A stretch of 64,000 nt of DNA from Marmoricola sp. URHB0036 (GTDB lineage Bacteria > Actinomycetota > Actinomycetes > Propionibacteriales > Nocardioidaceae), in NCBI RefSeq assembly GCF_000426045.1, contig NZ_AUEP01000015.1, positions 1 to 64,000 of the forward strand. The letters run 5' to 3'. The notes below the pieces were generated by a model. It was not told the DNA's origin. It was given only the letters and a program-made list of their open reading frames with translations, and did no database searches. The position numbers and the translations under genes were made by a program. Shown in pieces: positions 1 through 64,000 of the stretch (the stretch's first letter is position 1; every line of letters starts with the position of its first letter).

Positions 1-485
1 GACCTCAACGAGGACAGGGCGGCGGAATGGATGCCGGCGGCGGCTGCCTCGATCCGTTCGCAGTCCGCGCGGTCCTCCTCGCGCAGCGATCCGGAACGGG
101 CACTCACACAGAGAACCGCGTCGGCTCTACTGGCCGCCGTCCTTAGCTGGGTTGCCAGCGCAGGCAGGTCACCTACCGCGACATCGGAGCGACGTGCGAC
201 GGCGACCGAGTGCTCCGCCGAGCAGACTGCACGCCACATCCGGTGGCGGCGATTCTGGACTGCCCACCAGCCAGGCGCGCCAACAGTGGAAAGCGCCACC
301 GAGCCCCGGACACGCGCGGGGCCCGTGCCGTCCAGTTGCGACGCTTGGAAGAAGCCGCTGAGCCGATCACAGAGGGAGCGGTAACGGCGGCGAACACCCC
401 GGACGACAACCACAGCCACGACGCCAGTCGTGATGACGAACAGCACGCCGGCAACACATGCGACAACCAGAACTTGCTCAACCAC
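1..485 (-). CDS. Hypothetical membrane-anchored protein (3' end beyond window)
   Basis: Reading the minus strand from a GTG at 485 gives an uninterrupted frame of about 161 codons that leaves the window at position 1, so the end of the gene is not visible. Residues 4-28 form one hydrophobic helix rich in V, A and G (probable signal anchor), followed by an Arg-rich stretch (VRGVRRRYR) and a soluble region with an Ala/Glu/Arg-rich helical stretch near the left edge. An AGGGA lies about 8 nt before the GTG; an in-frame TTG 45 nt upstream is an alternative start. I do not recognise the family. The overlapping plus-strand frames have low-complexity Arg/Ser/Pro composition and look like its shadows. 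Moderate confidence that this frame is real. Confidence 0.55.
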   Translation of the reverse strand, partial: MVEQVLVVACVAGVLFVITTGVVAVVVVRGVRRRYRSLCDRLSGFFQASQLDGTGPARVRGSVALSTVGAPGWWAVQNRRHRMWRAVCSAEHSVAVARRSDVAVGDLPALATQLRTAASRADAVLCVSARSGSLREEDRADCERIEAAAAGIHSAALSSLR

Positions 486-604
486 AGCGGATCCCTGCTT
501 TCGTGCCGATGGGTCCCCCAAGCGCTTTCGTTTACTGTACGTGCGCCAAGTTCGAGGTCCGACAACGCTGGCGGCAGGCGCTTGCCGTGAGAGCCGACCT
601 CTAG

Positions 605-619
605 CGCCGCTTCGCGGCG
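605..619. repeat. Small GC-rich hairpin in the 486-754 gap
   Basis: A perfect 6-bp stem (CGCCGC/GCGGCG) with a TTC loop lies in the 270-bp gap between the left-edge membrane protein and the tetR stop codon. There is no T-tract. I see no convincing gene in this gap; the short plus-strand frames crossing it have no ribosome binding site and shadow-type composition. Confidence 0.3.
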
Positions 620-754
620 GAATGACGCCTCTACGAGGATCGCAAGTGTTGTCCGCGAGGGATCGCGGCCAGGTCAGCTTGCTAGCACGCCGCAGAGGAC
701 TGAAGCGGCGTCGCGTCTTCACCACCGTCTGATCGGGCTGCGTCACCGGGCGCG

Positions 755-1372
755 TCACCGAGAGATGTGCTCCACCATGCCGACCATCAGCTCAACGGCA
801 GACTTGTGGGGCAAGCCCTGTGCCCCGCAGAGCGACTGCCACGTGGTGAATGCCGTGGCGTGCGCGACCGCGGCCCGCACCGACTTGCGGCGGCTGGGTC
901 GATGCACCAGGAGCGTGTCGAGCCACAACTCCTCGCGTGCGCGTCGGGCCGCCACGACGACCGCCGGTACCACGTTCGCGTCGCGGTGGATGTGCGTCAA
1001 CATCTGCTCGCCGCGCCGATAGAAGTGGTAGATGTCTAGGAGCCCGGTGTGCAGCCGCTCGACCGGGTCCTCGATGGTGGCCCAAGCGTCCGGCTCCGGA
1101 AGGTGCTGCCGCGACAACCACTGGCGCGAGCAGGCGAGGAACAATGATTCCTCGTTGGCGAAGTGCCGGTAGACGGTGGCGCGTGTGACCCCGGCTCGTT
1201 CGGCAACCGCGGACACCGTCGTGCGGGCGGGCCCGAGGGTGCCATGGAGGTACTCCGCCGCGTCGACGATCCGTTGCCGAGTTCGCCCTTCATCATCGGC
1301 GCGCTTGGCCTTCTGATAGGTCCGCTTCGGCGCCGTGGTGCTTCGCTCACTCAAAGGCGTTGACACCCGCAC
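755..1372 (-). CDS. TetR/AcrR family transcriptional regulator
   Basis: 205 aa, a normal TetR length. An N-terminal helix-turn-helix (about residues 34-78, with TTVSAVAERAGVTRATVYRHF as the recognition unit) follows a basic, disordered leader. The C-terminal half is an all-helical ligand/dimerisation domain that I cannot assign to a ligand. GTG start at 1372; a second GTG lies two codons on. It is divergent from the cupin gene, and the 61-bp spacer holds a perfect palindrome (1395-1408), which suggests it represses itself and the cupin gene. The ligand is unknown. Confidence 0.85.
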   Translation of the reverse strand: MRVSTPLSERSTTAPKRTYQKAKRADDEGRTRQRIVDAAEYLHGTLGPARTTVSAVAERAGVTRATVYRHFANEESLFLACSRQWLSRQHLPEPDAWATIEDPVERLHTGLLDIYHFYRRGEQMLTHIHRDANVVPAVVVAARRAREELWLDTLLVHRPSRRKSVRAAVAHATAFTTWQSLCGAQGLPHKSAVELMVGMVEHISR

Positions 1373-1394
1373 TCTCCCGACCGACTATTTAGTA

Positions 1395-1408
1395 ATACAC
1401 CAGTGTAT
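1395..1408. promoter_or_regulatory. Palindromic operator between tetR and cupin genes
   Basis: ATACAC-CA-GTGTAT, a perfect 6-bp inverted repeat with a 2-nt spacer. It is centred 29 nt before the tetR start and 33 nt before the cupin ATG, inside an AT-rich patch that is unusual for this genome. Position and symmetry fit a TetR-family operator controlling both divergent genes. This is inference from position; the motif was not matched to a known regulator. Confidence 0.6.
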
Positions 1409-1433
1409 CGCGAAATCTAGGAGAGTGAGCAGG

Positions 1434-1952
1434 ATGGGCCGTGTCGAGGCGTCTGAGTTGACCGTCGTACGCCCGGGAGAAGGGGAGGAGCGGGAACTCG
1501 GGACCATCGGCGTGGTCTTTAAGCTCTTCGGTGAGCAGACGAATGGGCAGGTGTCCGTCGTGGAACACCCGTTCCCCGTCGGCGCCTGCGTCCCGCCGCA
1601 CATGCACACGCGGGAGGACGAGTATTCCATCGTCACCGAGGGCGAGATCGGCTTCCGCTCCGGCGACCGAGAGGTCGTCCTCGGCGCAGGCGGCTACATC
1701 ACCAAGCCGCGAGGCGAGACGCACACCATGTGGAATGCCGGGCGTACGCCGGCGAGGATGATCGAGATAATTAGCCCGGCCGGTTTCGAGCACTTCTTCT
1801 GGGGGGTGACAGAGCTGGGCTCGGCAGGGCCGCCCGATCCGGAGGCCCTTGCCGCTCTCGCCGTCGAGCACGGACTGGTCTTTGGCAACGCACCCTGGCT
1901 GGACGACATCATCGCCCGCTACGACCTCACCCCACCACCCGGGCGCCGCTGA
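1434..1952 (+). CDS. Cupin-domain protein
   Basis: 172 aa from the ATG at 1434, chosen because CTAGGAG lies about 10 nt upstream; the frame is open further 5' but that part would overlap the operator and the tetR start. A single small beta-barrel is visible with metal-ligand pattern H56-x-H58-x4-E63 (PPHMHTREDE) and the second-motif H97 (GETHTMWNAG), as in quercetinase-like and mannose-isomerase-like cupins. The substrate cannot be read from the sequence. The tail ends in a Pro-rich stretch. It pairs with the divergent TetR regulator, so it is probably induced by the regulator's ligand. Confidence 0.8.
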   Translation: MGRVEASELTVVRPGEGEERELGTIGVVFKLFGEQTNGQVSVVEHPFPVGACVPPHMHTREDEYSIVTEGEIGFRSGDREVVLGAGGYITKPRGETHTMWNAGRTPARMIEIISPAGFEHFFWGVTELGSAGPPDPEALAALAVEHGLVFGNAPWLDDIIARYDLTPPPGRR

Positions 1953-1996
1953 GGCAGGCTCGGCCACAGGGCCAGTTGGTGCCCGGCCACAACATG

Positions 1997-2027
1997 CACG
2001 TGACTGGGCCGCTCCTGTGGTCACGTG
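1997..2027. repeat. Inverted repeat CACGTGAC...GTCACGTG
   Basis: Perfect 8-bp arms (1997-2004 and 2020-2027) around a 15-nt loop, in the 214-bp gap between the cupin gene and the next regulator. It could be a terminator for the cupin gene (no T-tract) or an operator for the MmyB-type gene 140 bp downstream. Nothing else is evident in this gap apart from the leaderless promoter TTAGAT at 2155-2160. Confidence 0.4.
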
Positions 2028-2166
2028 GCATCCGAACAGGGCGAGTCCACTCGCGGTGGAGTGACGCGCGTCGCACTCTGACTTCGATGGTCCGTCACGC
2101 GGCCGCAAGCACCTCAGGTGACGCCACCGACGACGTGCCTTGGGTCCGGTGGAGTTAGATCGAGCC

Positions 2167-3009
2167 ATGACCTCCACCGAGCTCGGCACCCAGCTGCGTG
2201 CGTGGCGTGATCGGCTCACACCCGAAGCAGTGGGACTGCGCAGCCAGCCACGGCGGCGGGCACCCGGGCTGCGGCGGGAGGAAGTGGCGGGGCTGGCCGG
2301 GGTGTCGGGTGACTACCTGGTCCGCCTGGAGCAGGGGCGGGCTAGGCATCCGTCCGTACAAGTGGTCCACGCCCTTGCCCAGGCGTTGCGACTGAGCGAC
2401 GAGGAAGAGGGTCGGCTGTACCGGATGGCCGGGCACCTGCCGCCCACGTCCGGACGGATGGTGCGCGAGGTCACGCCGAGCATCATGCGGATCATCGACC
2501 GCCTCGGCGAGACCCCGGTCAGCGTGATCGATGCGGCCTGGGAGACCGTGCTGCAGAACCCCGCGGCGAACGCGCTGTTCGGCGACGTGTCCGGTGAGAG
2601 CGGACGCGGGCGCAACCGCGCCTGGCGGACGTTCATGGACGTGCCCGGCATGGGACGGCTGGAACCACAGACGCGGTCGATGGTCGAGCGCGACGTCGTC
2701 GCGGACCTACACGCCGCGTTGATCCGGCTGCCCGAGGACCCCGCGCTGGTCACTCTGGTCGCCGACCTCCGTGAGGCGAGCCCCCGGTTCGCGGAGCTGT
2801 GGGACACGACGCCAGCGCGCGTGCGCGGTGCTCAGCGCAAGACGCTCGACCATCCGGTCGTCGGACGGATGACCGTGGACTGCGACGTACTCACCGTGCA
2901 CGGCAGCGACCTGCAGATCGTGGTCTTCTCGGCCGAGCCGGGCACACCCGATGCCGACGCGCTGTCCATGGCCATCATGATGGACTCCGAGGGCATCTCC
3001 GTCGGCTGA
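2167..3009 (+). CDS. HTH-XRE regulator with MmyB-like ligand-binding domain
   Basis: 280 aa. An N-terminal XRE helix-turn-helix (about residues 8-85, with the typical RRAPGLRREEVAGLAGVS core followed by YLVRLEQGR) is joined to the C-terminal MmyB-type domain (about 105-275; PAS-like, with the usual 'D-AWETVLQNPAANALFG' start). In Streptomyces, MmyB binds fatty-acid-like ligands; members often control a neighbouring oxidoreductase, and here an aldo-keto reductase lies convergently, sharing the stop region (3009/3010). The ATG at 2167 lies 6 nt after a TTAGAT -10 box, which suggests a leaderless mRNA. The target gene is not certain. Confidence 0.85.
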   Translation: MTSTELGTQLRAWRDRLTPEAVGLRSQPRRRAPGLRREEVAGLAGVSGDYLVRLEQGRARHPSVQVVHALAQALRLSDEEEGRLYRMAGHLPPTSGRMVREVTPSIMRIIDRLGETPVSVIDAAWETVLQNPAANALFGDVSGESGRGRNRAWRTFMDVPGMGRLEPQTRSMVERDVVADLHAALIRLPEDPALVTLVADLREASPRFAELWDTTPARVRGAQRKTLDHPVVGRMTVDCDVLTVHGSDLQIVVFSAEPGTPDADALSMAIMMDSEGISVG

Positions 3010-3903
3010 TCAGTGCCCCACCTGCACGGGCTGCACGCCCTCGAGCGCCTTGAGGTCGTCGGCGTCGAGCTCGATGTCGATCACTGCCATGTTCTGCTCG
3101 AGGTGCGCGACGGAACTGGTGCCGGGGATGAGCAGCAGGCGGTCGTACTGCGCGAGCAGCCAGGCCAGCGCGACCTGGCTCGGCGTCACGCGGTGCTTCT
3201 CGGCGACGGCGCTGACCTGAGGGTCGGCTGCCAGCGCTCGTGGACCACCGCCGCCGAAGGCGGAGCCGAGCGGGAAGTACGGGACGAAGGAGACACCGTG
3301 CTCGCGGCACAGCTCGAGCACGGGTGCGTCGCTGCGGTCCAGGATGCTGAACGGGTTCTGCACCTCGCCGATCCCCACCAGGTCGATCGCCACACGCACC
3401 GTCTGGGGGCGGACACTCGAGACGCCGATCAGGTCGATGTCGCCGGCGTCCCGGAGCTCCGCGAGGGCGGCGAGCTGGTCCTCGAGGGCCGGCTCCTGGA
3501 CGTCCGGGTTGTCCCGCTCGAAGCGACGCAGGTTCACCAGGTCCATACGCTCGACCCCGAGTGACCGGAGGTTCTCGTGCACCGCGGCCTTCAGCTGGTG
3601 CGGCTCGGCCGCCGCGTTCCAGCCACCTTCGGCGTCGCGCTCCGCGCCCACCTTGGTGACCAGACGCAGGTTGTCGGGGTAGGGGTGCAACGCCTCCCGA
3701 ATCAGCTCGTTGACTACGTCAGGCCCGTAGTACTGCGAGGTGTCGATGTGGTCGACGCCCAACTCAATCGCGCGCCGCAGCACCGCACGGGCAGCGTCCG
3801 GGTCAGCAGGCGGCCCGAACACACCGGGCCCGGCGAGCTGCATGGCACCGAAGCCGATGCGGTGGACGGGCTTGTCTCCGAGAAACGACATGGAAGTGGT
3901 CAT
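3010..3903 (-). CDS. Aldo/keto reductase family oxidoreductase
   Basis: 297 aa from the ATG at 3903 (a longer frame exists, but its first 28 residues are of non-coding type). TIM-barrel NADPH reductase. Asp54, Tyr59 (IDTSQYYG) and Lys84 (VTKVG) of the catalytic tetrad are present. The position of the catalytic His, normally in 'LxxLHR', reads LVNLRR, so His is replaced by Arg126. Recalled homologues of E. coli YdbC type share this, so it is probably a subfamily trait rather than decay. C-terminal NADP-binding pattern IPGTSSVAHLEQN is intact. A CAGTGT -10-like box lies 6 nt before the ATG. Substrate unknown. Confidence 0.85.
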   Translation of the reverse strand: MTTSMSFLGDKPVHRIGFGAMQLAGPGVFGPPADPDAARAVLRRAIELGVDHIDTSQYYGPDVVNELIREALHPYPDNLRLVTKVGAERDAEGGWNAAAEPHQLKAAVHENLRSLGVERMDLVNLRRFERDNPDVQEPALEDQLAALAELRDAGDIDLIGVSSVRPQTVRVAIDLVGIGEVQNPFSILDRSDAPVLELCREHGVSFVPYFPLGSAFGGGGPRALAADPQVSAVAEKHRVTPSQVALAWLLAQYDRLLLIPGTSSVAHLEQNMAVIDIELDADDLKALEGVQPVQVGH

Positions 3904-4025
3904 ACCCCCACACTGCGTCGCCAAGCCTGATGACACGAGAGGACCAGATGTCCTAGGACTCGCAGTACCACCCTGCGACCGCCCCAACCGTTACGGCTAG
4001 GCCTTTCGCGGCGGGAAGGGCTAAT

Positions 4026-5294
4026 TCAGAACATGTCCGGGCAGTACGGCGCCCGGTGCCAGCCGAAGGCCGTCGTTGCCGCGGCTACTGCGCCCGGGGT
4101 GTGCTCGGTGACGCGGGCGGCGCGGTGCAGGTGCGTCAGGGGTACGCCGCCGAGGTAGATCGTCCCGAGCTCCAGGATGCCCATCGAGATGTCGGGTGGA
4201 GTGGAAACTCGCGTGACCTCGGCCGAAGCACCGGACGGATCGCCGTCGGTCACGAGGCGGTAGCGGCCGGAGTTCGCGGGGAGGAGGGGGTCGTCGATCT
4301 CGATGACCAGGTCGACGCCGGCGGCGTACTTGCGGGCACGCAGGGCGGCTTCGACGTCGACGACGCGGAGGTAGAGGTTGTCGGTGATCGAGGTGTCGAC
4401 GGCGCGGGCGTCGGTGACCAGGTGGCGCAGGGGCTCGTCGAGGGGGCCGTTCCAGAGGTGGAAGGTGCGGGCGAGGTCGAGGTCGAGCAGGTAGCGCCAG
4501 ATGCTGGCGTAGGCCTCGGGGTCCTCGGCCCAGATCTCCTTGACGCGTACGTCGCTCTCGGGCTCGGCCTCGAACTTCGGCTTGAAGCGGTACGTCGCGA
4601 AGGCGTCGACGTCGCCGGAGTCGTCGTAGTGCAGGACGTAGCGGATCTCCGAGGAGCCGTTGCGCGCGAACTCCTTGTCGAAGATCGCGAACTCCCAGAC
4701 GTCGTCGTCGCGGACGAAGGTGCCCGGCCGCTCGGGACGCATCGACTCGTGCAGCCCGCGCGCGACGGGCAGGAACTCCTCGCGGGTCACCTCGTCCACC
4801 GATCCCGAGGTGCGTACGCCGGGCAGGAACTGCAACCGCCGGTTGGTGCCCTTGAGCACGGCGCGACTGCTGGCCGGGCCGTAGCCGAACCGCCCGTAGA
4901 TCAGTGACTCCGAGGCCCAGAGAGCAGCCAACGGCTCGCCGCGCTCGGCGACCTGCTCGAGCTGGTGGGTCATCATCGCGGTGAGCAGCCCGCGGCGACG
5001 GTAGGGCGGGTGCACCGTCACGATCGTCACCGCGGCCGTCGGCACCGAGGCGCCACCGGGCACGGTCAGCTCACGCTCGAAGTCGCCGCAGGTCGAGACC
5101 CAGCGCCGGCCGACCTTGAAGCCGAACATCCGCTTCTTGTCGAACACCTCGCGGTCCATGTCCGCCAGCTCGGCGTGGTACGGCTCCTGGAAGCCGCGCG
5201 CGATCGCCTTGTGGAACTCGGTGAAGGTGGCGTCGGTGAGGTACTTCAGCTGCGGCTCGACCAGGTGGGGCGCGGTGGTTCGCTTGGAGACCAT
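4026..5294 (-). CDS. Eis-like GNAT N-acetyltransferase
   Basis: 422 aa from the ATG at 5294 (a GTG two codons upstream is possible). Matches the Eis architecture: N-terminal GNAT with the acetyl-CoA loop VHPPYRRRGLL, a degenerate second GNAT, and a C-terminal SCP2-like lobe. The catalytic Tyr region IYGRFGYG is present, and the protein ends in Phe (CPDMF). In M. tuberculosis Eis the C-terminal Phe carboxylate acts as general base, so this end fits an active enzyme. Eis enzymes acetylate amines of aminoglycosides and Lys or polyamine-like substrates; the natural substrate here is unknown. It stands alone, convergent with no neighbour. Confidence 0.88.
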   Translation of the reverse strand: MVSKRTTAPHLVEPQLKYLTDATFTEFHKAIARGFQEPYHAELADMDREVFDKKRMFGFKVGRRWVSTCGDFERELTVPGGASVPTAAVTIVTVHPPYRRRGLLTAMMTHQLEQVAERGEPLAALWASESLIYGRFGYGPASSRAVLKGTNRRLQFLPGVRTSGSVDEVTREEFLPVARGLHESMRPERPGTFVRDDDVWEFAIFDKEFARNGSSEIRYVLHYDDSGDVDAFATYRFKPKFEAEPESDVRVKEIWAEDPEAYASIWRYLLDLDLARTFHLWNGPLDEPLRHLVTDARAVDTSITDNLYLRVVDVEAALRARKYAAGVDLVIEIDDPLLPANSGRYRLVTDGDPSGASAEVTRVSTPPDISMGILELGTIYLGGVPLTHLHRAARVTEHTPGAVAAATTAFGWHRAPYCPDMF

Positions 5295-5333
5295 GGGCAC
5301 ATTCCAGCGGATCGCTCCGACAGGACCAAGCGA

Positions 5334-6800
5334 TTAAGCCTGGCTGGCGGCGTGCCGCCCGGCGCGACGACCGAAGTAGGACCCCTCGGCGAGCTGCGTG
5401 CCCGACGCGTAGCCTTTGCCGTCCTGGGCGATGTTCACCGCGCAGGCGCCGGCGGCGTACAGGCCGGCGATGACCGACCCGTCCTCGCGCTGCACCTGGC
5501 CGTCGAGGGCGACGCGCATCCCGCCCATCGTGAAGCCGGCGTACATCGCCTTGCCCAGCGTCAGGTCATAGGCGCCCCACGGGCCGATGTCCTGTGGTTC
5601 CAGCCAGTCGGGGTGCTTGTGGAAGTCGGGGTCCTCCTTGCGCTCCGCGTGCTGGTTGTACGACGAGAGCGTCTCCTCCAGGGCACCGGTCGGGATACCC
5701 AGGGCCGACTCCATCTCTGCAACCGTCTCCCACCCGTCGATGAACGGGCACAGCGGAAAGTCGGGGTGCTCGATGTGGGCCGAGTCGACGATGAGGTACG
5801 CCGCCTGGTCGGTCTGGTCCATCACGAACCCCGACGTGCGCGAGTGGTAGGAGTCCTCGGCCACGAATCGCTTGCCCTCCTTGTTCACCACGATCCCGGT
5901 GACCAGCTGGGCGGGCGGGTAGAACGGCGCGGTGATGAACGCCTGCTCCATGCAGCGCAGCTCCGCGCCGGCGGAGGCGCCGAGCCGGATGCCGAGCCCG
6001 TCGTCGTACGTCGAGGCCAGGGGGAACAGCTTCGAGCCGAGCTGGGGGGTGTACTCGGCGATCATCTTGTCGTTGCCGACGTAGCCACCTGCCGCGATCA
6101 CGACTGACCTGGCCCGGATGAAGCCGCGCTCGTCGTACTTGCGCCAGGCGAGCCCCACGACCGCCCCTCCGCCCTCGGGTCCGACCTCCACGACGAGGTT
6201 GGTGGCGCCGGTCTCGTAGCGCACGTCGGCGTCGGTCTCGGCCAGCCGCTCGGCCAGCGCGTCCAGCACGATCTTGGCGCCGCCGGTGTCGCCCGGCTTG
6301 GGCACCTTGTGGCCGCGTGGCGCTGGCTTGGCGAGGTCGCGGAACGGATGGACCTTCTCGTTGCCGGTGAACATCAGGCCCTGGGTGCCGGGCTGGATGA
6401 CGGCCTTCTTCTCGTAGAGCGACCGCTCGAACTCCATGCCGAGCGCCTCGATCCAGTCGAAGTGCTCGACGCTGTCGTCGCAGAAGGCGCGGATCTTCGC
6501 CTCGTCGGGATCGAGGCTGACCGCCATCAGGTACTTGAACATCTCCTCGGCCGAGTCCTCGATGCCGGTCGCCCGCTGCACCGCCGTACCGCCGCCGAGG
6601 TAGAAGTGGCCGCCGGCCATCGCGCTGGTGCCGCCGTACTCCGACGCCCGCTCGAGCAGGATCACCGAGGCACCGGCCCGGGCGGCCTCGAGGGCAGCGC
6701 AGGCTCCGGCGATGCCGAAGCCGACCACGACGACGTCGACCTCGTCGCTCCACGTCTCGACGTCGGCGGCGTGTAGCAGCTCGGGGAGATCGGTGGTCAT
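5334..6800 (-). CDS. FAD-binding oxidoreductase, 3-ketosteroid dehydrogenase/fumarate reductase superfamily
   Basis: 488 aa. Rossmann FAD motif GFGIAG at residues 27-32, then ERASEYGGTSAMAGG, which is typical of the fumarate reductase/3-ketosteroid-delta1-dehydrogenase flavoproteins. The C-terminus has the second FAD contact (GLYAAGACAVN...GYASGTQLAEGSYFGRRAG). The exact substrate is not readable; the upstream KstR box argues for a steroid or steroid-side-product substrate. The ATG at 6800 lies 7 nt after a TAGACT -10 box (leaderless), and the KstR palindrome covers the -35 region, so repression relieved by a steroid-CoA effector is the likely control. No other steroid genes are in the window. 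Confidence 0.85.
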   Translation of the reverse strand: MTTDLPELLHAADVETWSDEVDVVVVGFGIAGACAALEAARAGASVILLERASEYGGTSAMAGGHFYLGGGTAVQRATGIEDSAEEMFKYLMAVSLDPDEAKIRAFCDDSVEHFDWIEALGMEFERSLYEKKAVIQPGTQGLMFTGNEKVHPFRDLAKPAPRGHKVPKPGDTGGAKIVLDALAERLAETDADVRYETGATNLVVEVGPEGGGAVVGLAWRKYDERGFIRARSVVIAAGGYVGNDKMIAEYTPQLGSKLFPLASTYDDGLGIRLGASAGAELRCMEQAFITAPFYPPAQLVTGIVVNKEGKRFVAEDSYHSRTSGFVMDQTDQAAYLIVDSAHIEHPDFPLCPFIDGWETVAEMESALGIPTGALEETLSSYNQHAERKEDPDFHKHPDWLEPQDIGPWGAYDLTLGKAMYAGFTMGGMRVALDGQVQREDGSVIAGLYAAGACAVNIAQDGKGYASGTQLAEGSYFGRRAGRHAASQA

Positions 6801-6807
6801 GGCCGGG

Positions 6808-6838
6808 AGTCTACGAAGAAACTAGAACGAGTTCTAGT
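6808..6838 (-). promoter_or_regulatory. Leaderless promoter with KstR-type operator
   Basis: On the minus strand, the perfect palindrome ACTAGAAC-GA-GTTCTAGT (6821-6838) contains TAGAACGAGTTCTA, an exact match to the published mycobacterial KstR consensus TnnAACnnGTTnnA. Eight bases further on is the -10 box TAGACT (6808-6813), 7 nt before the ATG. The box therefore lies at about -21 to -38 and would block RNA polymerase. Confidence 0.75.
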
Positions 6839-6851
6839 CGGCGGATGCGGG

Positions 6852-7517
6852 TCAGCGCGTCCGGAGCCACTTGACGTAGGGCAGCCCGGCGAAGACGACG
6901 CGCCAGTTCTTCACGACGTAGTTGTGGTAGCCGGCCGTGCCGCCGGTGCCGCCCCAGTTCTCCTCCATGGCGCGCATGGTGCCGTTGCCGGCCGAGCTCA
7001 CGCTCGAGGAGACGACGACACCGGTGTGCCCGACGTCGTTGAAGCGCCAGCTGGCGGAGAGGCTGAGCACGTCGCCCTTGCGGGGTGCCTTGCCCTTGGT
7101 GCCGTTCGCGATCTTCACGAACTTGGTCGGGTAGGCGGCGGCGTACCTGTCCACCGCCTGGGCGCCGTTGGCGATGCCGGGGTCGGCGCCGAAGCGCAGC
7201 TTGAGGTACCTCGCGACCAGCTCGATGCACTGGTAGCCGCTGTAGTAGATGGGCGAGCCGACGAAGGGACGGACGACCGGACCGCTCCCGTTCTTGGCGC
7301 CGTCGAAGCTGGGGCGACGGCCGCAGGCGTAGACGTGGACGTAGGCGTCGGAGTACGACGTGCCGAGGGCCTTGGCCCCGGTGTACGCCGCGCAGCCGCT
7401 GACGACCACGGGTGTGCTGGCACTCGCCGGGGCCGACGTCGCGACCAGACCCGCCAGCAGGGCGAACAGCAGCGCCAGGCACAACGACGAGGTGCGTCGG
7501 ATCGGCTGGGTGCGCAT
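6852..7517 (-). CDS. Secreted CHAP-domain cell-wall amidase/peptidase
   Basis: 221 aa. A Sec signal peptide is clear (basic n-region, hydrophobic residues 11-27, cleavage near ASA-ST at 33-34). The CHAP domain (about 85-215) carries the nucleophile Cys97 (GYQCIELV), the base His164 (DVGHTGVV) and the E-N pair at 186-187 (MEENWGG). Family members cut peptidoglycan stem peptides or cross-bridges. Two further Cys (42, 65) may form a disulfide. It is divergent from the K+/H+ antiporter; the 222-bp spacer shows no riboswitch I can recognise. A GAGAGAA ribosome site precedes the ATG. Confidence 0.85.
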   Translation of the reverse strand: MRTQPIRRTSSLCLALLFALLAGLVATSAPASASTPVVVSGCAAYTGAKALGTSYSDAYVHVYACGRRPSFDGAKNGSGPVVRPFVGSPIYYSGYQCIELVARYLKLRFGADPGIANGAQAVDRYAAAYPTKFVKIANGTKGKAPRKGDVLSLSASWRFNDVGHTGVVVSSSVSSAGNGTMRAMEENWGGTGGTAGYHNYVVKNWRVVFAGLPYVKWLRTR

Positions 7518-7739
7518 GGGGTTCTCTCGTGACGGTGACGGATCAGGGTGGGGAGGTCACCGCTGCGACGGGAACGATTGCGACAGTAGGTGTGATAAGG
7601 GGTATTCCGGTTATCTGGGGTAAAGCGAACTAGTGGACCTCTGACGGCCACTTGCGCTGCGCTGGAATCCGTGTGGTCAGCGCCCGTCCGGTCGCCTCAT
7701 AGACTCTGGGTCCGACCCCCCACCGCCGAGGTGCCACCC

Positions 7740-9239
7740 ATGACACTCGACGTGCACACACTCGACCAGGTGCTCCTGGTGGGGGCGGCTGTGCTGCTGC
7801 TGTCGATCCTGGCGGTCCGGGTCAGCGTGGGGTTCGGGCTGCCGACCCTGCTGATCTACCTGGCCATCGGCGTACTGCTGGGGGAGTCGGGCTTCGGCCT
7901 GGAGTTCGACAACGCGGAGGTCGCGCACGCGCTCGGCTTCGCGGCCCTGATCCTGATCCTGGCCGAGGGTGGTCTGACCACGCCGTGGCCGGAGATACGC
8001 CCGGTGATGCGGCTCGGGGTCTCGCTGGCGACGGTCGGCGTCGCCGTGAGCGTGCTGGTGATGGCCGTCTTCTGCCACCTCGTGCTGGGGCTGAGCTGGG
8101 AGCTCTCGGTGCTGCTGGGGGCGGTCACCTCGCCGACCGACGCCGCCGCGGTGTTCTCGGTGCTGCGCAAGCTCCCGCTGCCGCGCCGCCTGACCGGTGC
8201 GCTCGAGGCCGAGTCGGGTCTCAACGACGCCCCCACGGTCGTGCTGGTGACCCTGGTCAGCGCCGGGTCGAACCACAGCATCCTGGGGTTCGCTGGCGAG
8301 ATCGTCTGGGAGCTCGGGATCGGCGTCGCCACCGGCCTCGTGATCGGCTTCGGCGGGGCGTGGTTGCTGCGTCGCTCCGCGCTGCCGAGCTCGGGCCTCT
8401 ACCCGCTGGCGGTGCTCTCACTGACCGTGCTCGCCTACGCCAGCACGGCGTCGGTGCACGGGTCCGGCTTCGCTGCGGTGTACGTCGCCGCGCTGATCCT
8501 CGGCAATGCCGAGCTGCCGCACCGGGCGGCCACCCGGTCGTTCTCCGAGGGAGTGGCCTGGCTGGCGCAGATCGGGCTGTTCGTGATGCTCGGCCTGCTG
8601 CTGACGCCGAGCCAGATCGACGCCGGCTCGATCGTCACGGCGGTGGTGGCCGGCGTCGCCCTGACGGTGCTGGCCCGGCCGCTCTCCGTCCTCGTCGCGT
8701 CGCTGGCACAACCGATGCGACTGCCCGAGCTGGGCTTCCTGTCGTGGGCCGGGCTGCGCGGAGCGGTGCCGATCGTGCTCGCCACGATCCCGCTGGCCAA
8801 GGAGGTGCACGGCGCCCAACAGCTCTTCGACATCGTCTTCGTGCTGGTGGTGATCGACACGCTGGTGACGGCGCCGACGCTGCCGTGGGTGGCCAAGGTG
8901 CTCAAGGTGGCGCGGCGCAGCGAGCCACGTGACCTCGAGGTCGAGGCCGCCCCGCTCGAGCGGATCGCCGCCGACCTGCTGCAGGTGACGATCTCGCCGA
9001 GGTCGTTGATGCACGGCGTCGAGGTCGGCGAGCTCCGCCTGCCGCCCGGCTCGTCGGTCGCGCTCATCGTCCGGGACGGCAGGACCCTGGTGCCGGAGCG
9101 TCGTACGGTCCTGCGGCGGGGTGACGACGTGCTCGTCGTGACTCCCCGCAAGGACCGGGTGGCGACCGAGCAGCGGCTGCGGGCCGTCTCCGTCGGGGGC
9201 CGTCTCGCGCAGTGGCTCGGCAAGAAGCCGCCGAGCTAG
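7740..9239 (+). CDS. K+(Na+)/H+ antiporter, CPA1 NhaP2/CvrA type
   Basis: 499 aa from the ATG at 7740 (GAGGTG 9 nt upstream). About 12-13 hydrophobic helices fill residues 10-400. Signature motifs of the NhaP/CPA1 family are present: SPTDAAAVFSVL and the ion-binding ESGLNDAPT. The C-terminal tail (about 405-480) is a TrkA-C/RCK_C regulatory domain (LPPGSSVALIVRDG, RRGDDVLVVTP), as in potassium/proton antiporters. It exports K+ (or Na+) in exchange for protons at the cytoplasmic membrane. A paralogue with the same layout lies at 46986-48461. Confidence 0.88.
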   Translation: MTLDVHTLDQVLLVGAAVLLLSILAVRVSVGFGLPTLLIYLAIGVLLGESGFGLEFDNAEVAHALGFAALILILAEGGLTTPWPEIRPVMRLGVSLATVGVAVSVLVMAVFCHLVLGLSWELSVLLGAVTSPTDAAAVFSVLRKLPLPRRLTGALEAESGLNDAPTVVLVTLVSAGSNHSILGFAGEIVWELGIGVATGLVIGFGGAWLLRRSALPSSGLYPLAVLSLTVLAYASTASVHGSGFAAVYVAALILGNAELPHRAATRSFSEGVAWLAQIGLFVMLGLLLTPSQIDAGSIVTAVVAGVALTVLARPLSVLVASLAQPMRLPELGFLSWAGLRGAVPIVLATIPLAKEVHGAQQLFDIVFVLVVIDTLVTAPTLPWVAKVLKVARRSEPRDLEVEAAPLERIAADLLQVTISPRSLMHGVEVGELRLPPGSSVALIVRDGRTLVPERRTVLRRGDDVLVVTPRKDRVATEQRLRAVSVGGRLAQWLGKKPPS

Positions 9240-9252
9240 TGCCCCGAGTCGA

Positions 9253-9768
9253 TCAGCTGACCTCGACGCAGGTCTCGACCGGCTTCGGCAACCGGATCTG
9301 CTGGGGCGCCTTCTTGTCCAGGCCCTGGAACTTGTTGCCGACCAGGACGTCGACGCCGGGGCCGAGGTCGGTCTTGGTGACCTCGACGCGGGTGCCGCCA
9401 CCCAGGGCGAGGGCCACCAGCTTGGCGGAGTAGTCGTCGGCCTTGGTGGTCCAGACGACGGCGCGGCGCACCTGGGCGGTGCCGGGGGCGTTGCCGGCGT
9501 TGCCCGGGACGAAGCCGGCCGCCTCGATCTTGTCGAGCGTCTGCCCGGCCAGGCCGCTGCGCGTGCCGGCGTTGTAGACGCTGACCTGGACGTCCCCGCG
9601 CTTGAGGAACTGCTTGACCTCCTTCTCGGTGGTCGAGCACGGCTTCTTCGAGGAGCTGCCGCCGGGAAGCGGTGCGAGCGCGTGCTTGATCCCGTAGGCA
9701 GCCATGCCGCCCAGGACGATCAGCAGTACGACGAGGGTGATGCCGGTCGTCACCTTGCGGCCGGACAC
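9253..9768 (-). CDS. LytR C-terminal (LytR_C) domain membrane protein
   Basis: 171 aa from the GTG at 9768. One transmembrane helix (residues 8-27) is followed by a periplasmic LytR_C domain (about 58-165; VQVSVYNAGTRSGLAGQTLDKI is the hallmark opening). It is a stand-alone LytR_C protein without the LCP catalytic domain, like mycobacterial Cei; the role is thought to be in cell-envelope integrity. It begins 2 bp after the stop of the 98-aa gene, so the two form an operon. Confidence 0.85.
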   Translation of the reverse strand: MSGRKVTTGITLVVLLIVLGGMAAYGIKHALAPLPGGSSSKKPCSTTEKEVKQFLKRGDVQVSVYNAGTRSGLAGQTLDKIEAAGFVPGNAGNAPGTAQVRRAVVWTTKADDYSAKLVALALGGGTRVEVTKTDLGPGVDVLVGNKFQGLDKKAPQQIRLPKPVETCVEVS

Positions 9769-9770
9769 GC

Positions 9771-10067
9771 CTAGTCCTCGGCCACGTGCACGCGGGCATG
9801 CAGGACGTGTCGCTGCTGGAGGGCCGCGCGGAGCGCGCGGTGCAGGCCGTCCTCGAGGTAGAGGTCGTCGCGCCACTCGACCACGTGGGCGAAGAGGTCA
9901 CCGAAGAAGGTCGAGTCCTCGTCGAGGAGGGCGGCCAGCTGCAGGGTGTCCTTGGTGGTGACCAGCTCGTCGAGCCGCACAGGCCGAGGCGGCAGCGCCG
10001 CCCAGTCCCGCGGTCCCAGGTCGTGAGCGGGGTAGGGCCGCCCGTCGCCCACGCGCTTGAAGATCAC
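9771..10067 (-). CDS. Conserved actinobacterial 98-aa protein
   Basis: 98 aa, GTG start at 10067, 6 nt after a TATGAT -10 box (leaderless). The sequence (IFKRVGDGRPYPAH..., LVTTKDTLQL, YLEDGLHRALRAALQQR) is a widespread actinobacterial family whose automated name is often 'VapB-type antitoxin', I believe without experimental support: there is no toxin neighbour here. It is always short and usually sits beside a LytR_C gene, as here. Function unknown. Confidence 0.8.
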   Translation of the reverse strand: MIFKRVGDGRPYPAHDLGPRDWAALPPRPVRLDELVTTKDTLQLAALLDEDSTFFGDLFAHVVEWRDDLYLEDGLHRALRAALQQRHVLHARVHVAED

Positions 10068-10106
10068 GGCGCCATCATAGGTAAGGCCCGGTCTACGCTG
10101 GCCGGC

Positions 10107-11723
10107 ATGACCGATGCCCCCTCTTCGCCGGCCCCCTCGGACCCGATCAGCGCGGCGGTGGCGCCGGGGTACGCCTTCGAGGGACCGGCCCTCGAGCTCG
10201 GTGGGCTGATGGTCGACGCGAGCACGTTGAGCGGCGTACCCATCCGGATCCCGCTGGCCATGCTCAACCGGCACGGCCTCGTCGCTGGCGCGACCGGCAC
10301 CGGCAAGACCAAGACGCTGCAGCTGATGGCCGAGCAGCTGTCCGAAGCCGGCGTCCCGGTGTTCGCCGCCGACATCAAGGGCGACCTGTCCGGCCTGTCG
10401 GTGCCCGGCACCGAGAACCCGAAGCTGACCGAACGCGCCAGCTCTCTCGGCCAGGACTGGAAGGCCGAGGGGTTCCCGGTCGAGTTCTTCGCCCTCGGCG
10501 GCCAGGGCATCGGTACGCCGCTGCGGGTGACCATGACCGCGTTCGGCCCCACCCTGCTGGCCAAGGTGCTCGGCCTCAACGACACCCAGGAGTCCTCGCT
10601 CGGGCTGGTCTTCCACTACGCCGACCAGGCCGGCCTGCCACTGCTCGACCTCGCCGACCTGCGCGAGGTGGTGAAGTACCTGACCTCCGACGAGGGCAAG
10701 GCCGATCTCAAGGACCTCGGCGGCCTGTCCAGCGCGACCGCTGGTGTGATCCTGCGCGAGCTGATCGCCTTCTCCGACCAGGGTGCCGACGCGTTCTTCG
10801 GCGAGCCGGAGTTCGAGACCAGCGACTTCCTGCGTACGACGCCCGAAGGCAAGGGGCTGATCTCGCTGGTCGAGCTGCCCAACCTGGTCGACCGACCGGC
10901 GGTGTTCTCGACCTTCCTGATGTGGCTGCTGGCCGACCTGTTCCACGACCTGCCCGAGGTGGGCGACGTCGACAAGCCCAAGCTGGTGTTCTTCTTCGAC
11001 GAGGCCCACCTGCTCTTCAGCGACGCGTCCAAGGCGTTCCTCGACGCCATCGCGCAGACGGTGCGGCTGATCCGGTCGAAGGGTGTCGGGGTCTTCTTCG
11101 TGACTCAGTCGCCGACCGACGTACCCGACAACGTGCTGGCCCAGCTCGGCTCCCGCGTCCAGCACCAGCTGCGCGCGGCCACGCCCAACGACGCCAAGGC
11201 TCTGAAGCAGACCGTGAACACCTACCCGCACTCGTCGTACGACGACCTCGGCAAGGTGATCCTCTCCCTCGGCATCGGCGAGGCGATCGTCACGGTGATG
11301 GACGAACGTGGCGCCCCGACGCCGGTGGCGTGGACCCGGCTGCGCGCTCCGGAGTCGCTGATGGGTGCCGCCGACACGACTGCCATGGAGCAGGCGGTGA
11401 AGGCGTCGCCGCTCAACGCCAAGTACGCCGAGGGGATCGACCGCGAGTCGGCCCGCGAGAAGCTGGCTGCCAAGCTGGAGGCCGGTGCCGCCAAGGCGAA
11501 GGCGGAGCAGCAGGCCGAGCAGCAGGCCAAGGAACAGGAGACGACCGAGGACAAGCTGCGCAAGGAGGCTGACCGCGCGACGCGCACCCGCTCACCGCGC
11601 CGGTCGACCCGCCAGGAGAAATCGGTCGTCGAGGAGGTGCTGACCTCCACCACGGCGCGTCAGCTCGGTCGCACCGCCGTACGCGAGATCTTCCGCGGCC
11701 TGTTCAAGACCGGCCGCCGCTGA
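10107..11723 (+). CDS. HerA-like helicase/ATPase (DUF853)
   Basis: 538 aa. Walker A GATGTGKT at residues 61-68, Walker B LVFFFDEAH near 293-301, and the sensor-like FFVTQSPTDVP identify the DUF853 branch of HerA/FtsK-like P-loop ATPases. The last 100 residues are a highly charged Ala/Glu/Lys helix (about 440-500), likely a coiled coil, then a basic tail. Its role is uncharacterised, presumed DNA or protein translocation. The ATG at 10107 is 7 nt downstream of TACGCT (leaderless), back to back with the 98-aa gene, 39 bp between start codons. Confidence 0.85.
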   Translation: MTDAPSSPAPSDPISAAVAPGYAFEGPALELGGLMVDASTLSGVPIRIPLAMLNRHGLVAGATGTGKTKTLQLMAEQLSEAGVPVFAADIKGDLSGLSVPGTENPKLTERASSLGQDWKAEGFPVEFFALGGQGIGTPLRVTMTAFGPTLLAKVLGLNDTQESSLGLVFHYADQAGLPLLDLADLREVVKYLTSDEGKADLKDLGGLSSATAGVILRELIAFSDQGADAFFGEPEFETSDFLRTTPEGKGLISLVELPNLVDRPAVFSTFLMWLLADLFHDLPEVGDVDKPKLVFFFDEAHLLFSDASKAFLDAIAQTVRLIRSKGVGVFFVTQSPTDVPDNVLAQLGSRVQHQLRAATPNDAKALKQTVNTYPHSSYDDLGKVILSLGIGEAIVTVMDERGAPTPVAWTRLRAPESLMGAADTTAMEQAVKASPLNAKYAEGIDRESAREKLAAKLEAGAAKAKAEQQAEQQAKEQETTEDKLRKEADRATRTRSPRRSTRQEKSVVEEVLTSTTARQLGRTAVREIFRGLFKTGRR

Positions 11724-11842
11724 CCGGTCGTCCCTGACGCGGTCTGCTCCACCGGGCTGCGTCGATGGACCGTCCCCGCGGTCAGGAGTAGGCAGGACGA
11801 AGGGGTGTGGAGAAGCCGCGCCCCCAGCCTGAGGAGGCGCAG

Positions 11843-12136
11843 ATGAGCGTACTCATGACCCTACGAGTCTCGGGAGACCCCAAGGAGGTCGAGGCGACCG
11901 ATCCGGACGTCCTCAAGACCATCATCGACCGAGCCAAGGAGCACGGCGTCATCTCCCACCACTTCTACGGCTCCGACAACGAGATCCTCGTGATCGACGA
12001 GTGGCCGGACGAGGCTTCCTTCCAGAAGTTCTTCGACGCCAGCCCCGACGTCGAGGAGCTGATGCAACGCGCCGCCACCGGTGAGCCGGCGATCTCCTTC
12101 TGGCACCACCTCGACACCCACGACGACGTCGGGTGA
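11843..12136 (+). CDS. Hypothetical ferredoxin-like (dimeric alpha/beta barrel) protein
   Basis: 97 aa from the ATG at 11843, which has a strong GAGGAGG site 8 nt upstream; an earlier in-frame start would not. The pattern LMTLRVSGD...ILVIDEWPDEASFQKFFDASPDVEEL resembles small antibiotic-monooxygenase-like or EthD-like dimeric alpha/beta barrels. No catalytic residues can be named. It converges on the MMPL transporter gene with 10 bp between stops. Confidence 0.7.
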   Translation: MSVLMTLRVSGDPKEVEATDPDVLKTIIDRAKEHGVISHHFYGSDNEILVIDEWPDEASFQKFFDASPDVEELMQRAATGEPAISFWHHLDTHDDVG

Positions 12137-12146
12137 CCGCGCGGGA

Positions 12147-14288
12147 CTAGTGAACCGCAGCCTCTTCGGGCATGTCGGTCAGCTCGGTCGGCGCCTTCTC
12201 GTCGCTGTGTCCGGGCCACCAGGCCGTGTGCCCGAGGAGCGCCGTCAGCGACGGCGTGAAGAACATCGCCATCACGAACGCCGACACGAAGATGCCGAAG
12301 GAGATCGAGAAGCCCATCGCCACCAGCAGGGCGTTGCCGCCGAGCATCAGGGAGGCGAAGGTGCCGGCGAGGATGACGCCCGCTGCGGCGACCGTCGGAC
12401 CGGCGTGCTTGAGCGCCTCGGCCGCGGCGTTGCGCGGTGTCTCGCCCTCGCGGGACTCCTCGCGCAGACGGGTGATCATCAAGATGTTGTAGTCGGTGCC
12501 GAGCGCGACCACGAACAGGTAGATGTAGATCGGCAGCAGGAAGATCAGGCCGTCCTCGCCCTTGATGTGCTGGAACAGCAGCACGGCCGCGCCGAGCGTT
12601 GCACCGAACCCGAGACCGACCGAGGCCATCAGGTAGAGGGGTGCGACCAGGCTGCGCAGCACCAGCGCGAGGATCAGGAAGATCACGATGGCGGCGACCG
12701 GGAACACCACGGCGTAGTCGCGGTTCATCGCCTTCTGGAAGTCGACGAACACCGAGGTCGTACCTCCGACCAGGGCGGTGGTGCCGTCCGGTGCCGAGTC
12801 GTGTGCCGTCGTACGGATCGGGCCCTTCACGGCGGCCAGCGAGGCGTCGGACGTCGGGTCCTGGCTCAGCACCACGTTGAAGAGCGCGGTGTCGCCCTTG
12901 GTGTTGGGGACGCCGGGAGCAACCTGAGCGACGCCGTCTGCCTTGCCCAGGTCCTGCGCGAACGTGGCCAGCTCGGCCTGGTCGAGAGGCGCTCCGTCGT
13001 CGGAGGACAGGAACACCTGGGTCGGGTCGGTGGCACCGGCCGGCAGGCCCTTCTGCAGCGTCTTGAGCGCGACCGACGACTCGACGTCGGAGGGGGCACC
13101 GGAGTCGCCGAGGTCGAAGGTGGGATTGAAGCCGAACGCGAAGACCGTGAGGATCGCGAGCACCCCGCCGGAAGCCAGGGCGTACCGGACCGGATGCCGT
13201 CCCAGCGACTGGCCGACGGCGGCGAACCGGGCGGCCTCGGGCTCGACCTTCCACGACTTCGAGGGCCAGAACACCCGCGTGCCGAGCAACGACACGATCG
13301 CCGGGAACAGGGTCAGCGCGGCCAGCACGGTCACGAAGACTGCGATCGCGAGCGCCGGGCCGATCGACTTGAAGATGCCGAGCGAGCTGAGGACGAGGGC
13401 CATGAAGGACACGATCACCGCGCCGCCGGCCGAGGCGATGGCCTCGCCTGCGCGCTCGACGGCGTGCTCTACGGCCGCCTTGCTGTCCTCGCCGTCGCGC
13501 AGCCGTTCGCGGTAGCGGAACAGGAAGAACAGGATGTAGTCGGTGCCGATGCCGAACAGCACCACGATCAGGATCACCTGGATCGAGGAGTCGGTCTTGA
13601 GGTCGAAGAGCTCGTTGGCGAAGCCGACCAGGCCGACTGCCACCTGCGACACCAGACCGATCACGATGAGCGGCAGGACGGCGATGATCACGCTGCGGAA
13701 GATCAGGCTGAGCAGCAGCAGGATCAGCGCGAACGTCGCGATCCCCACGATGGCCTCGGCGTTGGCCGATGCCTCCTGCGAGTCGAGGGCCTGCGGCGCC
13801 GGTCCGGTGAACCCGAGCCGCAGGTTGGTGTCGGCGACGAGCGGCTTGGCGTCCTTGCGCAGGTCCTTGACCGCGTCCATCGACGGCTTGTCGTAGGCGT
13901 TCTTGCCCTCGGCCATGCCGATGACGCCGATCTGCACGAGCTTGTTCTGGCTCGCCGGCTGCGCGGCTGCCCCCTTGAACACCTTCGGCAGGTCGCTGCC
14001 GAGCGAGGTGACGATCTTCTGCACGTCGGCCTGGTCGGCGCTGGTCAGCTTGCCGCCGTCCTTGCGGTCGAAGACCAGGATCGCTCCGGGGGTCGTCTGC
14101 TGCGGGAACGCGTCCTGCTGCAGCTTCGCGGCCTTGATCGACTCGTAGTGGCTCGGCAGGAACTCCGACTGGTCGCTCGTGGCCGCGAGCTTCGGCGCGG
14201 TGGCTACGACCACGACGGTCACCACGATCCAGCCGAGGATCACGTACCAGGGATGACGACGGACGAGACGACCCAGAAATGCGAACAC
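12147..14288 (-). CDS. MMPL/RND-family transporter
   Basis: 713 aa from a GTG at 14288, preferred over a TTG two codons upstream because it lies 6 nt after a TACATT -10 box (leaderless). Typical MMPL plan: helix 1 (HPWYVILGWIVVTVVVVATAP), a porter domain of about 150 residues, five helices, a second helix with a second porter domain (after residue 370), and five more helices. Conserved GTDYILFFLFRYRE and GTDYNILMITRLREE loops are the proton-relay helix motifs (TM4 and TM10). Such proteins export lipids or hydrophobic molecules; the substrate is unknown. Single gene. Confidence 0.88.
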   Translation of the reverse strand: MFAFLGRLVRRHPWYVILGWIVVTVVVVATAPKLAATSDQSEFLPSHYESIKAAKLQQDAFPQQTTPGAILVFDRKDGGKLTSADQADVQKIVTSLGSDLPKVFKGAAAQPASQNKLVQIGVIGMAEGKNAYDKPSMDAVKDLRKDAKPLVADTNLRLGFTGPAPQALDSQEASANAEAIVGIATFALILLLLSLIFRSVIIAVLPLIVIGLVSQVAVGLVGFANELFDLKTDSSIQVILIVVLFGIGTDYILFFLFRYRERLRDGEDSKAAVEHAVERAGEAIASAGGAVIVSFMALVLSSLGIFKSIGPALAIAVFVTVLAALTLFPAIVSLLGTRVFWPSKSWKVEPEAARFAAVGQSLGRHPVRYALASGGVLAILTVFAFGFNPTFDLGDSGAPSDVESSVALKTLQKGLPAGATDPTQVFLSSDDGAPLDQAELATFAQDLGKADGVAQVAPGVPNTKGDTALFNVVLSQDPTSDASLAAVKGPIRTTAHDSAPDGTTALVGGTTSVFVDFQKAMNRDYAVVFPVAAIVIFLILALVLRSLVAPLYLMASVGLGFGATLGAAVLLFQHIKGEDGLIFLLPIYIYLFVVALGTDYNILMITRLREESREGETPRNAAAEALKHAGPTVAAAGVILAGTFASLMLGGNALLVAMGFSISFGIFVSAFVMAMFFTPSLTALLGHTAWWPGHSDEKAPTELTDMPEEAAVH

Positions 14289-14371
14289 GGACAAAATGTA
14301 TCGGCCCCACCATTCACTTGCGTATCAGCGTCGTGTCCGGCAGATGAGGAGTGCGTGTCTAGGGTGAGGAG

Positions 14372-15259
14372 GTGACTGCTTCTCCCGCGCGCGCCGTACA
14401 ACGCCGCCTCGGCCTCGCGCTGCGTTCGCGTGTCGCTGGCGACGATGCCCCCGAGCGCGCGCAGCGCATCTGGGGTGCGGAGGGTGAGCGGTGGTTCACC
14501 TCGGAGGACCCGATCTGGCGGGTGAACGCCGATGCCTCCATGTTCCCCGGCGGGCTGGCCGCGCTGCTGCTGCAGTCCCTGCACCCGTCGGCGATGGCGG
14601 GGGTCGCGGGCCACAGCGGCTACAAGGGCGACCCGTGGGGACGCCTGCAACGCACCAGCCACTACCTCGCGGTCACCACCTTCGGGACGGTGGGCGACGC
14701 CGAGCAGGCGATCGCCCACGTGCGCTCCCGCCACCGAGTGGTGCGTGGTGTCGACGACCGCGGACGGCCGTACGCCGCCGACGACCCGCACCTCCTGCGC
14801 TGGGTGCACGTGGCGGAGATCTGGTCGTTCCTCACCGCCTACCAGTCGTACGCCGAGACACCGCTCTCCGACGACGAGGCCGATCTCTACGTCCACCAGA
14901 CCACCCGGGCCGCCTCGCTGCTCGGCGCGACCGACCTCCCGCACACGGTCGAGGAGCTCGACCAGGTCATCGACTCCTACCGACCCGAGCTGGAGAGCAC
15001 CCCGGCCGCCCGCGAGGCGACTCGCTTCATGCTGCTCAACCCGCCCGTCCCGCTGATGATGCGTCCGGGCTACGCCCTGATCGCGGCCGGAGGGGTGGCG
15101 CTGCTCCCCGGCTGGGCCAGGCGCTCGCTGCGGCTGCCGCTGGCCGGGCCTGGTCTTGCCGTCGCCAGTCGCGCCGGCTCGGTCTCGGCCGCCCTGGTGC
15201 GGTGGGGGATGGCCGGTCTCGAGGACCGTCGGCCGGCCGACGCCCGGGACGCCTCATGA
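14372..15259 (+). CDS. MpaB-family oxygenase (DUF2236)
   Basis: 295 aa, GTG start 7 nt after TAGGGT (leaderless). Family hallmarks are present: the helix MFPGGLAALLLQSLHPSAMAGV, the RLQRTSHYL arginine motif, and the HLLRWVHVAE segment that supplies haem-ligating and proximal residues in the latex-clearing/MpaB fold. The family contains b-type-haem oxygenases, but most bacterial members are uncharacterised. It overlaps the tspO start by 4 bp (ATGA), so the two are translationally coupled; a tetrapyrrole link between them is plausible but unproven. Confidence 0.82.
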   Translation: MTASPARAVQRRLGLALRSRVAGDDAPERAQRIWGAEGERWFTSEDPIWRVNADASMFPGGLAALLLQSLHPSAMAGVAGHSGYKGDPWGRLQRTSHYLAVTTFGTVGDAEQAIAHVRSRHRVVRGVDDRGRPYAADDPHLLRWVHVAEIWSFLTAYQSYAETPLSDDEADLYVHQTTRAASLLGATDLPHTVEELDQVIDSYRPELESTPAAREATRFMLLNPPVPLMMRPGYALIAAGGVALLPGWARRSLRLPLAGPGLAVASRAGSVSAALVRWGMAGLEDRRPADARDAS

Positions 15260-15762
15260 GCTCGTGGTCGCGGCTCGGATCCGCACGAGGACTGCGCAAC
15301 CTCGCGCTCACCGGTCTCGCCTCGGCGGTCAGCGCCGGTCTCGGCGGGGTGGCCACGACTCCGGAGAGTGCGTGGTACCAGCGGCTCGACAAGCCCCGCT
15401 GGCAACCGCCCGCCCTCGCGTTCCCGCTCGTCTGGACACCGCTGTACGCCGACATCGCGGTCACGACCGCAGCGGCGCTGACCGTCCTCGAGGAGGAGGG
15501 TCGCATCGACGAGGCGGACGGTCTGCGTCGCTCGCTCGCGCTCAACCTGGCCCTCAACACCGGCTGGTCGGTGGTGTTCTGGCGAGTACGCCGTCCGTGG
15601 GTGTCGACCGCCTGGTGCGGCGTACTCACCTGGCAGTCGCTGTTCGTCGCCCGTCGGCTCCAGCACGTCGATCCGGCACTCCACAACGCCTGGGCGCCGT
15701 ACCCCGCGTGGACGCTGTTCGCGACGGCTCTGAACGCCTCGATCGCGCGCCGGAACTCCTGA
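15256..15762 (+). CDS. TspO/MBR (translocator protein) family membrane protein
   Basis: 168 aa, the normal TspO length, five hydrophobic helices. The characteristic W-Y-x-x-L-x-K-P-x-W-x-P-P segment is seen as WYQRLDKPRWQPPALAFPLVW, followed by LNLALNTGWSVVFW and the Trp/Pro-rich last helices. Family members bind tetrapyrroles (protoporphyrin, haem breakdown) or sterols. It starts within the stop codon of the MpaB-type oxygenase gene, so the two are co-translated. Confidence 0.85.
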   Translation: MSSWSRLGSARGLRNLALTGLASAVSAGLGGVATTPESAWYQRLDKPRWQPPALAFPLVWTPLYADIAVTTAAALTVLEEEGRIDEADGLRRSLALNLALNTGWSVVFWRVRRPWVSTAWCGVLTWQSLFVARRLQHVDPALHNAWAPYPAWTLFATALNASIARRNS

Positions 15763-15799
15763 CTTCGCTCTCCCTCCGGACTGGGTGCAGGATGGCCCG

Positions 15800-17296
15800 A
15801 TGAGAACGATCGAGCACTGGATCGCAGGCAAGCCGACCCGCGGCGTCTCCGACCGCACCGCACCCGTCTTCAACCCGGCCAGCGGACAGCAGCAGGCCGA
15901 GGTGGTCCTCGCCGACGCGACCGACGTGGAGTCGGCGATCGCGGCGGCGCGCGACGCCTTCCCGGACTGGTCGCAGACCTCGATCAGCCGCCGCACCAAG
16001 GTGCTCTTCGCCTTCCGGGAGATCGTGAACCGCCGCGCCTCCGAGCTGGCCGAGGCGATCACCGACGAGCACGGCAAGGTGCTCTCCGACGCCCTGGGTG
16101 AGGTGCAGCGCGGGCTCGAGGTCGTGGAGTTCGCGTGCGGCATCCCGACGCTGCTGAAGGGCGACTACTCCGACCAGGTCTCCACCGACGTCGACACCTG
16201 GTCGTTCCGCGAGCCACTCGGGGTCTGTGCCGGGATCACTCCGTTCAACTTCCCGGCGATGGTGCCGATGTGGATGTTCCCGGTCGCGATCGCGTGCGGG
16301 AACACCTTCGTCCTCAAGCCGAGCGAGCGGGACCCCTCGGCCTCCCTGCTGATCGCCGAGATGTGGCAGGAGGCCGGCCTCCCCGACGGCGTCTTCAACG
16401 TCGTGCACGGGGACAAGGTCGCTGTCGACACCATCCTCGACTCACCGGACGTCGCGGCCGTGTCCTTCGTGGGCTCGACCCCGATCGCGAGGTACATCCA
16501 CGAGCGCGGCTCGGCCACGGGCAAGCGGGTCCAGGCCCTCGGCGGCGCGAAGAACCACGCCATCGTGCTGCCCGACGCCGACATGGACTTCGCGGCCGAG
16601 CACCTGGCCGCTGCCGCCTTCGGCTCGGCCGGCGAGCGGTGCATGGCGATCTCGGCCGCCGTGGCGGTCGGCGACGCGGGCGACCGCGTGGTGGCGGCCG
16701 TCAACGAGCGCGCCCGCTCCGTCGTCGTGGGCAGCGGTCGTGACGACAGCAGCGAGATGGGTCCGGTCGTGACCCGCCAGGCGCAGGAACGGATCGTGGG
16801 GCTGATCGACTCCGGCGAGCGGCAGGGCGCCAGCATCGAGGTCGACGGTCGTGGCTACACCGTCCCCGGCTTCGAGGACGGGTTCTTCGTCGGCCCGACC
16901 GTGATCGACCGGGTGTCGACCGAGATGGACGTCTACACCGAGGAGATCTTCGGGCCAGTGCTGTCCGTCGTACGCACGGAGACGGTGGATGACGCCATCG
17001 CCCTGATCAACGCCAACCCCTACGGCAACGGGACCGCCATCTTCACCAACAGCGGCGAGGCGGCCCGCCGGTTCCAGCGGGGCGTGCACGTCGGGATGAT
17101 TGGCATCAACGTCCCGGTGCCCGTGCCGATGGCCTACTACTCCTTCGGTGGCTGGAAGGACTCGCTGTTCGGGGACAAGCACGTTCACGGGCCCGAGGGC
17201 GTGAGCTTCTACACCCGCGCGAAGGTGGTCACGGCTCGTTGGCCGCACAGCAGCCACGCCAGCGACGCGAGCTTCCACTTCCCGACCTCGAAGTGA
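15800..17296 (+). CDS. mmsA: CoA-acylating methylmalonate-semialdehyde dehydrogenase
   Basis: 498 aa from the ATG at 15800, 6 nt after a CAGGAT -10-like box. Aldehyde dehydrogenase superfamily, MmsA/IolA branch: ITPFNFPAMVPMWMFP, the cofactor loop SFVGSTPIARYI, and the catalytic Cys281 in AGERCMAISAAV. The C-terminal PMAYYSFGGWKDSLFGD is diagnostic for this subfamily. It converts methylmalonate or malonate semialdehyde to propionyl- or acetyl-CoA in valine, inositol or beta-alanine breakdown. No other valine or inositol genes are nearby. The C-terminal 15 residues (SSHASDASFHFPTSK) are a typical loose tail. Confidence 0.9.
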   Translation: MRTIEHWIAGKPTRGVSDRTAPVFNPASGQQQAEVVLADATDVESAIAAARDAFPDWSQTSISRRTKVLFAFREIVNRRASELAEAITDEHGKVLSDALGEVQRGLEVVEFACGIPTLLKGDYSDQVSTDVDTWSFREPLGVCAGITPFNFPAMVPMWMFPVAIACGNTFVLKPSERDPSASLLIAEMWQEAGLPDGVFNVVHGDKVAVDTILDSPDVAAVSFVGSTPIARYIHERGSATGKRVQALGGAKNHAIVLPDADMDFAAEHLAAAAFGSAGERCMAISAAVAVGDAGDRVVAAVNERARSVVVGSGRDDSSEMGPVVTRQAQERIVGLIDSGERQGASIEVDGRGYTVPGFEDGFFVGPTVIDRVSTEMDVYTEEIFGPVLSVVRTETVDDAIALINANPYGNGTAIFTNSGEAARRFQRGVHVGMIGINVPVPVPMAYYSFGGWKDSLFGDKHVHGPEGVSFYTRAKVVTARWPHSSHASDASFHFPTSK

Positions 17297-17570
17297 GCCC
17301 GGCGCCCGACCCGGTGGCGTCGCCTCGCCGCCGCCGCCGCCGCCGACCCGGCGCCGGCCGAGTTCGCCGTTGAGCCGTCAGGCGAGGCCGGCCTCGATGA
17401 GGTTGACGGCCGGGGCGATCGAGCTCCCGAGCGGTGTGGCCATCCTCGAGGAGGGCACCTCGCGACGTCGCCTGAGGCCGGTGCCCTCGCCACCCGCGCG
17501 GTCCTGAGCCGCGGAACGACGTACGGCCGGCTCGCCCCGAACTCGAGCGGGGACGGACCCAGCAGTGGAG

Positions 17571-17659
17571 TGGCGGAGGATAGGGGATTCGAACCCCTGA
17601 GGGCTATTAACCCAACCCGCTTTCCAAGCGAGCGCCATAGGCCACTAGGCGAATCCTCC
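17571..17659 (-). tRNA. tRNA-Ser (anticodon GGA)
   Basis: On the minus strand: acceptor GGAGGAT/ATCCTCC, anticodon loop TTGGAAA giving GGA (reads UCC/UCU), a long class-II variable arm typical of tRNA-Ser, T-loop GGTTCGAATCC, discriminator G and an encoded CCA (17571-17573). The 274-bp stretch between mmsA and this tRNA holds a (CGC)n run near 17326-17343 and no gene that I can support. Confidence 0.95.
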
Positions 17660-17717
17660 GCCGGAGAGGCTACCGGTTCGCCGTCCGCCCGAGAAATCAG
17701 TGGCCGCCCCGCCCGGA

Positions 17718-17759
17718 CGTCATACGAACTGTGGGTTCAAGGCCACGATTCGTATGACG
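17718..17759. repeat. Long palindrome, family copy 1 (CGTCATACGAA...TTCGTATGACG)
   Basis: Outer arms of 11 bp are perfect (17718-17728 with 17749-17759); an inner GTGG/CCAC (17731-17734 with 17743-17746) extends the hairpin. It lies between tRNA-Ser and the SRP RNA promoter. The flank and first arm CGGACGTCATACGA are the same as in the palindrome at 50338-50383, so the two appear to be copies of one intergenic element. Confidence 0.7.
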
Positions 17760-17774
17760 CACCTCGGCACCGGT

Positions 17775-17804
17775 TTGGGGCAGTCGGCGCGTCTCTCCTA
17801 GACT
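17775..17804 (+). promoter_or_regulatory. Promoter of the SRP RNA gene
   Basis: TTGGGG (17775-17780) as -35, an 18-bp spacer, and TAGACT (17799-17804) as -10, placing the transcription start 7-9 nt further on, where the RNA's closing helix begins. A simple housekeeping sigma-70-type promoter. Confidence 0.65.
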
Positions 17805-17811
17805 CTGCGCC

Positions 17812-17898
17812 AACCCCCCGTGCGGCGGTATCTCACTGAATCCCCCAGGGCCGGAAGGCAGCAAGGGCAGGTGGGCTCTTCCGGGTGCACGGGGGGCC
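17812..17898 (+). ncRNA. ffs: Signal recognition particle RNA, small bacterial type (4.5S)
   Basis: The terminal helix is CCCCCCGTGC with GCACGGGGGG, and the apical domain has the conserved SRP Ffh-binding core GGAAGGCAGCAAGGGCAGG...CTCTTCC with the GGCA/AGCAGG-type symmetric loop. Size (about 85-90 nt) and single-hairpin shape fit the short SRP RNA of actinobacteria. It binds Ffh and directs ribosomes making membrane and secreted proteins to FtsY. Ends are judged from the helix and may be off by a few nucleotides. Confidence 0.92.
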
Positions 17899-17912
17899 TT
17901 CTCGTTCCCGGG

Positions 17913-18218
17913 CTAGCTGCTGGTCTCGAGCACGCGGTCGCGGACGACCTCGAGCAGCACCGGTGGCGTGTGCTTCAGCAGCATCCGCTGCGACTGGGGC
18001 GTGCTCCAGATCTGCTGCAGCCGGGGCAGGAACGCCTCGGCCTCGGCCTGCGAGGCGAAGTGCAGGTCGACGTTCACCTGCTGGGGATCGGCCGCGCTGC
18101 GGCTGATCCGGTAGGAGCGGACGCCGTGCTCGGCGCGGAAGGACTCGAACTTGTCGAACGCCTCCTGCCAGGCGTCGTACTCGCGGACGGTGTTCTCGAT
18201 GTGCACGGTGGTGGTCAT
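17913..18218 (-). CDS. Antibiotic-monooxygenase-like small protein
   Basis: 101 aa. The start MTTTVHIENTVREYDAWQEAFDKFESFRAEHGV and the middle NVDLHFASQAEAEAFLPRL match the ferredoxin-like fold of ABM and related dimeric alpha/beta barrels. No cofactor or catalytic residue can be named. It converges on the SRP RNA gene (15 bp between ends) and is divergent from the LuxR regulator that follows, which may control it. Confidence 0.7.
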   Translation of the reverse strand: MTTTVHIENTVREYDAWQEAFDKFESFRAEHGVRSYRISRSAADPQQVNVDLHFASQAEAEAFLPRLQQIWSTPQSQRMLLKHTPPVLLEVVRDRVLETSS

Positions 18219-18316
18219 GACGACTCCTCAATGGGTGGGGACCTCCAGCGTCCGGTCACGCGAGCCGGCAGAACATCCCGGATCCTGGGGGTCTTCGCTC
18301 GCCGTACGCTGAGCCC

Positions 18317-19378
18317 GTGCCGACAACCTCGTCGAGCCTGGACCGGATCGAGCGGCTCAGCCGCGGCTCGCTCACGGCCAAGGCGTTGCGTGAAGAGGTG
18401 GTCGCCGAGGTACGCCGGGTCATCGGCTTCGACGGCTACGTGTTCATGCTCACCGACCCCACCACCCGGGTCGGCTGCTCACCGCTGGCCGACGTACCCA
18501 TGCTCCCGTGGCCGCAGCTGCCGGCACTGATCCGGGCGCGCTACCTGACGCGACTGAACCGGTGGCCCGAGCTCCTCGAGGCGAAGGTGGCCTCCGCCTC
18601 GCTGCTCGCCGCCAGCGGACGACAGCCGTCGCGGTCACGGATGTGGGAGGAGATCCAGCGCGACCTCGGCGTCGTCGACGTGGCGGTCGCGCCGCTGGGT
18701 GACCGGCACGGCTGCTGGGGGATGCTCGAGCTCTGGCGGACCGACAGAGCGTTCACGCCCGCAGAGGTGGCGTACCTCGGCTCGCTCACGCCGTACGTCG
18801 TCACGGGACTCCGGGCGGCGCTGGCCCGCACCTTCGTGGACACCCCCGAGCAGTTCCTCCCCGTCGGCCCGGCCGTCGTGGTGCTCGACCCGGATCTCCA
18901 GGTGCATGCCCAGACGGCGGGTGCCGCGGCAGCCCTGCTGCAGCTGAACCCGCCCGACGAGCCGATGACCCCGGTCCCGGCGGCGGCGTACAACGTCGCT
19001 GCTGCGCTCGTGGCCCTGGAGCAGGGCGTGCCGGTGGGGGAGCCCTGGGCACGCGTCCACCTCGGCGGCAGTCGCTGGGTGACGGTGAAGGCCGACCGGA
19101 TGGGGCCCGCCGAGCAGGCCGACAGCCGCGACATCGCGGTCTCCATCGAGCCGAGCACGCCGGCGGAACGCACCGACCTGTTCGCGCGGGTGCACGGGTT
19201 GTCGGCGCGTGAGACCGAGGTCCTGGCGCTGCTCGGGAACGGCCTCTCCACCCACGAGGTCGCCGCGCGGCTGGTGCTCTCCGAGCACACCGTCAACGAC
19301 CACGTGAAGTCGGTGCTGGACAAGACGGGTGCCCGGACCCGGCAGGTACTGATGTCACGCGCCCTCGGCGCCGGCTGA
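18317..19378 (+). CDS. GAF-like/LuxR-type HTH transcriptional regulator
   Basis: 353 aa, GTG start 6 nt after TACGCT (leaderless). Residues 15-160 look like a GAF-type sensor (VIGFDGYVFMLTDP...WGMLELWRTDRAFTPAEVAYL), residues 175-270 like a second PAS/GAF-like domain, and 290-350 the LuxR helix-turn-helix (LSARETEVLALLGNGLSTHEVAARL...TVNDHVKSVLDKTG). It lacks a receiver domain, so it probably binds a small ligand. Target genes are not evident; the divergent ABM-like gene is the natural candidate. Confidence 0.82.
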   Translation: MPTTSSSLDRIERLSRGSLTAKALREEVVAEVRRVIGFDGYVFMLTDPTTRVGCSPLADVPMLPWPQLPALIRARYLTRLNRWPELLEAKVASASLLAASGRQPSRSRMWEEIQRDLGVVDVAVAPLGDRHGCWGMLELWRTDRAFTPAEVAYLGSLTPYVVTGLRAALARTFVDTPEQFLPVGPAVVVLDPDLQVHAQTAGAAAALLQLNPPDEPMTPVPAAAYNVAAALVALEQGVPVGEPWARVHLGGSRWVTVKADRMGPAEQADSRDIAVSIEPSTPAERTDLFARVHGLSARETEVLALLGNGLSTHEVAARLVLSEHTVNDHVKSVLDKTGARTRQVLMSRALGAG

Positions 19379-19439
19379 CCGGTCCCTGGCACGCGGTGGC
19401 CCCCGACCGGATGTCGGCCCGGCTGGTTAGGGTGCGTGT

Positions 19440-21410
19440 GTGGAACCCTCCCTCGCTCTGTACCGCCGCTACCGGCCGGAGACGTTCGCCGAGGTGATCG
19501 GTCAGGACCACGTCACCGAGCCGTTGCGGGCGGCGCTGGCGAACAACCGGGTCAACCACGCCTACCTCTTCTCCGGCCCGCGCGGGTGCGGCAAGACGAC
19601 CAGCGCCCGCATCCTGGCCCGGGCGCTGAACTGCGAGAAGGCCCCGATCGCCGATCCGTGCGGCGAGTGCCAGTCGTGCCGCGACCTGGCTCGCGGCGGT
19701 CCGGGATCCATCGACGTGATCGAGATCGACGCGGCCAGCCACGGCGGCGTCGACGACGCGAGGGACCTGCGGGAGCGGGCGTTCTTCGCCCCGGTCGCCA
19801 GCCGCTACAAGGTCTACATCATCGACGAGGCCCATATGGTCAGCACGCAGGGCTTCAACGCCCTGCTCAAGCTGGTCGAGGAGCCGCCGGAGCACCTCCG
19901 GTTCATCTTCGCGACCACCGAGCCGGAGAAGGTCATCGCGACCATCCGCTCGCGCACCCACCACTACCCGTTCCGGCTGATCCCGCCGCGCACGCTGTCC
20001 GACTACCTCGCCCAGATCTGCGACCAGGAGGGCGTCAAGATCGACCCGGCGGCGCTGCCGCTCGTCGTACGCGCGGGCGCCGGCTCGGCCCGTGACTCGC
20101 TCTCCGTGCTCGACCAGCTGCTCGGTGGCGCCGGGCCCGACGGAGTGACGTACGACGTCGCCACCAACCTGCTCGGCTACACCCCCGACAACCTGCTCGA
20201 CGAGGTGGTCGACTCGTTCGCGGCCGGCGACGGTGCCGGTGTCTTCGGCGTGGTCGACAAGGTGATCGAGACCGGCCAGGACCCGCGGCGGTTCACCGAG
20301 GACGTGCTTCGCCGGCTGCGCGACCTCGTCATCGTCGCGGCCGTGCCCGACGCCCCGGCCTCCGGGCTGATCGACGCCCCGGAGGACCAGGCCGAGCGAC
20401 TGGTCGCCCAGGCGGCCCGGTTCGGCAAGGCCGAGCTGGTGCGCGCCGCTGACCTCGTGGCCGAGGGGCTGACCGAGATGCGCGGGGCGACCACTCCGCG
20501 CCTGCTCCTCGAGCTTATCTGCGCCCGCGTGCTGCTGCCCGCCGTCGACCACGACGCCCTCGGGCTGACGGCGCGGATGGATCGTCTCGAGCGGCGTCTT
20601 GCCGTAGCACCGGCCGCAGCAGACAGGGTGGTCGAGCAGCGAGCGGAGCGAGTGGTCAGTCGAGACCACACACCTCAGCCGGCCACCCCCGCTCCCGCTG
20701 TCGCCGCGGAGACTCCCGTCGTCGCCGAGGACGCTCCGGTGGAGACACAACAGCCCCCGGCAGCACCGACTCCCGAGCCAGAGCCCGCCCCCGCGACCTC
20801 CGGGTCCGGAGCACAGCTCTCCCTGGCCGACGTACGCCGGATCTGGCCCGACCTGCTCGAGGCCGTCAAGAAGATGCGCCGGTTCACCTGGATCCTGCTC
20901 AGCCAGAACGCCCAGGTGATCGGGGTCGACGCGACCTCCCTGACCGTCGGGTTCAAGACGGCCGGGGCGCGCGACTCGTTCATCGGCGGGGGCAGCGAGG
21001 AGATCCTGCGCCAGGCTGCGATCGACATGATCGGTGCCGACTGGAAGATCGAGACCGCCGTGGACCCCTCCGCGCAGCCGGGTTCGGAGTCCGCTCCTCG
21101 GGTCAAGCAGTCCGCCACCCGCTCCGAGCCGCCGCCCAGCGTGCCTCCGCCCAGCGAACCCCCGGCCTGGGCCAGCGACGACGGCCCGGCCGAGCGTGAA
21201 CCGGCCAAGCCCGAGTCCATCGCGGCCGCGCGGTCCAACATCGCGCCCACCCGCAACGGCGACGAGCCGGCCCCCGCGCCCAGCGGACCTGACCCCGACG
21301 CCGACGCCCACCGCGACGACCCGGCGGCCGACGACAACGGCCTCGACAGCACCGAGCTCCTCCAGCGCGAGCTCGGTGCCACCGTGATCGAAGAGATCCC
21401 CCACGACTGA
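19440..21410 (+). CDS. dnaX: DNA polymerase III subunits gamma and tau
   Basis: 656 aa, GTG start 6 nt after TAGGGT (leaderless). Clamp-loader AAA+ ATPase: P-loop GPRGCGKT (46-53), Zn site C65-C74-C77-C80, Walker B IIDEAHM, sensor FATTEPEKV, the SRC-like region. Residues about 350-455 and 535-645 are Pro/Ala/Glu-rich linkers around a compact domain (about 460-535) that fits the tau-specific part. Residues 397-410 are encoded by a dispersed palindromic repeat (20628-20669) inserted in frame in the first linker. I see no slippery frameshift signal. Loads the beta clamp at the replication fork. It heads the dnaX-ybaB-recR cluster. Confidence 0.95.
   Translation: MEPSLALYRRYRPETFAEVIGQDHVTEPLRAALANNRVNHAYLFSGPRGCGKTTSARILARALNCEKAPIADPCGECQSCRDLARGGPGSIDVIEIDAASHGGVDDARDLRERAFFAPVASRYKVYIIDEAHMVSTQGFNALLKLVEEPPEHLRFIFATTEPEKVIATIRSRTHHYPFRLIPPRTLSDYLAQICDQEGVKIDPAALPLVVRAGAGSARDSLSVLDQLLGGAGPDGVTYDVATNLLGYTPDNLLDEVVDSFAAGDGAGVFGVVDKVIETGQDPRRFTEDVLRRLRDLVIVAAVPDAPASGLIDAPEDQAERLVAQAARFGKAELVRAADLVAEGLTEMRGATTPRLLLELICARVLLPAVDHDALGLTARMDRLERRLAVAPAAADRVVEQRAERVVSRDHTPQPATPAPAVAAETPVVAEDAPVETQQPPAAPTPEPEPAPATSGSGAQLSLADVRRIWPDLLEAVKKMRRFTWILLSQNAQVIGVDATSLTVGFKTAGARDSFIGGGSEEILRQAAIDMIGADWKIETAVDPSAQPGSESAPRVKQSATRSEPPPSVPPPSEPPAWASDDGPAEREPAKPESIAAARSNIAPTRNGDEPAPAPSGPDPDADAHRDDPAADDNGLDSTELLQRELGATVIEEIPHD
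20628..20669. repeat. Dispersed palindromic repeat inside the dnaX linker
   Basis: The unit begins GTGGTCGAGCAGCGAGCG and ends GAGACCAC, with AGCGAGCGGAGCGAGT in the middle. This is the type of short palindromic repeat (GGTCGAG...CGAGCGAAGCGAG...CTCGAGACC) that I recall being common between genes in Nocardioides and relatives. Here it is read in frame as part of DnaX (RVVEQRAERVVSRDH). Confidence 0.6.
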
Positions 21411-21461
21411 CCGATGCATGCCCATGGACCAACGACGGAACTCACGACCAGGAGCGACCAG

Positions 21462-21851
21462 ATGAGCGACAGCAACCCCTTCGCAGGCCTCGGGGGCGAG
21501 GGCGGCTTCGACCTCAACGCCATGCTCGAGCAGGCCCAGCAGATGCAGTCCCAGCTCGTCGCGGCGCAGGAGGAGCTCGCCCAGGCCAAGGTCGAGGGCA
21601 GTGCCGGCGGCGTGATCGTCACCCTCACCGGCACCGGCGAGCTGACCGACGTCACCGTCGCCGCGGGGTCCTTCGACGGCTCCGACGCCGACTCGCTGAC
21701 CGACCTCGGCGACCTGGTGGTGGCGGCCTACCGTGACGCCAAGGCCAAGGTCGACGAGCTCGCCTCCCAGGCCCTCGGGCCGCTGGCCGGCGGCGGCTTC
21801 GGCGGTCCCGGCGACGACTCACCCCAGCTGCCGGGCGGTTTCGGTGTATGA
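21462..21851 (+). CDS. YbaB/EbfC family nucleoid-associated protein
   Basis: 129 aa from the ATG at 21462 (preceded by GGAGCGACC). The central YbaB core ([21 protein letters not shown]...[16 protein letters not shown]) is clear, flanked by a Gly/Pro-rich tail. Dimeric DNA-binding protein, linked genetically to recR and dnaX in most bacteria. The stop overlaps the recR GTG start by 8 bp, so the two are coupled. Confidence 0.92.
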
Positions 21852-22443
21852 GGGTGTCCTCCAGGACCTGATCGACGAGCTCGCCCGGCTCCCTGGCGTG
21901 GGACCCAAGGGGGCGCAACGGATCGCCTTCTACCTGCTGGCGGCCGACCCGATCGACGTACGCCGCCTCGCGGACACGCTGGTGGAGATGAAGGCCAAGG
22001 CCACCTTCTGCAAGATCTGCGGCAACGTCTCGCAGGCGGAGCTGTGCCGCATCTGCAGCGACGACCGCCGCGACCTGACGCTGATCTGTGTCGTCGAGGA
22101 GCCCAAGGACGTGGTGGCGATCGAGCGCACCCGCGAGTTCCGGGGTCGCTACCACGTGCTCGGCGGCGCGATCTCGCCGTTGGAGGGCATCGGTCCCGAG
22201 CAGCTGCGCATCCGGGAGCTGATGGGACGACTCTCCGACGGGACCGTCACCGAGGTCATCCTGGCGACCGACCCGAACATCGAGGGCGACGCGACCGCCG
22301 CCTACCTCAGTAGGTTCTTGAAGGACATGGACTTGCGCGTGACCCGTCTGGCGAGTGGACTGCCGGTAGGCGGTGATCTCGAGTACGCCGACGAGGTGAC
22401 CTTGGGACGCGCATTCGCAGGAAGGCGAAACGCCGGTGACTGA
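21844..22443 (+). CDS. recR: Recombination mediator protein RecR
   Basis: 199 aa, full length. The start is the GTG at 21844, which lies inside ybaB. Helix-hairpin-helix [17 protein letters not shown] (13-29), Cys4 zinc finger C56-x2-C59-x8-C68-x2-C71, Toprim domain (about 79-175), and the C-terminal Walker B-like end ([23 protein letters not shown]). Works with RecF/RecO to load RecA on gapped DNA. It overlaps the next gene by 8 bp. Confidence 0.96.
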
Positions 22444-23026
22444 GACACAGATGACCCCCGAGCTCGAGGACTTCGCGCAGCAGATCGCCGATGCGGTCGA
22501 GTCGTTCCTCGTCGTGCTGCAGGCCATGTCGCGCGAGGAGAACCCCGGCACCGTCGTACCCCTGCTGTTGGTGGAGGTCAGCCAGATCCTGTTCGCGGGT
22601 GCGCGGCTCGGTGCCCAGCAGGACTTCACGCCGTCGGCCGAGTACCAGCCCGACGTCGGTCCCGACCCCGACCTCGACGCCATGCGACTGCGGCTGGCCC
22701 GGCTGCTCGACCCGGTGGAGACCTACACCTACAACTTCGATCCCTACGCCCCCGAGATCGTCGAGGCTCAGCTCTCCGACGACCTCACCGCCGTCGCGAC
22801 CGACCTGGCCAACGGCCTGCGTCACTTCCGCGCCGGCAACGTGGCCGAGGCGCTGTGGTGGTGGCAGTACTCCTACGTGGCCGACTGGGGCAACCTCGCC
22901 AGCGCTGCCCTGCGCGCCCTGCAGTCCGTGGTCGCCCACGACCGGCTGGACCTCGACTTCGAGGGCGAGAGCGAGCAGATCGCCGCCGCCGAGGCCGTGC
23001 TGGACACCGGCGAAGCTGTTATCTGA
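22436..23026 (+). CDS. DUF5063 domain protein
   Basis: 196 aa, GTG start inside the recR end. Mostly helical and acidic; the conserved patch [23 protein letters not shown] is characteristic of DUF5063. No known function; its constant place after recR in actinobacteria suggests a link to DNA repair or only to co-expression. It is the last gene of the dnaX-ybaB-recR run; the ask promoter begins 2 bp after its stop. Confidence 0.82.
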
Positions 23027-23027
23027 C

Positions 23028-23069
23028 CCCACGTAGAATCGTGGGCGGCTCGCGGGGAGCGAGCCACCC
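23028..23069 (+). promoter_or_regulatory. ask promoter with palindrome on the -10 box, plus 5' leader hairpin
   Basis: CCCACG-TAGAAT-CGTGGG (23028-23045) is a perfect inverted repeat whose 6-nt spacer is exactly the -10 hexamer. Directly after it, GGGCGGCTCGC/GCGAGCCACCC (23043-23069, one G-U pair) makes a stable hairpin near the predicted 5' end of the mRNA, 7 nt before the GGAGGAG ribosome site. Both features suggest regulated expression of the lysine/threonine/methionine precursor genes. The regulator is unknown. Confidence 0.5.
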
Positions 23070-23092
23070 CGGCAGTGGAGGAGCGCAGCCCC

Positions 23093-25407
<2,315 letters not shown>

Positions 25408-25420
25408 GCCGACCGGGTAG

Positions 25421-25463
25421 TTCTGCCTGGGAGGAGCGCAGCGGGGGACGGGCAGAAGTGCCC
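25421..25463 (+). terminator. Terminator-like hairpins after asd
   Basis: TTCTGCC (25421-25427) pairs with GGCAGAA (25451-25457); alternatively GGGCA/TGCCC (25450-25463) forms a tighter stem. They are mutually exclusive. No T-tract, as is common in high-GC genomes. Confidence 0.35.
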
Positions 25464-25549
25464 TGTCGGCGTCCACAGCGAACTGTCAGCCGAGAACAGA
25501 CCCGCTTGTCCCAACTACAAGGGACCGTGAGCCAAACGCAGGCCGCGAA

Positions 25550-26644
25550 CTACCTGTGCAGGTCGTCCCCGGCACCCTGCTCGACGAACGTCTCGGTGAC
25601 CCACCAGGACAGCAGGAAGGTGAGCGCGGTCAGGGTGGGGAGCACGAGCAGCATCCAGGCCGAGTCCAGTGAGCTGAGGAAGAACAGCAGCGCCATCACC
25701 GCGACCAGGCCGACGCCCAGGAAGCTGGTGCTGGTCGGGTCGACGACGCCGAACGCCTTGAGCAATGCTGCGCCGACGAGGACCTCGACCACGAGCACGA
25801 CAAGCAGGGCGAACAGGCCGATGCCGCCGCAGCTGCCGACGCCGCGCACCGACTCGCAGCCCTGACTGGCGCCGAAGGAGAGCACCACCCCGACAAAGCC
25901 CACGACGAGGCCGGTGACGAGGGCGGCGATCCGCGGGTTGATCCGCGGCAAGGTCATCGGCCGGCGTTCCTTGCGCACCTTGGGCGGCTTGGGCTCCTCG
26001 GGCGCCGACGCAGGCGGCACCTCGTCGGCGAACAGCGGCGCACCGACCTCGGCCGCGCCCGACTGGGCGGGCTGGTCCATCGGTACCGGCCCGGGCAGCA
26101 CCGTGGTCTCCTCGACCGGCGCGGGCTGCGGCTCCGGGGTCGGCTCCACCGGAACGGGCGGTGGCTCTGGAGTCGGCTCCACGGGGACGGGCGGCGGGGG
26201 CGGCGGGGTCGGCTCGACCGGGGCGGGTTCGGGGATCGGCTCCGGCGCAGGAGGCGGGCTCGGCTCGACCGGAGCAGGATCGGGCACAGGATCCGGCACA
26301 GGCTCGGGCACAGGCTCCGGCACAGGTTCGGGAATCGGTTCGGTGGCGGGTGCGACAGGCGGCGCGGACTGGGTCGGGGCCGTCTCCTCGGTGTCACGTG
26401 CGGACGGCGGCGGCGTCGGCGGCAACCGGCGGGTCGAGCCCTCGACCGGCACCGGTCCTGCGGCAGGCGTGGCCTCGACCGGAGTACTCGCGTCAGGCTC
26501 GGCGGCAACGACCTCGGTCTCTGCGGTCTCGGCCGTCTCTGCGGTCGGCTCCTCGGCCTGACGCTTCTTCTTCCGGCCCCGACCGAACAGCGACGGGAGT
26601 TCGAGGTTCGGCTCGTTGCCGCTCTTCTCGGGATCCTCGGGCAT
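25550..26644 (-). CDS. Proline-rich membrane protein with a repetitive cytoplasmic or surface arm
   Basis: 364 aa from the ATG at 26644. The N-terminal 230 residues are disordered, with short repeats built on P-V-P-E-P and P-V-E-P-T-P-E-P (DNA 26080-26330 shows hexamer-type tandem repeats). After a basic patch (KVRKERRPMTLPRINPR) come four hydrophobic helices (about residues 245-350). There is no signal peptide, so the Pro-rich arm is most likely cytoplasmic. Function unknown; the layout resembles membrane proteins with a spacer arm. The antisense frame reads as Gly/Ser repeats and is a shadow. Confidence 0.75.
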   Translation of the reverse strand: MPEDPEKSGNEPNLELPSLFGRGRKKKRQAEEPTAETAETAETEVVAAEPDASTPVEATPAAGPVPVEGSTRRLPPTPPPSARDTEETAPTQSAPPVAPATEPIPEPVPEPVPEPVPDPVPDPAPVEPSPPPAPEPIPEPAPVEPTPPPPPPVPVEPTPEPPPVPVEPTPEPQPAPVEETTVLPGPVPMDQPAQSGAAEVGAPLFADEVPPASAPEEPKPPKVRKERRPMTLPRINPRIAALVTGLVVGFVGVVLSFGASQGCESVRGVGSCGGIGLFALLVVLVVEVLVGAALLKAFGVVDPTSTSFLGVGLVAVMALLFFLSSLDSAWMLLVLPTLTALTFLLSWWVTETFVEQGAGDDLHR

Positions 26645-26730
26645 GTGGCGAATAGTGCCACGGATGCACCCCGCTGGCCCGGGCATCGCCCGGCCGGTCT
26701 CACCGGCGTCTCGTCGTCACCCGGAACGAC

Positions 26731-26765
26731 GACTGCCGGACCCGCGCGAGGCGGATCCGGCAGTC
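26731..26765. repeat. Imperfect 15-bp hairpin downstream of tRNA-Pro
   Basis: GACTGCCGGACCCGC (26731-26745) pairs with GCGGATCCGGCAGTC (26751-26765), one mismatch. On the plus strand it is followed by GAGTTTTT, so it looks like a terminator for rightward transcription; for the leftward tRNA it may mark the 3' end of the transcript. Confidence 0.45.
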
Positions 26766-26780
26766 GAGTTTTTCCTTCGG

Positions 26781-26854
26781 TCGGGGTGACAGGATTTGAA
26801 CCTGCGGCCTCGTCGTCCCGAACGACGCGCGCTACCAAGCTGCGCCACACCCCG
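26781..26854 (-). tRNA. tRNA-Pro (anticodon CGG)
   Basis: Minus strand: acceptor CGGGGTG/CACCCCG, D-arm GCGCAGCTTGGTAGCGC, anticodon loop TTCGGGA giving CGG (reads CCG), T-arm GCAGGTTCAAATCCTGT, discriminator A. CCA is not encoded. Confidence 0.95.
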
Positions 26855-26924
26855 AAGGCGTGGCGAGTCTACTAGAGCGAATTGGGTGCCCCGAACCGGG
26901 TTTGCAGCGCCCGGCCGAAGGTGC

Positions 26925-27872
26925 TCAGGAGGTCTTCGGCAGCAGGGTCAGCAGCGTCGCCTCGGGGCGGCAGCAGAACCGGATCGGGGCGTACGGCGAG
27001 GTCCCCGCGCCGGCCGAGACGTGCAGCCAGGACGAGTCCGGGTCACCCGGTCGGGAGTCGGCCGGGTGACGGTGCAGGCCCTTGGCGCGTCCGGTGTCGA
27101 GGTCGCAGTTGGTGACGATGGCGCCCTTGACCGGCAGACAGACCTGGCCGCCGTGGGTGTGGCCGGCGAAGGTGAGGTCGTAGCCGTCCCGCGCGTACTG
27201 GTCGAGCACCCGGAGGTACGGCGCGTGCGCGACGCCGATGCGCACGTCCGCGTCGGCGGGAGCCGGGCCGGCGACGGCGTCGAGGTCGTCGTAACCGAGG
27301 TGCGGGTCGTCGACGCCGACGAACGCGAAGGAGGTGTCGCCCACCCTCAACCGGCCGTGGGTGTTGGTCAGGTCGGTCCAGCCGCGCCCGTCGAAAGCGG
27401 CCCGCAGGTCACGCCACGGGAGCTTGGAGGTGTTGGTGTTGCGCTTCCCGTCGTCGGGGAAGAGGTACCACAGCGGGTTGCGCAGGGTCGGCGCGAAGTA
27501 GTCGTTGGAGCCGAACACGAAGACTCCCGGGGCGTCGAGCAGCCGGCCGAAGCCCTCGACCAGTGGTTCCACGGAGTCCGGGTGGGCCAGGTTGTCTCCT
27601 GTGTTCACCACGAGGTCGGGCTCGAGGTCGGCCAGCGAAGCCAGCCAACGACGCTTCGTGCCCTGGCTCGGGGTGAGGTGCAGGTCGCTGACGTGCAGCA
27701 CCTTCAGTGGGCGGTGTCCGGCCGGCAGGACCTCCACCGAGACCCGGCGTACGACGAAGTTGCGGACCTCGATGCCGGCGGAGTACGCCAGCGTCCCGAA
27801 CCCGAGCGCGGCCCCTGCACCCACGGTCCATCCCAGGGCTCGTGCCCCCCGGGAAAGTCGGTTCGGGTCCAT
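26925..27872 (-). CDS. Membrane-anchored metallophosphoesterase (Rv3683-like)
   Basis: 315 aa from the ATG at 27872; a TTG six codons upstream and an in-frame GTG two codons upstream are alternatives. One N-terminal helix (about residues 12-32) is followed by the calcineurin-like domain: DLHLTP, GDNLAHPD, GSND (in place of the usual GNHD), HAPYLRVLDQ and GHTHGGQ supply the metal ligands. Acts on an unknown phosphoester, probably near the membrane. In M. tuberculosis the same neighbour order (metallophosphoesterase, ponA2, whiB4) is kept. It is divergent from yqeY with overlapping -10 boxes. Confidence 0.88.
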   Translation of the reverse strand: MDPNRLSRGARALGWTVGAGAALGFGTLAYSAGIEVRNFVVRRVSVEVLPAGHRPLKVLHVSDLHLTPSQGTKRRWLASLADLEPDLVVNTGDNLAHPDSVEPLVEGFGRLLDAPGVFVFGSNDYFAPTLRNPLWYLFPDDGKRNTNTSKLPWRDLRAAFDGRGWTDLTNTHGRLRVGDTSFAFVGVDDPHLGYDDLDAVAGPAPADADVRIGVAHAPYLRVLDQYARDGYDLTFAGHTHGGQVCLPVKGAIVTNCDLDTGRAKGLHRHPADSRPGDPDSSWLHVSAGAGTSPYAPIRFCCRPEATLLTLLPKTS

Positions 27873-27885
27873 GTCCACAGGCTGC

Positions 27886-27892
27886 CACAATG
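27886..27892. promoter_or_regulatory. Overlapping divergent -10 boxes
   Basis: CACAAT (27886-27891, plus) lies 7 nt before the yqeY ATG; its complement shifted by one, CATTGT (27892-27887, minus), is the -10 for the metallophosphoesterase. One AT-rich patch thus appears to serve both directions. Confidence 0.45.
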
Positions 27893-27898
27893 GCCAAC

Positions 27899-28357
27899 AT
27901 GAGCCTCAAAGAGCGTCTGCGCGAAGACCTCACCACCGCGATCAAGGCCCGCGACGGGCTCCGGTCCTCGACGCTGCGAATGGTGCTGACCTCGATCACC
28001 AACGCCGAGGTCGCCGGCAAGGAGTCGCGTGAGCTCACCGACGAGGACGTCCTCGGGGTGCTGACCAGCGAGTCCAAGAAGCGGCGCGAGGCGGCGGAGG
28101 CCTTCGCCGACGCCGGACGTGACGAGCAGGCCGAGAAGGAGAAGGCGGAGGCGGCGGTGATCGCCGACTACCTGCCCGAGCAGCTCACCACCGAGGAGAT
28201 CGACGCCCTCGTCAAGGACACCATCGACGAGCTCGGCGTCCGCGACGACGGCATGAAGGCCATGGGTCGGGTCATGGGCGTGCTCACCCCGAAGACCAAG
28301 GGACGGGCCGACGGTGGCGCGGTCGCGGCCGCCGTACGTCGCGAGCTGGGTGCCTGA
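27899..28357 (+). CDS. GatB/YqeY domain protein
   Basis: 152 aa from the ATG at 27899. This start is preferred over the ATG 9 nt upstream, which would lie inside the -10 box CACAAT. YqeY is a small helical protein similar to the tRNA-binding tail domain of GatB; the pattern LRMVLTSITNAEV...EKAEAAVIADYLPEQLT...MGRVMGVLTPKTKGRADG is complete. Proposed to bind tRNA, without proven role. It converges on ponA2 with 3 bp between stop codons. Confidence 0.92.
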   Translation: MSLKERLREDLTTAIKARDGLRSSTLRMVLTSITNAEVAGKESRELTDEDVLGVLTSESKKRREAAEAFADAGRDEQAEKEKAEAAVIADYLPEQLTTEEIDALVKDTIDELGVRDDGMKAMGRVMGVLTPKTKGRADGGAVAAAVRRELGA

Positions 28358-28360
28358 GCC

Positions 28361-30511
28361 TCAGTGACCGTGGCCCCCGCCGCCGTTGCCGCCACCGTGG
28401 TTTCGGTGCCCGTGCTGCTTGGGCGGTGACGGGGCCTTGGGTACGTAGGGCCGGGGCTCGGGTGCGATCGGCGGGGTGAACGCCGTCGCGGGGATGAGGT
28501 CCTGCACCCGGCGCATGGCGAGGGCCCACATCGGTCCTGCGACCGTCGAGCCGTGCGCGACGTCGATGTAGCGTCCGCCGACCGACTGGCCGTTGAGCGT
28601 GATCGGGGTTCCCTTGCTGTTGGCCCCGGCGATCATCGCTGCGGTGGCCAGCTCCGGGGTGTAGCCGTCGAACCAGACCGCCTTGTTGTTCTGGATGGTG
28701 CCGGTCTTGCCGGCCGACTCCTTGTCGATGTTCAGGGCCTGGCCGAACCCGCCCGGCTCCATCACGCCGTGCAGGATGTCGTTGATCGTGTCGGCGGTGT
28801 CCTGCTTCATCACCTGCCGGCACTGGGGCCGGTAGTCCTTGAACACCTTCCCCGAGCTGTTCAGGATCTTGGTGACGGGCTGGGTCTCGCAGTACCGCCC
28901 GCGGGCGGCGACCGTCGCGTAGGCACCGGCCATCTCGAGGGGGCTGACGTCGGCGACGCCGAGCGTGAAGGACGGGACCCGCTCGCTGTGCGGGTGGTCG
29001 AGCTCGACGCCCATCGACCTGGCCAGCGCGAACGGCTTGCACAGCCCGGTCTTCTTCTCCAGCTGGGCGAAGTAGGTGTTCACCGAGAGCTGGGCGCCCT
29101 GGTACATGTTGAAGTAGCCGTCGTCGGTGGAGTTGTGCGGCTCCCAGAGCGCCGTCGACGGGTAGTTGCCGTCGCAGTCGGGGAACTCGTTCTGCGGGAT
29201 GTGGACCTGAGCCGGCGAGTTGAAGCTGGTGGAGGCGGGCAGGCCCTGCTCCAGCGCGGCCGCCATCACGAACAGCTTGAACGTCGACCCGGCCTGGAAC
29301 CCGTTGGAGTCGCCGTACTTGTTGTTCACGATGTAGTTGAGGAAGGTCTGACCCTTCTTGCGGTCACGTCCCATCGGCCGTGACTGCGCGATCGCCAGCA
29401 CGGCGCCCGTGCCGGGCTTCACCATGGCGAGCGCGCCGATCGCCTGGTCCTGCGGCTTGACGGACTCCTTGGCCGCGGCGTCGGCGGCTCGCTGGAAGCG
29501 CAGGTCGACCGTGGTCTTGATGGTCAGGCCGCCGCTGTTGATCAGCTGGACCCGGTCGGCGACGGTGCGTCCGAGGGCGGGATCGGCGAGCAGGTAGCGG
29601 CGTACGTAGTCGCAGAAGAAAGCGGCGTCGGTGCCCACGCAGCCGTTGCGACGCTTGCTGACCTTGAGCCCGAGCGGCGTCTTGCCGAGCCGCACGGCGG
29701 TCTCGGGGGCGATGACGTTGAGCTGGGCCATCCGGTTGAGCACGACGTTGCGCCGCGTGATCGCCCGGTCCTTGAAGCGCGTCGGGTCGAAGCCGACCGG
29801 GTTCTTCACCAGGCCGGCCAGGGTGGCGGCCTGCACCGTGTTGAGCTGGCTGGCGTTGACCGAGAAGAAGTGTCGGGCCGCTGCCTGGATGCCGTAGGCG
29901 CCGTCACCGAAGTAGGCCAGGTTGAGATAGCGCTCGAGAATCCAGTCCTTGGAGTAGTTCTGCTCGAAGGCGATGGCGTGCCGGAGCTCCTGGATCTTGC
30001 GCTGGTAGGTGTTCTCGGTGGCCGCCTTGCGCTCGGCCTCGGTGCGGGCCTGGGCAAGCAACGTCATCTTCGCCATCTGCTGGGTGATCGACGAGCCACC
30101 CTGGGTGCCGCCACCGGAGGTCTGGTTGTTCACGAAGGCTCGCAGCGTGCCCTTCACGTCGAGGGCACCGTGCTGGTAGAAGCGGTAGTCCTCGATCGCG
30201 ATGATGGCCCGCCGCATGATCGGGGCCACCTTGCTGAGCGAGACGTTGACGCGGTTCTCGTCGTAGAAGGTGGCGATCGTGTTGCCGTTGCGGTCGAGGA
30301 CCCGGCTGCGCTCGGCCAGCGGGGCCGCCTTGAGCTCCTCGGGGAGGTTCTGCATCGAGCGGGCGGTGGCGCTGGCGCCGTACCCGACGGCACCCACGAG
30401 GGGGATGACCAGCCCGGCGGCGAGCACACCGAGGACCGCGGAGACCGCGACGATGACGCCCAGGTGGGAGATGACGGTGCCGAACGTGAGGTGGGTACGG
30501 CGACGCGACAT
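28361..30511 (-). CDS. ponA2: Class A penicillin-binding protein (PonA2-type)
   Basis: 716 aa; ATG 6 nt after a TAGGAT -10 box (leaderless). Cytoplasmic tail, one TM helix (about 15-40), glycosyltransferase domain (about 65-235, with IIAIEDYRFYQHGALD and GGSSITQQMAKM), then the transpeptidase domain with SxxK nucleophile Ser409 (AGSTFK), SVNTYF (SxN) and KTGT at 602-605. The tail is a His/Gly-rich run (HRNHGGGNGGGGHGH). It polymerises and cross-links peptidoglycan outside the membrane. No PASTA domain is visible, unlike mycobacterial PonA2. The symbol rests on family plus whiB4 adjacency. Confidence 0.9.
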   Translation of the reverse strand: MSRRRTHLTFGTVISHLGVIVAVSAVLGVLAAGLVIPLVGAVGYGASATARSMQNLPEELKAAPLAERSRVLDRNGNTIATFYDENRVNVSLSKVAPIMRRAIIAIEDYRFYQHGALDVKGTLRAFVNNQTSGGGTQGGSSITQQMAKMTLLAQARTEAERKAATENTYQRKIQELRHAIAFEQNYSKDWILERYLNLAYFGDGAYGIQAAARHFFSVNASQLNTVQAATLAGLVKNPVGFDPTRFKDRAITRRNVVLNRMAQLNVIAPETAVRLGKTPLGLKVSKRRNGCVGTDAAFFCDYVRRYLLADPALGRTVADRVQLINSGGLTIKTTVDLRFQRAADAAAKESVKPQDQAIGALAMVKPGTGAVLAIAQSRPMGRDRKKGQTFLNYIVNNKYGDSNGFQAGSTFKLFVMAAALEQGLPASTSFNSPAQVHIPQNEFPDCDGNYPSTALWEPHNSTDDGYFNMYQGAQLSVNTYFAQLEKKTGLCKPFALARSMGVELDHPHSERVPSFTLGVADVSPLEMAGAYATVAARGRYCETQPVTKILNSSGKVFKDYRPQCRQVMKQDTADTINDILHGVMEPGGFGQALNIDKESAGKTGTIQNNKAVWFDGYTPELATAAMIAGANSKGTPITLNGQSVGGRYIDVAHGSTVAGPMWALAMRRVQDLIPATAFTPPIAPEPRPYVPKAPSPPKQHGHRNHGGGNGGGGHGH

Positions 30512-30699
30512 AGCACGATCCTAGGGGGGAGGGGGGCAAATACTCCCACGTGCCCGGACGGATCTAGTCATTTCGGACTATAAGAGATTCCCCCAGGTGG
30601 GTCTGTTTCGAGTCTCAACATCTCCCTAACCTATAGATGGGTTGAAAACGGACGTATCGGGCGAGCCGAAGCAACTGGGACCTGAAACTTGGAGGGGAC

Positions 30700-30999
30700 A
30701 TGTCCTGGAACGAACTGTGGGCCAATGCGGCTCTGTGTCAGAAGTCATCACCGGACGAGCTCTTCGTTCGCGGAGCAGAACAGCACAAGGCCAAGGCCGT
30801 GTGCGGTGCGTGCCCCGTGCGAGCGGAGTGCCTGGCCGAGGCGCTTGACAACGAGATCGAGTGGGGCGTGTGGGGCGGCCTCACCGAGCGTGAGCGGCGG
30901 GCGCTGTTGCGCAAGCGGCCCAACGTGACCTCGTGGCGCCAGCTGCTCGAGACCGCGAAGTCGGAGCACGAGCAGGCAACTGCGAGCGCAACTGCGTGA
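30700..30999 (+). CDS. whiB4: WhiB-family iron-sulfur redox regulator (WhiB4-like)
   Basis: 99 aa. Cys13, Cys35, Cys38 and Cys44 hold a 4Fe-4S cluster; the G-V-W-G-G turn (56-60) and basic tail (ERERRALLRKRP) follow as in all WhiB proteins. The ATG at 30700 has TTGGAGGGG 8 nt upstream and a long leader containing TATAGAT. It senses O2/NO and redox state. The WhiB4 assignment rests on synteny (ponA2 on one side, ArsA-like pair on the other). The 188-bp gap upstream is the shared control region with ponA2. Confidence 0.93.
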   Translation: MSWNELWANAALCQKSSPDELFVRGAEQHKAKAVCGACPVRAECLAEALDNEIEWGVWGGLTERERRALLRKRPNVTSWRQLLETAKSEHEQATASATA

Positions 31000-31007
31000 T
31001 CCTGCCT

Positions 31008-31034
31008 GGCTGACCGGTCCCTGACCGGTCAGCC
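31008..31034. terminator. Bidirectional terminator between whiB4 and the ArsA-like gene
   Basis: GGCTGACCGGTC (31008-31019) and GACCGGTCAGCC (31023-31034) form a perfect 12-bp stem with a 3-nt loop. It lies between two convergent genes and includes the stop codon of the minus-strand gene. Confidence 0.7.
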
Positions 31035-32276
31035 GGCCTGATCGGCTCGTCGGCGAGCCGGCCGGTGGTCCACCTGGGCCCCCAGCAGGTCGCCGATGCG
31101 GCGCAGGCCGTCGAGGTCGTGCACGTCGGTCGACAGGGCCGGCAGCACGGCCGTGGGTACGTCGGGATGGCTGGTGCCGAACCGACGGGTCAGCCGCTTC
31201 TCGCGCTCGACGACCGTCAGCCGGTCGGCGTGCAACCGGAGCAGCCCGGCCGCCAGGCCGTGGTCCTCACCGGAGGTGCGCAGCTGCTCGACGCCGGTCA
31301 TCGCCGCGTGCGCGGTCAGGTCGCCGCTCGGCTTGCTGCTCACGCGGTTCACGACGAGCCCGGCCAGCGGCATCTGCTCGGCGCGCAGTCGTTCGACGAA
31401 GTATGCCGCCTCGCGCAACGCATCGGGTTCGGGCGCGGCGACCACCACGAACGCCGTACGCCGGTCCTGGAGCAGCTCGAAGGTGCGCAGCGCGCGCTGC
31501 CGGAACCCGCCGAAGAGCGTGTCGAACGCGGCGACGAACGCCTTCATGTCCTGGAGGACCTGGGCGCCGATGATCTTGGTGATCGCGTTGGTCACCATCC
31601 CGAAGCCGGCCGTCATCAGCCGGGCCGGTCCGCGCGCGGGGGCCAGCAACAGCTTCATGAACTTGCCGTCGAGGAAGCTCGAGAGCCGCTCGGGTGCGTC
31701 GAGGAAGTCCAGTGCGCTGCGCGAGGGGGGCGTGTCGACCACGATCAGGTCCCAGCGACCGGTGTGCTGCGCATCCTTGTCGAGCTGGCCGAGCTTCTCC
31801 ATCGCCATGTACTCCTGCGTGCCCGCGAACGAACTCGACACCGCGATGTAGAAGGGGTTCTTCAGGATCTGCTCGGCCTTCTCCGGGCTGGCCTGGCTCT
31901 GCACGACCTCGTCGAAGGTGCGCTTCATGTCGAGCATCATCGCGTCGAGCGAGCCGCCGCCCTTGCCCTTCACCCCGGGCACCGGCCTCGGGGTGTTGTC
32001 GAGCGCCTCGATGCCCATCGACTGGGCGAGCCGGCGAGCCGGGTCGATGGTGAGTACGACGACCTTGCGTCCGCGCTCGGCGGCTCGCAGGGCCAGCGCC
32101 GCCGACGTCGTGGTCTTGCCGACGCCGCCTGAGCCGCAGCACACGATGATGCCGCGGCTGCGGTCGTCGAGCAGCGCGTCGACGTCGAGGAGCTGCTTGG
32201 GCTCGTGGGTGGCGACCAGCGGCCCGACGCGGGCAGTGGCGCGCGAGCTCTGGTGGGTGGCGGCGCGGGGGGTCAT
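31029..32276 (-). CDS. ArsA/GET3-like anion-transporting ATPase family protein (Rv3680-like)
   Basis: 415 aa from the ATG at 32276, which overlaps the previous stop (ATGA). Deviant P-loop CGSGGVGKTT (47-56) and switch region VVDTPPSRSALDFL. It has only one ArsA half, so it probably pairs with the 336-aa protein encoded just upstream, making a heterodimer. The M. tuberculosis homologues were linked to stress and metabolite export rather than arsenic. The Cys residues and TRC40-type insert needed for tail-anchored proteins are not evident. Confidence 0.87.
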   Translation of the reverse strand: MTPRAATHQSSRATARVGPLVATHEPKQLLDVDALLDDRSRGIIVCCGSGGVGKTTTSAALALRAAERGRKVVVLTIDPARRLAQSMGIEALDNTPRPVPGVKGKGGGSLDAMMLDMKRTFDEVVQSQASPEKAEQILKNPFYIAVSSSFAGTQEYMAMEKLGQLDKDAQHTGRWDLIVVDTPPSRSALDFLDAPERLSSFLDGKFMKLLLAPARGPARLMTAGFGMVTNAITKIIGAQVLQDMKAFVAAFDTLFGGFRQRALRTFELLQDRRTAFVVVAAPEPDALREAAYFVERLRAEQMPLAGLVVNRVSSKPSGDLTAHAAMTGVEQLRTSGEDHGLAAGLLRLHADRLTVVEREKRLTRRFGTSHPDVPTAVLPALSTDVHDLDGLRRIGDLLGAQVDHRPARRRADQAG

Positions 32277-33283
32277 CCGAGACCTTCCTCGCACAGCGCT
32301 TCGGCCAGCTCGTAGAGGCCGGCGAGGTCGACGCCCCCGGGCATCAGCGGCAGCTCGTACGTCGGGACGCCGAGCTGCTCGACCAGTGCCCGCTGGGTGT
32401 CCTCGAGCTGGCGGCGCTCGGCGTGGTCGTGGCCCTCCTCGAGCAACCCGTCCACGAGCTCGTCGTCGGCAGAGATCCCGGCCTTCTCCAGGCTGGCGAC
32501 CAGGGCTTCCCGGTCGACGGTGCCGTGGAGCAGGGCGGCCCGCTCCGCGGCGTCGAGGTCCTGGGGTCTGACCATGTTGACGATGACCCCGCCGACGGGC
32601 AGGTCGGCGCCGCGCAGCTCGGCGATCCCGTCGCCGGTCTCCTGCACGGGCATCTCCTCCAGCACGGTGACCAGGTGGATCGCCGTACGACTGGAGCGGA
32701 GCAGCTTCATCACCACGTCGGCCTGCGACTTGATGGGTCCGACCTTGGCCAGCCCGGCGAGCTCGGTGTTGACGTTGAGGAACTGGGAGATGCGGCCGGT
32801 GGGCGGCGCGTCGAGCACGATGGCGTCGTACTCCCGCGCGCCCTTGTTGCGGCGGTTGCGGTTGGCGGCCTCGTAGACCTTGCCGGTCAGCAGCACGTCG
32901 CGGACGCCCGGGGCGATGGTGGTGGCGAACTCGACGACGCCGAACCGGTCGAGCGCCTTGCCGGCACGACCGAGGCGGTAGTACATGTCGAGGTACTCCA
33001 GCAGCGCCGACTCGGCGTCGATCGCCATCGCGTAGACATCACCGGCACCGGTGGTGCCGCGTGCGACGCGGCGTTCCTCGTAGGGGAGCGGGGGCACGTC
33101 GAAGAGCTGGGCGATGCCCTGGCGGCCTTCGACCTCGCAGAGCAGCACGGTGTTGCCGCGGGAGGCGAGGGCCAGCGCGAGCGCGGCCGACACGGTCGAC
33201 TTCCCGGTGCCGCCCTTGCCGGTCACGATGTGCAGCTGTACGCCGGGGAAGTCCGGAGCGGACTCGGCGCGCGGGGCAGGCAT
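32273..33283 (-). CDS. ArsA/GET3-like ATPase, first subunit (Rv3679-like)
   Basis: 336 aa from the ATG at 33283, 7 nt after a TACGCT -10 box (leaderless); longer in-frame starts are of shadow type. P-loop VTGKGGTGKST (20-30), Walker B-like YDAIVLDAPPTGRISQFL, A-loop IVNMVRPQ. Promoter-proximal gene of a two-gene operon with 4-bp overlap. Likely partner of the next protein. Confidence 0.88.
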   Translation of the reverse strand: MPAPRAESAPDFPGVQLHIVTGKGGTGKSTVSAALALALASRGNTVLLCEVEGRQGIAQLFDVPPLPYEERRVARGTTGAGDVYAMAIDAESALLEYLDMYYRLGRAGKALDRFGVVEFATTIAPGVRDVLLTGKVYEAANRNRRNKGAREYDAIVLDAPPTGRISQFLNVNTELAGLAKVGPIKSQADVVMKLLRSSRTAIHLVTVLEEMPVQETGDGIAELRGADLPVGGVIVNMVRPQDLDAAERAALLHGTVDREALVASLEKAGISADDELVDGLLEEGHDHAERRQLEDTQRALVEQLGVPTYELPLMPGGVDLAGLYELAEALCEEGLG

Positions 33284-33371
33284 GCGGACGAGCGTAGCCG
33301 CGGGAAGGGCGCGTCCTGGGGTGACCTCGGGCACACGCCTCATGGCAGGATCGCGGCACGGAGGTGAGCTC

Positions 33372-34331
33372 GTGGACAAGGTTGTGGGAAGTGCGGCCGA
33401 GGCGGTCGCCGACATCCCCGACGGCGCGACGCTGTCGGTCGGTGGATTCGGGTTGTGCGGGATCCCGTCGGTGCTGATCGAGGCGCTCCTGGAGGCCGGG
33501 ACGACCGACCTCGAGGCGGTCTCGAACAACTGCGGTGTCGACGAGTGGGGTCTGGGCCGGTTGCTGGCCGAGAAGCGGTTGCGGCGGATGGTGGCGTCGT
33601 ACGTCGGGGAGAACAAGGAGTTCGCCCGGCAGTACCTCTCCGGTGAGCTCGAGGTCGAGCTGACTCCGCAGGGGACCCTGGCCGAGCGGATGCGCGCCGG
33701 TGGGTCGGGGATCGCGGCGTTCTTCACTGCGACCGGCGGCGGCACGCAGGTGGCCGAGGGCGGCCTGCCGTGGAGGTACGACGCGAACGGTGAGGTGATC
33801 GTGTCCTCCCCGCCGAAGGAGACGCGTGACTTCGGGGGGCGGGAGTACGTGCTCGAGGAGGCGATCATCGCCGACTTCGGACTGGTGCGCGCCTGGAAGG
33901 GCGACCGGCACGGCAACCTCGTCTACCGGGAGTCGGCACGCAACTTCAACCCGCTGGCCGCGATGTGCGGGCGGGTGTCGATCGCCGAGGTCGAGCACCT
34001 CGTCGAGCCCGGTGAGATCAAGCCGGAGGACGTGCACACGCCGGGTGTCTTCGTGCAGCGGGTGGTGGCCCTGACCCCCGAGCAGGCCGCCGACAAGCGC
34101 ATCGAGAAGAGGACCACGCGTCTACACCAAACTTCCCAGACTGCCGTGGCGGCACCTGACCCTCGCTCTCCCAGCCACTCGGTGCCGCCACGGCCACCAG
34201 CCGAGAATAGGGCCGATATCCCGCTGAGCGACGCGGGTCTTGAAGACGTGATGTTCCACATGAGCCCAGAGGACTGGCGAGCGGCAATGTTCAGCACGGT
34301 GGAGACGTGGAACGATGAGTTGGACGCGTGA
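33372..34331 (+). CDS. scoA: CoA transferase subunit A with unusual C-terminal extension
   Basis: 319 aa from the GTG at 33372. Residues 1-250 are a complete 3-oxoacid CoA-transferase alpha subunit ([37 protein letters not shown], ending at KRIEKRTTR). Related A subunits normally stop there. The remaining ~69 residues are Pro/Ser/Ala-rich and then acidic ([19 protein letters not shown]), with rarer codons (CTT, GAA, CCA, CGA, GCA, TTG), and contain a perfect 14-bp inverted repeat. This looks like an inserted element that moved the stop codon 17 bp into scoB. The enzyme moves CoA between succinate and acetoacetate or similar acids. Confidence 0.85.
34143..34194. repeat. 14-bp inverted repeat inside the scoA extension
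   Basis: GCCGTGGCGGCACC (34143-34156) and GGTGCCGCCACGGC (34181-34194) are perfect complements around a 24-nt loop. It resembles an intergenic palindromic element trapped in a coding sequence. Confidence 0.65.
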
Positions 34332-34950
34332 GGAGATGGCCGCACGCGCGGCCAGCGAGCTGACCGACGGGTCGTATGTGAACCTCGGCATCGGGTTGCC
34401 GACGCTGGTGCCCAACTACGTCGACGACGACGTCGAGCTGGTGCTGCAGAGCGAGAACGGCATCCTCGGGGTCGGCGCCTACCCCTACGAGGGCGATGAG
34501 GACCCCGACCTGATCAACGCCGGCAAGGAGACCGTCACGCTGCGCAAGGGGGCCTCGTTCTTCGACTCCGCGACCAGCTTCGGGATGATCCGGGGCGGCA
34601 AGATCGATGCCGCGATCCTCGGCGCGATGCAGGTCTCCGCGGCCGGCGACATCGCCAACTGGATGATCCCCGGGAAGATGGTCAAGGGCATGGGCGGCGC
34701 GATGGACCTGGTCCACGGCGCCAAGCGGGTGATCGTGCTGATGGAGCACAACGCCAAGGACGGCTCCTACAAGATCGTCAACGAGTGCTCGCTGCCCTAC
34801 ACCGGCCGGGCCGTCGTACAACGCATCATCACCGACCTGTGCGTCCTCGACGTGACCGACGAGGGCCTGCAGCTGGTCGAGCTCGCACCGGGTGTCACCG
34901 AGGACGAGGTTCGCGAGAAGACCGAGCCGGAGATCATCAGCGCGACGTGA
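34315..34950 (+). CDS. scoB: CoA transferase subunit B
   Basis: 211 aa, normal length. Catalytic Glu47 in the SENG motif ([11 protein letters not shown]), [11 protein letters not shown] near the start, and the conserved [22 protein letters not shown]. Forms a 2+2 tetramer with the A subunit. Its ATG lies 17 bp inside the extended scoA frame, so coupling is retained despite the scoA extension. Confidence 0.93.
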
Positions 34951-35003
34951 CCCATCCCACGACGGGCACCTCGGCGGAATGCCTCGGGGGTGGGGCCAGT
35001 TGG

Positions 35004-35023
35004 GGAAAGTAATCCCACTTTCC
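35004..35023. terminator. Hairpin between scoB and the ene-reductase gene
   Basis: GGAAAGT (35004-35010) and ACTTTCC (35017-35023), perfect 7-bp stem, 6-nt loop, unusually AT-rich. May end the scoAB mRNA or sit in the leader of the next gene. Confidence 0.35.
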
Positions 35024-35045
35024 ACCATCTGTGAGGTTTCACCTG

Positions 35046-36131
35046 ATGTCACGCGCCTTCGCCCCGGTCACGATCGGCTCCTGGAACTTGCCGCAGTCCT
35101 TCGTGATGGGTCCGCTCACCCGCAACCGTGCGGGAGCCGGCAACGCCCCGACGCAGCTCAACGCCACCTACTACGCCCAGCGGGCCGGTGCCGGACTGAT
35201 CGTCACCGAGGGCACCGCCCCGAGCGCGGTCGGTCAGGGGTACCTCAACGTGCCGGGCCTCTACACCGACGCGCAGGTCGCCGGTTGGCGCCTCGTCGCC
35301 GACGCGGTGCACGAGCAGGGTGGCCACATCGTGGCCCAGCTCATGCACGCCGGCCGGATCGCCCATGCCGACAACAAGGACGGCGCGGAGACGATCTCGG
35401 CGAGCGCTGTGCGCGCGCCCGGCGAGATGGTCACGGCCAACGGCCGGTTCCCGCACGACGAGCCGCGAGCCCTGGAGTCCGAGGAGCTGGCCGGCGTGGT
35501 CGCGGACTATGTGACCGCTGCGCAGAACGCGGTCATTGCCGGACTCGACGGGGTGGAGATCCACTCCGCCAACGGCTACCTGCTGCACCAGTTCCTCGAC
35601 CCGACCATCAACCTGCGCGAGGACGCCCACGGTGGCTCGCCCGAGAACCGCGCCCGCCTCGTGGTCGAGGTGGTGACCGCGGTCGCCGAGGCGATCGGCG
35701 CGGAGAAGGTCGGCCTGCGAATCTCGCCCGGCCACCAGTTCAACGGCGTCGGCGAAGAGGCCGGGGCGGACATGTCCGCGACGTACGCCGCCCTGGTGGA
35801 TGCCGTGGCGCCGCTGGGCCTGGCCTACCTGAGCATCCTGGCCAGCCCGTTGGAGCCGTTGAAGGACCTCGTCGCCGACCTGCGGAGTCGCTTCGGTGGT
35901 CCGGTGCTGCTCAACGACGGCTTCGGCGACGTGACCAGCATCGACACCGTCGAGGAGCTGCTCGCGACCGGCCTGGCCGACGCGGTCGTGGTCGGCCGTC
36001 AGTTCCTGGCCAACCCCGACCTCGGCGCCCGCTGGGAGCAGGGCGCCGAGCTCAACGAGCCCGACGCCGCCACCTTCTACGGCGGCGGGGCCGAGGGCTA
36101 CACCGACTACCCCACCCTCGAAGCCTCCTGA
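35046..36131 (+). CDS. Old Yellow Enzyme family alkene reductase
   Basis: 361 aa from the ATG at 35046. FMN TIM-barrel with the N-terminal MGPLTRNRA, QLMHAGR loop, substrate-anchoring His173-x-x-Asn176 (IHSANGYLLHQFLDP) and the C-terminal phosphate-binding ADAVVVGRQFLANPDL. The His/Asn pair and length match the NemA/pentaerythritol-tetranitrate-reductase class, which reduces activated C=C and nitro groups with NADPH. A long hairpin follows. Confidence 0.92.
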   Translation: MSRAFAPVTIGSWNLPQSFVMGPLTRNRAGAGNAPTQLNATYYAQRAGAGLIVTEGTAPSAVGQGYLNVPGLYTDAQVAGWRLVADAVHEQGGHIVAQLMHAGRIAHADNKDGAETISASAVRAPGEMVTANGRFPHDEPRALESEELAGVVADYVTAAQNAVIAGLDGVEIHSANGYLLHQFLDPTINLREDAHGGSPENRARLVVEVVTAVAEAIGAEKVGLRISPGHQFNGVGEEAGADMSATYAALVDAVAPLGLAYLSILASPLEPLKDLVADLRSRFGGPVLLNDGFGDVTSIDTVEELLATGLADAVVVGRQFLANPDLGARWEQGAELNEPDAATFYGGGAEGYTDYPTLEAS

Positions 36132-36153
36132 CGGCTGCGTAGGAACCCGTAGA

Positions 36154-36224
36154 ACCGGATAGTCCAGAACGAAAAGCCGCTGGCTGAGGCAGCTGCCGCG
36201 GCCAAACGCTCTGGACTATCCGGT
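36154..36224. terminator. Long hairpin between convergent genes
   Basis: ACCGGATAGTCCAG (36154-36167) is perfectly complementary to CTGGACTATCCGGT (36211-36224); pairing continues (AACG/CGCT, one mismatch) and an inner GCCGC/GCGGC-type stem fills the loop. It ends both the ene-reductase and, on the other strand, the secreted-protein gene. The arm contains GGATAGTCCAG and is AT-richer than its surroundings. Confidence 0.55.
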
Positions 36225-36237
36225 CTTGGCGTCCAGG

Positions 36238-36786
36238 TCAGGCAGCAGCCTTGTCGAGACGCCAGACGTTCTTCGAGGCCTTGGCCGGGGCGTGCGTCAC
36301 GCGCTGGTAGCTCTTCCAGGAGTTCTGGTAGTTGCAGACGCTCGGCGCACCGTTGAACGTCTTCTTCATGACCGAGAAGTTGGCGGTGTAGTGGTAGGCG
36401 TGCAGGCGATACTTGTGCTGGGTGTCGGCCGGCACGTTGGCGGAGTAGCTCCACTGCTGGGTCCAGGACTTGGAGCCGCCGACCGTGACACCGAGGCTGG
36501 TCGACGCCTTGGCGAAGACCACGCCCGCCTCGGCGGAGACGGTGGCCGTCATGGAGGCGCTGACCTGCATGGTCTTGGTCTGGCTGTAGGTGATGCTCCC
36601 GCCCCTGCGGAAGACCGCCCAGTCGCTGTGCACGTTGGTCGGGTAGTAGGTGAACGACTTGTTGGTGAACACGTAGATCACCTCGTTGCCGGGTGGGGCG
36701 CACCGCGCACTGGCGGGTGCGGCGGCGAGCGCGGGCACGACGAGCGTGCTGGCGAGCAAGGAGATGACAGCGGCGAACTTCTTCAT
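36238..36786 (-). CDS. Secreted beta-rich protein, possibly aerolysin-like
   Basis: 182 aa from the ATG at 36786. Clear Sec signal peptide (MKKFAAVISLLASTLV, cleavage near ASA-RC at 27-28). The mature part has two Cys, many aromatic residues, and a striking Ser/Thr-alternating stretch (about residues 64-105: SITYSQTKTMQVSASMTA then VSAEAGVVFAKASTSLGV) of the kind seen in amphipathic insertion loops of aerolysin-type pore-forming proteins. That fold is my inference; the family is unknown to me. Single gene with a signal peptide and no obvious partner. Confidence 0.65.
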   Translation of the reverse strand: MKKFAAVISLLASTLVVPALAAAPASARCAPPGNEVIYVFTNKSFTYYPTNVHSDWAVFRRGGSITYSQTKTMQVSASMTATVSAEAGVVFAKASTSLGVTVGGSKSWTQQWSYSANVPADTQHKYRLHAYHYTANFSVMKKTFNGAPSVCNYQNSWKSYQRVTHAPAKASKNVWRLDKAAA

Positions 36787-36920
36787 GGTGCTCCCTCTGA
36801 GTAGGACTCGAGAGGTCGCCTCCCACGTGAACAACGTCCCCCCGAGCGTGGTGGCACAGTCCTTCCACCCCGGTCGCCGAGCCAAACCTGCGGCCCGGTC
36901 ATTGGCGGAAAGCCGCCGTA

Positions 36921-37643
36921 TCAGGCGATCTCGAGGCAGGCGACGACCGTCGACCAGGCGACCGACCCGGGCTCGATGACCTCCATGTGTCCGGTCGGCA
37001 CCTCGTGCAGCTCGGCCCAGGGGTGCCGGGCGACGAACCCCCGGCTCAGCGAGATCGGCACGGTGTCGTCCCCGATGCCGTGCACGATCGAGACCCTCGC
37101 CGCCGGCTGTCGGTCGAGCAGCGTCATCGGGTCGGCCTCGGCCGGATCGGCGCCCCCCAGGAAGGCCTGCGTCGCGTCGTCGCTGAGGTGCAACCGGATG
37201 GCCTCGCGGAGATCGCACACCGGGGCCAGGGCCACCACCCGGGCGACGGGGAGGTCGTGCGAGGACAGCCACAGGGCGAGGTGACCACCGGCCGAGTGGC
37301 CGATCAGCGACATCGGGCCGGTGGCGATGCCGAGCTCGGCGAGCAGCTCCGGGAGGCGGCGTACGGCGAGGAGGACGTCGTCTCCGGTGACCGGCCAGCC
37401 ACCACCACCCCTGACGCGGCGGTACTCCGGCGTCGCCACCACCGCGCCGAGGTCGGCGATCGCGCGCGCCTGCGTGCGGGTGTGCCGGCGGTCCCACTCC
37501 TGCTTCCAGAACCCCCCGTGCAGCAGTACGACGAGCGGCGTGCCGGGACTCGTCGGGCGCGATCCTTCGGGGAGGTGGAGGTCGACCACCGCGTCCTCGT
37601 GACCGGCGTAGCGCACGGTCGCATCGGGCAGGTCGGGCGGCAT
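36921..37643 (-). CDS. Alpha/beta hydrolase
   Basis: 240 aa from the ATG at 37643, 7 nt after TAGGTT (leaderless). Oxyanion-hole region VVLLHGGFWKQEWDR, nucleophile motif GHSAGG, and the late Asp and His (HGIGDDTVP, TGHMEVIEP) complete the triad. The HGGFW pattern is that of BD-FAE/kynurenine-formamidase-like esterases. Substrate unknown. Divergent from the DUF4177 gene. Confidence 0.85.
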   Translation of the reverse strand: MPPDLPDATVRYAGHEDAVVDLHLPEGSRPTSPGTPLVVLLHGGFWKQEWDRRHTRTQARAIADLGAVVATPEYRRVRGGGGWPVTGDDVLLAVRRLPELLAELGIATGPMSLIGHSAGGHLALWLSSHDLPVARVVALAPVCDLREAIRLHLSDDATQAFLGGADPAEADPMTLLDRQPAARVSIVHGIGDDTVPISLSRGFVARHPWAELHEVPTGHMEVIEPGSVAWSTVVACLEIA

Positions 37644-37650
37644 GGTGGCC

Positions 37651-37672
37651 AACCTAGGACACGCCCTAGTGT
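37651..37672. promoter_or_regulatory. Divergent leaderless promoters
   Basis: Minus strand TAGGTT (37656-37651) lies 7 nt before the hydrolase ATG; plus strand TAGTGT (37667-37672) lies 7 nt before the DUF4177 ATG. The start codons are only 36 bp apart, so the two promoters overlap in their -35 regions. Confidence 0.5.
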
Positions 37673-37679
37673 GAGGCGC

Positions 37680-37835
37680 ATGACCAAGTGGGAATACCTG
37701 ACCGCGCCCGTGCTGGTGCACTCGACCAAGCAGATCCTCGACAACTTCGGGTCCGACGGCTGGGAGCTCGTCCAGATGGTGCCGGGGATGAACCCCGAGA
37801 ACCTCGTCGCCTACTTCAAGCGGCCCCTCGCATGA
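37680..37835 (+). CDS. DUF4177 small protein (Rv3678A-like)
   Basis: 51 aa: KWEYLTAPVLVHSTKQILDNFGSDGWELVQM then FKRPLA, the whole of the DUF4177 family. The ATG follows a -10 box at leaderless distance, and the stop overlaps the next ATG (ATGA). Conserved at this position next to RidA in actinobacteria; function unknown. Confidence 0.88.
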   Translation: MTKWEYLTAPVLVHSTKQILDNFGSDGWELVQMVPGMNPENLVAYFKRPLA

Positions 37836-38290
37836 GCACCCCGGAGGAGCGGCTCGCCGAGCTCGGGCTGAGCGTGCCCGAGGTGGCCAAGCCGGTGGCG
37901 GCGTACATCCCGGCCGTGCGCAGCGGCCACCACGTCTTCACCTCCGGCCAGCTGCCGATGCGCGACGGCCAGCTGATGCTGACCGGCAAGGTCGGCGGCG
38001 AGGTCAGTCAGGAGGAGGCCGTCGAGTGCGCCCGCCAGTGCGGGCTGAACGCCCTCGCGGCCGTCCGGGCCGAGGTCGGCGAGCTGTCCGCGGTCAAGCG
38101 CATCGTCAAGGTGGTCGCGTTCGTCGCGTCGACGCCCGACTTCACCGGGCAGCCGCAGGTCGCGAACGGTGTCTCGGAGCTCCTCGGTGAGGTCTTCGGG
38201 GACGTGGGCCGGCACGCCCGCTCCGCGGTCGGCGTACCGGTGCTGCCCCTCGACGCGCCCGTCGAGGTCGAGCTCATCGTCGAAATCTGA
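37832..38290 (+). CDS. RidA family enamine/imine deaminase (Rv3678c-like)
   Basis: 152 aa. Similar to the longer actinobacterial RidA branch: SGQLPMRDGQLMLTGKVGG, the subunit-interface GDVGRHARSAVGVPVLPLDAPVEVEL. The Arg of ARSAVG is the substrate-carboxylate ligand in the family. It removes reactive enamine intermediates made by PLP enzymes. Overlaps DUF4177 by 4 bp; the Nudix gene starts 5 bp after its stop. Confidence 0.9.
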   Translation: MSTPEERLAELGLSVPEVAKPVAAYIPAVRSGHHVFTSGQLPMRDGQLMLTGKVGGEVSQEEAVECARQCGLNALAAVRAEVGELSAVKRIVKVVAFVASTPDFTGQPQVANGVSELLGEVFGDVGRHARSAVGVPVLPLDAPVEVELIVEI

Positions 38291-38295
38291 GCGGC

Positions 38296-39156
38296 GTGGC
38301 CGGCAACGTCCGCGTCCAGCTGCCGCCCCATCTCGTCGAGCACGCCCGCGCGTTCGCCGACGGCACCCGGGAGCCGGTGGAGCCGCGCAACGCGGCGACC
38401 GTGGTGCTGCTGCGCTCCGGGACGTCGGGACCCGAGGTCTACCTCCTGCGGCGACAGACGTCGATGGCGTTCGCCGGCGGCATGTGCGTCTTCCCCGGCG
38501 GCGGCGTCGACCCGCGCGACTTCGACCACGCCACCGCCTGGGCCGGACCGACCCCCCAGGAGTGGGCGTCGGGTCTCGGCACCGACGAGGCGACCGCTCG
38601 CGCCCTGGTCTGTGCCGCGGTCCGCGAGACCTTCGAGGAGTCCGGCGTGCTGCTGGCCGGCAAGGCCGCCGACACGGTGGTCGCCGACACCACCGGCGAG
38701 GACTGGGAGACCGACCGCGCGGCCCTCGAGGCGCGGGAGCTGTCCTTCACCGACTTCCTCGACCGGCGTGGGCTGGTGCTCCGGACCGACCTGCTGGGCG
38801 TGTGGGCGGGCTGGCTGACCCCGGTCTTCGAGCCGCGCCGCTACCGGACCTGGTTCTTCGTCGCCGACCTGCCCGAGGGCCAGCGCACCCGCGACGTCTC
38901 CACCGAGTCCGACCAGGTGACCTGGCTGCCGGCCAGCAAGGCGGTCGAGGACGTCGAGGACGAACGAATCCTGATGCTGCCGCCGACCTACCTGACCTGC
39001 CTCGAGGTGGGTCAGTACGCCGACCCGGCCGCCGTGCTCGACGCCGCCCGCGACCGCACCGTCGAGATGTACACGCCCCAGGTCGAGGAGAACGAGGACG
39101 GCGGCACCCTCTCGGTGCCCGCGCGGTTTGAGCCGCTGCTGGAGGCTCGCCGATGA
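38296..39156 (+). CDS. Nudix hydrolase with split Nudix box
   Basis: 286 aa, GTG start. The Nudix motif is split: FPGGGVDPRD at about residues 67-76 and RETFEESGVLL near 114-124, with about 40 residues between, as in the NUDT19-type CoA/nucleotide-sugar hydrolases. ATVVLLRSG, YLLRRQTSMAFAGGM and TPVFEPRRYRTWFFVADLP fill the rest. The substrate is probably a CoA derivative. In operon with RidA and the MBL hydrolase (ATGA-type overlap with the latter). Confidence 0.85.
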   Translation: MAGNVRVQLPPHLVEHARAFADGTREPVEPRNAATVVLLRSGTSGPEVYLLRRQTSMAFAGGMCVFPGGGVDPRDFDHATAWAGPTPQEWASGLGTDEATARALVCAAVRETFEESGVLLAGKAADTVVADTTGEDWETDRAALEARELSFTDFLDRRGLVLRTDLLGVWAGWLTPVFEPRRYRTWFFVADLPEGQRTRDVSTESDQVTWLPASKAVEDVEDERILMLPPTYLTCLEVGQYADPAAVLDAARDRTVEMYTPQVEENEDGGTLSVPARFEPLLEARR

Positions 39157-39947
39157 GCTGGACCGGGGGATCCTTCGGTGAACGCGCGCAGTGTGTGCTC
39201 GCCCCGAACGCCAACATGATGACCCTCGACGGCACCAACACCTGGGTCCTGCGGGAGCCGGGTGCGCGACGCTCCGTCGTGATCGACCCGGGCCCGCCCG
39301 ATGAGTCCCACCTCGATGCCGTGGCCGAGCTGGCCGGTGACGTGGGCGTCGTACTCCTGACCCATCACCACCTCGACCACTCCGAGGCCGCCCGGCAGTT
39401 CGCCGAGCGGGTCGGCTGCGGCGTACGCGCGCTGGACCCGGAGTACCGCCTCGGCTCCGAGGGTCTCGGTGGTGGCGACGTCGTCGAGGTCGACGGGCTG
39501 GAGATCCGCGTCGTGTCCACGCCCGGCCACACCGCCGACTCGCTCTCCTTCGTGCTGCCGGCCGAAGGCGCCGTCCTCACCGGCGACACCGTGCTCGGGC
39601 GCGGCACGACCGTCGTCGCGCATCCCGACGGCCAGCTGGGCGCCTACCTCGACTCCCTCGACCGGCTGCACGGCCTGGCCGCGGCCCACGAGATCGGCAC
39701 CATCTGGCCCGGACACGGGCCGGTCATCGACGACGCGCTCGGTGCCCTCGACTACTACATCGCGCACCGCTCCGAACGGCTCCAGCAGGTGGAGTCGGCC
39801 CTGGCCGGCCTCGGTCCCGAGGGACTCACTGCGGAGGAGCTCCCGCGCCGCGTCGTGGAGATCGTCTACGCCGACGTCGACCAGGTGCTGTGGGGTGCGG
39901 CCGAGCTGTCGGTGCGCGCCCAGCTGGCGTACCTCGCCCAGAGATGA
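39153..39947 (+). CDS. MBL-fold metallo-hydrolase (Rv3677c-like)
   Basis: 264 aa. Metal ligands THHHLDHS (HxHxDH), HTADS loop, TGDTVLGRGT, and GHGPVIDDA are all present. Belongs to the LACTB2-like branch with a C-terminal helical domain (ALDYYIAHRSERLQ...). Homologues in mammals are RNA-specific or hydrolase-like; the substrate here is unknown. The stop codon lies in an 11-bp tandem repeat. Confidence 0.88.
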   Translation: MSWTGGSFGERAQCVLAPNANMMTLDGTNTWVLREPGARRSVVIDPGPPDESHLDAVAELAGDVGVVLLTHHHLDHSEAARQFAERVGCGVRALDPEYRLGSEGLGGGDVVEVDGLEIRVVSTPGHTADSLSFVLPAEGAVLTGDTVLGRGTTVVAHPDGQLGAYLDSLDRLHGLAAAHEIGTIWPGHGPVIDDALGALDYYIAHRSERLQQVESALAGLGPEGLTAEELPRRVVEIVYADVDQVLWGAAELSVRAQLAYLAQR

Positions 39948-39972
39948 TCCAGAGATGATCCAGACATGATCC
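39940..39972 (+). repeat. Three 11-bp tandem repeats over the MBL gene stop codon
   Basis: AGAGATGATCC, AGAGATGATCC, AGACATGATCC, in tandem. The TGA stop of the MBL gene is in the first unit and the period is not a multiple of three, so copy number does not change the protein. Confidence 0.7.
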
Positions 39973-40046
39973 AGCGCTGACCGGGGCTGAAACCCGGTCG
40001 GCCGAAACGCTCACGTCGCCCTCGGTCCGGCCGATGGGAGCACTCG

Positions 40047-41156
40047 ATGCTGGAGAAGTGGTTGCTGACCGTCGGTGCGGTCAGCCTGTCGTTCGCGTGG
40101 GGCGCTGGGTTCATGTGGGCCCAGGGCGGGTTCACGCCTACCAGCGACACCTCGTCGGTGGCGCAGCCCGTGAACCCCGAGCTGCCGATGGCGCCGGTCG
40201 GTTACGGCAACGCGACCCCGATGCCATCGCCCTCTCCGGCCCCCATCAGGCTCAAGCCCAAGCCGACGGCCACGCCGAAGCTCGTCCTGCGTCAGCTGCC
40301 CGCCCAGCCGCGCGTCGGCAGCTCGCTCCCGTCCTCGACCGGGCTCGCCGGCACCGGTTCGCCGCCCACGGACACGCCTCCGACGACGACCCCGTCCTCG
40401 GGAGCGGGGACCCAGTTCACGATGGCCACCTTCAACCTGCTGGGCAGCTCGCACACGGCCAAGGGCGGGCACAGTCCCGGCATGGCCTCGGGCGTGGCCC
40501 GGATGCCCGGTGCCCTGCAGATCTTGGCCCAGCACCAGGTCAGCGTGGCCGGACTCCAGGAGTTCCAGCCCGACCAGCGTGCGGCTTTCCAGCGGCAGGC
40601 GACCGGCTGGGCGATGTACCCGGGCCTGTCGATGGGCCGCAAGGCCGGTGAGAACTCGGTCGCCTGGCGCACCGACACCTGGGACCTGGTCAAGACGGGC
40701 CTGGTCGACATCACCTACTTCAACGGCCGGGAGCGGCCGATGCCCTACGTGCTGCTGAAGAACAAGGCGACCGGCGCTCAGGCGTACTTCTCGACCTTCC
40801 ACAACCCGGCCAACATCGGCGGCAACATGCAGCGCTGGCGCGCCGAGGCCACCAGCCGCGAGATCAAGCTGTTCAACGAGCTCGAGGCGACCGGCATCCC
40901 GCAGCTCGTCACCGGCGACATGAACGAGCGTGCGGAGTACTTCTGCCGCGTCACCGCCGGCACCCGTCTCCTCGCTGCTGCCGGCGGTAGCAACGACGGC
41001 AGCTGCCGCCCGCCGAAGCCGATCGGGATCGACTGGATCCTGGGCAGCCCGAGCGTGAAGTTCAGCGACTACACCGTCGACCGCAGCCCGCTCGTGCGTC
41101 GTACGACGGACCACCCGGTCGTGGTCACCCACGTCACCCTGGGCGCCGCCTCGTAG
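40047..41156 (+). CDS. Membrane-anchored endonuclease/exonuclease/phosphatase family protein, copy 1
   Basis: 369 aa. One N-terminal helix (4-27), a Pro/Thr/Ser-rich linker (about 40-120), then an EEP domain: TFNLLGSSH, AGLQEFQPDQ (catalytic Glu), TGDMNERAEYFC and DHPVVVTHV. These supply the metal ligands and the general-acid His. It should act outside the membrane on a phosphodiester or phospholipid. The next gene is a tandem paralogue of the same length. Confidence 0.85.
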   Translation: MLEKWLLTVGAVSLSFAWGAGFMWAQGGFTPTSDTSSVAQPVNPELPMAPVGYGNATPMPSPSPAPIRLKPKPTATPKLVLRQLPAQPRVGSSLPSSTGLAGTGSPPTDTPPTTTPSSGAGTQFTMATFNLLGSSHTAKGGHSPGMASGVARMPGALQILAQHQVSVAGLQEFQPDQRAAFQRQATGWAMYPGLSMGRKAGENSVAWRTDTWDLVKTGLVDITYFNGRERPMPYVLLKNKATGAQAYFSTFHNPANIGGNMQRWRAEATSREIKLFNELEATGIPQLVTGDMNERAEYFCRVTAGTRLLAAAGGSNDGSCRPPKPIGIDWILGSPSVKFSDYTVDRSPLVRRTTDHPVVVTHVTLGAAS

Positions 41157-41207
41157 GAGTCCGCGCCCGCCGTCCGGGGATCGGTCATTTGGTGCACGAC
41201 CTGCTGT

Positions 41208-42317
41208 ATGCCCCGGTATCGTTTTGGGGTGCGGGAGAAGTTGGGTATGGCGGCGTTCGTGCTGCTGCTCGTCGTCGTCTGGGGAGGCGGCTTCCTCTGG
41301 TTCAAGGGGGGCTTGAAGCCCGACTCGGACAAGAAGTCCGACAAGACGGCTCAGGCTGATGCCAAGCCGAGCGAGTCCGCCGCGCCCAGCAGCCCGACCG
41401 CGGTGCCGTCCGCCGAAGCGACGTACGCCGGCAAGGTGTCCGCCCGCGACGAGAAGAAGGCCGTCGACATCAACCCGGCAGCGGTGCGCCCCAAGCCGAT
41501 CGCGCTGCCCCCGGTCGCCAGCTTCAACATGGCGACCTTCAACCTGCTCGGCAGCTCTCACAGCAAGTCGGGCGGTTCGTCGGCCCGGTTCGGCCCCGGC
41601 GTGCAGCGCCTCAACGGCGCCCTGCAGATCCTGGCCCAGCACCAGATCAGCGTGGTCGGCTTCCAGGAGTTCCAGCCCGATCAGCGGGCGGCGTTCCGCA
41701 GCCGGGCCCAGGGCTGGGAGATGTACCCCGGGCTCTCGATGGGTCGTCGCGCCGGTGAGAACTCGGTCGCCTGGCGCTCGGACACCTGGGAGATGGTGCG
41801 TCCCGGCCTGATCCCGATCCCCTACTTCCACGGCCGCATCCGACCGATGCCCTACGTGCTGCTGCGCAACAAGCAGACCGGCGTGCAGGCGTACTTCTCG
41901 ACGTTCCACAACCCGGCCAACATCGGCGGCGACATGCAGCGCTTCCGCACCGAGGCGACCACCCGCGAGATCAAGCTGTTCAACTCCCTGGAGACCCAGC
42001 AGATCCCGCAGTTCGTCACCGGCGACATGAACGAGCGCTCGGAGTACTTCTGCCGCGTCACCGCCGCCACCCCGCTGCTCGCGGCGGCCGGGGGCAGCAA
42101 CTCCGGTGGCTGCGCACCGCCCAAGCCGACCCAGATCGACTGGATCTTCGGCAGCCCGGGCGTGCAGTTCAAGAACTACGTGATCGACCGCGGCCCGCTC
42201 GTGCGTCGTACGACGGACCACCCGGTCGTGGTCACGAGCGTGACCATCGACGCGCTGAAGTTCGCCAAGAGCTACGACCCCACGGCGCCCACAGGCGGAG
42301 CCGCCGTCACGCCGTAG
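41208..42317 (+). CDS. Membrane-anchored endonuclease/exonuclease/phosphatase family protein, copy 2
   Basis: 369 aa, ATG at 41208, 51 bp after copy 1. Same plan (helix 14-30, linker 35-95, EEP domain), with TFNLLGSSHSKSG, VGFQEFQPDQRAAF, TGDMNERSEYFC, QIDWIFGSP, DHPVVVTSV. Most EEP-domain residues match copy 1 whereas the linkers differ (Lys/Asp/Ala-rich here). Gene duplication with divergence of the anchors. Ends 6 bp from the convergent crp stop. Confidence 0.85.
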   Translation: MPRYRFGVREKLGMAAFVLLLVVVWGGGFLWFKGGLKPDSDKKSDKTAQADAKPSESAAPSSPTAVPSAEATYAGKVSARDEKKAVDINPAAVRPKPIALPPVASFNMATFNLLGSSHSKSGGSSARFGPGVQRLNGALQILAQHQISVVGFQEFQPDQRAAFRSRAQGWEMYPGLSMGRRAGENSVAWRSDTWEMVRPGLIPIPYFHGRIRPMPYVLLRNKQTGVQAYFSTFHNPANIGGDMQRFRTEATTREIKLFNSLETQQIPQFVTGDMNERSEYFCRVTAATPLLAAAGGSNSGGCAPPKPTQIDWIFGSPGVQFKNYVIDRGPLVRRTTDHPVVVTSVTIDALKFAKSYDPTAPTGGAAVTP

Positions 42318-42323
42318 GGGGCA

Positions 42324-43001
42324 TCAGCGCGCGCGGCGGCGCAGCCGCTCGACGTCGTGGATGACGACCGAGCGCGGCTCCAGGCGTAGCCAGCCGCGCG
42401 AGGCGAAGTCGGCCAGTGCCTTGTTGACGGTCTCGCGGGAGGCGCCGACCAGCTGGGCGAGCTCCTCCTGGGTGAGGTCGTGGTGGACGTGGACACCGTC
42501 GTCGGCGGTGCGGCCGAAGCGGTCGGCCAGGTCGAGCAGCGCCTTGGCCACGCGCCCGGGGACGTCGGAGAAGACCAGGTCGGCGACGACCTCGTTGGTC
42601 TTGCGCAGGCGGCCGGCCAGCTGCGTCAGCAGGCCGAGCGAGACGCCGGGCCGTCCTTCGAGCCAGCGCAGGAGGTCGTCGTGCGACAGGGACAGGAAGG
42701 TCGTCTCGGTGACGGCCGTGACCGTGGCCGAGCGCGGACCGGGGTCGAACAGCGACAGCTCGCCGAACATCTGGCCGGGACCGAGGATCGCCAGCAGGTT
42801 CTCGCGACCGTCGGAGGAGGTGCGGCCGAGCTTCACCTTGCCGTCGGTGACGATGTAGAGCTTGTCGCCCGGGTCGCCCTCATGGAACAGCACCTCTCCA
42901 CGACGCAAGCGGTTCTCGCTCATCGACGAGCGCAGTGCTGCCGCGGCCTCGTCGTCGAGGGCGCTGAACAGCGGCGCCTGCCGGAGTACGTCGTTCTCCA
43001 C
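42324..43001 (-). CDS. crp: Crp/Fnr family cAMP-responsive regulator
   Basis: 225 aa (M. tuberculosis Crp is 224). GTG start at 43001 with AAAGGGA 9 nt upstream. cAMP-binding beta-barrel (about 1-115: [34 protein letters not shown] with the phosphate-binding GEL and R-S), dimerisation helix, winged HTH ([21 protein letters not shown]). Global activator of carbon and stress genes. Synteny with nth, tlpA and marP supports orthology to Rv3676. Divergent from nth; a possible Crp site lies between. Confidence 0.95.
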
Positions 43002-43058
43002 GTGATGTCCCTTTCTCGTCGCGCACAACCAGCCCGGCCGAGGTCTGGGGCCGGTAGC

Positions 43059-43074
43059 CGTGTTGCAGGTCACA
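43059..43074. promoter_or_regulatory. Candidate Crp site between crp and nth
   Basis: CGTGT-TGCAGG-TCACA has the right half complete and the left half 3/5 (consensus TGTGAn6TCACA). Located 58 bp upstream of the crp GTG, 107 bp upstream of nth; fits autoregulation. Weak by itself. Confidence 0.35.
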
Positions 43075-43181
43075 GTCTGTCCCATCGTCCCCACAATCGC
43101 CACGCGACCCCGCTCGTCCCACCGCTCGGCACCGCAACCCGAGCGGCCGGGGTGTCCCCACTGCGCCGTACTCTGGTCGGC

Positions 43182-43895
43182 GTGCCAGCCCCTGTCCCCG
43201 CCGCTCCGGACACGTCTCTCGTCCGCCGGGCCCGCAAGGTCAACCGGGTGCTGGCGGAGACCTATCCCGACGCCACCATCGAGCTCGACTTCGACGACCC
43301 GTTCCAGCTGCTGGTGGTCACCGTGCTCAGCGCGCAGACCACCGACCGCCGGGTCAACGCGGTGCGCCCGGTGCTGTTCCAGGCCTACCCGGACGCCCGG
43401 GCCATGGCCTCGGCGCCGCGCGAGGACCTCGAACGCATCATCGGCCCGTTGGGGTTCTTCCGGGCCAAGACCGAGTCGTTGCTGAAGCTCTCCGCGGCGC
43501 TGGTCGCCGACCACAACGGTGAGGTCCCGGCCAGGCTCGACGACCTCGTCAAGCTTCCCGGCGTGGGTCGCAAGACCGGCAACGTGGTGCTCGGCAACGG
43601 CTTCGGTGTCCCGGGGATCACCGTGGACACCCACTTCGGTCGACTGGTCCGGCGGCTCGGCTGGACCGAGGAGACCGACCCGGTGAAGGCCGAGCACGCG
43701 ATCGGGGCGCTGTTCCCCAAGCGCGACTGGACGATGCTGAGTCACCACCTGATCTGGCACGGTCGCCGTGTCTGCCATGCCAAGAAGCCGGCCTGCGGTG
43801 CCTGCACGGTGGCGCGCTGGTGCCCGTCGTACGGCGCCGGCCCGACCGACCCCGAGGAAGCAGCGAAACTGGTGAAGACCCAGGGGCCGGCGTGA
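43182..43895 (+). CDS. nth: Endonuclease III
   Basis: 237 aa, GTG 7 nt after TACTCT (leaderless). HhH motif [12 protein letters not shown] with catalytic Lys131; Asp149 in VDTHFGRL; 4Fe-4S ligands C198-x6-C205-x2-C208-x5-C214. Removes oxidised pyrimidines and cuts the abasic site. First gene of nth-tlpA-nudix-marP, each overlapping or close to the next. Confidence 0.96.
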
Positions 43896-44380
43896 AGTGG
43901 CTCGCGGCAGTCGTCGTTGCGCTGCTGCTCGTCACCGGGTGCTCCTCGGAGAAGAAGGACACCACGGTCGGCACCGAGCTGCCCGACGTCACCCTCCAGC
44001 CGCTCAGCGGCGGTCAGGCCGTCGACCTCTCCGGCCTGAAGGGCCCGCTGGTGATCAACCTCTGGGCGAGCTGGTGCGGGCCGTGTCGCGAGGAGCTCCC
44101 GCAGTACCAAGCCTTCTCGAAGAAGTACGCCGGGAAGGTGGACGTGCTCGGCGTCGACTGGCAGGACACCCGCACCTCCCAGGCCCGGGCGCTGATCCGC
44201 TCGACGGGGGTCACCTACCCGCTCGTCACCGATCCGGGCGGGCGACTGCGGGCCCAGGCGCTGCCCAAGGTGATCCTGGTCGACGAGGACGGCAAGGTCG
44301 CTCACCAGGAGTACGCGAGGATCACCTCCGTGAAGATGCTGGAGGACCTGGTGCACCGCTACCTCGAGGTGTCCGGCTGA
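43892..44380 (+). CDS. TlpA-like thioredoxin-fold lipoprotein
   Basis: 162 aa, GTG overlapping the nth stop. Lipobox LLVTGC with Cys17 as the lipid anchor; thioredoxin fold with the redox motif W-C62-G-P-C65 and the cis-Pro at LPKVILVD. It works as a periplasmic-face disulfide reductase or in cytochrome c/DSB-like thiol exchange. Homologue of Rv3673c by place. The MarP disulfide in the same operon could be its substrate (inference). Confidence 0.9.
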
Positions 44381-45039
44381 TGGGTCTGCCCGACTGGCTC
44401 GAGCCCATCCGCGAGGGCGCGAGCACCATCACCGCCGAGGACATCAGCCGCTTCGTGCCTCCGCCGGGCTCCGACGCGCGCAAGGGCGCGGTGCTGATGC
44501 TGTTCGGCGAGGGTCCCAACGGTCCCGACCTGCTCCTCACCGAGCGCGCCCACGACATGCGCTCCCACCCCGGTCAGGTGAGCTTCCCCGGCGGCTCGAT
44601 CGACGACACCGACCCGTCACCGGAGGCCGCGGCCCTGCGGGAGGCCGAGGAGGAGACCGGGCTCGATCCGGCCGGCGTCGAGGTCTTCGCCAGCCTGCCC
44701 GAGCTCTGGCTCCCGCCGAGCAACTTCGCCGTCACCGCGGTGCTCGGGTGGTGGCAGGAGCCCTCGCAGGTCGCTGTGGTCGACCCGGCCGAGGTCAACG
44801 CCGTCCTGCGCGTGCCGATCGAGGAGCTGCTCGACCCGCAGCACCGCGTGACCGTCGTACACCCGATCGGCTACAGCAGCCCGGGCTTCCTGATCGGGGA
44901 CGAGAAGGACCTGATCCTGTGGGGGTTCACCGCCGGCCTGATCAACAAGCTGTTCGACCATGTCGGGTGGACCCGGCCGTGGGACGCGTCCGTGGAGCAG
45001 CAATTGCCCGACTACATGTTCGGACTGAGTCAAGATTGA
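44380..45039 (+). CDS. Nudix hydrolase, CoA-pyrophosphatase type (Rv3672c-like)
   Basis: 219 aa; ATG shares one base with the preceding stop. NUDT7/8-NudL signature: SHPGQVSFPGGSID followed by ALREAEEETGLDPAGV, i.e. the CoA-specific LLTxR-like upstream motif and the Nudix box. It would cleave CoA or acyl-CoA to 4'-phosphopantetheine and 3',5'-ADP. Third gene of the nth-marP run. Confidence 0.9.
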   Translation: MGLPDWLEPIREGASTITAEDISRFVPPPGSDARKGAVLMLFGEGPNGPDLLLTERAHDMRSHPGQVSFPGGSIDDTDPSPEAAALREAEEETGLDPAGVEVFASLPELWLPPSNFAVTAVLGWWQEPSQVAVVDPAEVNAVLRVPIEELLDPQHRVTVVHPIGYSSPGFLIGDEKDLILWGFTAGLINKLFDHVGWTRPWDASVEQQLPDYMFGLSQD

Positions 45040-45082
45040 CCTCGTCCCCCTGGCCTGACGGCCGGCCTCCCGAAGGGCCTGC

Positions 45083-46255
45083 ATGAACTTCCTCGACTGG
45101 TGCCTGGTCGTGCTGACCCTCGCCTATGCGCTCTCCGGCTACTGGCAGGGCTTCATCACCGGTGCCTTCGCGACGGCCGGGCTGCTGCTCGGTGGGTTGG
45201 TCGGCATCTGGCTGGCGCCGCTGCTGCTCGGCGACGCAGCCCCGTCGATGTGGGTCTCGCTGGGAGCACTGTTCGTCGTACTCGTGATGGCCTCCCTCGG
45301 CCAGGCCGTCCTCCAGTTCGCGGGCACCCGCATCCGGGCCAAGATCACCTGGCAGCCGATCCGGGCCGTCGACGCCATCGGGGGCGCGGCCCTGAGCGTG
45401 GTCGCCGTGCTGGTCGTCGCCTGGATGCTCGGCGTGGCGATCAGCGGGTCGCGGATCCCCGGGATCAGCCCCCAGGTGCGCGACTCCAAGGTGCTGCTCG
45501 CGGTCAACCGGGTGATGCCGGTGCAGGCCCAGCAGGCGCTGCGGTCCTTCGACCAGGTCGTCGGCTCGAGCTTCTTCCCGCGCTACCTCGAGCCGTTCGC
45601 GCCCGAGCGGATCGTCAACGTCGAGCCGGCCCAGGCGCGCGTCGTACGCGACCCCGACATCCGCAACGCGCGCCAGAGCGTCTTCAAGGTCCGCAGCACC
45701 AACCGCTGCGGCAGCGGCGTCGAGGGCACCGGCTTCCTCTACGCCCCCCACCGGCTGATGACCAACGCCCACGTCGTGGCCGGCGTCACCGAGCCCGAGA
45801 TCAAGGACGGCGACCGGACCCTCGACGCCACGGTCGTCTACTACAACCCGGACGTGGACGTGGCCGTGCTCGACGTACCCGACCTCGACGGGCCGACCAT
45901 CCGGTTCGAGCTCGACGGCAAGGAGAAGATGCAGGGCGCCGTCCTCGGCTACCCCCAGGACGGACCGTACGACGCCCAGCCGGCCCGCATCCGCGGCGAG
46001 CAACGACTGCGCTCACCCGACATCTACGGCAACGGCACCGTCACCCGCCACGTGTTCTCCCTGCGCGGCAGCATCCGCCCGGGCAACTCCGGCGGCCCGT
46101 TCGTCTCCAGCGCCGGCAAGGTGCTCGGCGTCGTCTTCGCCGCTTCGGTCAGCGACAAGGACACCGGCTACGCGCTGACCTCCGACCAGGTCCGCCAGGC
46201 GGCGGCCAGGGGGCTGCAGTCCGACGAGCGGGTGTCGAGCGGCAACTGCGCATAG
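45083..46255 (+). CDS. marP: MarP-like membrane serine protease (acid-resistance protease)
   Basis: 390 aa. Four N-terminal helices (CvpA-like, residues 1-135), then a periplasmic chymotrypsin-type protease with His230 (TNAHVV), Asp259 (DVDVAVLDV) and Ser336 (RPGNSGGP). M. tuberculosis MarP has His235, Asp264, Ser343 and a regulatory disulfide Cys214-Cys395; Cys209 and Cys389 occupy the same positions here. In that species it protects cytoplasmic pH in acid by processing the amidase RipA. It ends a conserved operon; a strong hairpin follows. Confidence 0.93.
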   Translation: MNFLDWCLVVLTLAYALSGYWQGFITGAFATAGLLLGGLVGIWLAPLLLGDAAPSMWVSLGALFVVLVMASLGQAVLQFAGTRIRAKITWQPIRAVDAIGGAALSVVAVLVVAWMLGVAISGSRIPGISPQVRDSKVLLAVNRVMPVQAQQALRSFDQVVGSSFFPRYLEPFAPERIVNVEPAQARVVRDPDIRNARQSVFKVRSTNRCGSGVEGTGFLYAPHRLMTNAHVVAGVTEPEIKDGDRTLDATVVYYNPDVDVAVLDVPDLDGPTIRFELDGKEKMQGAVLGYPQDGPYDAQPARIRGEQRLRSPDIYGNGTVTRHVFSLRGSIRPGNSGGPFVSSAGKVLGVVFAASVSDKDTGYALTSDQVRQAAARGLQSDERVSSGNCA

Positions 46256-46360
46256 GGGCCGACTGCGGTCGCGGTGCTGAGCATGGCGCGGGACGAACCG
46301 GACCGGGCAGACGGCCGATTCTGGAGGCGGAGGGCCGAAGTATCGCCCTTCCGGGTCCAG

Positions 46361-46382
46361 TTTCCCCGGGCGGCCGGGGAAA
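46361..46382. terminator. Bidirectional hairpin between marP and the holin-like gene
   Basis: TTTCCCCGG-gcgg-CCGGGGAAA: perfect 9-bp stem, 4-nt loop, with A/T runs at both ends, the classic shape of a terminator used from both directions. Confidence 0.75.
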
Positions 46383-46394
46383 CCGACGGGCTCC

Positions 46395-46805
46395 TCAGCT
46401 GCTGCGCTTGAAGGCAGCCGGGATCTGCTTGCCCTGCTCGATGGCGCGCTCGGGGGGACGGACGGTCTTGATCTTCTTGACCCCGACGAAGGCGAGCAGC
46501 GCGGCGACCAGCACGTAGACGCCGAACACGATCAGGAAGCTCCACGCCAGGTCCCAGTCGAACCAGAGCGTGAGGAAGTAGGCGAAGGCCACCGAGAGCA
46601 TGATGATCGACAGCAGCACGAGGAACCCGGCCGCTGCGAACAGGCCCAGGCTGATCCCACCGGCCCGCAGCGAGACCTTGAGCTCCGACTTGGCCAGCTC
46701 GATCTCGCTCTTGATCAGGGTGGAGACGTCACGGCTCGCGTCGACGACCAGCCTGCCGATGGTCGGCTCTTCTGCGGGGGGCGTGACGGGCTCACGGTGT
46801 GCCAT
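46395..46805 (-). CDS. Holin-superfamily-III-like membrane protein (DUF1469 type)
   Basis: 136 aa. N-terminal amphipathic region (TIGRLVVDASRDVSTLIKSEIELAKSEL), two transmembrane helices (about 55-80 and 90-112), basic tail KKIKTVRPPERAIEQGKQ. The family name comes from phage holins but members of this chromosomal group are common actinobacterial membrane proteins and no phage gene is near. Function unknown. Divergent from the antiporter. Confidence 0.85.
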   Translation of the reverse strand: MAHREPVTPPAEEPTIGRLVVDASRDVSTLIKSEIELAKSELKVSLRAGGISLGLFAAAGFLVLLSIIMLSVAFAYFLTLWFDWDLAWSFLIVFGVYVLVAALLAFVGVKKIKTVRPPERAIEQGKQIPAAFKRSS

Positions 46806-46985
46806 GGCTGATGGTTTCCCTTCGGTTCCGACGTCCGACCGAACCCTATCCTCACGCGTCCCGGTGTCGCCGGTTGCGCCGACCCGGCGCTGCGGACGGA
46901 CGCGCCGGTAGCATTCGCACGAGGTGCGCCGGGAAGTCTGGTCGGCAACGAGACTGCCGTACGCAAAACCTGACTGGGGAGCGCC

Positions 46986-48461
46986 ATGTCCGACACCTAC
47001 ACCTTCGCGCTGCTGTTGGTGGTGACGGCTGCGGTGGTGCTGGCGGCGGTGCTGGCCAACCGCCTGACCCAGTGGCTGCGGATCCCCGCACCAGCGCTGG
47101 TGCTGGCTGCCTCCGCGGTCGCACTGCAGGTCTTCCCGGACCTGCACACCCCGGCCGAGCAGACGGTCGACCGGCTCGTCACCGTGGCGCTGATCTTCAT
47201 CCTGTTCGACGGGGGGATGGGGATCGGCTGGTCGAGGTTCCGGGGTGCGGCCCGCCCGATCGCGATGGTCGGCATCCTGGGCACCTTCCTGACCGCCGTC
47301 GCAGGCGCCCTGTTCCTGCACCTGGTCGTGGGCCTGGACTGGTACGCCGCCGTGCTGGTCGCGACCGCGATCGCGCCGACCGATCCCGCCGTCGTGTTCT
47401 CCGTCCTCGGCCAGCGCGAGGTGTCCGGTCGCAGCGGCACCATCCTGGAGGGCGAGTCGGGCGCCAACGACCCGGTCGGCATCGCCCTGATGGCCAGCCT
47501 GCTCACCGCGGGTGGCATCTCCGGAGGCGCCATCGGGCACATCGCCGCAGAGTTCCTGCTGCAGATGGCCGTGGGAGCCGTGGTGGGCGTCCTCGGGGGG
47601 CAGGCCCTGCTCTGGTTCATGCGGCACGTGCCGTTGCCGGAGGAGGGTCTCTATCCGCTCCGGACTCTGGCCTGCGCGCTGGCCCTGTTCGGGGTGGCGA
47701 CCCTCGCGCACGGGTCCGGCTTCCTGGCCGTGTTCGTCGCCGGCATCCTGATCGGGGACGCGCGGGCGCCGTACAAACGGGAGATCGAGCACTTTCACTC
47801 GGGACTCTCCAGCCTCGCCGAGATCGTGGCCTTCGTCGCGTTGGGACTGACCGTGGACCTGGGCGTGCTCGCGCATACGGAGGTCTGGGTTCCGGGCGTC
47901 GCACTGGCGCTCGTCGTCTCGCTGGTGATCCGGCCCGTCGTGGTCGGTCCGCTCCTCGCCGGCTCAGGACTGCAACGGAACGAGAAGCGCTTCTTGATGT
48001 TCGCGGGGCTCAAGGGGGCGGTGCCGCTCCTGCTCGGCAGCTTCATCCTCAGCGAGCACATCGACGATGCCGAACGGCTCTACGGGATGGTCGTGATCGT
48101 CGTCGTGCTCTCGGTGGTCGGCCAGGGCAGCCTCGTGCCGACAGTGGCTCGCCTCCTGAAGGTGCCCATGCGGGAGGTCGAGCCGGAGCCGTGGTCGCTC
48201 GGAGTACGGCTCCGCGACGAGCCCAACGGCGTACACCGCCTCACGGTCGCACGCGGTTCGGCCGCCGACGGGTCGAGGATCTCCGACCTCACGGTGCTGC
48301 CCGAGGGTGTGTGGGTGAGCTTCGTCGTACGTCGGGGCCAACTGGTGCCGGTCAGCGCAGAGACGGTGCTGGAGGCAGCCGACGAGGCGTTGGTTCTCGG
48401 CGATCCCAGCGCGGGCCCGGAGCTGCGTGCCGTGTTCGAGGGCTCTGCGTCCGAGGAGTAG
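46986..48461 (+). CDS. Cation/proton antiporter, CPA1 type, second copy
   Basis: 491 aa; ATG with GGGGAGCGCC upstream. 12-13 TM segments; FDGGMGIGW, APTDPAVVFSVL and the ion-binding motif GESGANDPVGIA, then TrkA-C/RCK_C-type tail (LRDEPNGVHRLTVARGSAADGSRISDLTVL). Same family as the gene at 7740 but clearly divergent. Likely K+/H+ exchange. Confidence 0.87.
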   Translation: MSDTYTFALLLVVTAAVVLAAVLANRLTQWLRIPAPALVLAASAVALQVFPDLHTPAEQTVDRLVTVALIFILFDGGMGIGWSRFRGAARPIAMVGILGTFLTAVAGALFLHLVVGLDWYAAVLVATAIAPTDPAVVFSVLGQREVSGRSGTILEGESGANDPVGIALMASLLTAGGISGGAIGHIAAEFLLQMAVGAVVGVLGGQALLWFMRHVPLPEEGLYPLRTLACALALFGVATLAHGSGFLAVFVAGILIGDARAPYKREIEHFHSGLSSLAEIVAFVALGLTVDLGVLAHTEVWVPGVALALVVSLVIRPVVVGPLLAGSGLQRNEKRFLMFAGLKGAVPLLLGSFILSEHIDDAERLYGMVVIVVVLSVVGQGSLVPTVARLLKVPMREVEPEPWSLGVRLRDEPNGVHRLTVARGSAADGSRISDLTVLPEGVWVSFVVRRGQLVPVSAETVLEAADEALVLGDPSAGPELRAVFEGSASEE

Positions 48462-48518
48462 CCCCGCGTCCACCGGGTCGATTTCCTGGTCGGCCCTGTG
48501 TCTGGGAGGATGGGACCC

Positions 48519-48690
48519 GTTGGAGGGGAGTATTCCTTCGCGGCGGTCTCGTCATCACGGTCTGGCCACAGCACCTCGGCCCAGACCCGGGATCGTCGGT
48601 CGCGACGATGCGGCGGAAGAGACCTCCGGACAGCTGACACCCGCACGCGTCGTACGTCGCGTGCGCAGGAACTGGTCCGGAGGCCCGAAG
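48519..48690 (+). promoter_or_regulatory. yybP-ykoY manganese riboswitch with SD-sequestering switch
   Basis: Upstream of terC. Conserved elements are all there: 5' TGGAGGGGAGTA (48521-48532), GTCTCGTCATCACGG, paired CGGTCTGG/CCCAGACC, and the 3' AGAGACCTCC (48618-48627). GGAGG (48522-48526) pairs with CCTCC (48623-48627) to close the aptamer. The same CCTCCGGAC (48623-48631) is also exactly complementary to GTCCGGAGG (48675-48683), which is the ribosome site of terC (ATG at 48692). Aptamer closure and SD masking are therefore alternatives: with Mn2+ the SD is free (ON); without it the SD is hidden (OFF). Confidence 0.85.
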
Positions 48691-48691
48691 C

Positions 48692-49684
48692 ATGGATGTA
48701 TCCCCACTCACCTGGTGGCTCACGATCGGCATCACCAGTGCCGTCCTGCTCGTCGACATCGTCGTCATCGGCCGACGCCCTCACGAGCCCTCCCGCAAGG
48801 AGGTCAGTGTCGCGCTGGGCGTGTTCGTCGGCATGGCCGTCGCGTTCGGCATCGGCGTCTGGTTCTTCGCCGGTCACCAGTACGGCACCGAGTTCTTCGC
48901 CGGCTGGCTGACCGAGTACTCCCTCTCGGTCGACAACCTGTTCATCTTCCTGATCATCATGAACAAGTTCGCCGTACCCAAGCAGCTGCAGCAGAGTGCC
49001 CTGCTCGTCGGCATCGTGCTCGCGCTGATCATGCGCGGCATCTTCATCGCCGTCGGTGCGGCCGCGATCAACGAGTTCAGCTGGGTCTTCTACCTCTTCG
49101 GTGCCTTCCTCATCTACACCGCCGTCAAGCTGGCCCGCGAGGGGCAGGAGGACGAGCAGGACTTCGAGGAGAACCGACTGATCAAGTTCGTCGAGCGCCG
49201 GTTCCCCGCGACAGCTGAGTGGCACGGCAGCAAGATCCTGACGCACGAGAACGGCAAGCGCGTGATCACGCCGATGTTCATCGTGATCATCGCGCTGGGC
49301 ACCACCGACCTGCTGTTCGCGCTCGACTCGATCCCGGCGATCTACGGCCTCACCAGCGAGCCGTACATCGTGCTGACGGCGAACATCTTCGCCCTGATGG
49401 GGCTGCGTCAGCTCTACTTCCTGATCGGTGGCCTGCTCGAGAGGCTGGTGTACCTCTCCTACGGACTCGCCTTCCTGCTCGGCTTCATCGGCGTCAAGCT
49501 GGTGCTGCACGCGCTGCACGAGAACGAGCTGCCGTTCATCAACGGCGGCGAGCCCGTCGGCTGGGCGCCCGACGTCCCGATCTGGGTGTCCCTGGGCGTG
49601 ATCATCGGCACCCTCGTCATCACGACCGTGGCCAGCCTGATGAAGACCGGGCTGTCTGGCCGCAAGCCCGCCGACCAGGTGTGA
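48692..49684 (+). CDS. TerC/Alx family manganese exporter
   Basis: 330 aa, about nine TM helices; conserved EYSLSVDNLFIFLIIM and DLLFALDSIPAIYGL with the paired Asp residues that bind metal. TerC proteins move Mn2+ out of the cytoplasm; the riboswitch upstream makes a manganese role much more likely than tellurite. Charged loop (REGQEDEQDFEENRLIKFVERRF) in the middle. GGAGG 8 nt before the ATG. Confidence 0.92.
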   Translation: MDVSPLTWWLTIGITSAVLLVDIVVIGRRPHEPSRKEVSVALGVFVGMAVAFGIGVWFFAGHQYGTEFFAGWLTEYSLSVDNLFIFLIIMNKFAVPKQLQQSALLVGIVLALIMRGIFIAVGAAAINEFSWVFYLFGAFLIYTAVKLAREGQEDEQDFEENRLIKFVERRFPATAEWHGSKILTHENGKRVITPMFIVIIALGTTDLLFALDSIPAIYGLTSEPYIVLTANIFALMGLRQLYFLIGGLLERLVYLSYGLAFLLGFIGVKLVLHALHENELPFINGGEPVGWAPDVPIWVSLGVIIGTLVITTVASLMKTGLSGRKPADQV

Positions 49685-49776
49685 GAGGGCCGACACCCTC
49701 ACCCGGAATCAGGGCGTGACCTCCGATGTTGTTGAACGTTGAAGTACCAACGCGACAACCTCGACCGAAGGAACAC

Positions 49777-50328
49777 ATGAACATCCTGATGCTGGTGGGC
49801 AGCCTGCGGGCCGACTCGTGGACCGCGCGGCTGACCGGATCAGCGGCCTCGCTGCTGCCTGAGGGCACCGACACGCTGGTCTACGACGGACTCGGCGACC
49901 TGCCGCACTACGACCAGGACCTCGACACCGACCAGCCCCCGGCTGCCGTGGTCGCCTTCCGTGAGGCCGTACGACGGGCCGACGGGCTGGTCGTGGCCAC
50001 GCCCGAGTACAACGGCTCGATGCCGGGCGTGCTCAAGAACGCGATCGACTGGGCCTCCCGCCCGCGCGGCGAGTCCTCCATCGCGGGCAAGCCGGTCGCC
50101 GTGATCTCGGTGAGCCCCTCGCCCCGGGGAGCGCAGTGGGCCCGCGAGGAGGCAGAGAAGGTGCTCCGGGTCGCGGGCGCCGTACCTCTCGAGCAGAGCC
50201 TGGGCGTCCCCTCCGTGCACGCCGCCGTGGTCGACGGCCAGCTCGCCGACGCCGACGTCGAGCGCGCACTCCGCGACCTGATGCAGGCTCTCGTCACGGC
50301 CGACGAGAACCGCCGCACCGCCGCCTGA
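49777..50328 (+). CDS. NADPH-dependent FMN reductase
   Basis: 183 aa from the ATG at 49777 (GAAGGA upstream). Flavodoxin-like: VGSLRADSW (phosphate-binding loop) and TPEYNGSMPGVLKNAIDW (FMN-ring loop). Members reduce FMN, quinones, or azo compounds, usually in oxidative stress. The upstream region (GTTGTTGAACGTTGAAG) has a short direct repeat that may be an operator. A long palindrome follows. Confidence 0.88.
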   Translation: MNILMLVGSLRADSWTARLTGSAASLLPEGTDTLVYDGLGDLPHYDQDLDTDQPPAAVVAFREAVRRADGLVVATPEYNGSMPGVLKNAIDWASRPRGESSIAGKPVAVISVSPSPRGAQWAREEAEKVLRVAGAVPLEQSLGVPSVHAAVVDGQLADADVERALRDLMQALVTADENRRTAA

Positions 50329-50337
50329 AAGCACTCG

Positions 50338-50383
50338 GACGTCATACGAGGTGGTTGCAATAGCGACCACCTCGTATGACGTC
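50338..50383. repeat. Long palindrome, family copy 2 (GACGTCATACGAGGTGG...)
   Basis: A 17-bp perfect stem, GACGTCATACGAGGTGG (50338-50354) with 50367-50383, that continues through GGTTGC/GCGACC to an AATA loop. Lies between the FMN reductase and acsA stop codons (convergent). The first 14 nt, CGGACGTCATACGA, equal the start of the palindrome at 17718. It may be a terminator, but its relation to the other copy suggests a mobile or protein-bound repeat. Confidence 0.7.
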
Positions 50384-50397
50384 TGCTGCGGTGAGGA

Positions 50398-52380
50398 TCA
50401 GTCCTCGTCGGCCTTCTCGGAGTTCATCCCGTCCTCGATCAGCTGCATCACCGAGTCGTCGGCCAGGGTGGTGACGTCGCCGACCTCGCGGTGCTCGGCG
50501 ACGTCCTTGAGCAGGCGGCGCATGATCTTGCCGGAGCGCGTCTTCGGCAGCTCGGCCACCACCAGGATCGACTTCGGCTTGGCGATGGCGCCGATCTCCT
50601 TGGCCACGTGGTCGCGCAGCTCCTTGATCAGGTCGTCAGGAGCCTCCTCGCCGTCCTTGAGTGCCGACTCGCGCAGGATCACGAAGGCGTTCACCGCCTG
50701 GCCGCTCTGCTCGTCCTTGGCGCCGACGACCGCCGCTTCGGCGACCCGTGGGTGGGAGACCAGGGCCGACTCGATCTCGGTCGTGGAGAGCCGGTGGCCG
50801 GACACGTTCATCACGTCGTCCACGCGGCCCAGCAGCCAGATGTCGCCGTCGTCGTCGAGCTTGGCGCCGTCGCCAGCGAAGTAGTAGCCCTGCTTCTCGA
50901 ACCGGGACCAGTAGGTCTCCCGGTAGCGGTCGTCGTCGCCCCAGAGGGTGCGCAACATGGCCGGCCACGGCTCGGTCAGCACGAGGTAGCCGCCCTTGCC
51001 GTTGCCCACGGGCTCGCCCTCGTCGTTGACCACCTCGGCCGAGATGCCCGGCAGCGCCTTCATCGCGGAGCCTGGCTTGCCCGCCGTGACACCCGGGAGC
51101 GGGCTGATCATCAGCTGCCCGGTCTCGGTCTGCCACCAGGTGTCCATCACCGGGCACGTGTTCGCGCCGATGTTCTCGCGGTACCAGATGTAGGCCTCGG
51201 GGTTGATCGGCTCACCGACCGAGCCCAGCAGGCGGAGCGAGGAGAGGTCGGCCTTCTCCGGGATCTCCTTGCCCCACTTCATGAACGTGCGGATCGCGGT
51301 CGGGGCGCAGTAGAGGATCGTCACCTTGTACTTCTCGATGATGTCCCACCACCGTCCCTTGTGCGGGGTGTCGGGAGTGCCCTCGTACATCACCGAGGTG
51401 GCCCCGTTGGCCAGCGGCCCGTAGACGATGTAGCTGTGCCCGGTGACCCAGCCGATGTCGGCAGCGGTCCAGAAGATGTCGGTCTCGGGCTTGATGTCGA
51501 AGACCGCCCAGTGGGTGTACGACGTACCGACGAGATAGCCACCGGTCGTGTGCAGGATGCCCTTGGGCTTGCCGGTGGTGCCGGAGGTGTACATCACGTA
51601 GAGCGGGTGTTCGCTGTCGAAGGCCTCCGGGGTGTGCTCGGTGCTGGCCTTCTCGACCGTGTCGTGCCACCAGACGTCGCGGCCGTCGTCCCACTCGACG
51701 TCCTGACCGGTGCGCTTCACGACGAGCACGGAGCGTACGTCGGGACACTGGCTGACCGCCTCGTCCACGGCCGGCTTGAGCGAAGCCGGGGCGCCGCGGC
51801 GGTAGCCGCCGTCGGCGGTGATCACGACGCGGGCGTCGCAGTCCTGGATGCGATCACGCAACGCGGAGGAGGAGAAGCCGCCGAACACCACGGTGTGCGG
51901 GGCGCCGAGCCGGGCGCAGGCCAGCATGGCCACGACGGTCTCGGGGATCATCGGCATGTAGATGGCGATGCGGTCGCCGGTCTCCACGCCCAGCTCGATC
52001 AGCGCGTTCGCGGCCTGGCACACGGAGTCCTTGAGCTCGGCGTAGGTGATGTCACGGGTGTCGTCGTCGGGCTCGCCCACCCAGTGGAAGGCGACCTTGT
52101 CGCCGTTGCCGTTCTCGACGTGCCGGTCGACGCAGTTGTACGCCGCGTTGAGCTTGCCGCCCACGAACCACTTCGCGAACGGGGCGTTGTCCCAGTCGAG
52201 CACCTGGTCCCACTTGGTGTCCCAGGACAACCGCTCGGCGGCCTTCTCCCAGAACGCGAGGCGGTCCTTGTCGGCCTCCTCGTAGGCATCAGCCTTGACG
52301 TTGGCGTTCTCGGCGAGCTCCTTGGGGGGCTCGAAACGGCGCTCCTCGTGCGACAGGTTGGCCAGCGTCTCGTCACTCAC
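50398..52380 (-). CDS. acsA: Acetyl-CoA synthetase
   Basis: 660 aa from the GTG at 52380 (TCGGAG 6 nt upstream), preferred to a start 30 nt earlier. Adenylate-forming enzyme: VMYTSGTTGKPKG (P-loop), acetate pocket VMDTWWQTETGQ, and PKTRSGKIMRRLL containing the acetylation-controlled Lys. Converts acetate to acetyl-CoA. The neighbourhood (SatP, ActP, LytS/LytTR) makes a complete acetate-use module. Homologue of Rv3667. Confidence 0.96.
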   Translation of the reverse strand: MSDETLANLSHEERRFEPPKELAENANVKADAYEEADKDRLAFWEKAAERLSWDTKWDQVLDWDNAPFAKWFVGGKLNAAYNCVDRHVENGNGDKVAFHWVGEPDDDTRDITYAELKDSVCQAANALIELGVETGDRIAIYMPMIPETVVAMLACARLGAPHTVVFGGFSSSALRDRIQDCDARVVITADGGYRRGAPASLKPAVDEAVSQCPDVRSVLVVKRTGQDVEWDDGRDVWWHDTVEKASTEHTPEAFDSEHPLYVMYTSGTTGKPKGILHTTGGYLVGTSYTHWAVFDIKPETDIFWTAADIGWVTGHSYIVYGPLANGATSVMYEGTPDTPHKGRWWDIIEKYKVTILYCAPTAIRTFMKWGKEIPEKADLSSLRLLGSVGEPINPEAYIWYRENIGANTCPVMDTWWQTETGQLMISPLPGVTAGKPGSAMKALPGISAEVVNDEGEPVGNGKGGYLVLTEPWPAMLRTLWGDDDRYRETYWSRFEKQGYYFAGDGAKLDDDGDIWLLGRVDDVMNVSGHRLSTTEIESALVSHPRVAEAAVVGAKDEQSGQAVNAFVILRESALKDGEEAPDDLIKELRDHVAKEIGAIAKPKSILVVAELPKTRSGKIMRRLLKDVAEHREVGDVTTLADDSVMQLIEDGMNSEKADED

Positions 52381-52450
52381 GTCTACTCCGATCAGTCGTC
52401 GTATGCCCACCGTAGGCGGAAGCCGCAGGGTCTACGAGGGTCAGTTGTTG

Positions 52451-52492
52451 AAAAGACGGGGCGGCGCGGCCGAGTCGTGCCGCACCGCCCCG
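52451..52492 (-). terminator. Rho-independent terminator of satP
   Basis: On the minus strand: 14-bp stem with one mismatch (CGGGGCGGTGCGGC/GCCGCGCCGCCCCG, 52457-52492) followed by TCTTTTC. It separates satP from acsA, so acsA uses its own promoter. Confidence 0.8.
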
Positions 52493-52515
52493 GTGCCAGA
52501 TGGGCTCTTGCGTGG

Positions 52516-53133
52516 TCAGCGCGGCGCGACCGGGACCAGCTGCCTCTTGTGCGTGAACGCCGTGACACCGGCGAACGACGCGTACCACGCTGCCAGCGCG
52601 GTGAGCAGCCCGACGTAGCCACCGAGCTTGTGGATGCCGTCGGAGGTGGCGAACTCACCCCAGGCGAGGATCAGGAAGGTCAGGGTCAGCAGTACGAAGA
52701 CCGCCAGCACTGCGCCGCTCACCTTGCTGGCGGCGACCGACATGTAGGCGGTGAAGATGCCCCAGACCAGCAGGTAGAGGCCGACGCCCTTGGCCGCGTC
52801 GTCGGCGGGGATCTTGTCGACGCCGGAGTGGCCGGTCAGCCACCAGAACGAGACCCAGAAGGCGCCGTACGACGAGAACGCGGTCGCGCCGAAGGTGTTG
52901 CCCTTGGCGAACTCCCACATGCCGGCCGCGAACTGGCCGACACCGCCGTAGGCCAGGGCGAGTCCGAAGACGACAGGCTCGACGCTGGCCGGGACCCAGC
53001 CGGCGTTGACGGCACTCAGCACGGCCGTGGTCAGCGCGAACGCCGCCAGTCCGAGGGGGGCGGGATCGGCGATGTGGGCACCGGGTGCGAGACCCGCCGC
53101 CGGGGCGGTCTCGGGTGCGTGTGTCTGAGACAT
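52516..53133 (-). CDS. satP: Acetate uptake transporter (SatP/YaaH/GPR1 family)
   Basis: 205 aa, six TM helices. The family motif NPAPLGL is DPAPLGL here, and AYGGVGQFAAGMWEFAKGNTFGATAFSSYGAFW forms the central pore half. It carries acetate/succinate with protons. TAGGAGATCCC before the ATG. Lies between acsA (terminator in between) and the symporter. Confidence 0.93.
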   Translation of the reverse strand: MSQTHAPETAPAAGLAPGAHIADPAPLGLAAFALTTAVLSAVNAGWVPASVEPVVFGLALAYGGVGQFAAGMWEFAKGNTFGATAFSSYGAFWVSFWWLTGHSGVDKIPADDAAKGVGLYLLVWGIFTAYMSVAASKVSGAVLAVFVLLTLTFLILAWGEFATSDGIHKLGGYVGLLTALAAWYASFAGVTAFTHKRQLVPVAPR

Positions 53134-53297
53134 GGGATCTCCTAGCGGTCGGGATGTGCCTCTCGCCACCGAGGCTAGGGAGAGCGGCACCCGACCCGGG
53201 AGGGCTGGAGCGCCCCGGTCGCTCAACGGCACCGAACCATCGGTATGGCGCACGTCACACTGCGACGAGCGGCGGTATCCGTGCGACGAACGGAGGG

Positions 53298-54809
53298 TCA
53301 GCTCCGCGCGTTCTCGGGGTGGTAGCTGCCCCGATCGAGGTCGAGGTCCTCGGGGGTGTGCAGCCGCACGAGGGTGCGGGCCAGGTGTGCCGGCAGGTGG
53401 GCGCGCGTCAGCAGCGAGACCCCGATCATGCTGGCGAAGGCGGCCGGCACGCTGACCAGTGCCGGCTGGGTGACCACGGCGCCGAGCCACCCGGAGGGGG
53501 CCCCACCGAGCATCACGGTGAGAACGGCGGAGGAGGAGAGGATGCCGCCCACCGAGAGCCCGGCGACGGCACCCGGTGCGGTCAGGCCGCGCCACCAGAT
53601 GCCCAGCAGCAGGAGCGGGCAGAACGTGGAGGCGGCCACGGCGAAGGCGAGCTCGACGGCGTGGGCGACCGCGAGTCCCGACGAGAGCAGGGTGAGCACG
53701 AGCGCGGCGGCGACGGCCAGGACGCCGGCGACCCGGAAGGCCGGGACGCCGCCGAGCCAGCGGCCCAGCAGGTCCTGGCCCAGCACCCCACCGACCGAGA
53801 CGACCAGTCCCGACGAGGTCGACAGGAACGCCGCGAACGCGCCGGCTCCGAGCAGCGCGGTGAGCAGGTCGCCGCCGGTGCCGCCGAGGATCCGGCGCGG
53901 CAGCTCGAGCACCACCGAGTCGGTGCGTCCGGAAGCGATCAGGTCGGAGGCGTAGACGCGGCCCAGGACGCCGTACATCGTCGGGAGCAGGTAGAAGGCA
54001 CTCAGCATGCCCAGCACCGTCACCGTCGTACGACGGGCGGCGTGGCCGTCGCGGTTGGTGTAGAAGCGCACCACCACGTGGGGCAGCCCCATCGTGCCGA
54101 GGAAGGTGGCCAGGATCAGCGAGTAGACGAGGTAGGTGGAGTGCGGCCCCTGCATCGGCTCCACCCAGGCGCGGGAGTCGAGGTGGGCGTGCACGGCGCC
54201 GGTGTCCAGCCAACGGCGGAGCAGGAAGACCAGCGGGGTGAGCAGGGCGACCAGCTTGAGCCAGTACTGGAAGGCCTGCGCGATGGTGATGCTCCGCATG
54301 CCGCCCGAGACGACGTTGGCGAGCACGACGAGTGCCACCACCATCGCCCCCACCCACGTCGGTGACCCGGTCAGCGCGCTCAGGGTGAGTCCGGCTCCCT
54401 GGAACTGCGGCACCAGGTAGAGCAGCCCGATCAGCACCACCAGCGCGCTGGCCACCCGTCGGGCCGGCAAGGACTCGACCCGGAACTCCGCGAAGTCGGG
54501 GAGCGTGTAGGCGCGGGACCGCCGCAGCGGCGCCGCGACGAACACCAGCAGCATCAGGTAGCCGGCCGTCCAGCCGACTGGGTACCAGAGCATGTCGACA
54601 CCCCGCAGCAGCACCAGCCCGGCCACGCCGAGGAACGACGCGGCGGAGAGGTACTCGCCGCTGATCGCCGACGCGTTGAGGACCGGTCCGACGGCGCGGG
54701 AGGCGACGTAGAAGTCGCTCGTGGTGCGCGAGATGCGCAGCCCGACGGCGCCGACCGCCAGGGTCACGAGCGAGACCGCCAGCACGGCGAGGACGGCCAG
54801 GGTGTTCAC
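53298..54809 (-). CDS. actP: Cation/acetate symporter (ActP/MctC type, SSS family)
   Basis: 503 aa, about 13 TM helices. Features SRTTSDFYVASRAVGP, NASAISGEYLSAASFLGVAG (the Na+ site region), PDFAEFRVESLP. Takes up acetate, propionate or pyruvate. The GTG overlaps the stop of the small-membrane-protein gene by 4 bp (GTGA), and it is last in a kinase-LytTR-membrane protein-symporter operon. Confidence 0.9.
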   Translation of the reverse strand: MNTLAVLAVLAVSLVTLAVGAVGLRISRTTSDFYVASRAVGPVLNASAISGEYLSAASFLGVAGLVLLRGVDMLWYPVGWTAGYLMLLVFVAAPLRRSRAYTLPDFAEFRVESLPARRVASALVVLIGLLYLVPQFQGAGLTLSALTGSPTWVGAMVVALVVLANVVSGGMRSITIAQAFQYWLKLVALLTPLVFLLRRWLDTGAVHAHLDSRAWVEPMQGPHSTYLVYSLILATFLGTMGLPHVVVRFYTNRDGHAARRTTVTVLGMLSAFYLLPTMYGVLGRVYASDLIASGRTDSVVLELPRRILGGTGGDLLTALLGAGAFAAFLSTSSGLVVSVGGVLGQDLLGRWLGGVPAFRVAGVLAVAAALVLTLLSSGLAVAHAVELAFAVAASTFCPLLLLGIWWRGLTAPGAVAGLSVGGILSSSAVLTVMLGGAPSGWLGAVVTQPALVSVPAAFASMIGVSLLTRAHLPAHLARTLVRLHTPEDLDLDRGSYHPENARS

Positions 54810-55204
54810 GACGGTCCTCGTTCGCGTCCCACCATGTCGGTGAAGTCGGCCTCGATCCGCTCCGCGCGGCGTACGTAGAAGACAGCGAGGGCGAGGATCA
54901 CCGGGTAGACGCCCACGCCGAGGACCAGCCAGGGGAGAGGTACGCCGAGCAGGTGCATCCGTCGTACGCCGGAGCTGAGTCGGAACACGAGCGGAAGCAC
55001 CCCGACCGTGGCAGCGAGGAGTCCCACGACCGTGAGCGCCAGTCGCAGCTGGATGCGCATCAGCGAGCGCATGTAGACCTCGCCGACGGTGCTCTGCGCG
55101 TCGATCTCCGAGGCGATGGTCGTCGGGCGGCGCCGACCCACGCGCGGGCTGGTCACCACGACGCGCTGGGGCCGCGGTCCGGGCTCGGCCTCGGGAGGAG
55201 TCAC
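54806..55204 (-). CDS. DUF485-like small membrane protein
   Basis: 132 aa, GTG at 55204. A 45-residue basic, disordered head is followed by two TM helices (about 56-78 and 88-110) and the tail FYVRRAERIEADFTDMVGR. This size and place match the DUF485 partner (E. coli YjcH) of acetate symporters. Overlaps both neighbours by 4 bp. Confidence 0.8.
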   Translation of the reverse strand: MTPPEAEPGPRPQRVVVTSPRVGRRRPTTIASEIDAQSTVGEVYMRSLMRIQLRLALTVVGLLAATVGVLPLVFRLSSGVRRMHLLGVPLPWLVLGVGVYPVILALAVFYVRRAERIEADFTDMVGRERGPS

Positions 55205-55929
55205 GAAGCGCCCTGGCGGTGCAGCCGGAGCAGCTCGCGCAGCTCGGGTGCGTGCCGTCGGCTGGCCTGGAGGACGGTGCCGCCGACCAGCACCGTGCAG
55301 CGGCCGTCCTCCACGCGCACCTCGTCGACGTGGTGCAGCGCGATCAGCAGCGAGCGGTGGATCCGCAGGAAGCCGTGCTCGCTCCACCGCTGCTCGAGCG
55401 AGCTCAGCGGCAGCCGCACGAGGTGGCTTCCCGACGCCGTGTGCAGCCGCGCGTAGTCGCCCTGGGCCTCGACGTAGCGGACCTCCGAGCGCTGGACGAA
55501 CCGCGTCACGCCGCCGAGCTCGACCGGGATGCTGTCCTCGCTGGGCGGCGCCGCGCCGACCTCGGTGACCCGGCGGACGGCCTCGCGCAGACGGTCCTCG
55601 CGCACCGGCTTGAGCAGGTAGTCGACGGCGTGCAGGTCGAAGGCGTCCACGGCGTGCTCGGTGTGGGCGGTGACGAAGACGACCTGCGGCGGCTGCTTGA
55701 AGCGGCTGAGCACCGAGGCGAGCTCGAGCCCGTCGAGGCCGGGCATGGCGACGTCGAGGAAGACCACGTCGACCTCGGTGTCGCGCAGTACCCGCAACGC
55801 TTCCGGTGCGGAGTCGCACCCGTCGATGGAGCCGACGCGCTCGTCCTTGCCGAGCTGGTAGACGAGCTCGTCGAGGGCGGGCTGCTCGTCGTCGACCACG
55901 AGCACCCGCAGCGGTTGCGTCGTACTCAC
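55201..55929 (-). CDS. LytTR-family response regulator
   Basis: 242 aa. CheY-like receiver (1-120) with Asp13, Asp14, phospho-acceptor Asp59 (VVFLDVAMPG), Thr88 and Lys107 (YLLKPV); LytTR DNA-binding domain (140-238: VRYVEAQGDYARLHTASGS...FLRIHRSLLI). It binds direct repeats of about 9 bp. It overlaps the kinase and the DUF485-like gene by 4 bp, so it most likely controls the acetate symporter. Confidence 0.93.
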   Translation of the reverse strand: MSTTQPLRVLVVDDEQPALDELVYQLGKDERVGSIDGCDSAPEALRVLRDTEVDVVFLDVAMPGLDGLELASVLSRFKQPPQVVFVTAHTEHAVDAFDLHAVDYLLKPVREDRLREAVRRVTEVGAAPPSEDSIPVELGGVTRFVQRSEVRYVEAQGDYARLHTASGSHLVRLPLSSLEQRWSEHGFLRIHRSLLIALHHVDEVRVEDGRCTVLVGGTVLQASRRHAPELRELLRLHRQGAS

Positions 55930-57047
55930 GGGCGCACCCCCACGGCGAACTTGGGCACGCGCAGGGTCACCCGGGTGCCGGCTCCGGGAGCGGTCTCGAC
56001 GACCAGGCCGTACTCGTCGCCGTACGCCGTCCGGAGGCGCTCGTCGACGTTGCTCAGACCGATCGAGTCCATCGAGCTGTCCCCGGCCAGCGCCCGTCGT
56101 ACCCGCTCGGGGTCCTCGCCGACACCGTCGTCCTCGATGTGGATCACCGCCTCGCGGTCGTGGTCCTCGGCCGAGATCGAGATGCGGCCGCCACCCTCCT
56201 TCTCCCCGAGCCCGTGGCGCACGGCGTTCTCCACCAGGGGCTGCAGCGAGAGCACCGGCACGGTCACCGGGAGCACCTCGGGCGCGATCCGGAGGGTGAC
56301 CTGGAGCCGCTCGCCGAAGCGCGCCTGCTCGAGCACGAGGTAGCGCTCGATCGACCGGAGCTCCTCCTCGAGGGTCGTGTACTCACCGTGCCGCTGGAGC
56401 GAGTAGCGCGAGAAGTCGGCGAAGTCGAGCAGCAGCTCGCGCGCGCGGTCGGGGTCGGTGCGCACGAACGACGCGATGGCGCTGAGTGCGTTGTAGACGA
56501 AGTGCGGCGAGATCTGCGCCCGCAGCGCGCGCACTTCGGCCTCCATCAACCTCGTCCGGGAGACGTCGAGCTCGGCCAGCTCGAGCTGGCCCGACACCCA
56601 GCCGGCGACCTCGGTGGTCGCGCGCACCAGGCCGGCCGATGCCAGCGGCGCGAAGACCATGAAGGTCCCGATCACGTTGTCCTCGACGGTGAGCGGGCTG
56701 ACGACGGCCTTGCGCAGCGCGCAGGTCGGGTCGCCGCAGTCGAACTCGGCGTGGTCGTGCACCGTGGTGTTGCCGTCGGCGACCCCCGAGAGCGCCAGCG
56801 AGGCCGCGCCCTCGACGTGGGGGCGGGCCTGCCCGTCCCAGGCCAGCAGCCCCGCGGTGTCGGTGAGCGCGACGGCCGGCGCGGAGAGCAGCGAGCGCAG
56901 GTGTCGCACCGATCGTTCAGCGGAGCCCGTGCTCAGGCCGGTGCGCAGCGCGGCCGTCATCAGCGAGACGGTGTGCAGTGTGCGGAAAGTGGCACGGTCG
57001 CCCTCGCTGCCGAGGTGACCGGGCCGTAGCCATCGCCACCGAGCCAT
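55926..57047 (-). CDS. LytS-type sensor histidine kinase with GAF-like domain
   Basis: 373 aa, ATG 6 nt after TACTCT (leaderless). No TM helix; N-terminal GAF-like domain (about 25-165) containing FDCGDPTCALRKAVVSPL with paired Cys, then the His_kinase box QISPHFVYNALSAIASFV and HATPase (PLVENAVRHGLGEKEGGG...GVGED). It is a soluble cytoplasmic sensor. The ligand is unknown; adjacency suggests acetate, pyruvate or redox state. First gene of the four-gene operon. Confidence 0.92.
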   Translation of the reverse strand: MARWRWLRPGHLGSEGDRATFRTLHTVSLMTAALRTGLSTGSAERSVRHLRSLLSAPAVALTDTAGLLAWDGQARPHVEGAASLALSGVADGNTTVHDHAEFDCGDPTCALRKAVVSPLTVEDNVIGTFMVFAPLASAGLVRATTEVAGWVSGQLELAELDVSRTRLMEAEVRALRAQISPHFVYNALSAIASFVRTDPDRARELLLDFADFSRYSLQRHGEYTTLEEELRSIERYLVLEQARFGERLQVTLRIAPEVLPVTVPVLSLQPLVENAVRHGLGEKEGGGRISISAEDHDREAVIHIEDDGVGEDPERVRRALAGDSSMDSIGLSNVDERLRTAYGDEYGLVVETAPGAGTRVTLRVPKFAVGVRP

Positions 57048-57099
57048 GCATCAAGAGTAGATGGGTAAGGGCCCGGCACGACGGGTTCTGAGACGGCCG

Positions 57100-57990
57100 T
57101 CAGTGGAAGTCGATCAGCTGCATGCCGGGGTCCTCGGGCGGCTTGCGCGGCGGCCGGGTGACAGGCCCGGTTTCCTCGCTGTCGTCGTCCTCGAGGCCGG
57201 GCGGTGGCGCGTCGAGGTTCTCCGGCGGCAGGTCCTGATGACGTACGACGGCCCGGTAGCACCGCGTGATGTAGGGCACCTGCATGCCGTCGTGGCCGCG
57301 GCCGTACTCGGCGTACAGCGAGTCGACCTTGGCCAGCACGTCGGCCCGCGCGGACTCGCTCATCGTGGCGACGTGGGAGACCGAGCGGGCCAGGTCGGCC
57401 AGCGTCTTCGCCGTGTGGGGCTGCCAGATGCGGAACTGCTTGCTGTCCACGAAGCCGAAGTACGGCGTCTCCATCAGCGGCATCGCGTCCTTCTCGCTGC
57501 TGGCGTCGGGAGAGAGCAGGCGCTTGAGGCGCTTCACCCACGGAATGCCCTCGTCGTAGGTGTTCCACGCCAGCGCGAGCACCCCGCCGGGACGCAGCAC
57601 CCGCGCGATCTCGGCCATCGCCACGTCGTGGTCGAACCAGTGGAAGGACTGCCCGCACACGACCACGTCGACCGAGCGGGAGCGGACCGGGATCTGCTCA
57701 GCGGTCGCGACGACGTGGTGCGCGTCGACGCGCGTGGCCAGCACCGCCAGCATGTCGGGGAGCGGGTCGGTGGCGAGCACGTCGTGGCCGGCGCGGTGCA
57801 GCACCTCGGTCAGCTTGCCGGTGCCGGCACCGAGCTCGAGGACCATGGAACGTCCGGAGCCGACCATCCAGTGCACGGCGTCGTCGGGGTACGACGGGCG
57901 GGCGCGGTCGTAGGCATCGGCCACCGGTCCGAACGACCGTTGCGGGGGTGCGCCGTGCTCGCGCTGGGGCTCGCTCCTGGGCTCGCTCAT
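57100..57990 (-). CDS. Class I SAM-dependent methyltransferase
   Basis: 296 aa from the ATG at 57990. SAM motif I MVLELGAGTGKLTEVL, then TAEQIPVRSRSVDVVVCGQSFHWFDHD and RVLRPGGVLALAWN, as in the methyltransferase-11 group. C-terminal 40 residues are acidic and Pro-rich. Substrate unknown. Divergent from the next gene with 34 bp between start codons. Confidence 0.88.
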   Translation of the reverse strand: MSEPRSEPQREHGAPPQRSFGPVADAYDRARPSYPDDAVHWMVGSGRSMVLELGAGTGKLTEVLHRAGHDVLATDPLPDMLAVLATRVDAHHVVATAEQIPVRSRSVDVVVCGQSFHWFDHDVAMAEIARVLRPGGVLALAWNTYDEGIPWVKRLKRLLSPDASSEKDAMPLMETPYFGFVDSKQFRIWQPHTAKTLADLARSVSHVATMSESARADVLAKVDSLYAEYGRGHDGMQVPYITRCYRAVVRHQDLPPENLDAPPPGLEDDDSEETGPVTRPPRKPPEDPGMQLIDFH

Positions 57991-58024
57991 CGTGCGCTCG
58001 AAGTTACCCGATAGCGTTCCGGCC

Positions 58025-58744
58025 GTGCCCCACCCGTCGACCGATTCCGCCAGTGACCCGCTCGCCTGGCTCACCGGGCTCGAGGGCGTGCCGTCGGCCT
58101 TCGCCGCGACCCGTGACGGGATCGACGTGATGCTGCGTGACCGCGGACTGCGCCGGACCTCGCCGGAGCAGACGGCGGAGTCGCTGTTGAGGGGTGCACA
58201 CGCCAGCGCCGAGCTCGCCGGATCGGCTTCGTCGCTCGAGGACGTGCGTGCTGGTCTCGGTGACGAGGTGGCCGCCGGCGCGGTGCGGGTGAGCACCGAG
58301 CTGTTGTCGCTCGTACCCGTGATCGGGCGTTCGCCGCTGCAGGCGTTCGCGCGGCTGCACGTGCTGGCCGGCGGGTCCGGGCAGCCCGGCTCGCCCGAGG
58401 GTGCTCAGCGGCTGCAGTCGTTGTCGGCCACCTTGCTGGCGACCTCGACACCCGGGCTGATCGTGGCGGCGCTGGTGCACGCCGATCTCGTCACGGCCGA
58501 GCCGTTCGGCACCCACGACGGGCTGGTAGCGCGCGCGGCCGAGCGGCTGGTCATGGTCGCCCGGGGAGTCGACCCGGCCTCGCTCGTCGTACCCGAAGCC
58601 GGGCACCTGGCCCTGCGGGCGGCGTACGAGTCGAACCTGCGCGGCTACCGCGACGGCGGACGCGACGGGCTGCACTCCTGGTTGCTGTACGCCGCCGAGG
58701 CACAGACGAAGGGCGCCGAGGCGAGCCCGCTCCTGGACAGATGA
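58025..58744 (+). CDS. Rv3662c-like conserved protein, possibly degenerate Fic fold
   Basis: 239 aa, GTG 7 nt after TAGCGT (leaderless). Mostly helical. HADLVTAEPFGTHDGLVARAAERLVM recalls the Fic motif (H-P-F-x-D-G-N-G-R) with catalytic His and GNGR lost, so at most a dead Fic-like scaffold. Conserved beside ssd in actinobacteria; function unknown. Its stop overlaps a small ORF (ATGA). Confidence 0.75.
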   Translation: MPHPSTDSASDPLAWLTGLEGVPSAFAATRDGIDVMLRDRGLRRTSPEQTAESLLRGAHASAELAGSASSLEDVRAGLGDEVAAGAVRVSTELLSLVPVIGRSPLQAFARLHVLAGGSGQPGSPEGAQRLQSLSATLLATSTPGLIVAALVHADLVTAEPFGTHDGLVARAAERLVMVARGVDPASLVVPEAGHLALRAAYESNLRGYRDGGRDGLHSWLLYAAEAQTKGAEASPLLDR

Positions 58745-58857
58745 GCGGCACCGAACTCCTCCAAGAATTCTTGGAAGATCTCGATGCCGCTCGACACACG
58801 GGATTGGCTACCAGGCGTGCATTGTCTAACTGTGGCCCCCGGCGGTTCCGGGTCTGA
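58741..58857 (+). CDS. Candidate 38-aa small protein
   Basis: ATG overlaps the preceding stop (ATGA), frame: MSGTELLQEFLEDLDAARH..., ending at TGA 58857. The first 18 residues form an acidic, amphipathic helix. The DNA around 58760-58784 is AT-rich and palindromic (CCAAGAATTCTTGG), unlike its neighbours, so it could equally be a structured 3' region. Low confidence. Confidence 0.35.
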   Translation: MSGTELLQEFLEDLDAARHTGLATRRALSNCGPRRFRV

Positions 58858-58920
58858 CCAGCGCCCTGTAGGAAGGGTAGATCGCCGCGTGGGTACCGCC
58901 ACCGTGTGAGCTCTGGAGTT

Positions 58921-58969
58921 GTTGTGTCCTGTGTACGCCGGGGCCCAGAGGAACACAACCCTTGACTTT
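58921..58969 (+). terminator. Terminator hairpin before the HAD gene
   Basis: GTTGTGTCCT pairs with AGGAACACAAC (one bulge), a G/C-rich loop between, then CCTTGACTTTT. It ends the plus-strand Rv3662c-like transcript, convergent with the HAD gene. Confidence 0.55.
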
Positions 58970-59776
58970 TCAAGCCGCGGCGCGACGCCGCCTGAGGTTG
59001 AGCCAGACCGCCGCGACGATGGCCGCGACACCGCCGATCGTGAGCGCCGCGATGGTCTGTCGGGCGGGTGGGAGCTTCAACCTGGTGCGCAGCGCGACCG
59101 GCTTGTTGAAGACTAGGATCGGCCAGCCGCGGTCGCGGGCGACGCGGCGCAGGTCCTTGTCGGGGTTGACCGCGTGGGGGTGGCCGACGGCCTCGAGCAT
59201 GTGCACGTCGGTGATCGAGTCGGAGTAGGCGTAGCTGCGCTTGAGGTCGTAGCCGCGGCGCAGGGCGAGGTCGCGGATGGCGGTCGCCTTGTTCTCGGCG
59301 TAGGCATAGAAGCTGATCCCGCCGGTGTACTTGCCGTCGCGCACCTCCATCCGGGTAGCGACCACCTTGTCGGCGCCGAGCATCTCGCCGATGGGCTCGA
59401 CGACCTCGGAACCGCTCGTCGAGACGATGATGACGTCGCGACCGGCCAGGTGGTGCTCCTCGATCAGGCTGACCGCCTCGTCGTACACCAGGGGGTCGAC
59501 GATGTTGTGCAGGGTGTCCCCGACGATCTCCTTGACCGTCTCGACGTCCCAGCCCGAGCACAGCTGCGACATGAACTGCCGCATCTTCTCCATCTGGTCG
59601 TGGTCGGCGCCGCCGACGAGGTAGACGAACTGTGCGTACGCCGAACGCAGGACCGCTCCGCGCGAGATCAGTCCGCCGGCCTGGAACTCGCGGCTGAAGG
59701 CAAGCGTGCTCGACTTCGCGATGATGGTCTTGTCGAGGTCGAAGAAGGCTGCCGTCGGTCGGGGCACCGGGCTCAT
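58970..59776 (-). CDS. HAD-IB family phosphatase with C-terminal membrane anchor (Rv3661-like)
   Basis: 268 aa, ATG 7 nt after TACACT (leaderless). Nucleophile Asp13 and Asp15 (FFDLDKTI), then STSGSEVVEP, and YSDSITDVHMLEAVGHPHAVNPD (motif III/IV). SerB-like capping domain between. The last 25 residues form a TM helix (TIAALTIGGVAAIVAAVWL) with a basic end. Substrate unknown (phosphoserine-like or lipid-like). Divergent from ssd. Confidence 0.9.
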   Translation of the reverse strand: MSPVPRPTAAFFDLDKTIIAKSSTLAFSREFQAGGLISRGAVLRSAYAQFVYLVGGADHDQMEKMRQFMSQLCSGWDVETVKEIVGDTLHNIVDPLVYDEAVSLIEEHHLAGRDVIIVSTSGSEVVEPIGEMLGADKVVATRMEVRDGKYTGGISFYAYAENKATAIRDLALRRGYDLKRSYAYSDSITDVHMLEAVGHPHAVNPDKDLRRVARDRGWPILVFNKPVALRTRLKLPPARQTIAALTIGGVAAIVAAVWLNLRRRRAAA

Positions 59777-59914
59777 GTCCTGAAGTGTAGGCAGCGCGCC
59801 GGATTGCCCCATGAGATGGACCGTTTCGCGTCCACAGGCCGTGTCGGTGCCGGGTTGTCCACTGCTCCGGATCTCGCGCTCGTCGGCGCTGCCGGTGCGG
59901 CGCAGCATCGACTC

Positions 59915-60994
59915 ATGGATGCCCCCAGAGATGCCTCCGCCCCTCTCCTGATCTCGTCCGATCCACTGCTCGTCTCCGACGTGCAACGCCTCAGTGCTGC
60001 CGCCGGCGTGCTGCCCGAGGTGGTGCGCGACCCGGCCCAGGCGCTGCGCCGGTGGAGTGCAGCGCCGGTCGTCCTGGTCGGTTCCGACTGCGCCGGTGTT
60101 CTCGCGGCCTCGAGCCCACCACGACGTGCTCGCGTCTTCGTGCTCGGCCGCTCGCCGCTCGACAACGCACTGTTCCGCGACGCCCTCGGGGTCGGTGCCG
60201 AGACCGTGGCCGGCCTGCCGGAGTCGGAGACCTGGCTCGTCGAGCTGCTCACCGACGTCGGCGACGGCTCGGCCGTGCCGGGGGTGACGATCGGGGTGCT
60301 CGGAGGTGCAGGCGGAGCCGGTGCCACGGTGTTCGCAGCTGCACTGGCGCAGGTGGCGGCCGACGTCGGCCCGACGCTGCTCGTCGACGCCGATCCCATC
60401 GGGGCCGGGATCGACCGGGTGCTCGGGCTCGAGTCGTCCGACGGCATCCGCTGGGACTCGATGCTGCAGACCACCGGCCGGCTGAGCTCGCGGTCGTTGC
60501 GCGAGGCGCTGCCGCATACCGGGATGCTGTCGGTGCTGACCTGGCCGCCCGATCGTCCCGCCTCTTTGCAGGCGTTCGCGATGCGCGAGGTGCTCTCGGC
60601 CGGGCGGCGCGGCTTCGACGTCGTGGTGGTCGACCTGCCCCGGCACCACGACGCCGTCGTGGAGGAGACGATCACCCGCTGCGACCACGTCGTGCTGGTC
60701 TCGACGTTGACCGTGCCGGGCGTGACGTCCGCGGCCCGGGTGGCGAGTCGCCTGCCGGAGTTCAGCCCGGAACGACACCTCGTCACGCGGGGGAGCAGGG
60801 CCGGCGCCACCCCCGAGTCGGTGAGCCGGTTGCTACGGATGCCGTTGCTGGCCTCGATGGGCGACCAGCGAGGGCTCGACGAGGCGATCAACCTCGGCGC
60901 GGGACCGGCCCGTTCCCGTCGTGGCACCCTCGCGCGGGCGGCCCGTTCGTGCGCCATCGCGCTGCTGCCGGATCGGTCAGTGGCTGCGGCATGA
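59915..60994 (+). CDS. ssd: Ssd/CpaE-like septum-site-determining ATPase homologue
   Basis: 359 aa from the ATG at 59915. MinD/CpaE fold: N-terminal receiver-like part (1-120), then VLGGAGGAGATVFAAAL (deviant P-loop lacking the Walker Lys), LLVDADPIGAGIDRVLGL, VVVVDLPRHHD. In M. tuberculosis Ssd affects septation; in the Tad context CpaE-type proteins place the pilus. It overlaps tadA by 4 bp. Confidence 0.88.
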   Translation: MDAPRDASAPLLISSDPLLVSDVQRLSAAAGVLPEVVRDPAQALRRWSAAPVVLVGSDCAGVLAASSPPRRARVFVLGRSPLDNALFRDALGVGAETVAGLPESETWLVELLTDVGDGSAVPGVTIGVLGGAGGAGATVFAAALAQVAADVGPTLLVDADPIGAGIDRVLGLESSDGIRWDSMLQTTGRLSSRSLREALPHTGMLSVLTWPPDRPASLQAFAMREVLSAGRRGFDVVVVDLPRHHDAVVEETITRCDHVVLVSTLTVPGVTSAARVASRLPEFSPERHLVTRGSRAGATPESVSRLLRMPLLASMGDQRGLDEAINLGAGPARSRRGTLARAARSCAIALLPDRSVAAA

Positions 60995-62145
60995 GCGACA
61001 TCCCGGTCGAGCTGCTGGACGGCGTACGCGAACGGTTGGCGCGTGACGCCGCGCCGCTGACGCCCCAGCTGGTGGCCCGGGCGCTGCGCGACCAGGGACG
61101 CCCGGTCGGGGACGCCACGGTCCTCGCGGTGCACGACGCGCTGCATCGCGATGTCGTCGGAGCCGGACCCCTCGAGCCGGTGCTCCGTCTCGAGGGGGTC
61201 ACCGACGTGCTCGTCAACGGCGCCGACCAGGTCTGGATCGACCGCGGTGCCGGGCTCGAGCGCACCGGCATCACGTTCCCCGATGACTCGTCGGTGCGCC
61301 GCCTGGCCCAGCGACTGGCGGCGGCCGGTGGCCGCCGTCTCGACGACGCCTCGCCGTACGTCGACCTGCGGCTGCCCGACGGGACCCGTTTCCATGCCGT
61401 GCTCGCTCCGCTGTCCCGTCCGGGCACCGTGCTCTCCCTCCGGGTGCCGAGGCAGCGGGTCTTCACGATGGCCGAGCTGGTCGCCGCGGGTGCCGTGCCG
61501 GAGGCCGGTGTCGGCCTGATGGAGTCCGTCGTCCGAAGACGGTTGGCGGTCCTGATCAGCGGCGGCACCGGCTCCGGCAAGACGACCTTGCTGAACGCTC
61601 TGCTCTCCATGGCCGACGCCGGGGAACGGCTGGTGCTGGTGGAGGACGCCTCCGAGCTCCGGCCGGAGCACGCCCACGTCGTGGCCCTGGAGGCGCGGCC
61701 GGCCAACATCGAGGGGGCCGGTGAGGTCACCCTCCGCACGCTGGTCCGTCAGGCGCTGCGGATGCGCCCCGACCGGCTCGTGGTCGGCGAGGTTCGTGGG
61801 GCCGAGGTCGTCGACATGCTGGCCGCGATGAACACCGGCCACGAGGGAGGGTGCGCGACCGTGCACGCCAACTCGGCCGCCGACGTGCCGAGCCGCATCG
61901 AGGGGCTGGCCATGGCTGCCGGGCTCAGCCGCGAGGCCGCGCACAGCCAGCTCAGCTCGGCCGTCGACATCGTCATCCACCTCGGCCGAGACGTCGACCG
62001 GATGCGTCGGGTGAGGGAGATCGGCGTGGTCACCCGAGCACCCGACGGTCACGTCGAGGTGGCCACGGGCGTCGCGTTCGCTCCCGACGGCCAGCTGCGT
62101 CCCGGTCCGGCGATCGACGTCCTTTCGGCCCTGATCGAGCCGTGA
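60991..62145 (+). CDS. tadA: TadA/CpaF secretion ATPase
   Basis: 384 aa. PilT/VirB11 family: Walker A SGGTGSGKTT, Asp/His boxes (LVLVEDASELRPEHAHVV, GHEGGCATVHANSAADVPSRIEGL). Drives assembly of Flp/Tad pili on the cytoplasmic face. All overlaps in ssd-tadA-tadB-tadC are 4 bp, so the operon is tightly coupled. Confidence 0.94.
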   Translation: MSDIPVELLDGVRERLARDAAPLTPQLVARALRDQGRPVGDATVLAVHDALHRDVVGAGPLEPVLRLEGVTDVLVNGADQVWIDRGAGLERTGITFPDDSSVRRLAQRLAAAGGRRLDDASPYVDLRLPDGTRFHAVLAPLSRPGTVLSLRVPRQRVFTMAELVAAGAVPEAGVGLMESVVRRRLAVLISGGTGSGKTTLLNALLSMADAGERLVLVEDASELRPEHAHVVALEARPANIEGAGEVTLRTLVRQALRMRPDRLVVGEVRGAEVVDMLAAMNTGHEGGCATVHANSAADVPSRIEGLAMAAGLSREAAHSQLSSAVDIVIHLGRDVDRMRRVREIGVVTRAPDGHVEVATGVAFAPDGQLRPGPAIDVLSALIEP

Positions 62146-62921
62146 CCCTGCTGGCGGTGGCACTCGTGGCGGTCGCGACCACGCTTGCGATCCCGGCCCC
62201 CACGCAGCTGCCCGGCGCGCCCTCGGCCGACCGGGCCGTGCCGCGAGTGCGGGTCGTGGTCACGCTGGTCTCGGGTGCGCTGGCGCTGTGGTCCTGGCTG
62301 GACGCGCACCAGTTCGCGCTGGTCACACTGCTCGGACTCGTGGTCCTGGGCATCGCTCGGCTGGTCCGGAGGCGACAGGTGGCGCGAGCAGCAGACCGAA
62401 CGGCCGAGCGGGTCCTGGCGGTGTGCGACGCGATGGCCTCCGACCTGGCTGCCGGTCAGCCGCCCCTGGTCAGCCTCCGTCGTGCTGCCGAGGAGTGGCC
62501 CGACTTCGCGCCGGTCGCGGTTGCCGGGCAGATGGGCGCCGACGTGCCCAGCCAGCTGCGCGAGCTCGCCCACCGTCCCGGTGCCCGCCAGCTGCGCACG
62601 CTCGCGGCGACCTGGCAGGTGGCCCACGACACCGGCTCGGGGCTCGCGGCGGCGATCGGACAGGCGGCGGACGCCATCCGTGCCGACCGTCGCACCGCCA
62701 GGCTGGTCGCTACCGAGCTGGCCTCGGCCCACGCCACCGCCCGGATGCTGGCGGCGCTGCCGGTCGGCGTCCTGCTGCTCGGCACCGGCATCGGGGGTGA
62801 CCCGGTCGGGTTCCTCACCGGGACGACGGCGGGTCTGGTGTGCCTGGCCATCGGGCTGGGCTTGTCCTTCGCCGGGTTGCTGTGGCTCGAGCGCATCGCC
62901 GACCGGGTGCTCGGCCGATGA
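62142..62921 (+). CDS. tadB: TadB-like type II/IV secretion inner-membrane protein
   Basis: 259 aa, GTG overlapping the tadA stop. Two short N-terminal hydrophobic helices, a central GspF-like helical domain (about 95-200: VAHDTGSGLAAAIGQAADAIRADRR) and two C-terminal TM helices. Forms the platform for TadA. Confidence 0.87.
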   Translation: MTLLAVALVAVATTLAIPAPTQLPGAPSADRAVPRVRVVVTLVSGALALWSWLDAHQFALVTLLGLVVLGIARLVRRRQVARAADRTAERVLAVCDAMASDLAAGQPPLVSLRRAAEEWPDFAPVAVAGQMGADVPSQLRELAHRPGARQLRTLAATWQVAHDTGSGLAAAIGQAADAIRADRRTARLVATELASAHATARMLAALPVGVLLLGTGIGGDPVGFLTGTTAGLVCLAIGLGLSFAGLLWLERIADRVLGR

Positions 62922-63664
62922 GCGGTGGAGTCTCCTGGCTGGTCGGGTCGCTCGCTGCGCTGTCCGTCGCCTTGTTCCTCAGACCGCGACCTGTGCTGCT
63001 GCCTGAGCCACCCGGGACCGTCGCTCCTCGGTCAGCCTCGGGGTCGGGTGAGCGGGCGGTGCTGCGCCGGCTGCGACCCGTGCTGGCGACGACCGCCTTC
63101 GCGGGCGGGTGGGCGATGTTCGGCGGACCAGTCGGCTGGGTGGCCGGGTCCGGCTCGGCCGTGGCGGTGTGGGTCGTCCTGGGTCGCGCGGAGGATCCGG
63201 CCGCCGTACGACGTCGGGAGCAGCTGCTGGACGACCTGCCCACCGGAGTCGACCTGCTCGCCGCGTGCCTCGACGCAGGGGCGGCGCCGGAGTCCTCGCT
63301 GGTCGTGGTGAGTCGCGCGCTGGAGGGGCCCGTCGGCGAGGAAATGCTCGCCATCCACCACCGGCTCGAGGTCGGAGTCGACCCGGCCCAGGTCTGGCGC
63401 GCCGTCGCAGCCCATCCCCAGCTCGGACCACTGGGACGTGCGATCGGTCGTGCCCACGAGACCGGTGCACCCGTCGGACGGGCGGTGCACCAGCTCGCCG
63501 AGGAGCTGAGGGCGCAGGCCCGCGCGGACGTCGAGACCCGTGCTCGCAGCATCGAGGTCAAGGCGGCAGCACCGCTCGGACTGTGCCTGCTGCCGGCCTT
63601 CGTGGTGCTCGGCGTGGTGCCGATGGTGGTCGGCGTCTTCAGCTCGATGCGGCTCTTCTGGTGA
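62918..63664 (+). CDS. tadC: TadC-like inner-membrane protein (type II secretion F family)
   Basis: 248 aa, ATG overlapping tadB. GspF domain (about 95-215: LLDDLPTGVDLLAACLDAGAAPESSLVVV, HETGAPVGRAVHQLAEELR) and a C-terminal helix (PLGLCLLPAFVVLGVVPMVVGVFS). Partner of TadB. A 151-bp gap with a hairpin separates it from the pilin gene. Confidence 0.9.
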   Translation: MSGGVSWLVGSLAALSVALFLRPRPVLLPEPPGTVAPRSASGSGERAVLRRLRPVLATTAFAGGWAMFGGPVGWVAGSGSAVAVWVVLGRAEDPAAVRRREQLLDDLPTGVDLLAACLDAGAAPESSLVVVSRALEGPVGEEMLAIHHRLEVGVDPAQVWRAVAAHPQLGPLGRAIGRAHETGAPVGRAVHQLAEELRAQARADVETRARSIEVKAAAPLGLCLLPAFVVLGVVPMVVGVFSSMRLFW

Positions 63665-63740
63665 CCAGCACACGTCCACAGACCATGGCCGCACCCAGGT
63701 TCTCCACCGGGCAGAAAGACGTGATCGCGCTCGGAGGCCG

Positions 63741-63758
63741 GGTCGAGAAACCTCGACC
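63741..63758 (+). terminator. Intercistronic hairpin between tadC and the pilin gene
   Basis: GGTCGAG-AAAC-CTCGACC, perfect 7-bp stem with a 4-nt loop. No T-tract; it could slow RNA decay or partly stop transcription so that pilin and platform are made in different amounts. Confidence 0.4.
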
Positions 63759-63815
63759 ACGTCAACACATCCACCCCGGACCCCCACGGCCCGGGTCGCC
63801 AGTCAGGAGACCGTC

Positions 63816-64000
63816 ATGAGCAACACCGCACTCGCCCTCGTCGAGGAGTCCCAGGACCGCGCCAGGAGCCCCCGGCTCCGCCTGCTCCGGGACGAGGTCG
63901 GCGCCACGACCGCCGAATACGCCACCGTCACCGGCTGCGGTGTCGGGTTCGCCGCGGTCCTGTTCAAGTTCCTCACCAGCTCGGCGGGGCAGGGCTTCTT
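63816..64000 (+). CDS. DUF4244/Flp-type pilin (3' end beyond window)
   Basis: At least 61 residues from the ATG at 63816 (CAGGAG 7 nt upstream). After a basic head (RLRLLRDE) comes the Flp-type signature GATTAEYA with the Glu at +5 of the mature form; the hydrophobic helix follows. A TadV-type prepilin peptidase should cut after the Gly. It is the pilin subunit of the tad operon. Runs off the right edge, so the length is unknown. Confidence 0.88.
   Translation, partial: MSNTALALVEESQDRARSPRLRLLRDEVGATTAEYATVTGCGVGFAAVLFKFLTSSAGQGF

Follow-up and report, generated by a model that had tools for sequence, protein, structure and literature searches.

A leader without helix P2 upstream of terC in Marmoricola: a predicted yybP-ykoY Mn2+ aptamer and a conserved helix that competes for the Shine-Dalgarno sequence

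The terC leader and its aptamer fold

The window, that is, the whole stretch of 64,000 nucleotides that was analysed, comes from the soil bacterium Marmoricola sp. URHB0036, whose genome comprises 4.83 Mb in 22 contigs. The terC gene is located at 48692-49684 on the + strand, as are all the leader elements described below, and encodes a protein of 330 aa that matches TIGR03718 of the TerC/Alx family (378 bits against a cutoff of 246.4) and PF03741. Its closest named relatives are found in Marmoricola and Nocardioides, with protein identity up to 85%. The ATG of terC is at 48692, and 8 nt separate it from the Shine-Dalgarno (SD) sequence GGAGG at 48679-48683. In the abstracts of published work, TerC-family proteins are tied to Mn2+. 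The gene 5' of the terC leader encodes a cation/proton-antiporter-like protein and ends at 48461. Scanning of 48430-48720 revealed neither a sigma-70-type promoter nor a terminator-like site that could serve as an intrinsic terminator. Besides the leader, the window carries a bacterial small SRP RNA and two tRNAs, at 17812-17901 (+), 17574-17659 (-) and 26781-26854 (-).

The first-pass annotation of this DNA read the leader as a yybP-ykoY Mn2+ riboswitch, and all the strings that it named are present where it placed them, with GGAGGGGAGTA at 48522-48532 and AGAGACCTCC at 48618-48627. The hand-drawn fold of 48522-48627 consists of P1.1, L1, P1.2, an 11-pair P3 with the L3 bulge, P3.1 and a P4 hairpin, and it has no helix P2. 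The 5' strand of P1.1, the 5' side of the switch helix, is GGAGG (48522-48526), which is letter-for-letter identical to the five letters of the terC SD; it is placed by sequence and by covariation of this first helix. Its partner, the 3' strand CCUCC (48623-48627), is common to P1.1 and the anti-SD helix, and both helices covary. The core of L1, GGAGUA (48527-48532), is closed by P1.1 and P1.2, and the 5' strand of P1.2, UUCC (48533-48536), pairs with 48615-48618, where covariation among UA, CG and GC was observed. Only 4 nt lie between P1.2 and P3 and there is no P2 hairpin, so the junction is not of the four-way type. In P3, the 5' strand (48541-48551) forms 11 pairs with the 3' strand (48588-48598), and the 7-nt bulge L3, UCAUCAC (48552-48558), has an adenosine at position 3. 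Behind L3 follow the P3.1 hairpin (48559-48587, in which 48559-48565 pair with 48581-48587) and, beyond P3, the P4 hairpin (48599-48614, in which 48599-48603 pair with 48610-48614). P3, P3.1 and P4 are drawn from the hand fold and covariation. The segment 48615-48622 holds the 3' strand of P1.2, GGAA, and the 3' side of L1, GAGA, as judged by covariation and conservation.

L1 GGAGUA, GAGA and the L3 adenosine are conserved in relatives. In alignment A3, which holds 49 chosen sources, all of them matched, A occupies the L3 adenosine column in 49/49 rows, and each position of GGAGUA is conserved in 48-49 of the 49; the rows were found by covariance models built from motif-selected rows, which favour the motif letters without demanding them, and A3 shares some loci with A1. 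A48554 aligns with the invariable adenosine known as A41 in L. lactis and A48 in X. oryzae. In L. lactis L3 reads UCA41AUUC, in X. oryzae it reads ACA48UACU, and this adenosine contacts Mn2+ (PMC6754395).

Covariation supports all five aptamer helices. Alignment A1 is a sequence-only alignment of 56 of 68 non-redundant aptamers; its rows were picked by motif (GGAGTA, GTCA.., AGACC), and those letters are invariant by construction. When the hand structure was laid on these 56 leaders, 91.4% of the cells were paired, and 195 cells showed double changes, as compared with 61.4 +/- 6.3 after shuffling and 29-53 with slid partners. Two-sided changes are present in pairs of every helix, P3.1 being the least regular (76.1% of cells paired). 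A larger excess, 298 double-change cells against 89.3 +/- 6.9, was obtained with 49 hits of the covariance model R2, in an alignment fitted to the structure.

Covariance models and known members of the class

The first-pass annotation proposed a search with RF00080 as a check and counted the lack of a covariance hit against the riboswitch. The search was negative: RF00080 (Rfam 15) is absent among the gathering-cutoff matches of the window (cutoff 45 bits), gives no match over 48440-48760 at E up to 10, and gives none in the whole source genome at E 0.001. This test is unsound. The same model gave no hit at E up to 0.1 on the E. coli alx leader (L118:5377-5499) and scored E. coli mntP (L119:5462-5558) at 41.6 bits, under its cutoff, and for this reason its silence cannot refute an aptamer. 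RF00080 of Rfam 15 pairs P2, P3 and P3.1, and leaves its first 25 positions, including L1, unpaired, so that it contains neither P1.1 nor P1.2.

Two covariance models built from Actinobacteria, R1 and R2, behaved differently. R2 was built from 13 leaders with the window left out. Eight of them are from Segeticoccus, Humibacillus, Terracoccus, Intrasporangium and their kin, of the Intrasporangiaceae (L075 is labelled only Actinobacteria). The remaining five are L095, whose label goes no further than Propionibacteriales, and four leaders from the window's order but from other families. R2 scores 48522-48627 at 89.8 bits (E 8.5e-22); its second-best match in the window lies at 58188, has 15.9 bits and was taken as chance. 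On the E. coli alx leader, R2 aligns end to end at 45.7 bits (E 7.9e-10 in 84 kb), and R1 scores 47.2 bits. The R2 matches make the terC leader homologous, in sequence as well as in structure, to a member of the class that is known from experiment. The four-way mntP leader was reported by neither R1 nor R2. In relatives, R1 also picks up sites at which RF00080 matches weakly. Two extra R1 hits in the source genome (20.9 and 20.1 bits) are weak and were taken as chance. Among 80 named terC loci, 68 have the aptamer motif and one more (L057) was reached by R1; in the remaining 11, R1 found nothing at E up to 1. The aptamer identity given by the first-pass annotation is thus supported by homology to alx and by helix covariation, and judged by homology and core the terC leader RNA belongs to the yybP-ykoY class.

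The E. coli alx leader, the yybP-ykoY riboswitch called PRE, shares with the terC leader a fold without P2, L1 GGAGUA, GAGACC on the 3' side and an Alx/TerC-family gene downstream; its L3 is UCAUUAC, as compared with UCAUCAC here. It differs in a longer P4, the arm behind P3, and, as judged by eye, in its platform: the P1.1 3' strand GACCUUGCC is followed by a GGAA loop and the partner GGCGAGGUC, which is not the SD itself. Also by eye, GACCUUGCC and GGCGAGGUC (L118:5493-5514) pair at nine positions, one of which is G-U, and lie some 65 nt ahead of the alx start. The streptococcal mgtA gene belongs to another phylum and, unlike terC, encodes a P-type ATPase. Its Mn2+/Ca2+ riboswitch is described as a yybP-ykoY RNA with a three-way junction like the present one, but as activating transcription (PMC9495176). 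Because alx lacks P2 and a three-way mgtA RNA has been reported, P2 is not required for class membership. The four-way yybP-ykoY RNAs of L. lactis and X. oryzae, which RF00080 of Rfam 15 describes, share the L1/L3 core, the invariable adenosine and the P1.1 switch helix, but they have the fourth helix P2, and that of X. oryzae acts by transcription (PMC6754395).

An actinobacterial terC leader is also on record. A table based on an older RF00080 lists the C. glutamicum terC leader as yybP-ykoY at 49.13 bits and as "observed" by RNAseq (PMC3890552); in the C. glutamicum genome, taken here as a control, the present RF00080 gave no match at E 0.001. Both the three-way form (PMC9495176) and, through an Rfam-based table (PMC3890552), a terC leader from Actinobacteria are already in the literature. 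Among the literature matches listed, no title or abstract start described an actinobacterial terC leader that combines a P2-less Mn2+ riboswitch with an anti-SD platform, or the direct pairing of a P1.1 strand with the SD of terC in this phylum; we do not claim that they are absent from print.

Two helices in competition for one strand

The first-pass annotation described 48623-48631 as perfectly complementary to both the 5' closing strand and the strand that holds the SD. This is correct for the second pairing, in which all nine letters of CCTCCGGAC (48623-48631) are complementary to GTCCGGAGG (48675-48683); for the first, only CCTCC (5 nt) of CCTCCGGAC matches GGAGG. In the RNA, the anti-SD strand CCUCCGGAC (48623-48631) and its partner GUCCGGAGG (48675-48683), which contains the SD, are separated by an expression-platform linker (48632-48674) with a GC-rich hairpin that differs in relatives. 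P1.1 and the anti-SD helix share CCUCC and are mutually exclusive.

Conservation of the anti-SD helix was analysed in 111 entries (110 loci and the window). An aptamer was parsed in 96; a strong SD core is present in 71 of these and absent from 25. These entries count the window twice (WIN and L010) and other contigs twice, and distinct leaders number 81; both competing helices are conserved among them, except in the 22 without a strong SD core. Many Nocardioides terC leaders without this core (e.g., L087, L092 and L117) have a hairpin like CGGCGUCCGCG/CGCGGACACCG just 3' of P1.1, and they also carry a C-rich stretch and an AGGAG site.

The two arms of a given locus pair better with each other than with arms taken from other loci. 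For 49 distinct arm pairs, the mean energy was -16.8 kcal/mol, as compared with -14.4 +/- 0.29 kcal/mol for permuted arms (0/20000 as good), and the portion outside CCUCC/SD gave -5.2 against -3.8 +/- 0.26 kcal/mol (0/20000 as good). L013 was misparsed in this energy test, its second GAGACC having been taken, and was parsed correctly in the SD-anchored alignment of 62 rows. In 53 of these rows, 180 of the 212 cells of columns 5-8, which lie outside the CCUCC/GGAGG core, were paired, against 147.5 +/- 4.5 after shuffling (0/5000) and 147.4 +/- 4.7 after swapping whole arms (0/5000 as high), and 30 double changes were observed against 13.8 +/- 3.2 (0/5000). The nine rows left out (L013, L070, L075, L080, L083, L091, L094, L100 and L115) are anchored on GGAAGG and need a bulge or another anchor. 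With all 62 rows, in which the bulged ones are out of register, columns 5-9 still gave 210 paired cells against 176 +/- 5.7 (0/2000), and the excess of double changes was weaker (41 against 29.3 +/- 4.1, with 11/2000 shuffles as high).

Swaps and shuffles leave shared ancestry in; the stronger argument lies in how varied the solutions are. Compensated outer arms were observed as GGUUAC/GUGACC in L100, CGAGGG/CUCUCG in L016 and GACAGC/GCUGUC in L056. In L153, all three strands have changed together, P1.1 being GAAGG/CCUUC and the SD likewise GAAGG; in L009, L011 and L162, P1.1 is also GAAGG/CCUUC but the SD is still GGAGG, with a G-U pair. Covariation of both helices supports the proposal that the closing helix competes with the anti-SD helix. 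The computations show the aptamer fold, the conserved core, the homology to alx and a conserved helix of the P1.1 3' strand with the SD, which competes with P1.1.

Proposed control of terC and spread of the aptamer in Actinobacteria

Folding energies bear on how such a switch could work. The best fold of the full leader contains the anti-SD helix (-89.2 kcal/mol), the pair 48625-48681 having a probability of 0.96. Forcing P1.1 gave -75.1 kcal/mol, a cost of 14.1, or of 8.8 relative to a fold that keeps the inner aptamer, and with P1.1 forced the SD bases were only 15-65% unpaired. Among 59 leaders with a strong SD, forcing P1.1 costs 4.2-23.7 kcal/mol (mean 10.4); it raised SD exposure in 50/59 of them and in 13/22 weak-SD leaders. 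The leader's fold energy itself is unexceptional (z -1.69, with 12/200 shuffles as good). In folds of growing prefixes, P1.1 belongs to the best fold at 48628-48634 and is lost already at 48640, before the SD appears, and the anti-SD helix is present from 48682 on. These nearest-neighbour energies ignore L1-L3 docking. The 9-14 kcal/mol advantage of the OFF fold would exceed what Mn2+ binding could plausibly supply at equilibrium. As the OFF fold is computed to be more stable by this amount, the switch would have to act during transcription; it is most likely co-transcriptional, that is, kinetic, and a plain equilibrium switch is unsupported by the computed energies. The ON/OFF translation logic of the first-pass annotation is supported as regards its two conserved competing helices. 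For a transcriptional Mn2+ riboswitch, a nascent-helix mechanism has been argued (PMC11087558). In X. oryzae, Mn2+ is described as lowering the accessibility of the 3' half of the switch helix, and this effect is gone in the A48U mutant (PMC6754395).

Taken from sequence and comparison, the reading that we prefer is that a P2-less aptamer of the yybP-ykoY class at 48522-48627, with a three-way junction as in E. coli alx, would bind Mn2+ and control terC translation, which we consider very probable. At high Mn2+, L1 and L3 would dock around metal ions and P1.1 (GGAGG/CCUCC) would be held, leaving the SD GGAGG free, so that TerC would be made; the RNA would be a translational ON switch. At low Mn2+, the SD, once transcribed, would take CCUCC from the P1.1 strand GGAGG, to which it is identical, and the resulting 9-bp anti-SD helix would turn translation OFF. 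The decision window would be the passage of RNA polymerase through about 55 nt of linker and SD.

SD masking is coupled to Rho in other riboswitches. The Mn2+ aptamer might accordingly be kept here while the main control is exerted by premature, Rho-dependent termination or by mRNA decay after loss of translation, and not by access to the SD. The 22 distinct leaders that have an aptamer and no strong SD core are in keeping with this, as they suggest that the aptamer can work with another platform; we nevertheless consider it rather unlikely, given that the terC leader has no intrinsic terminator and the anti-SD helix itself covaries. Less likely still is that an aptamer of this fold answers a different cue, be it Ca2+, Mn2+ combined with alkaline pH, or some other divalent ion. 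For E. coli mntP, full activation reportedly requires Mn2+ and alkaline pH together, and alx reportedly responds to alkaline shock (PMC9603457); the mgtA riboswitch of streptococci reportedly also binds Ca2+ (PMC9495176). L1, L3 and the Mn-contacting adenosine are nonetheless of the canonical kind here, and TerC-family proteins are tied to Mn2+, as noted from abstracts. That the nine-nucleotide complementarity is a by-product, CCUCC being fixed by the aptamer and GGAGG by ribosome binding, would fit the five pairs of the core, which both roles fix and which are each paired in 51-53 of 53 rows, but it is very improbable in view of the covarying pairs of columns 5-8 and of L153, in which the SD has changed along with P1.1.

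The aptamer has relatives in other genomes. At E 0.001, R1 matched in 47/61 genomes of the family, a figure that favours R1 because it was partly trained on the family, and RF00080 matched in 6/61, none over its cutoff. In 296 genomes of the phylum, R1 matched in 58 and RF00080 in 10 (one over cutoff), and no genome is in both lists; both the family and the phylum searches used stricter filters, which lose weak matches. At the ten RF00080 loci of the phylum, the motif is readable in eight; by eye, seven have a clear P2 hairpin and L170 has a weak one. The next gene was inspected at 18 chosen R1-reached loci out of 57 R1/RF00080 aptamer loci. Fourteen of the 18 match Pfam metal-transporter families (TerC 8, P-type cation ATPase 2, GDT1 2, Na/Ca exchanger 1 and VIT1 1), and four have no Pfam match, their frames perhaps being wrongly chosen. 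The aptamer lies upstream of a gene of Mn2+ homeostasis, terC, here, and ahead of metal-transporter families at 14/18 related loci. At L001, among these 18, inspection by eye suggests a P2. Three Nocardioidaceae loci (L002, L004 and L007) represent a second subtype with L3 ACACACU, reached by both R1 and RF00080, and L002 and L007 precede GDT1-family cation transporters.

It is conceivable, though we regard it as unlikely, that the terC leaders of Actinobacteria are a separate branch within the Mn2+ riboswitches, nearly invisible to Rfam, in which the 5' closing strand copies the gene's own SD. Two identical GGAGG strands would then exchange for one CCUCC, the outcome being decided only by Mn2+ docking and the timing of transcription, and the displaced GGAGG might hold a standby ribosome.

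A non-hit with a public model can hide an alx-type Mn2+ riboswitch, and the natural compensatory changes make the anti-SD switch logic directly testable with reporters. The finding suggests that such leaders may govern TerC, along with other metal transporters, in many high-GC Actinobacteria.
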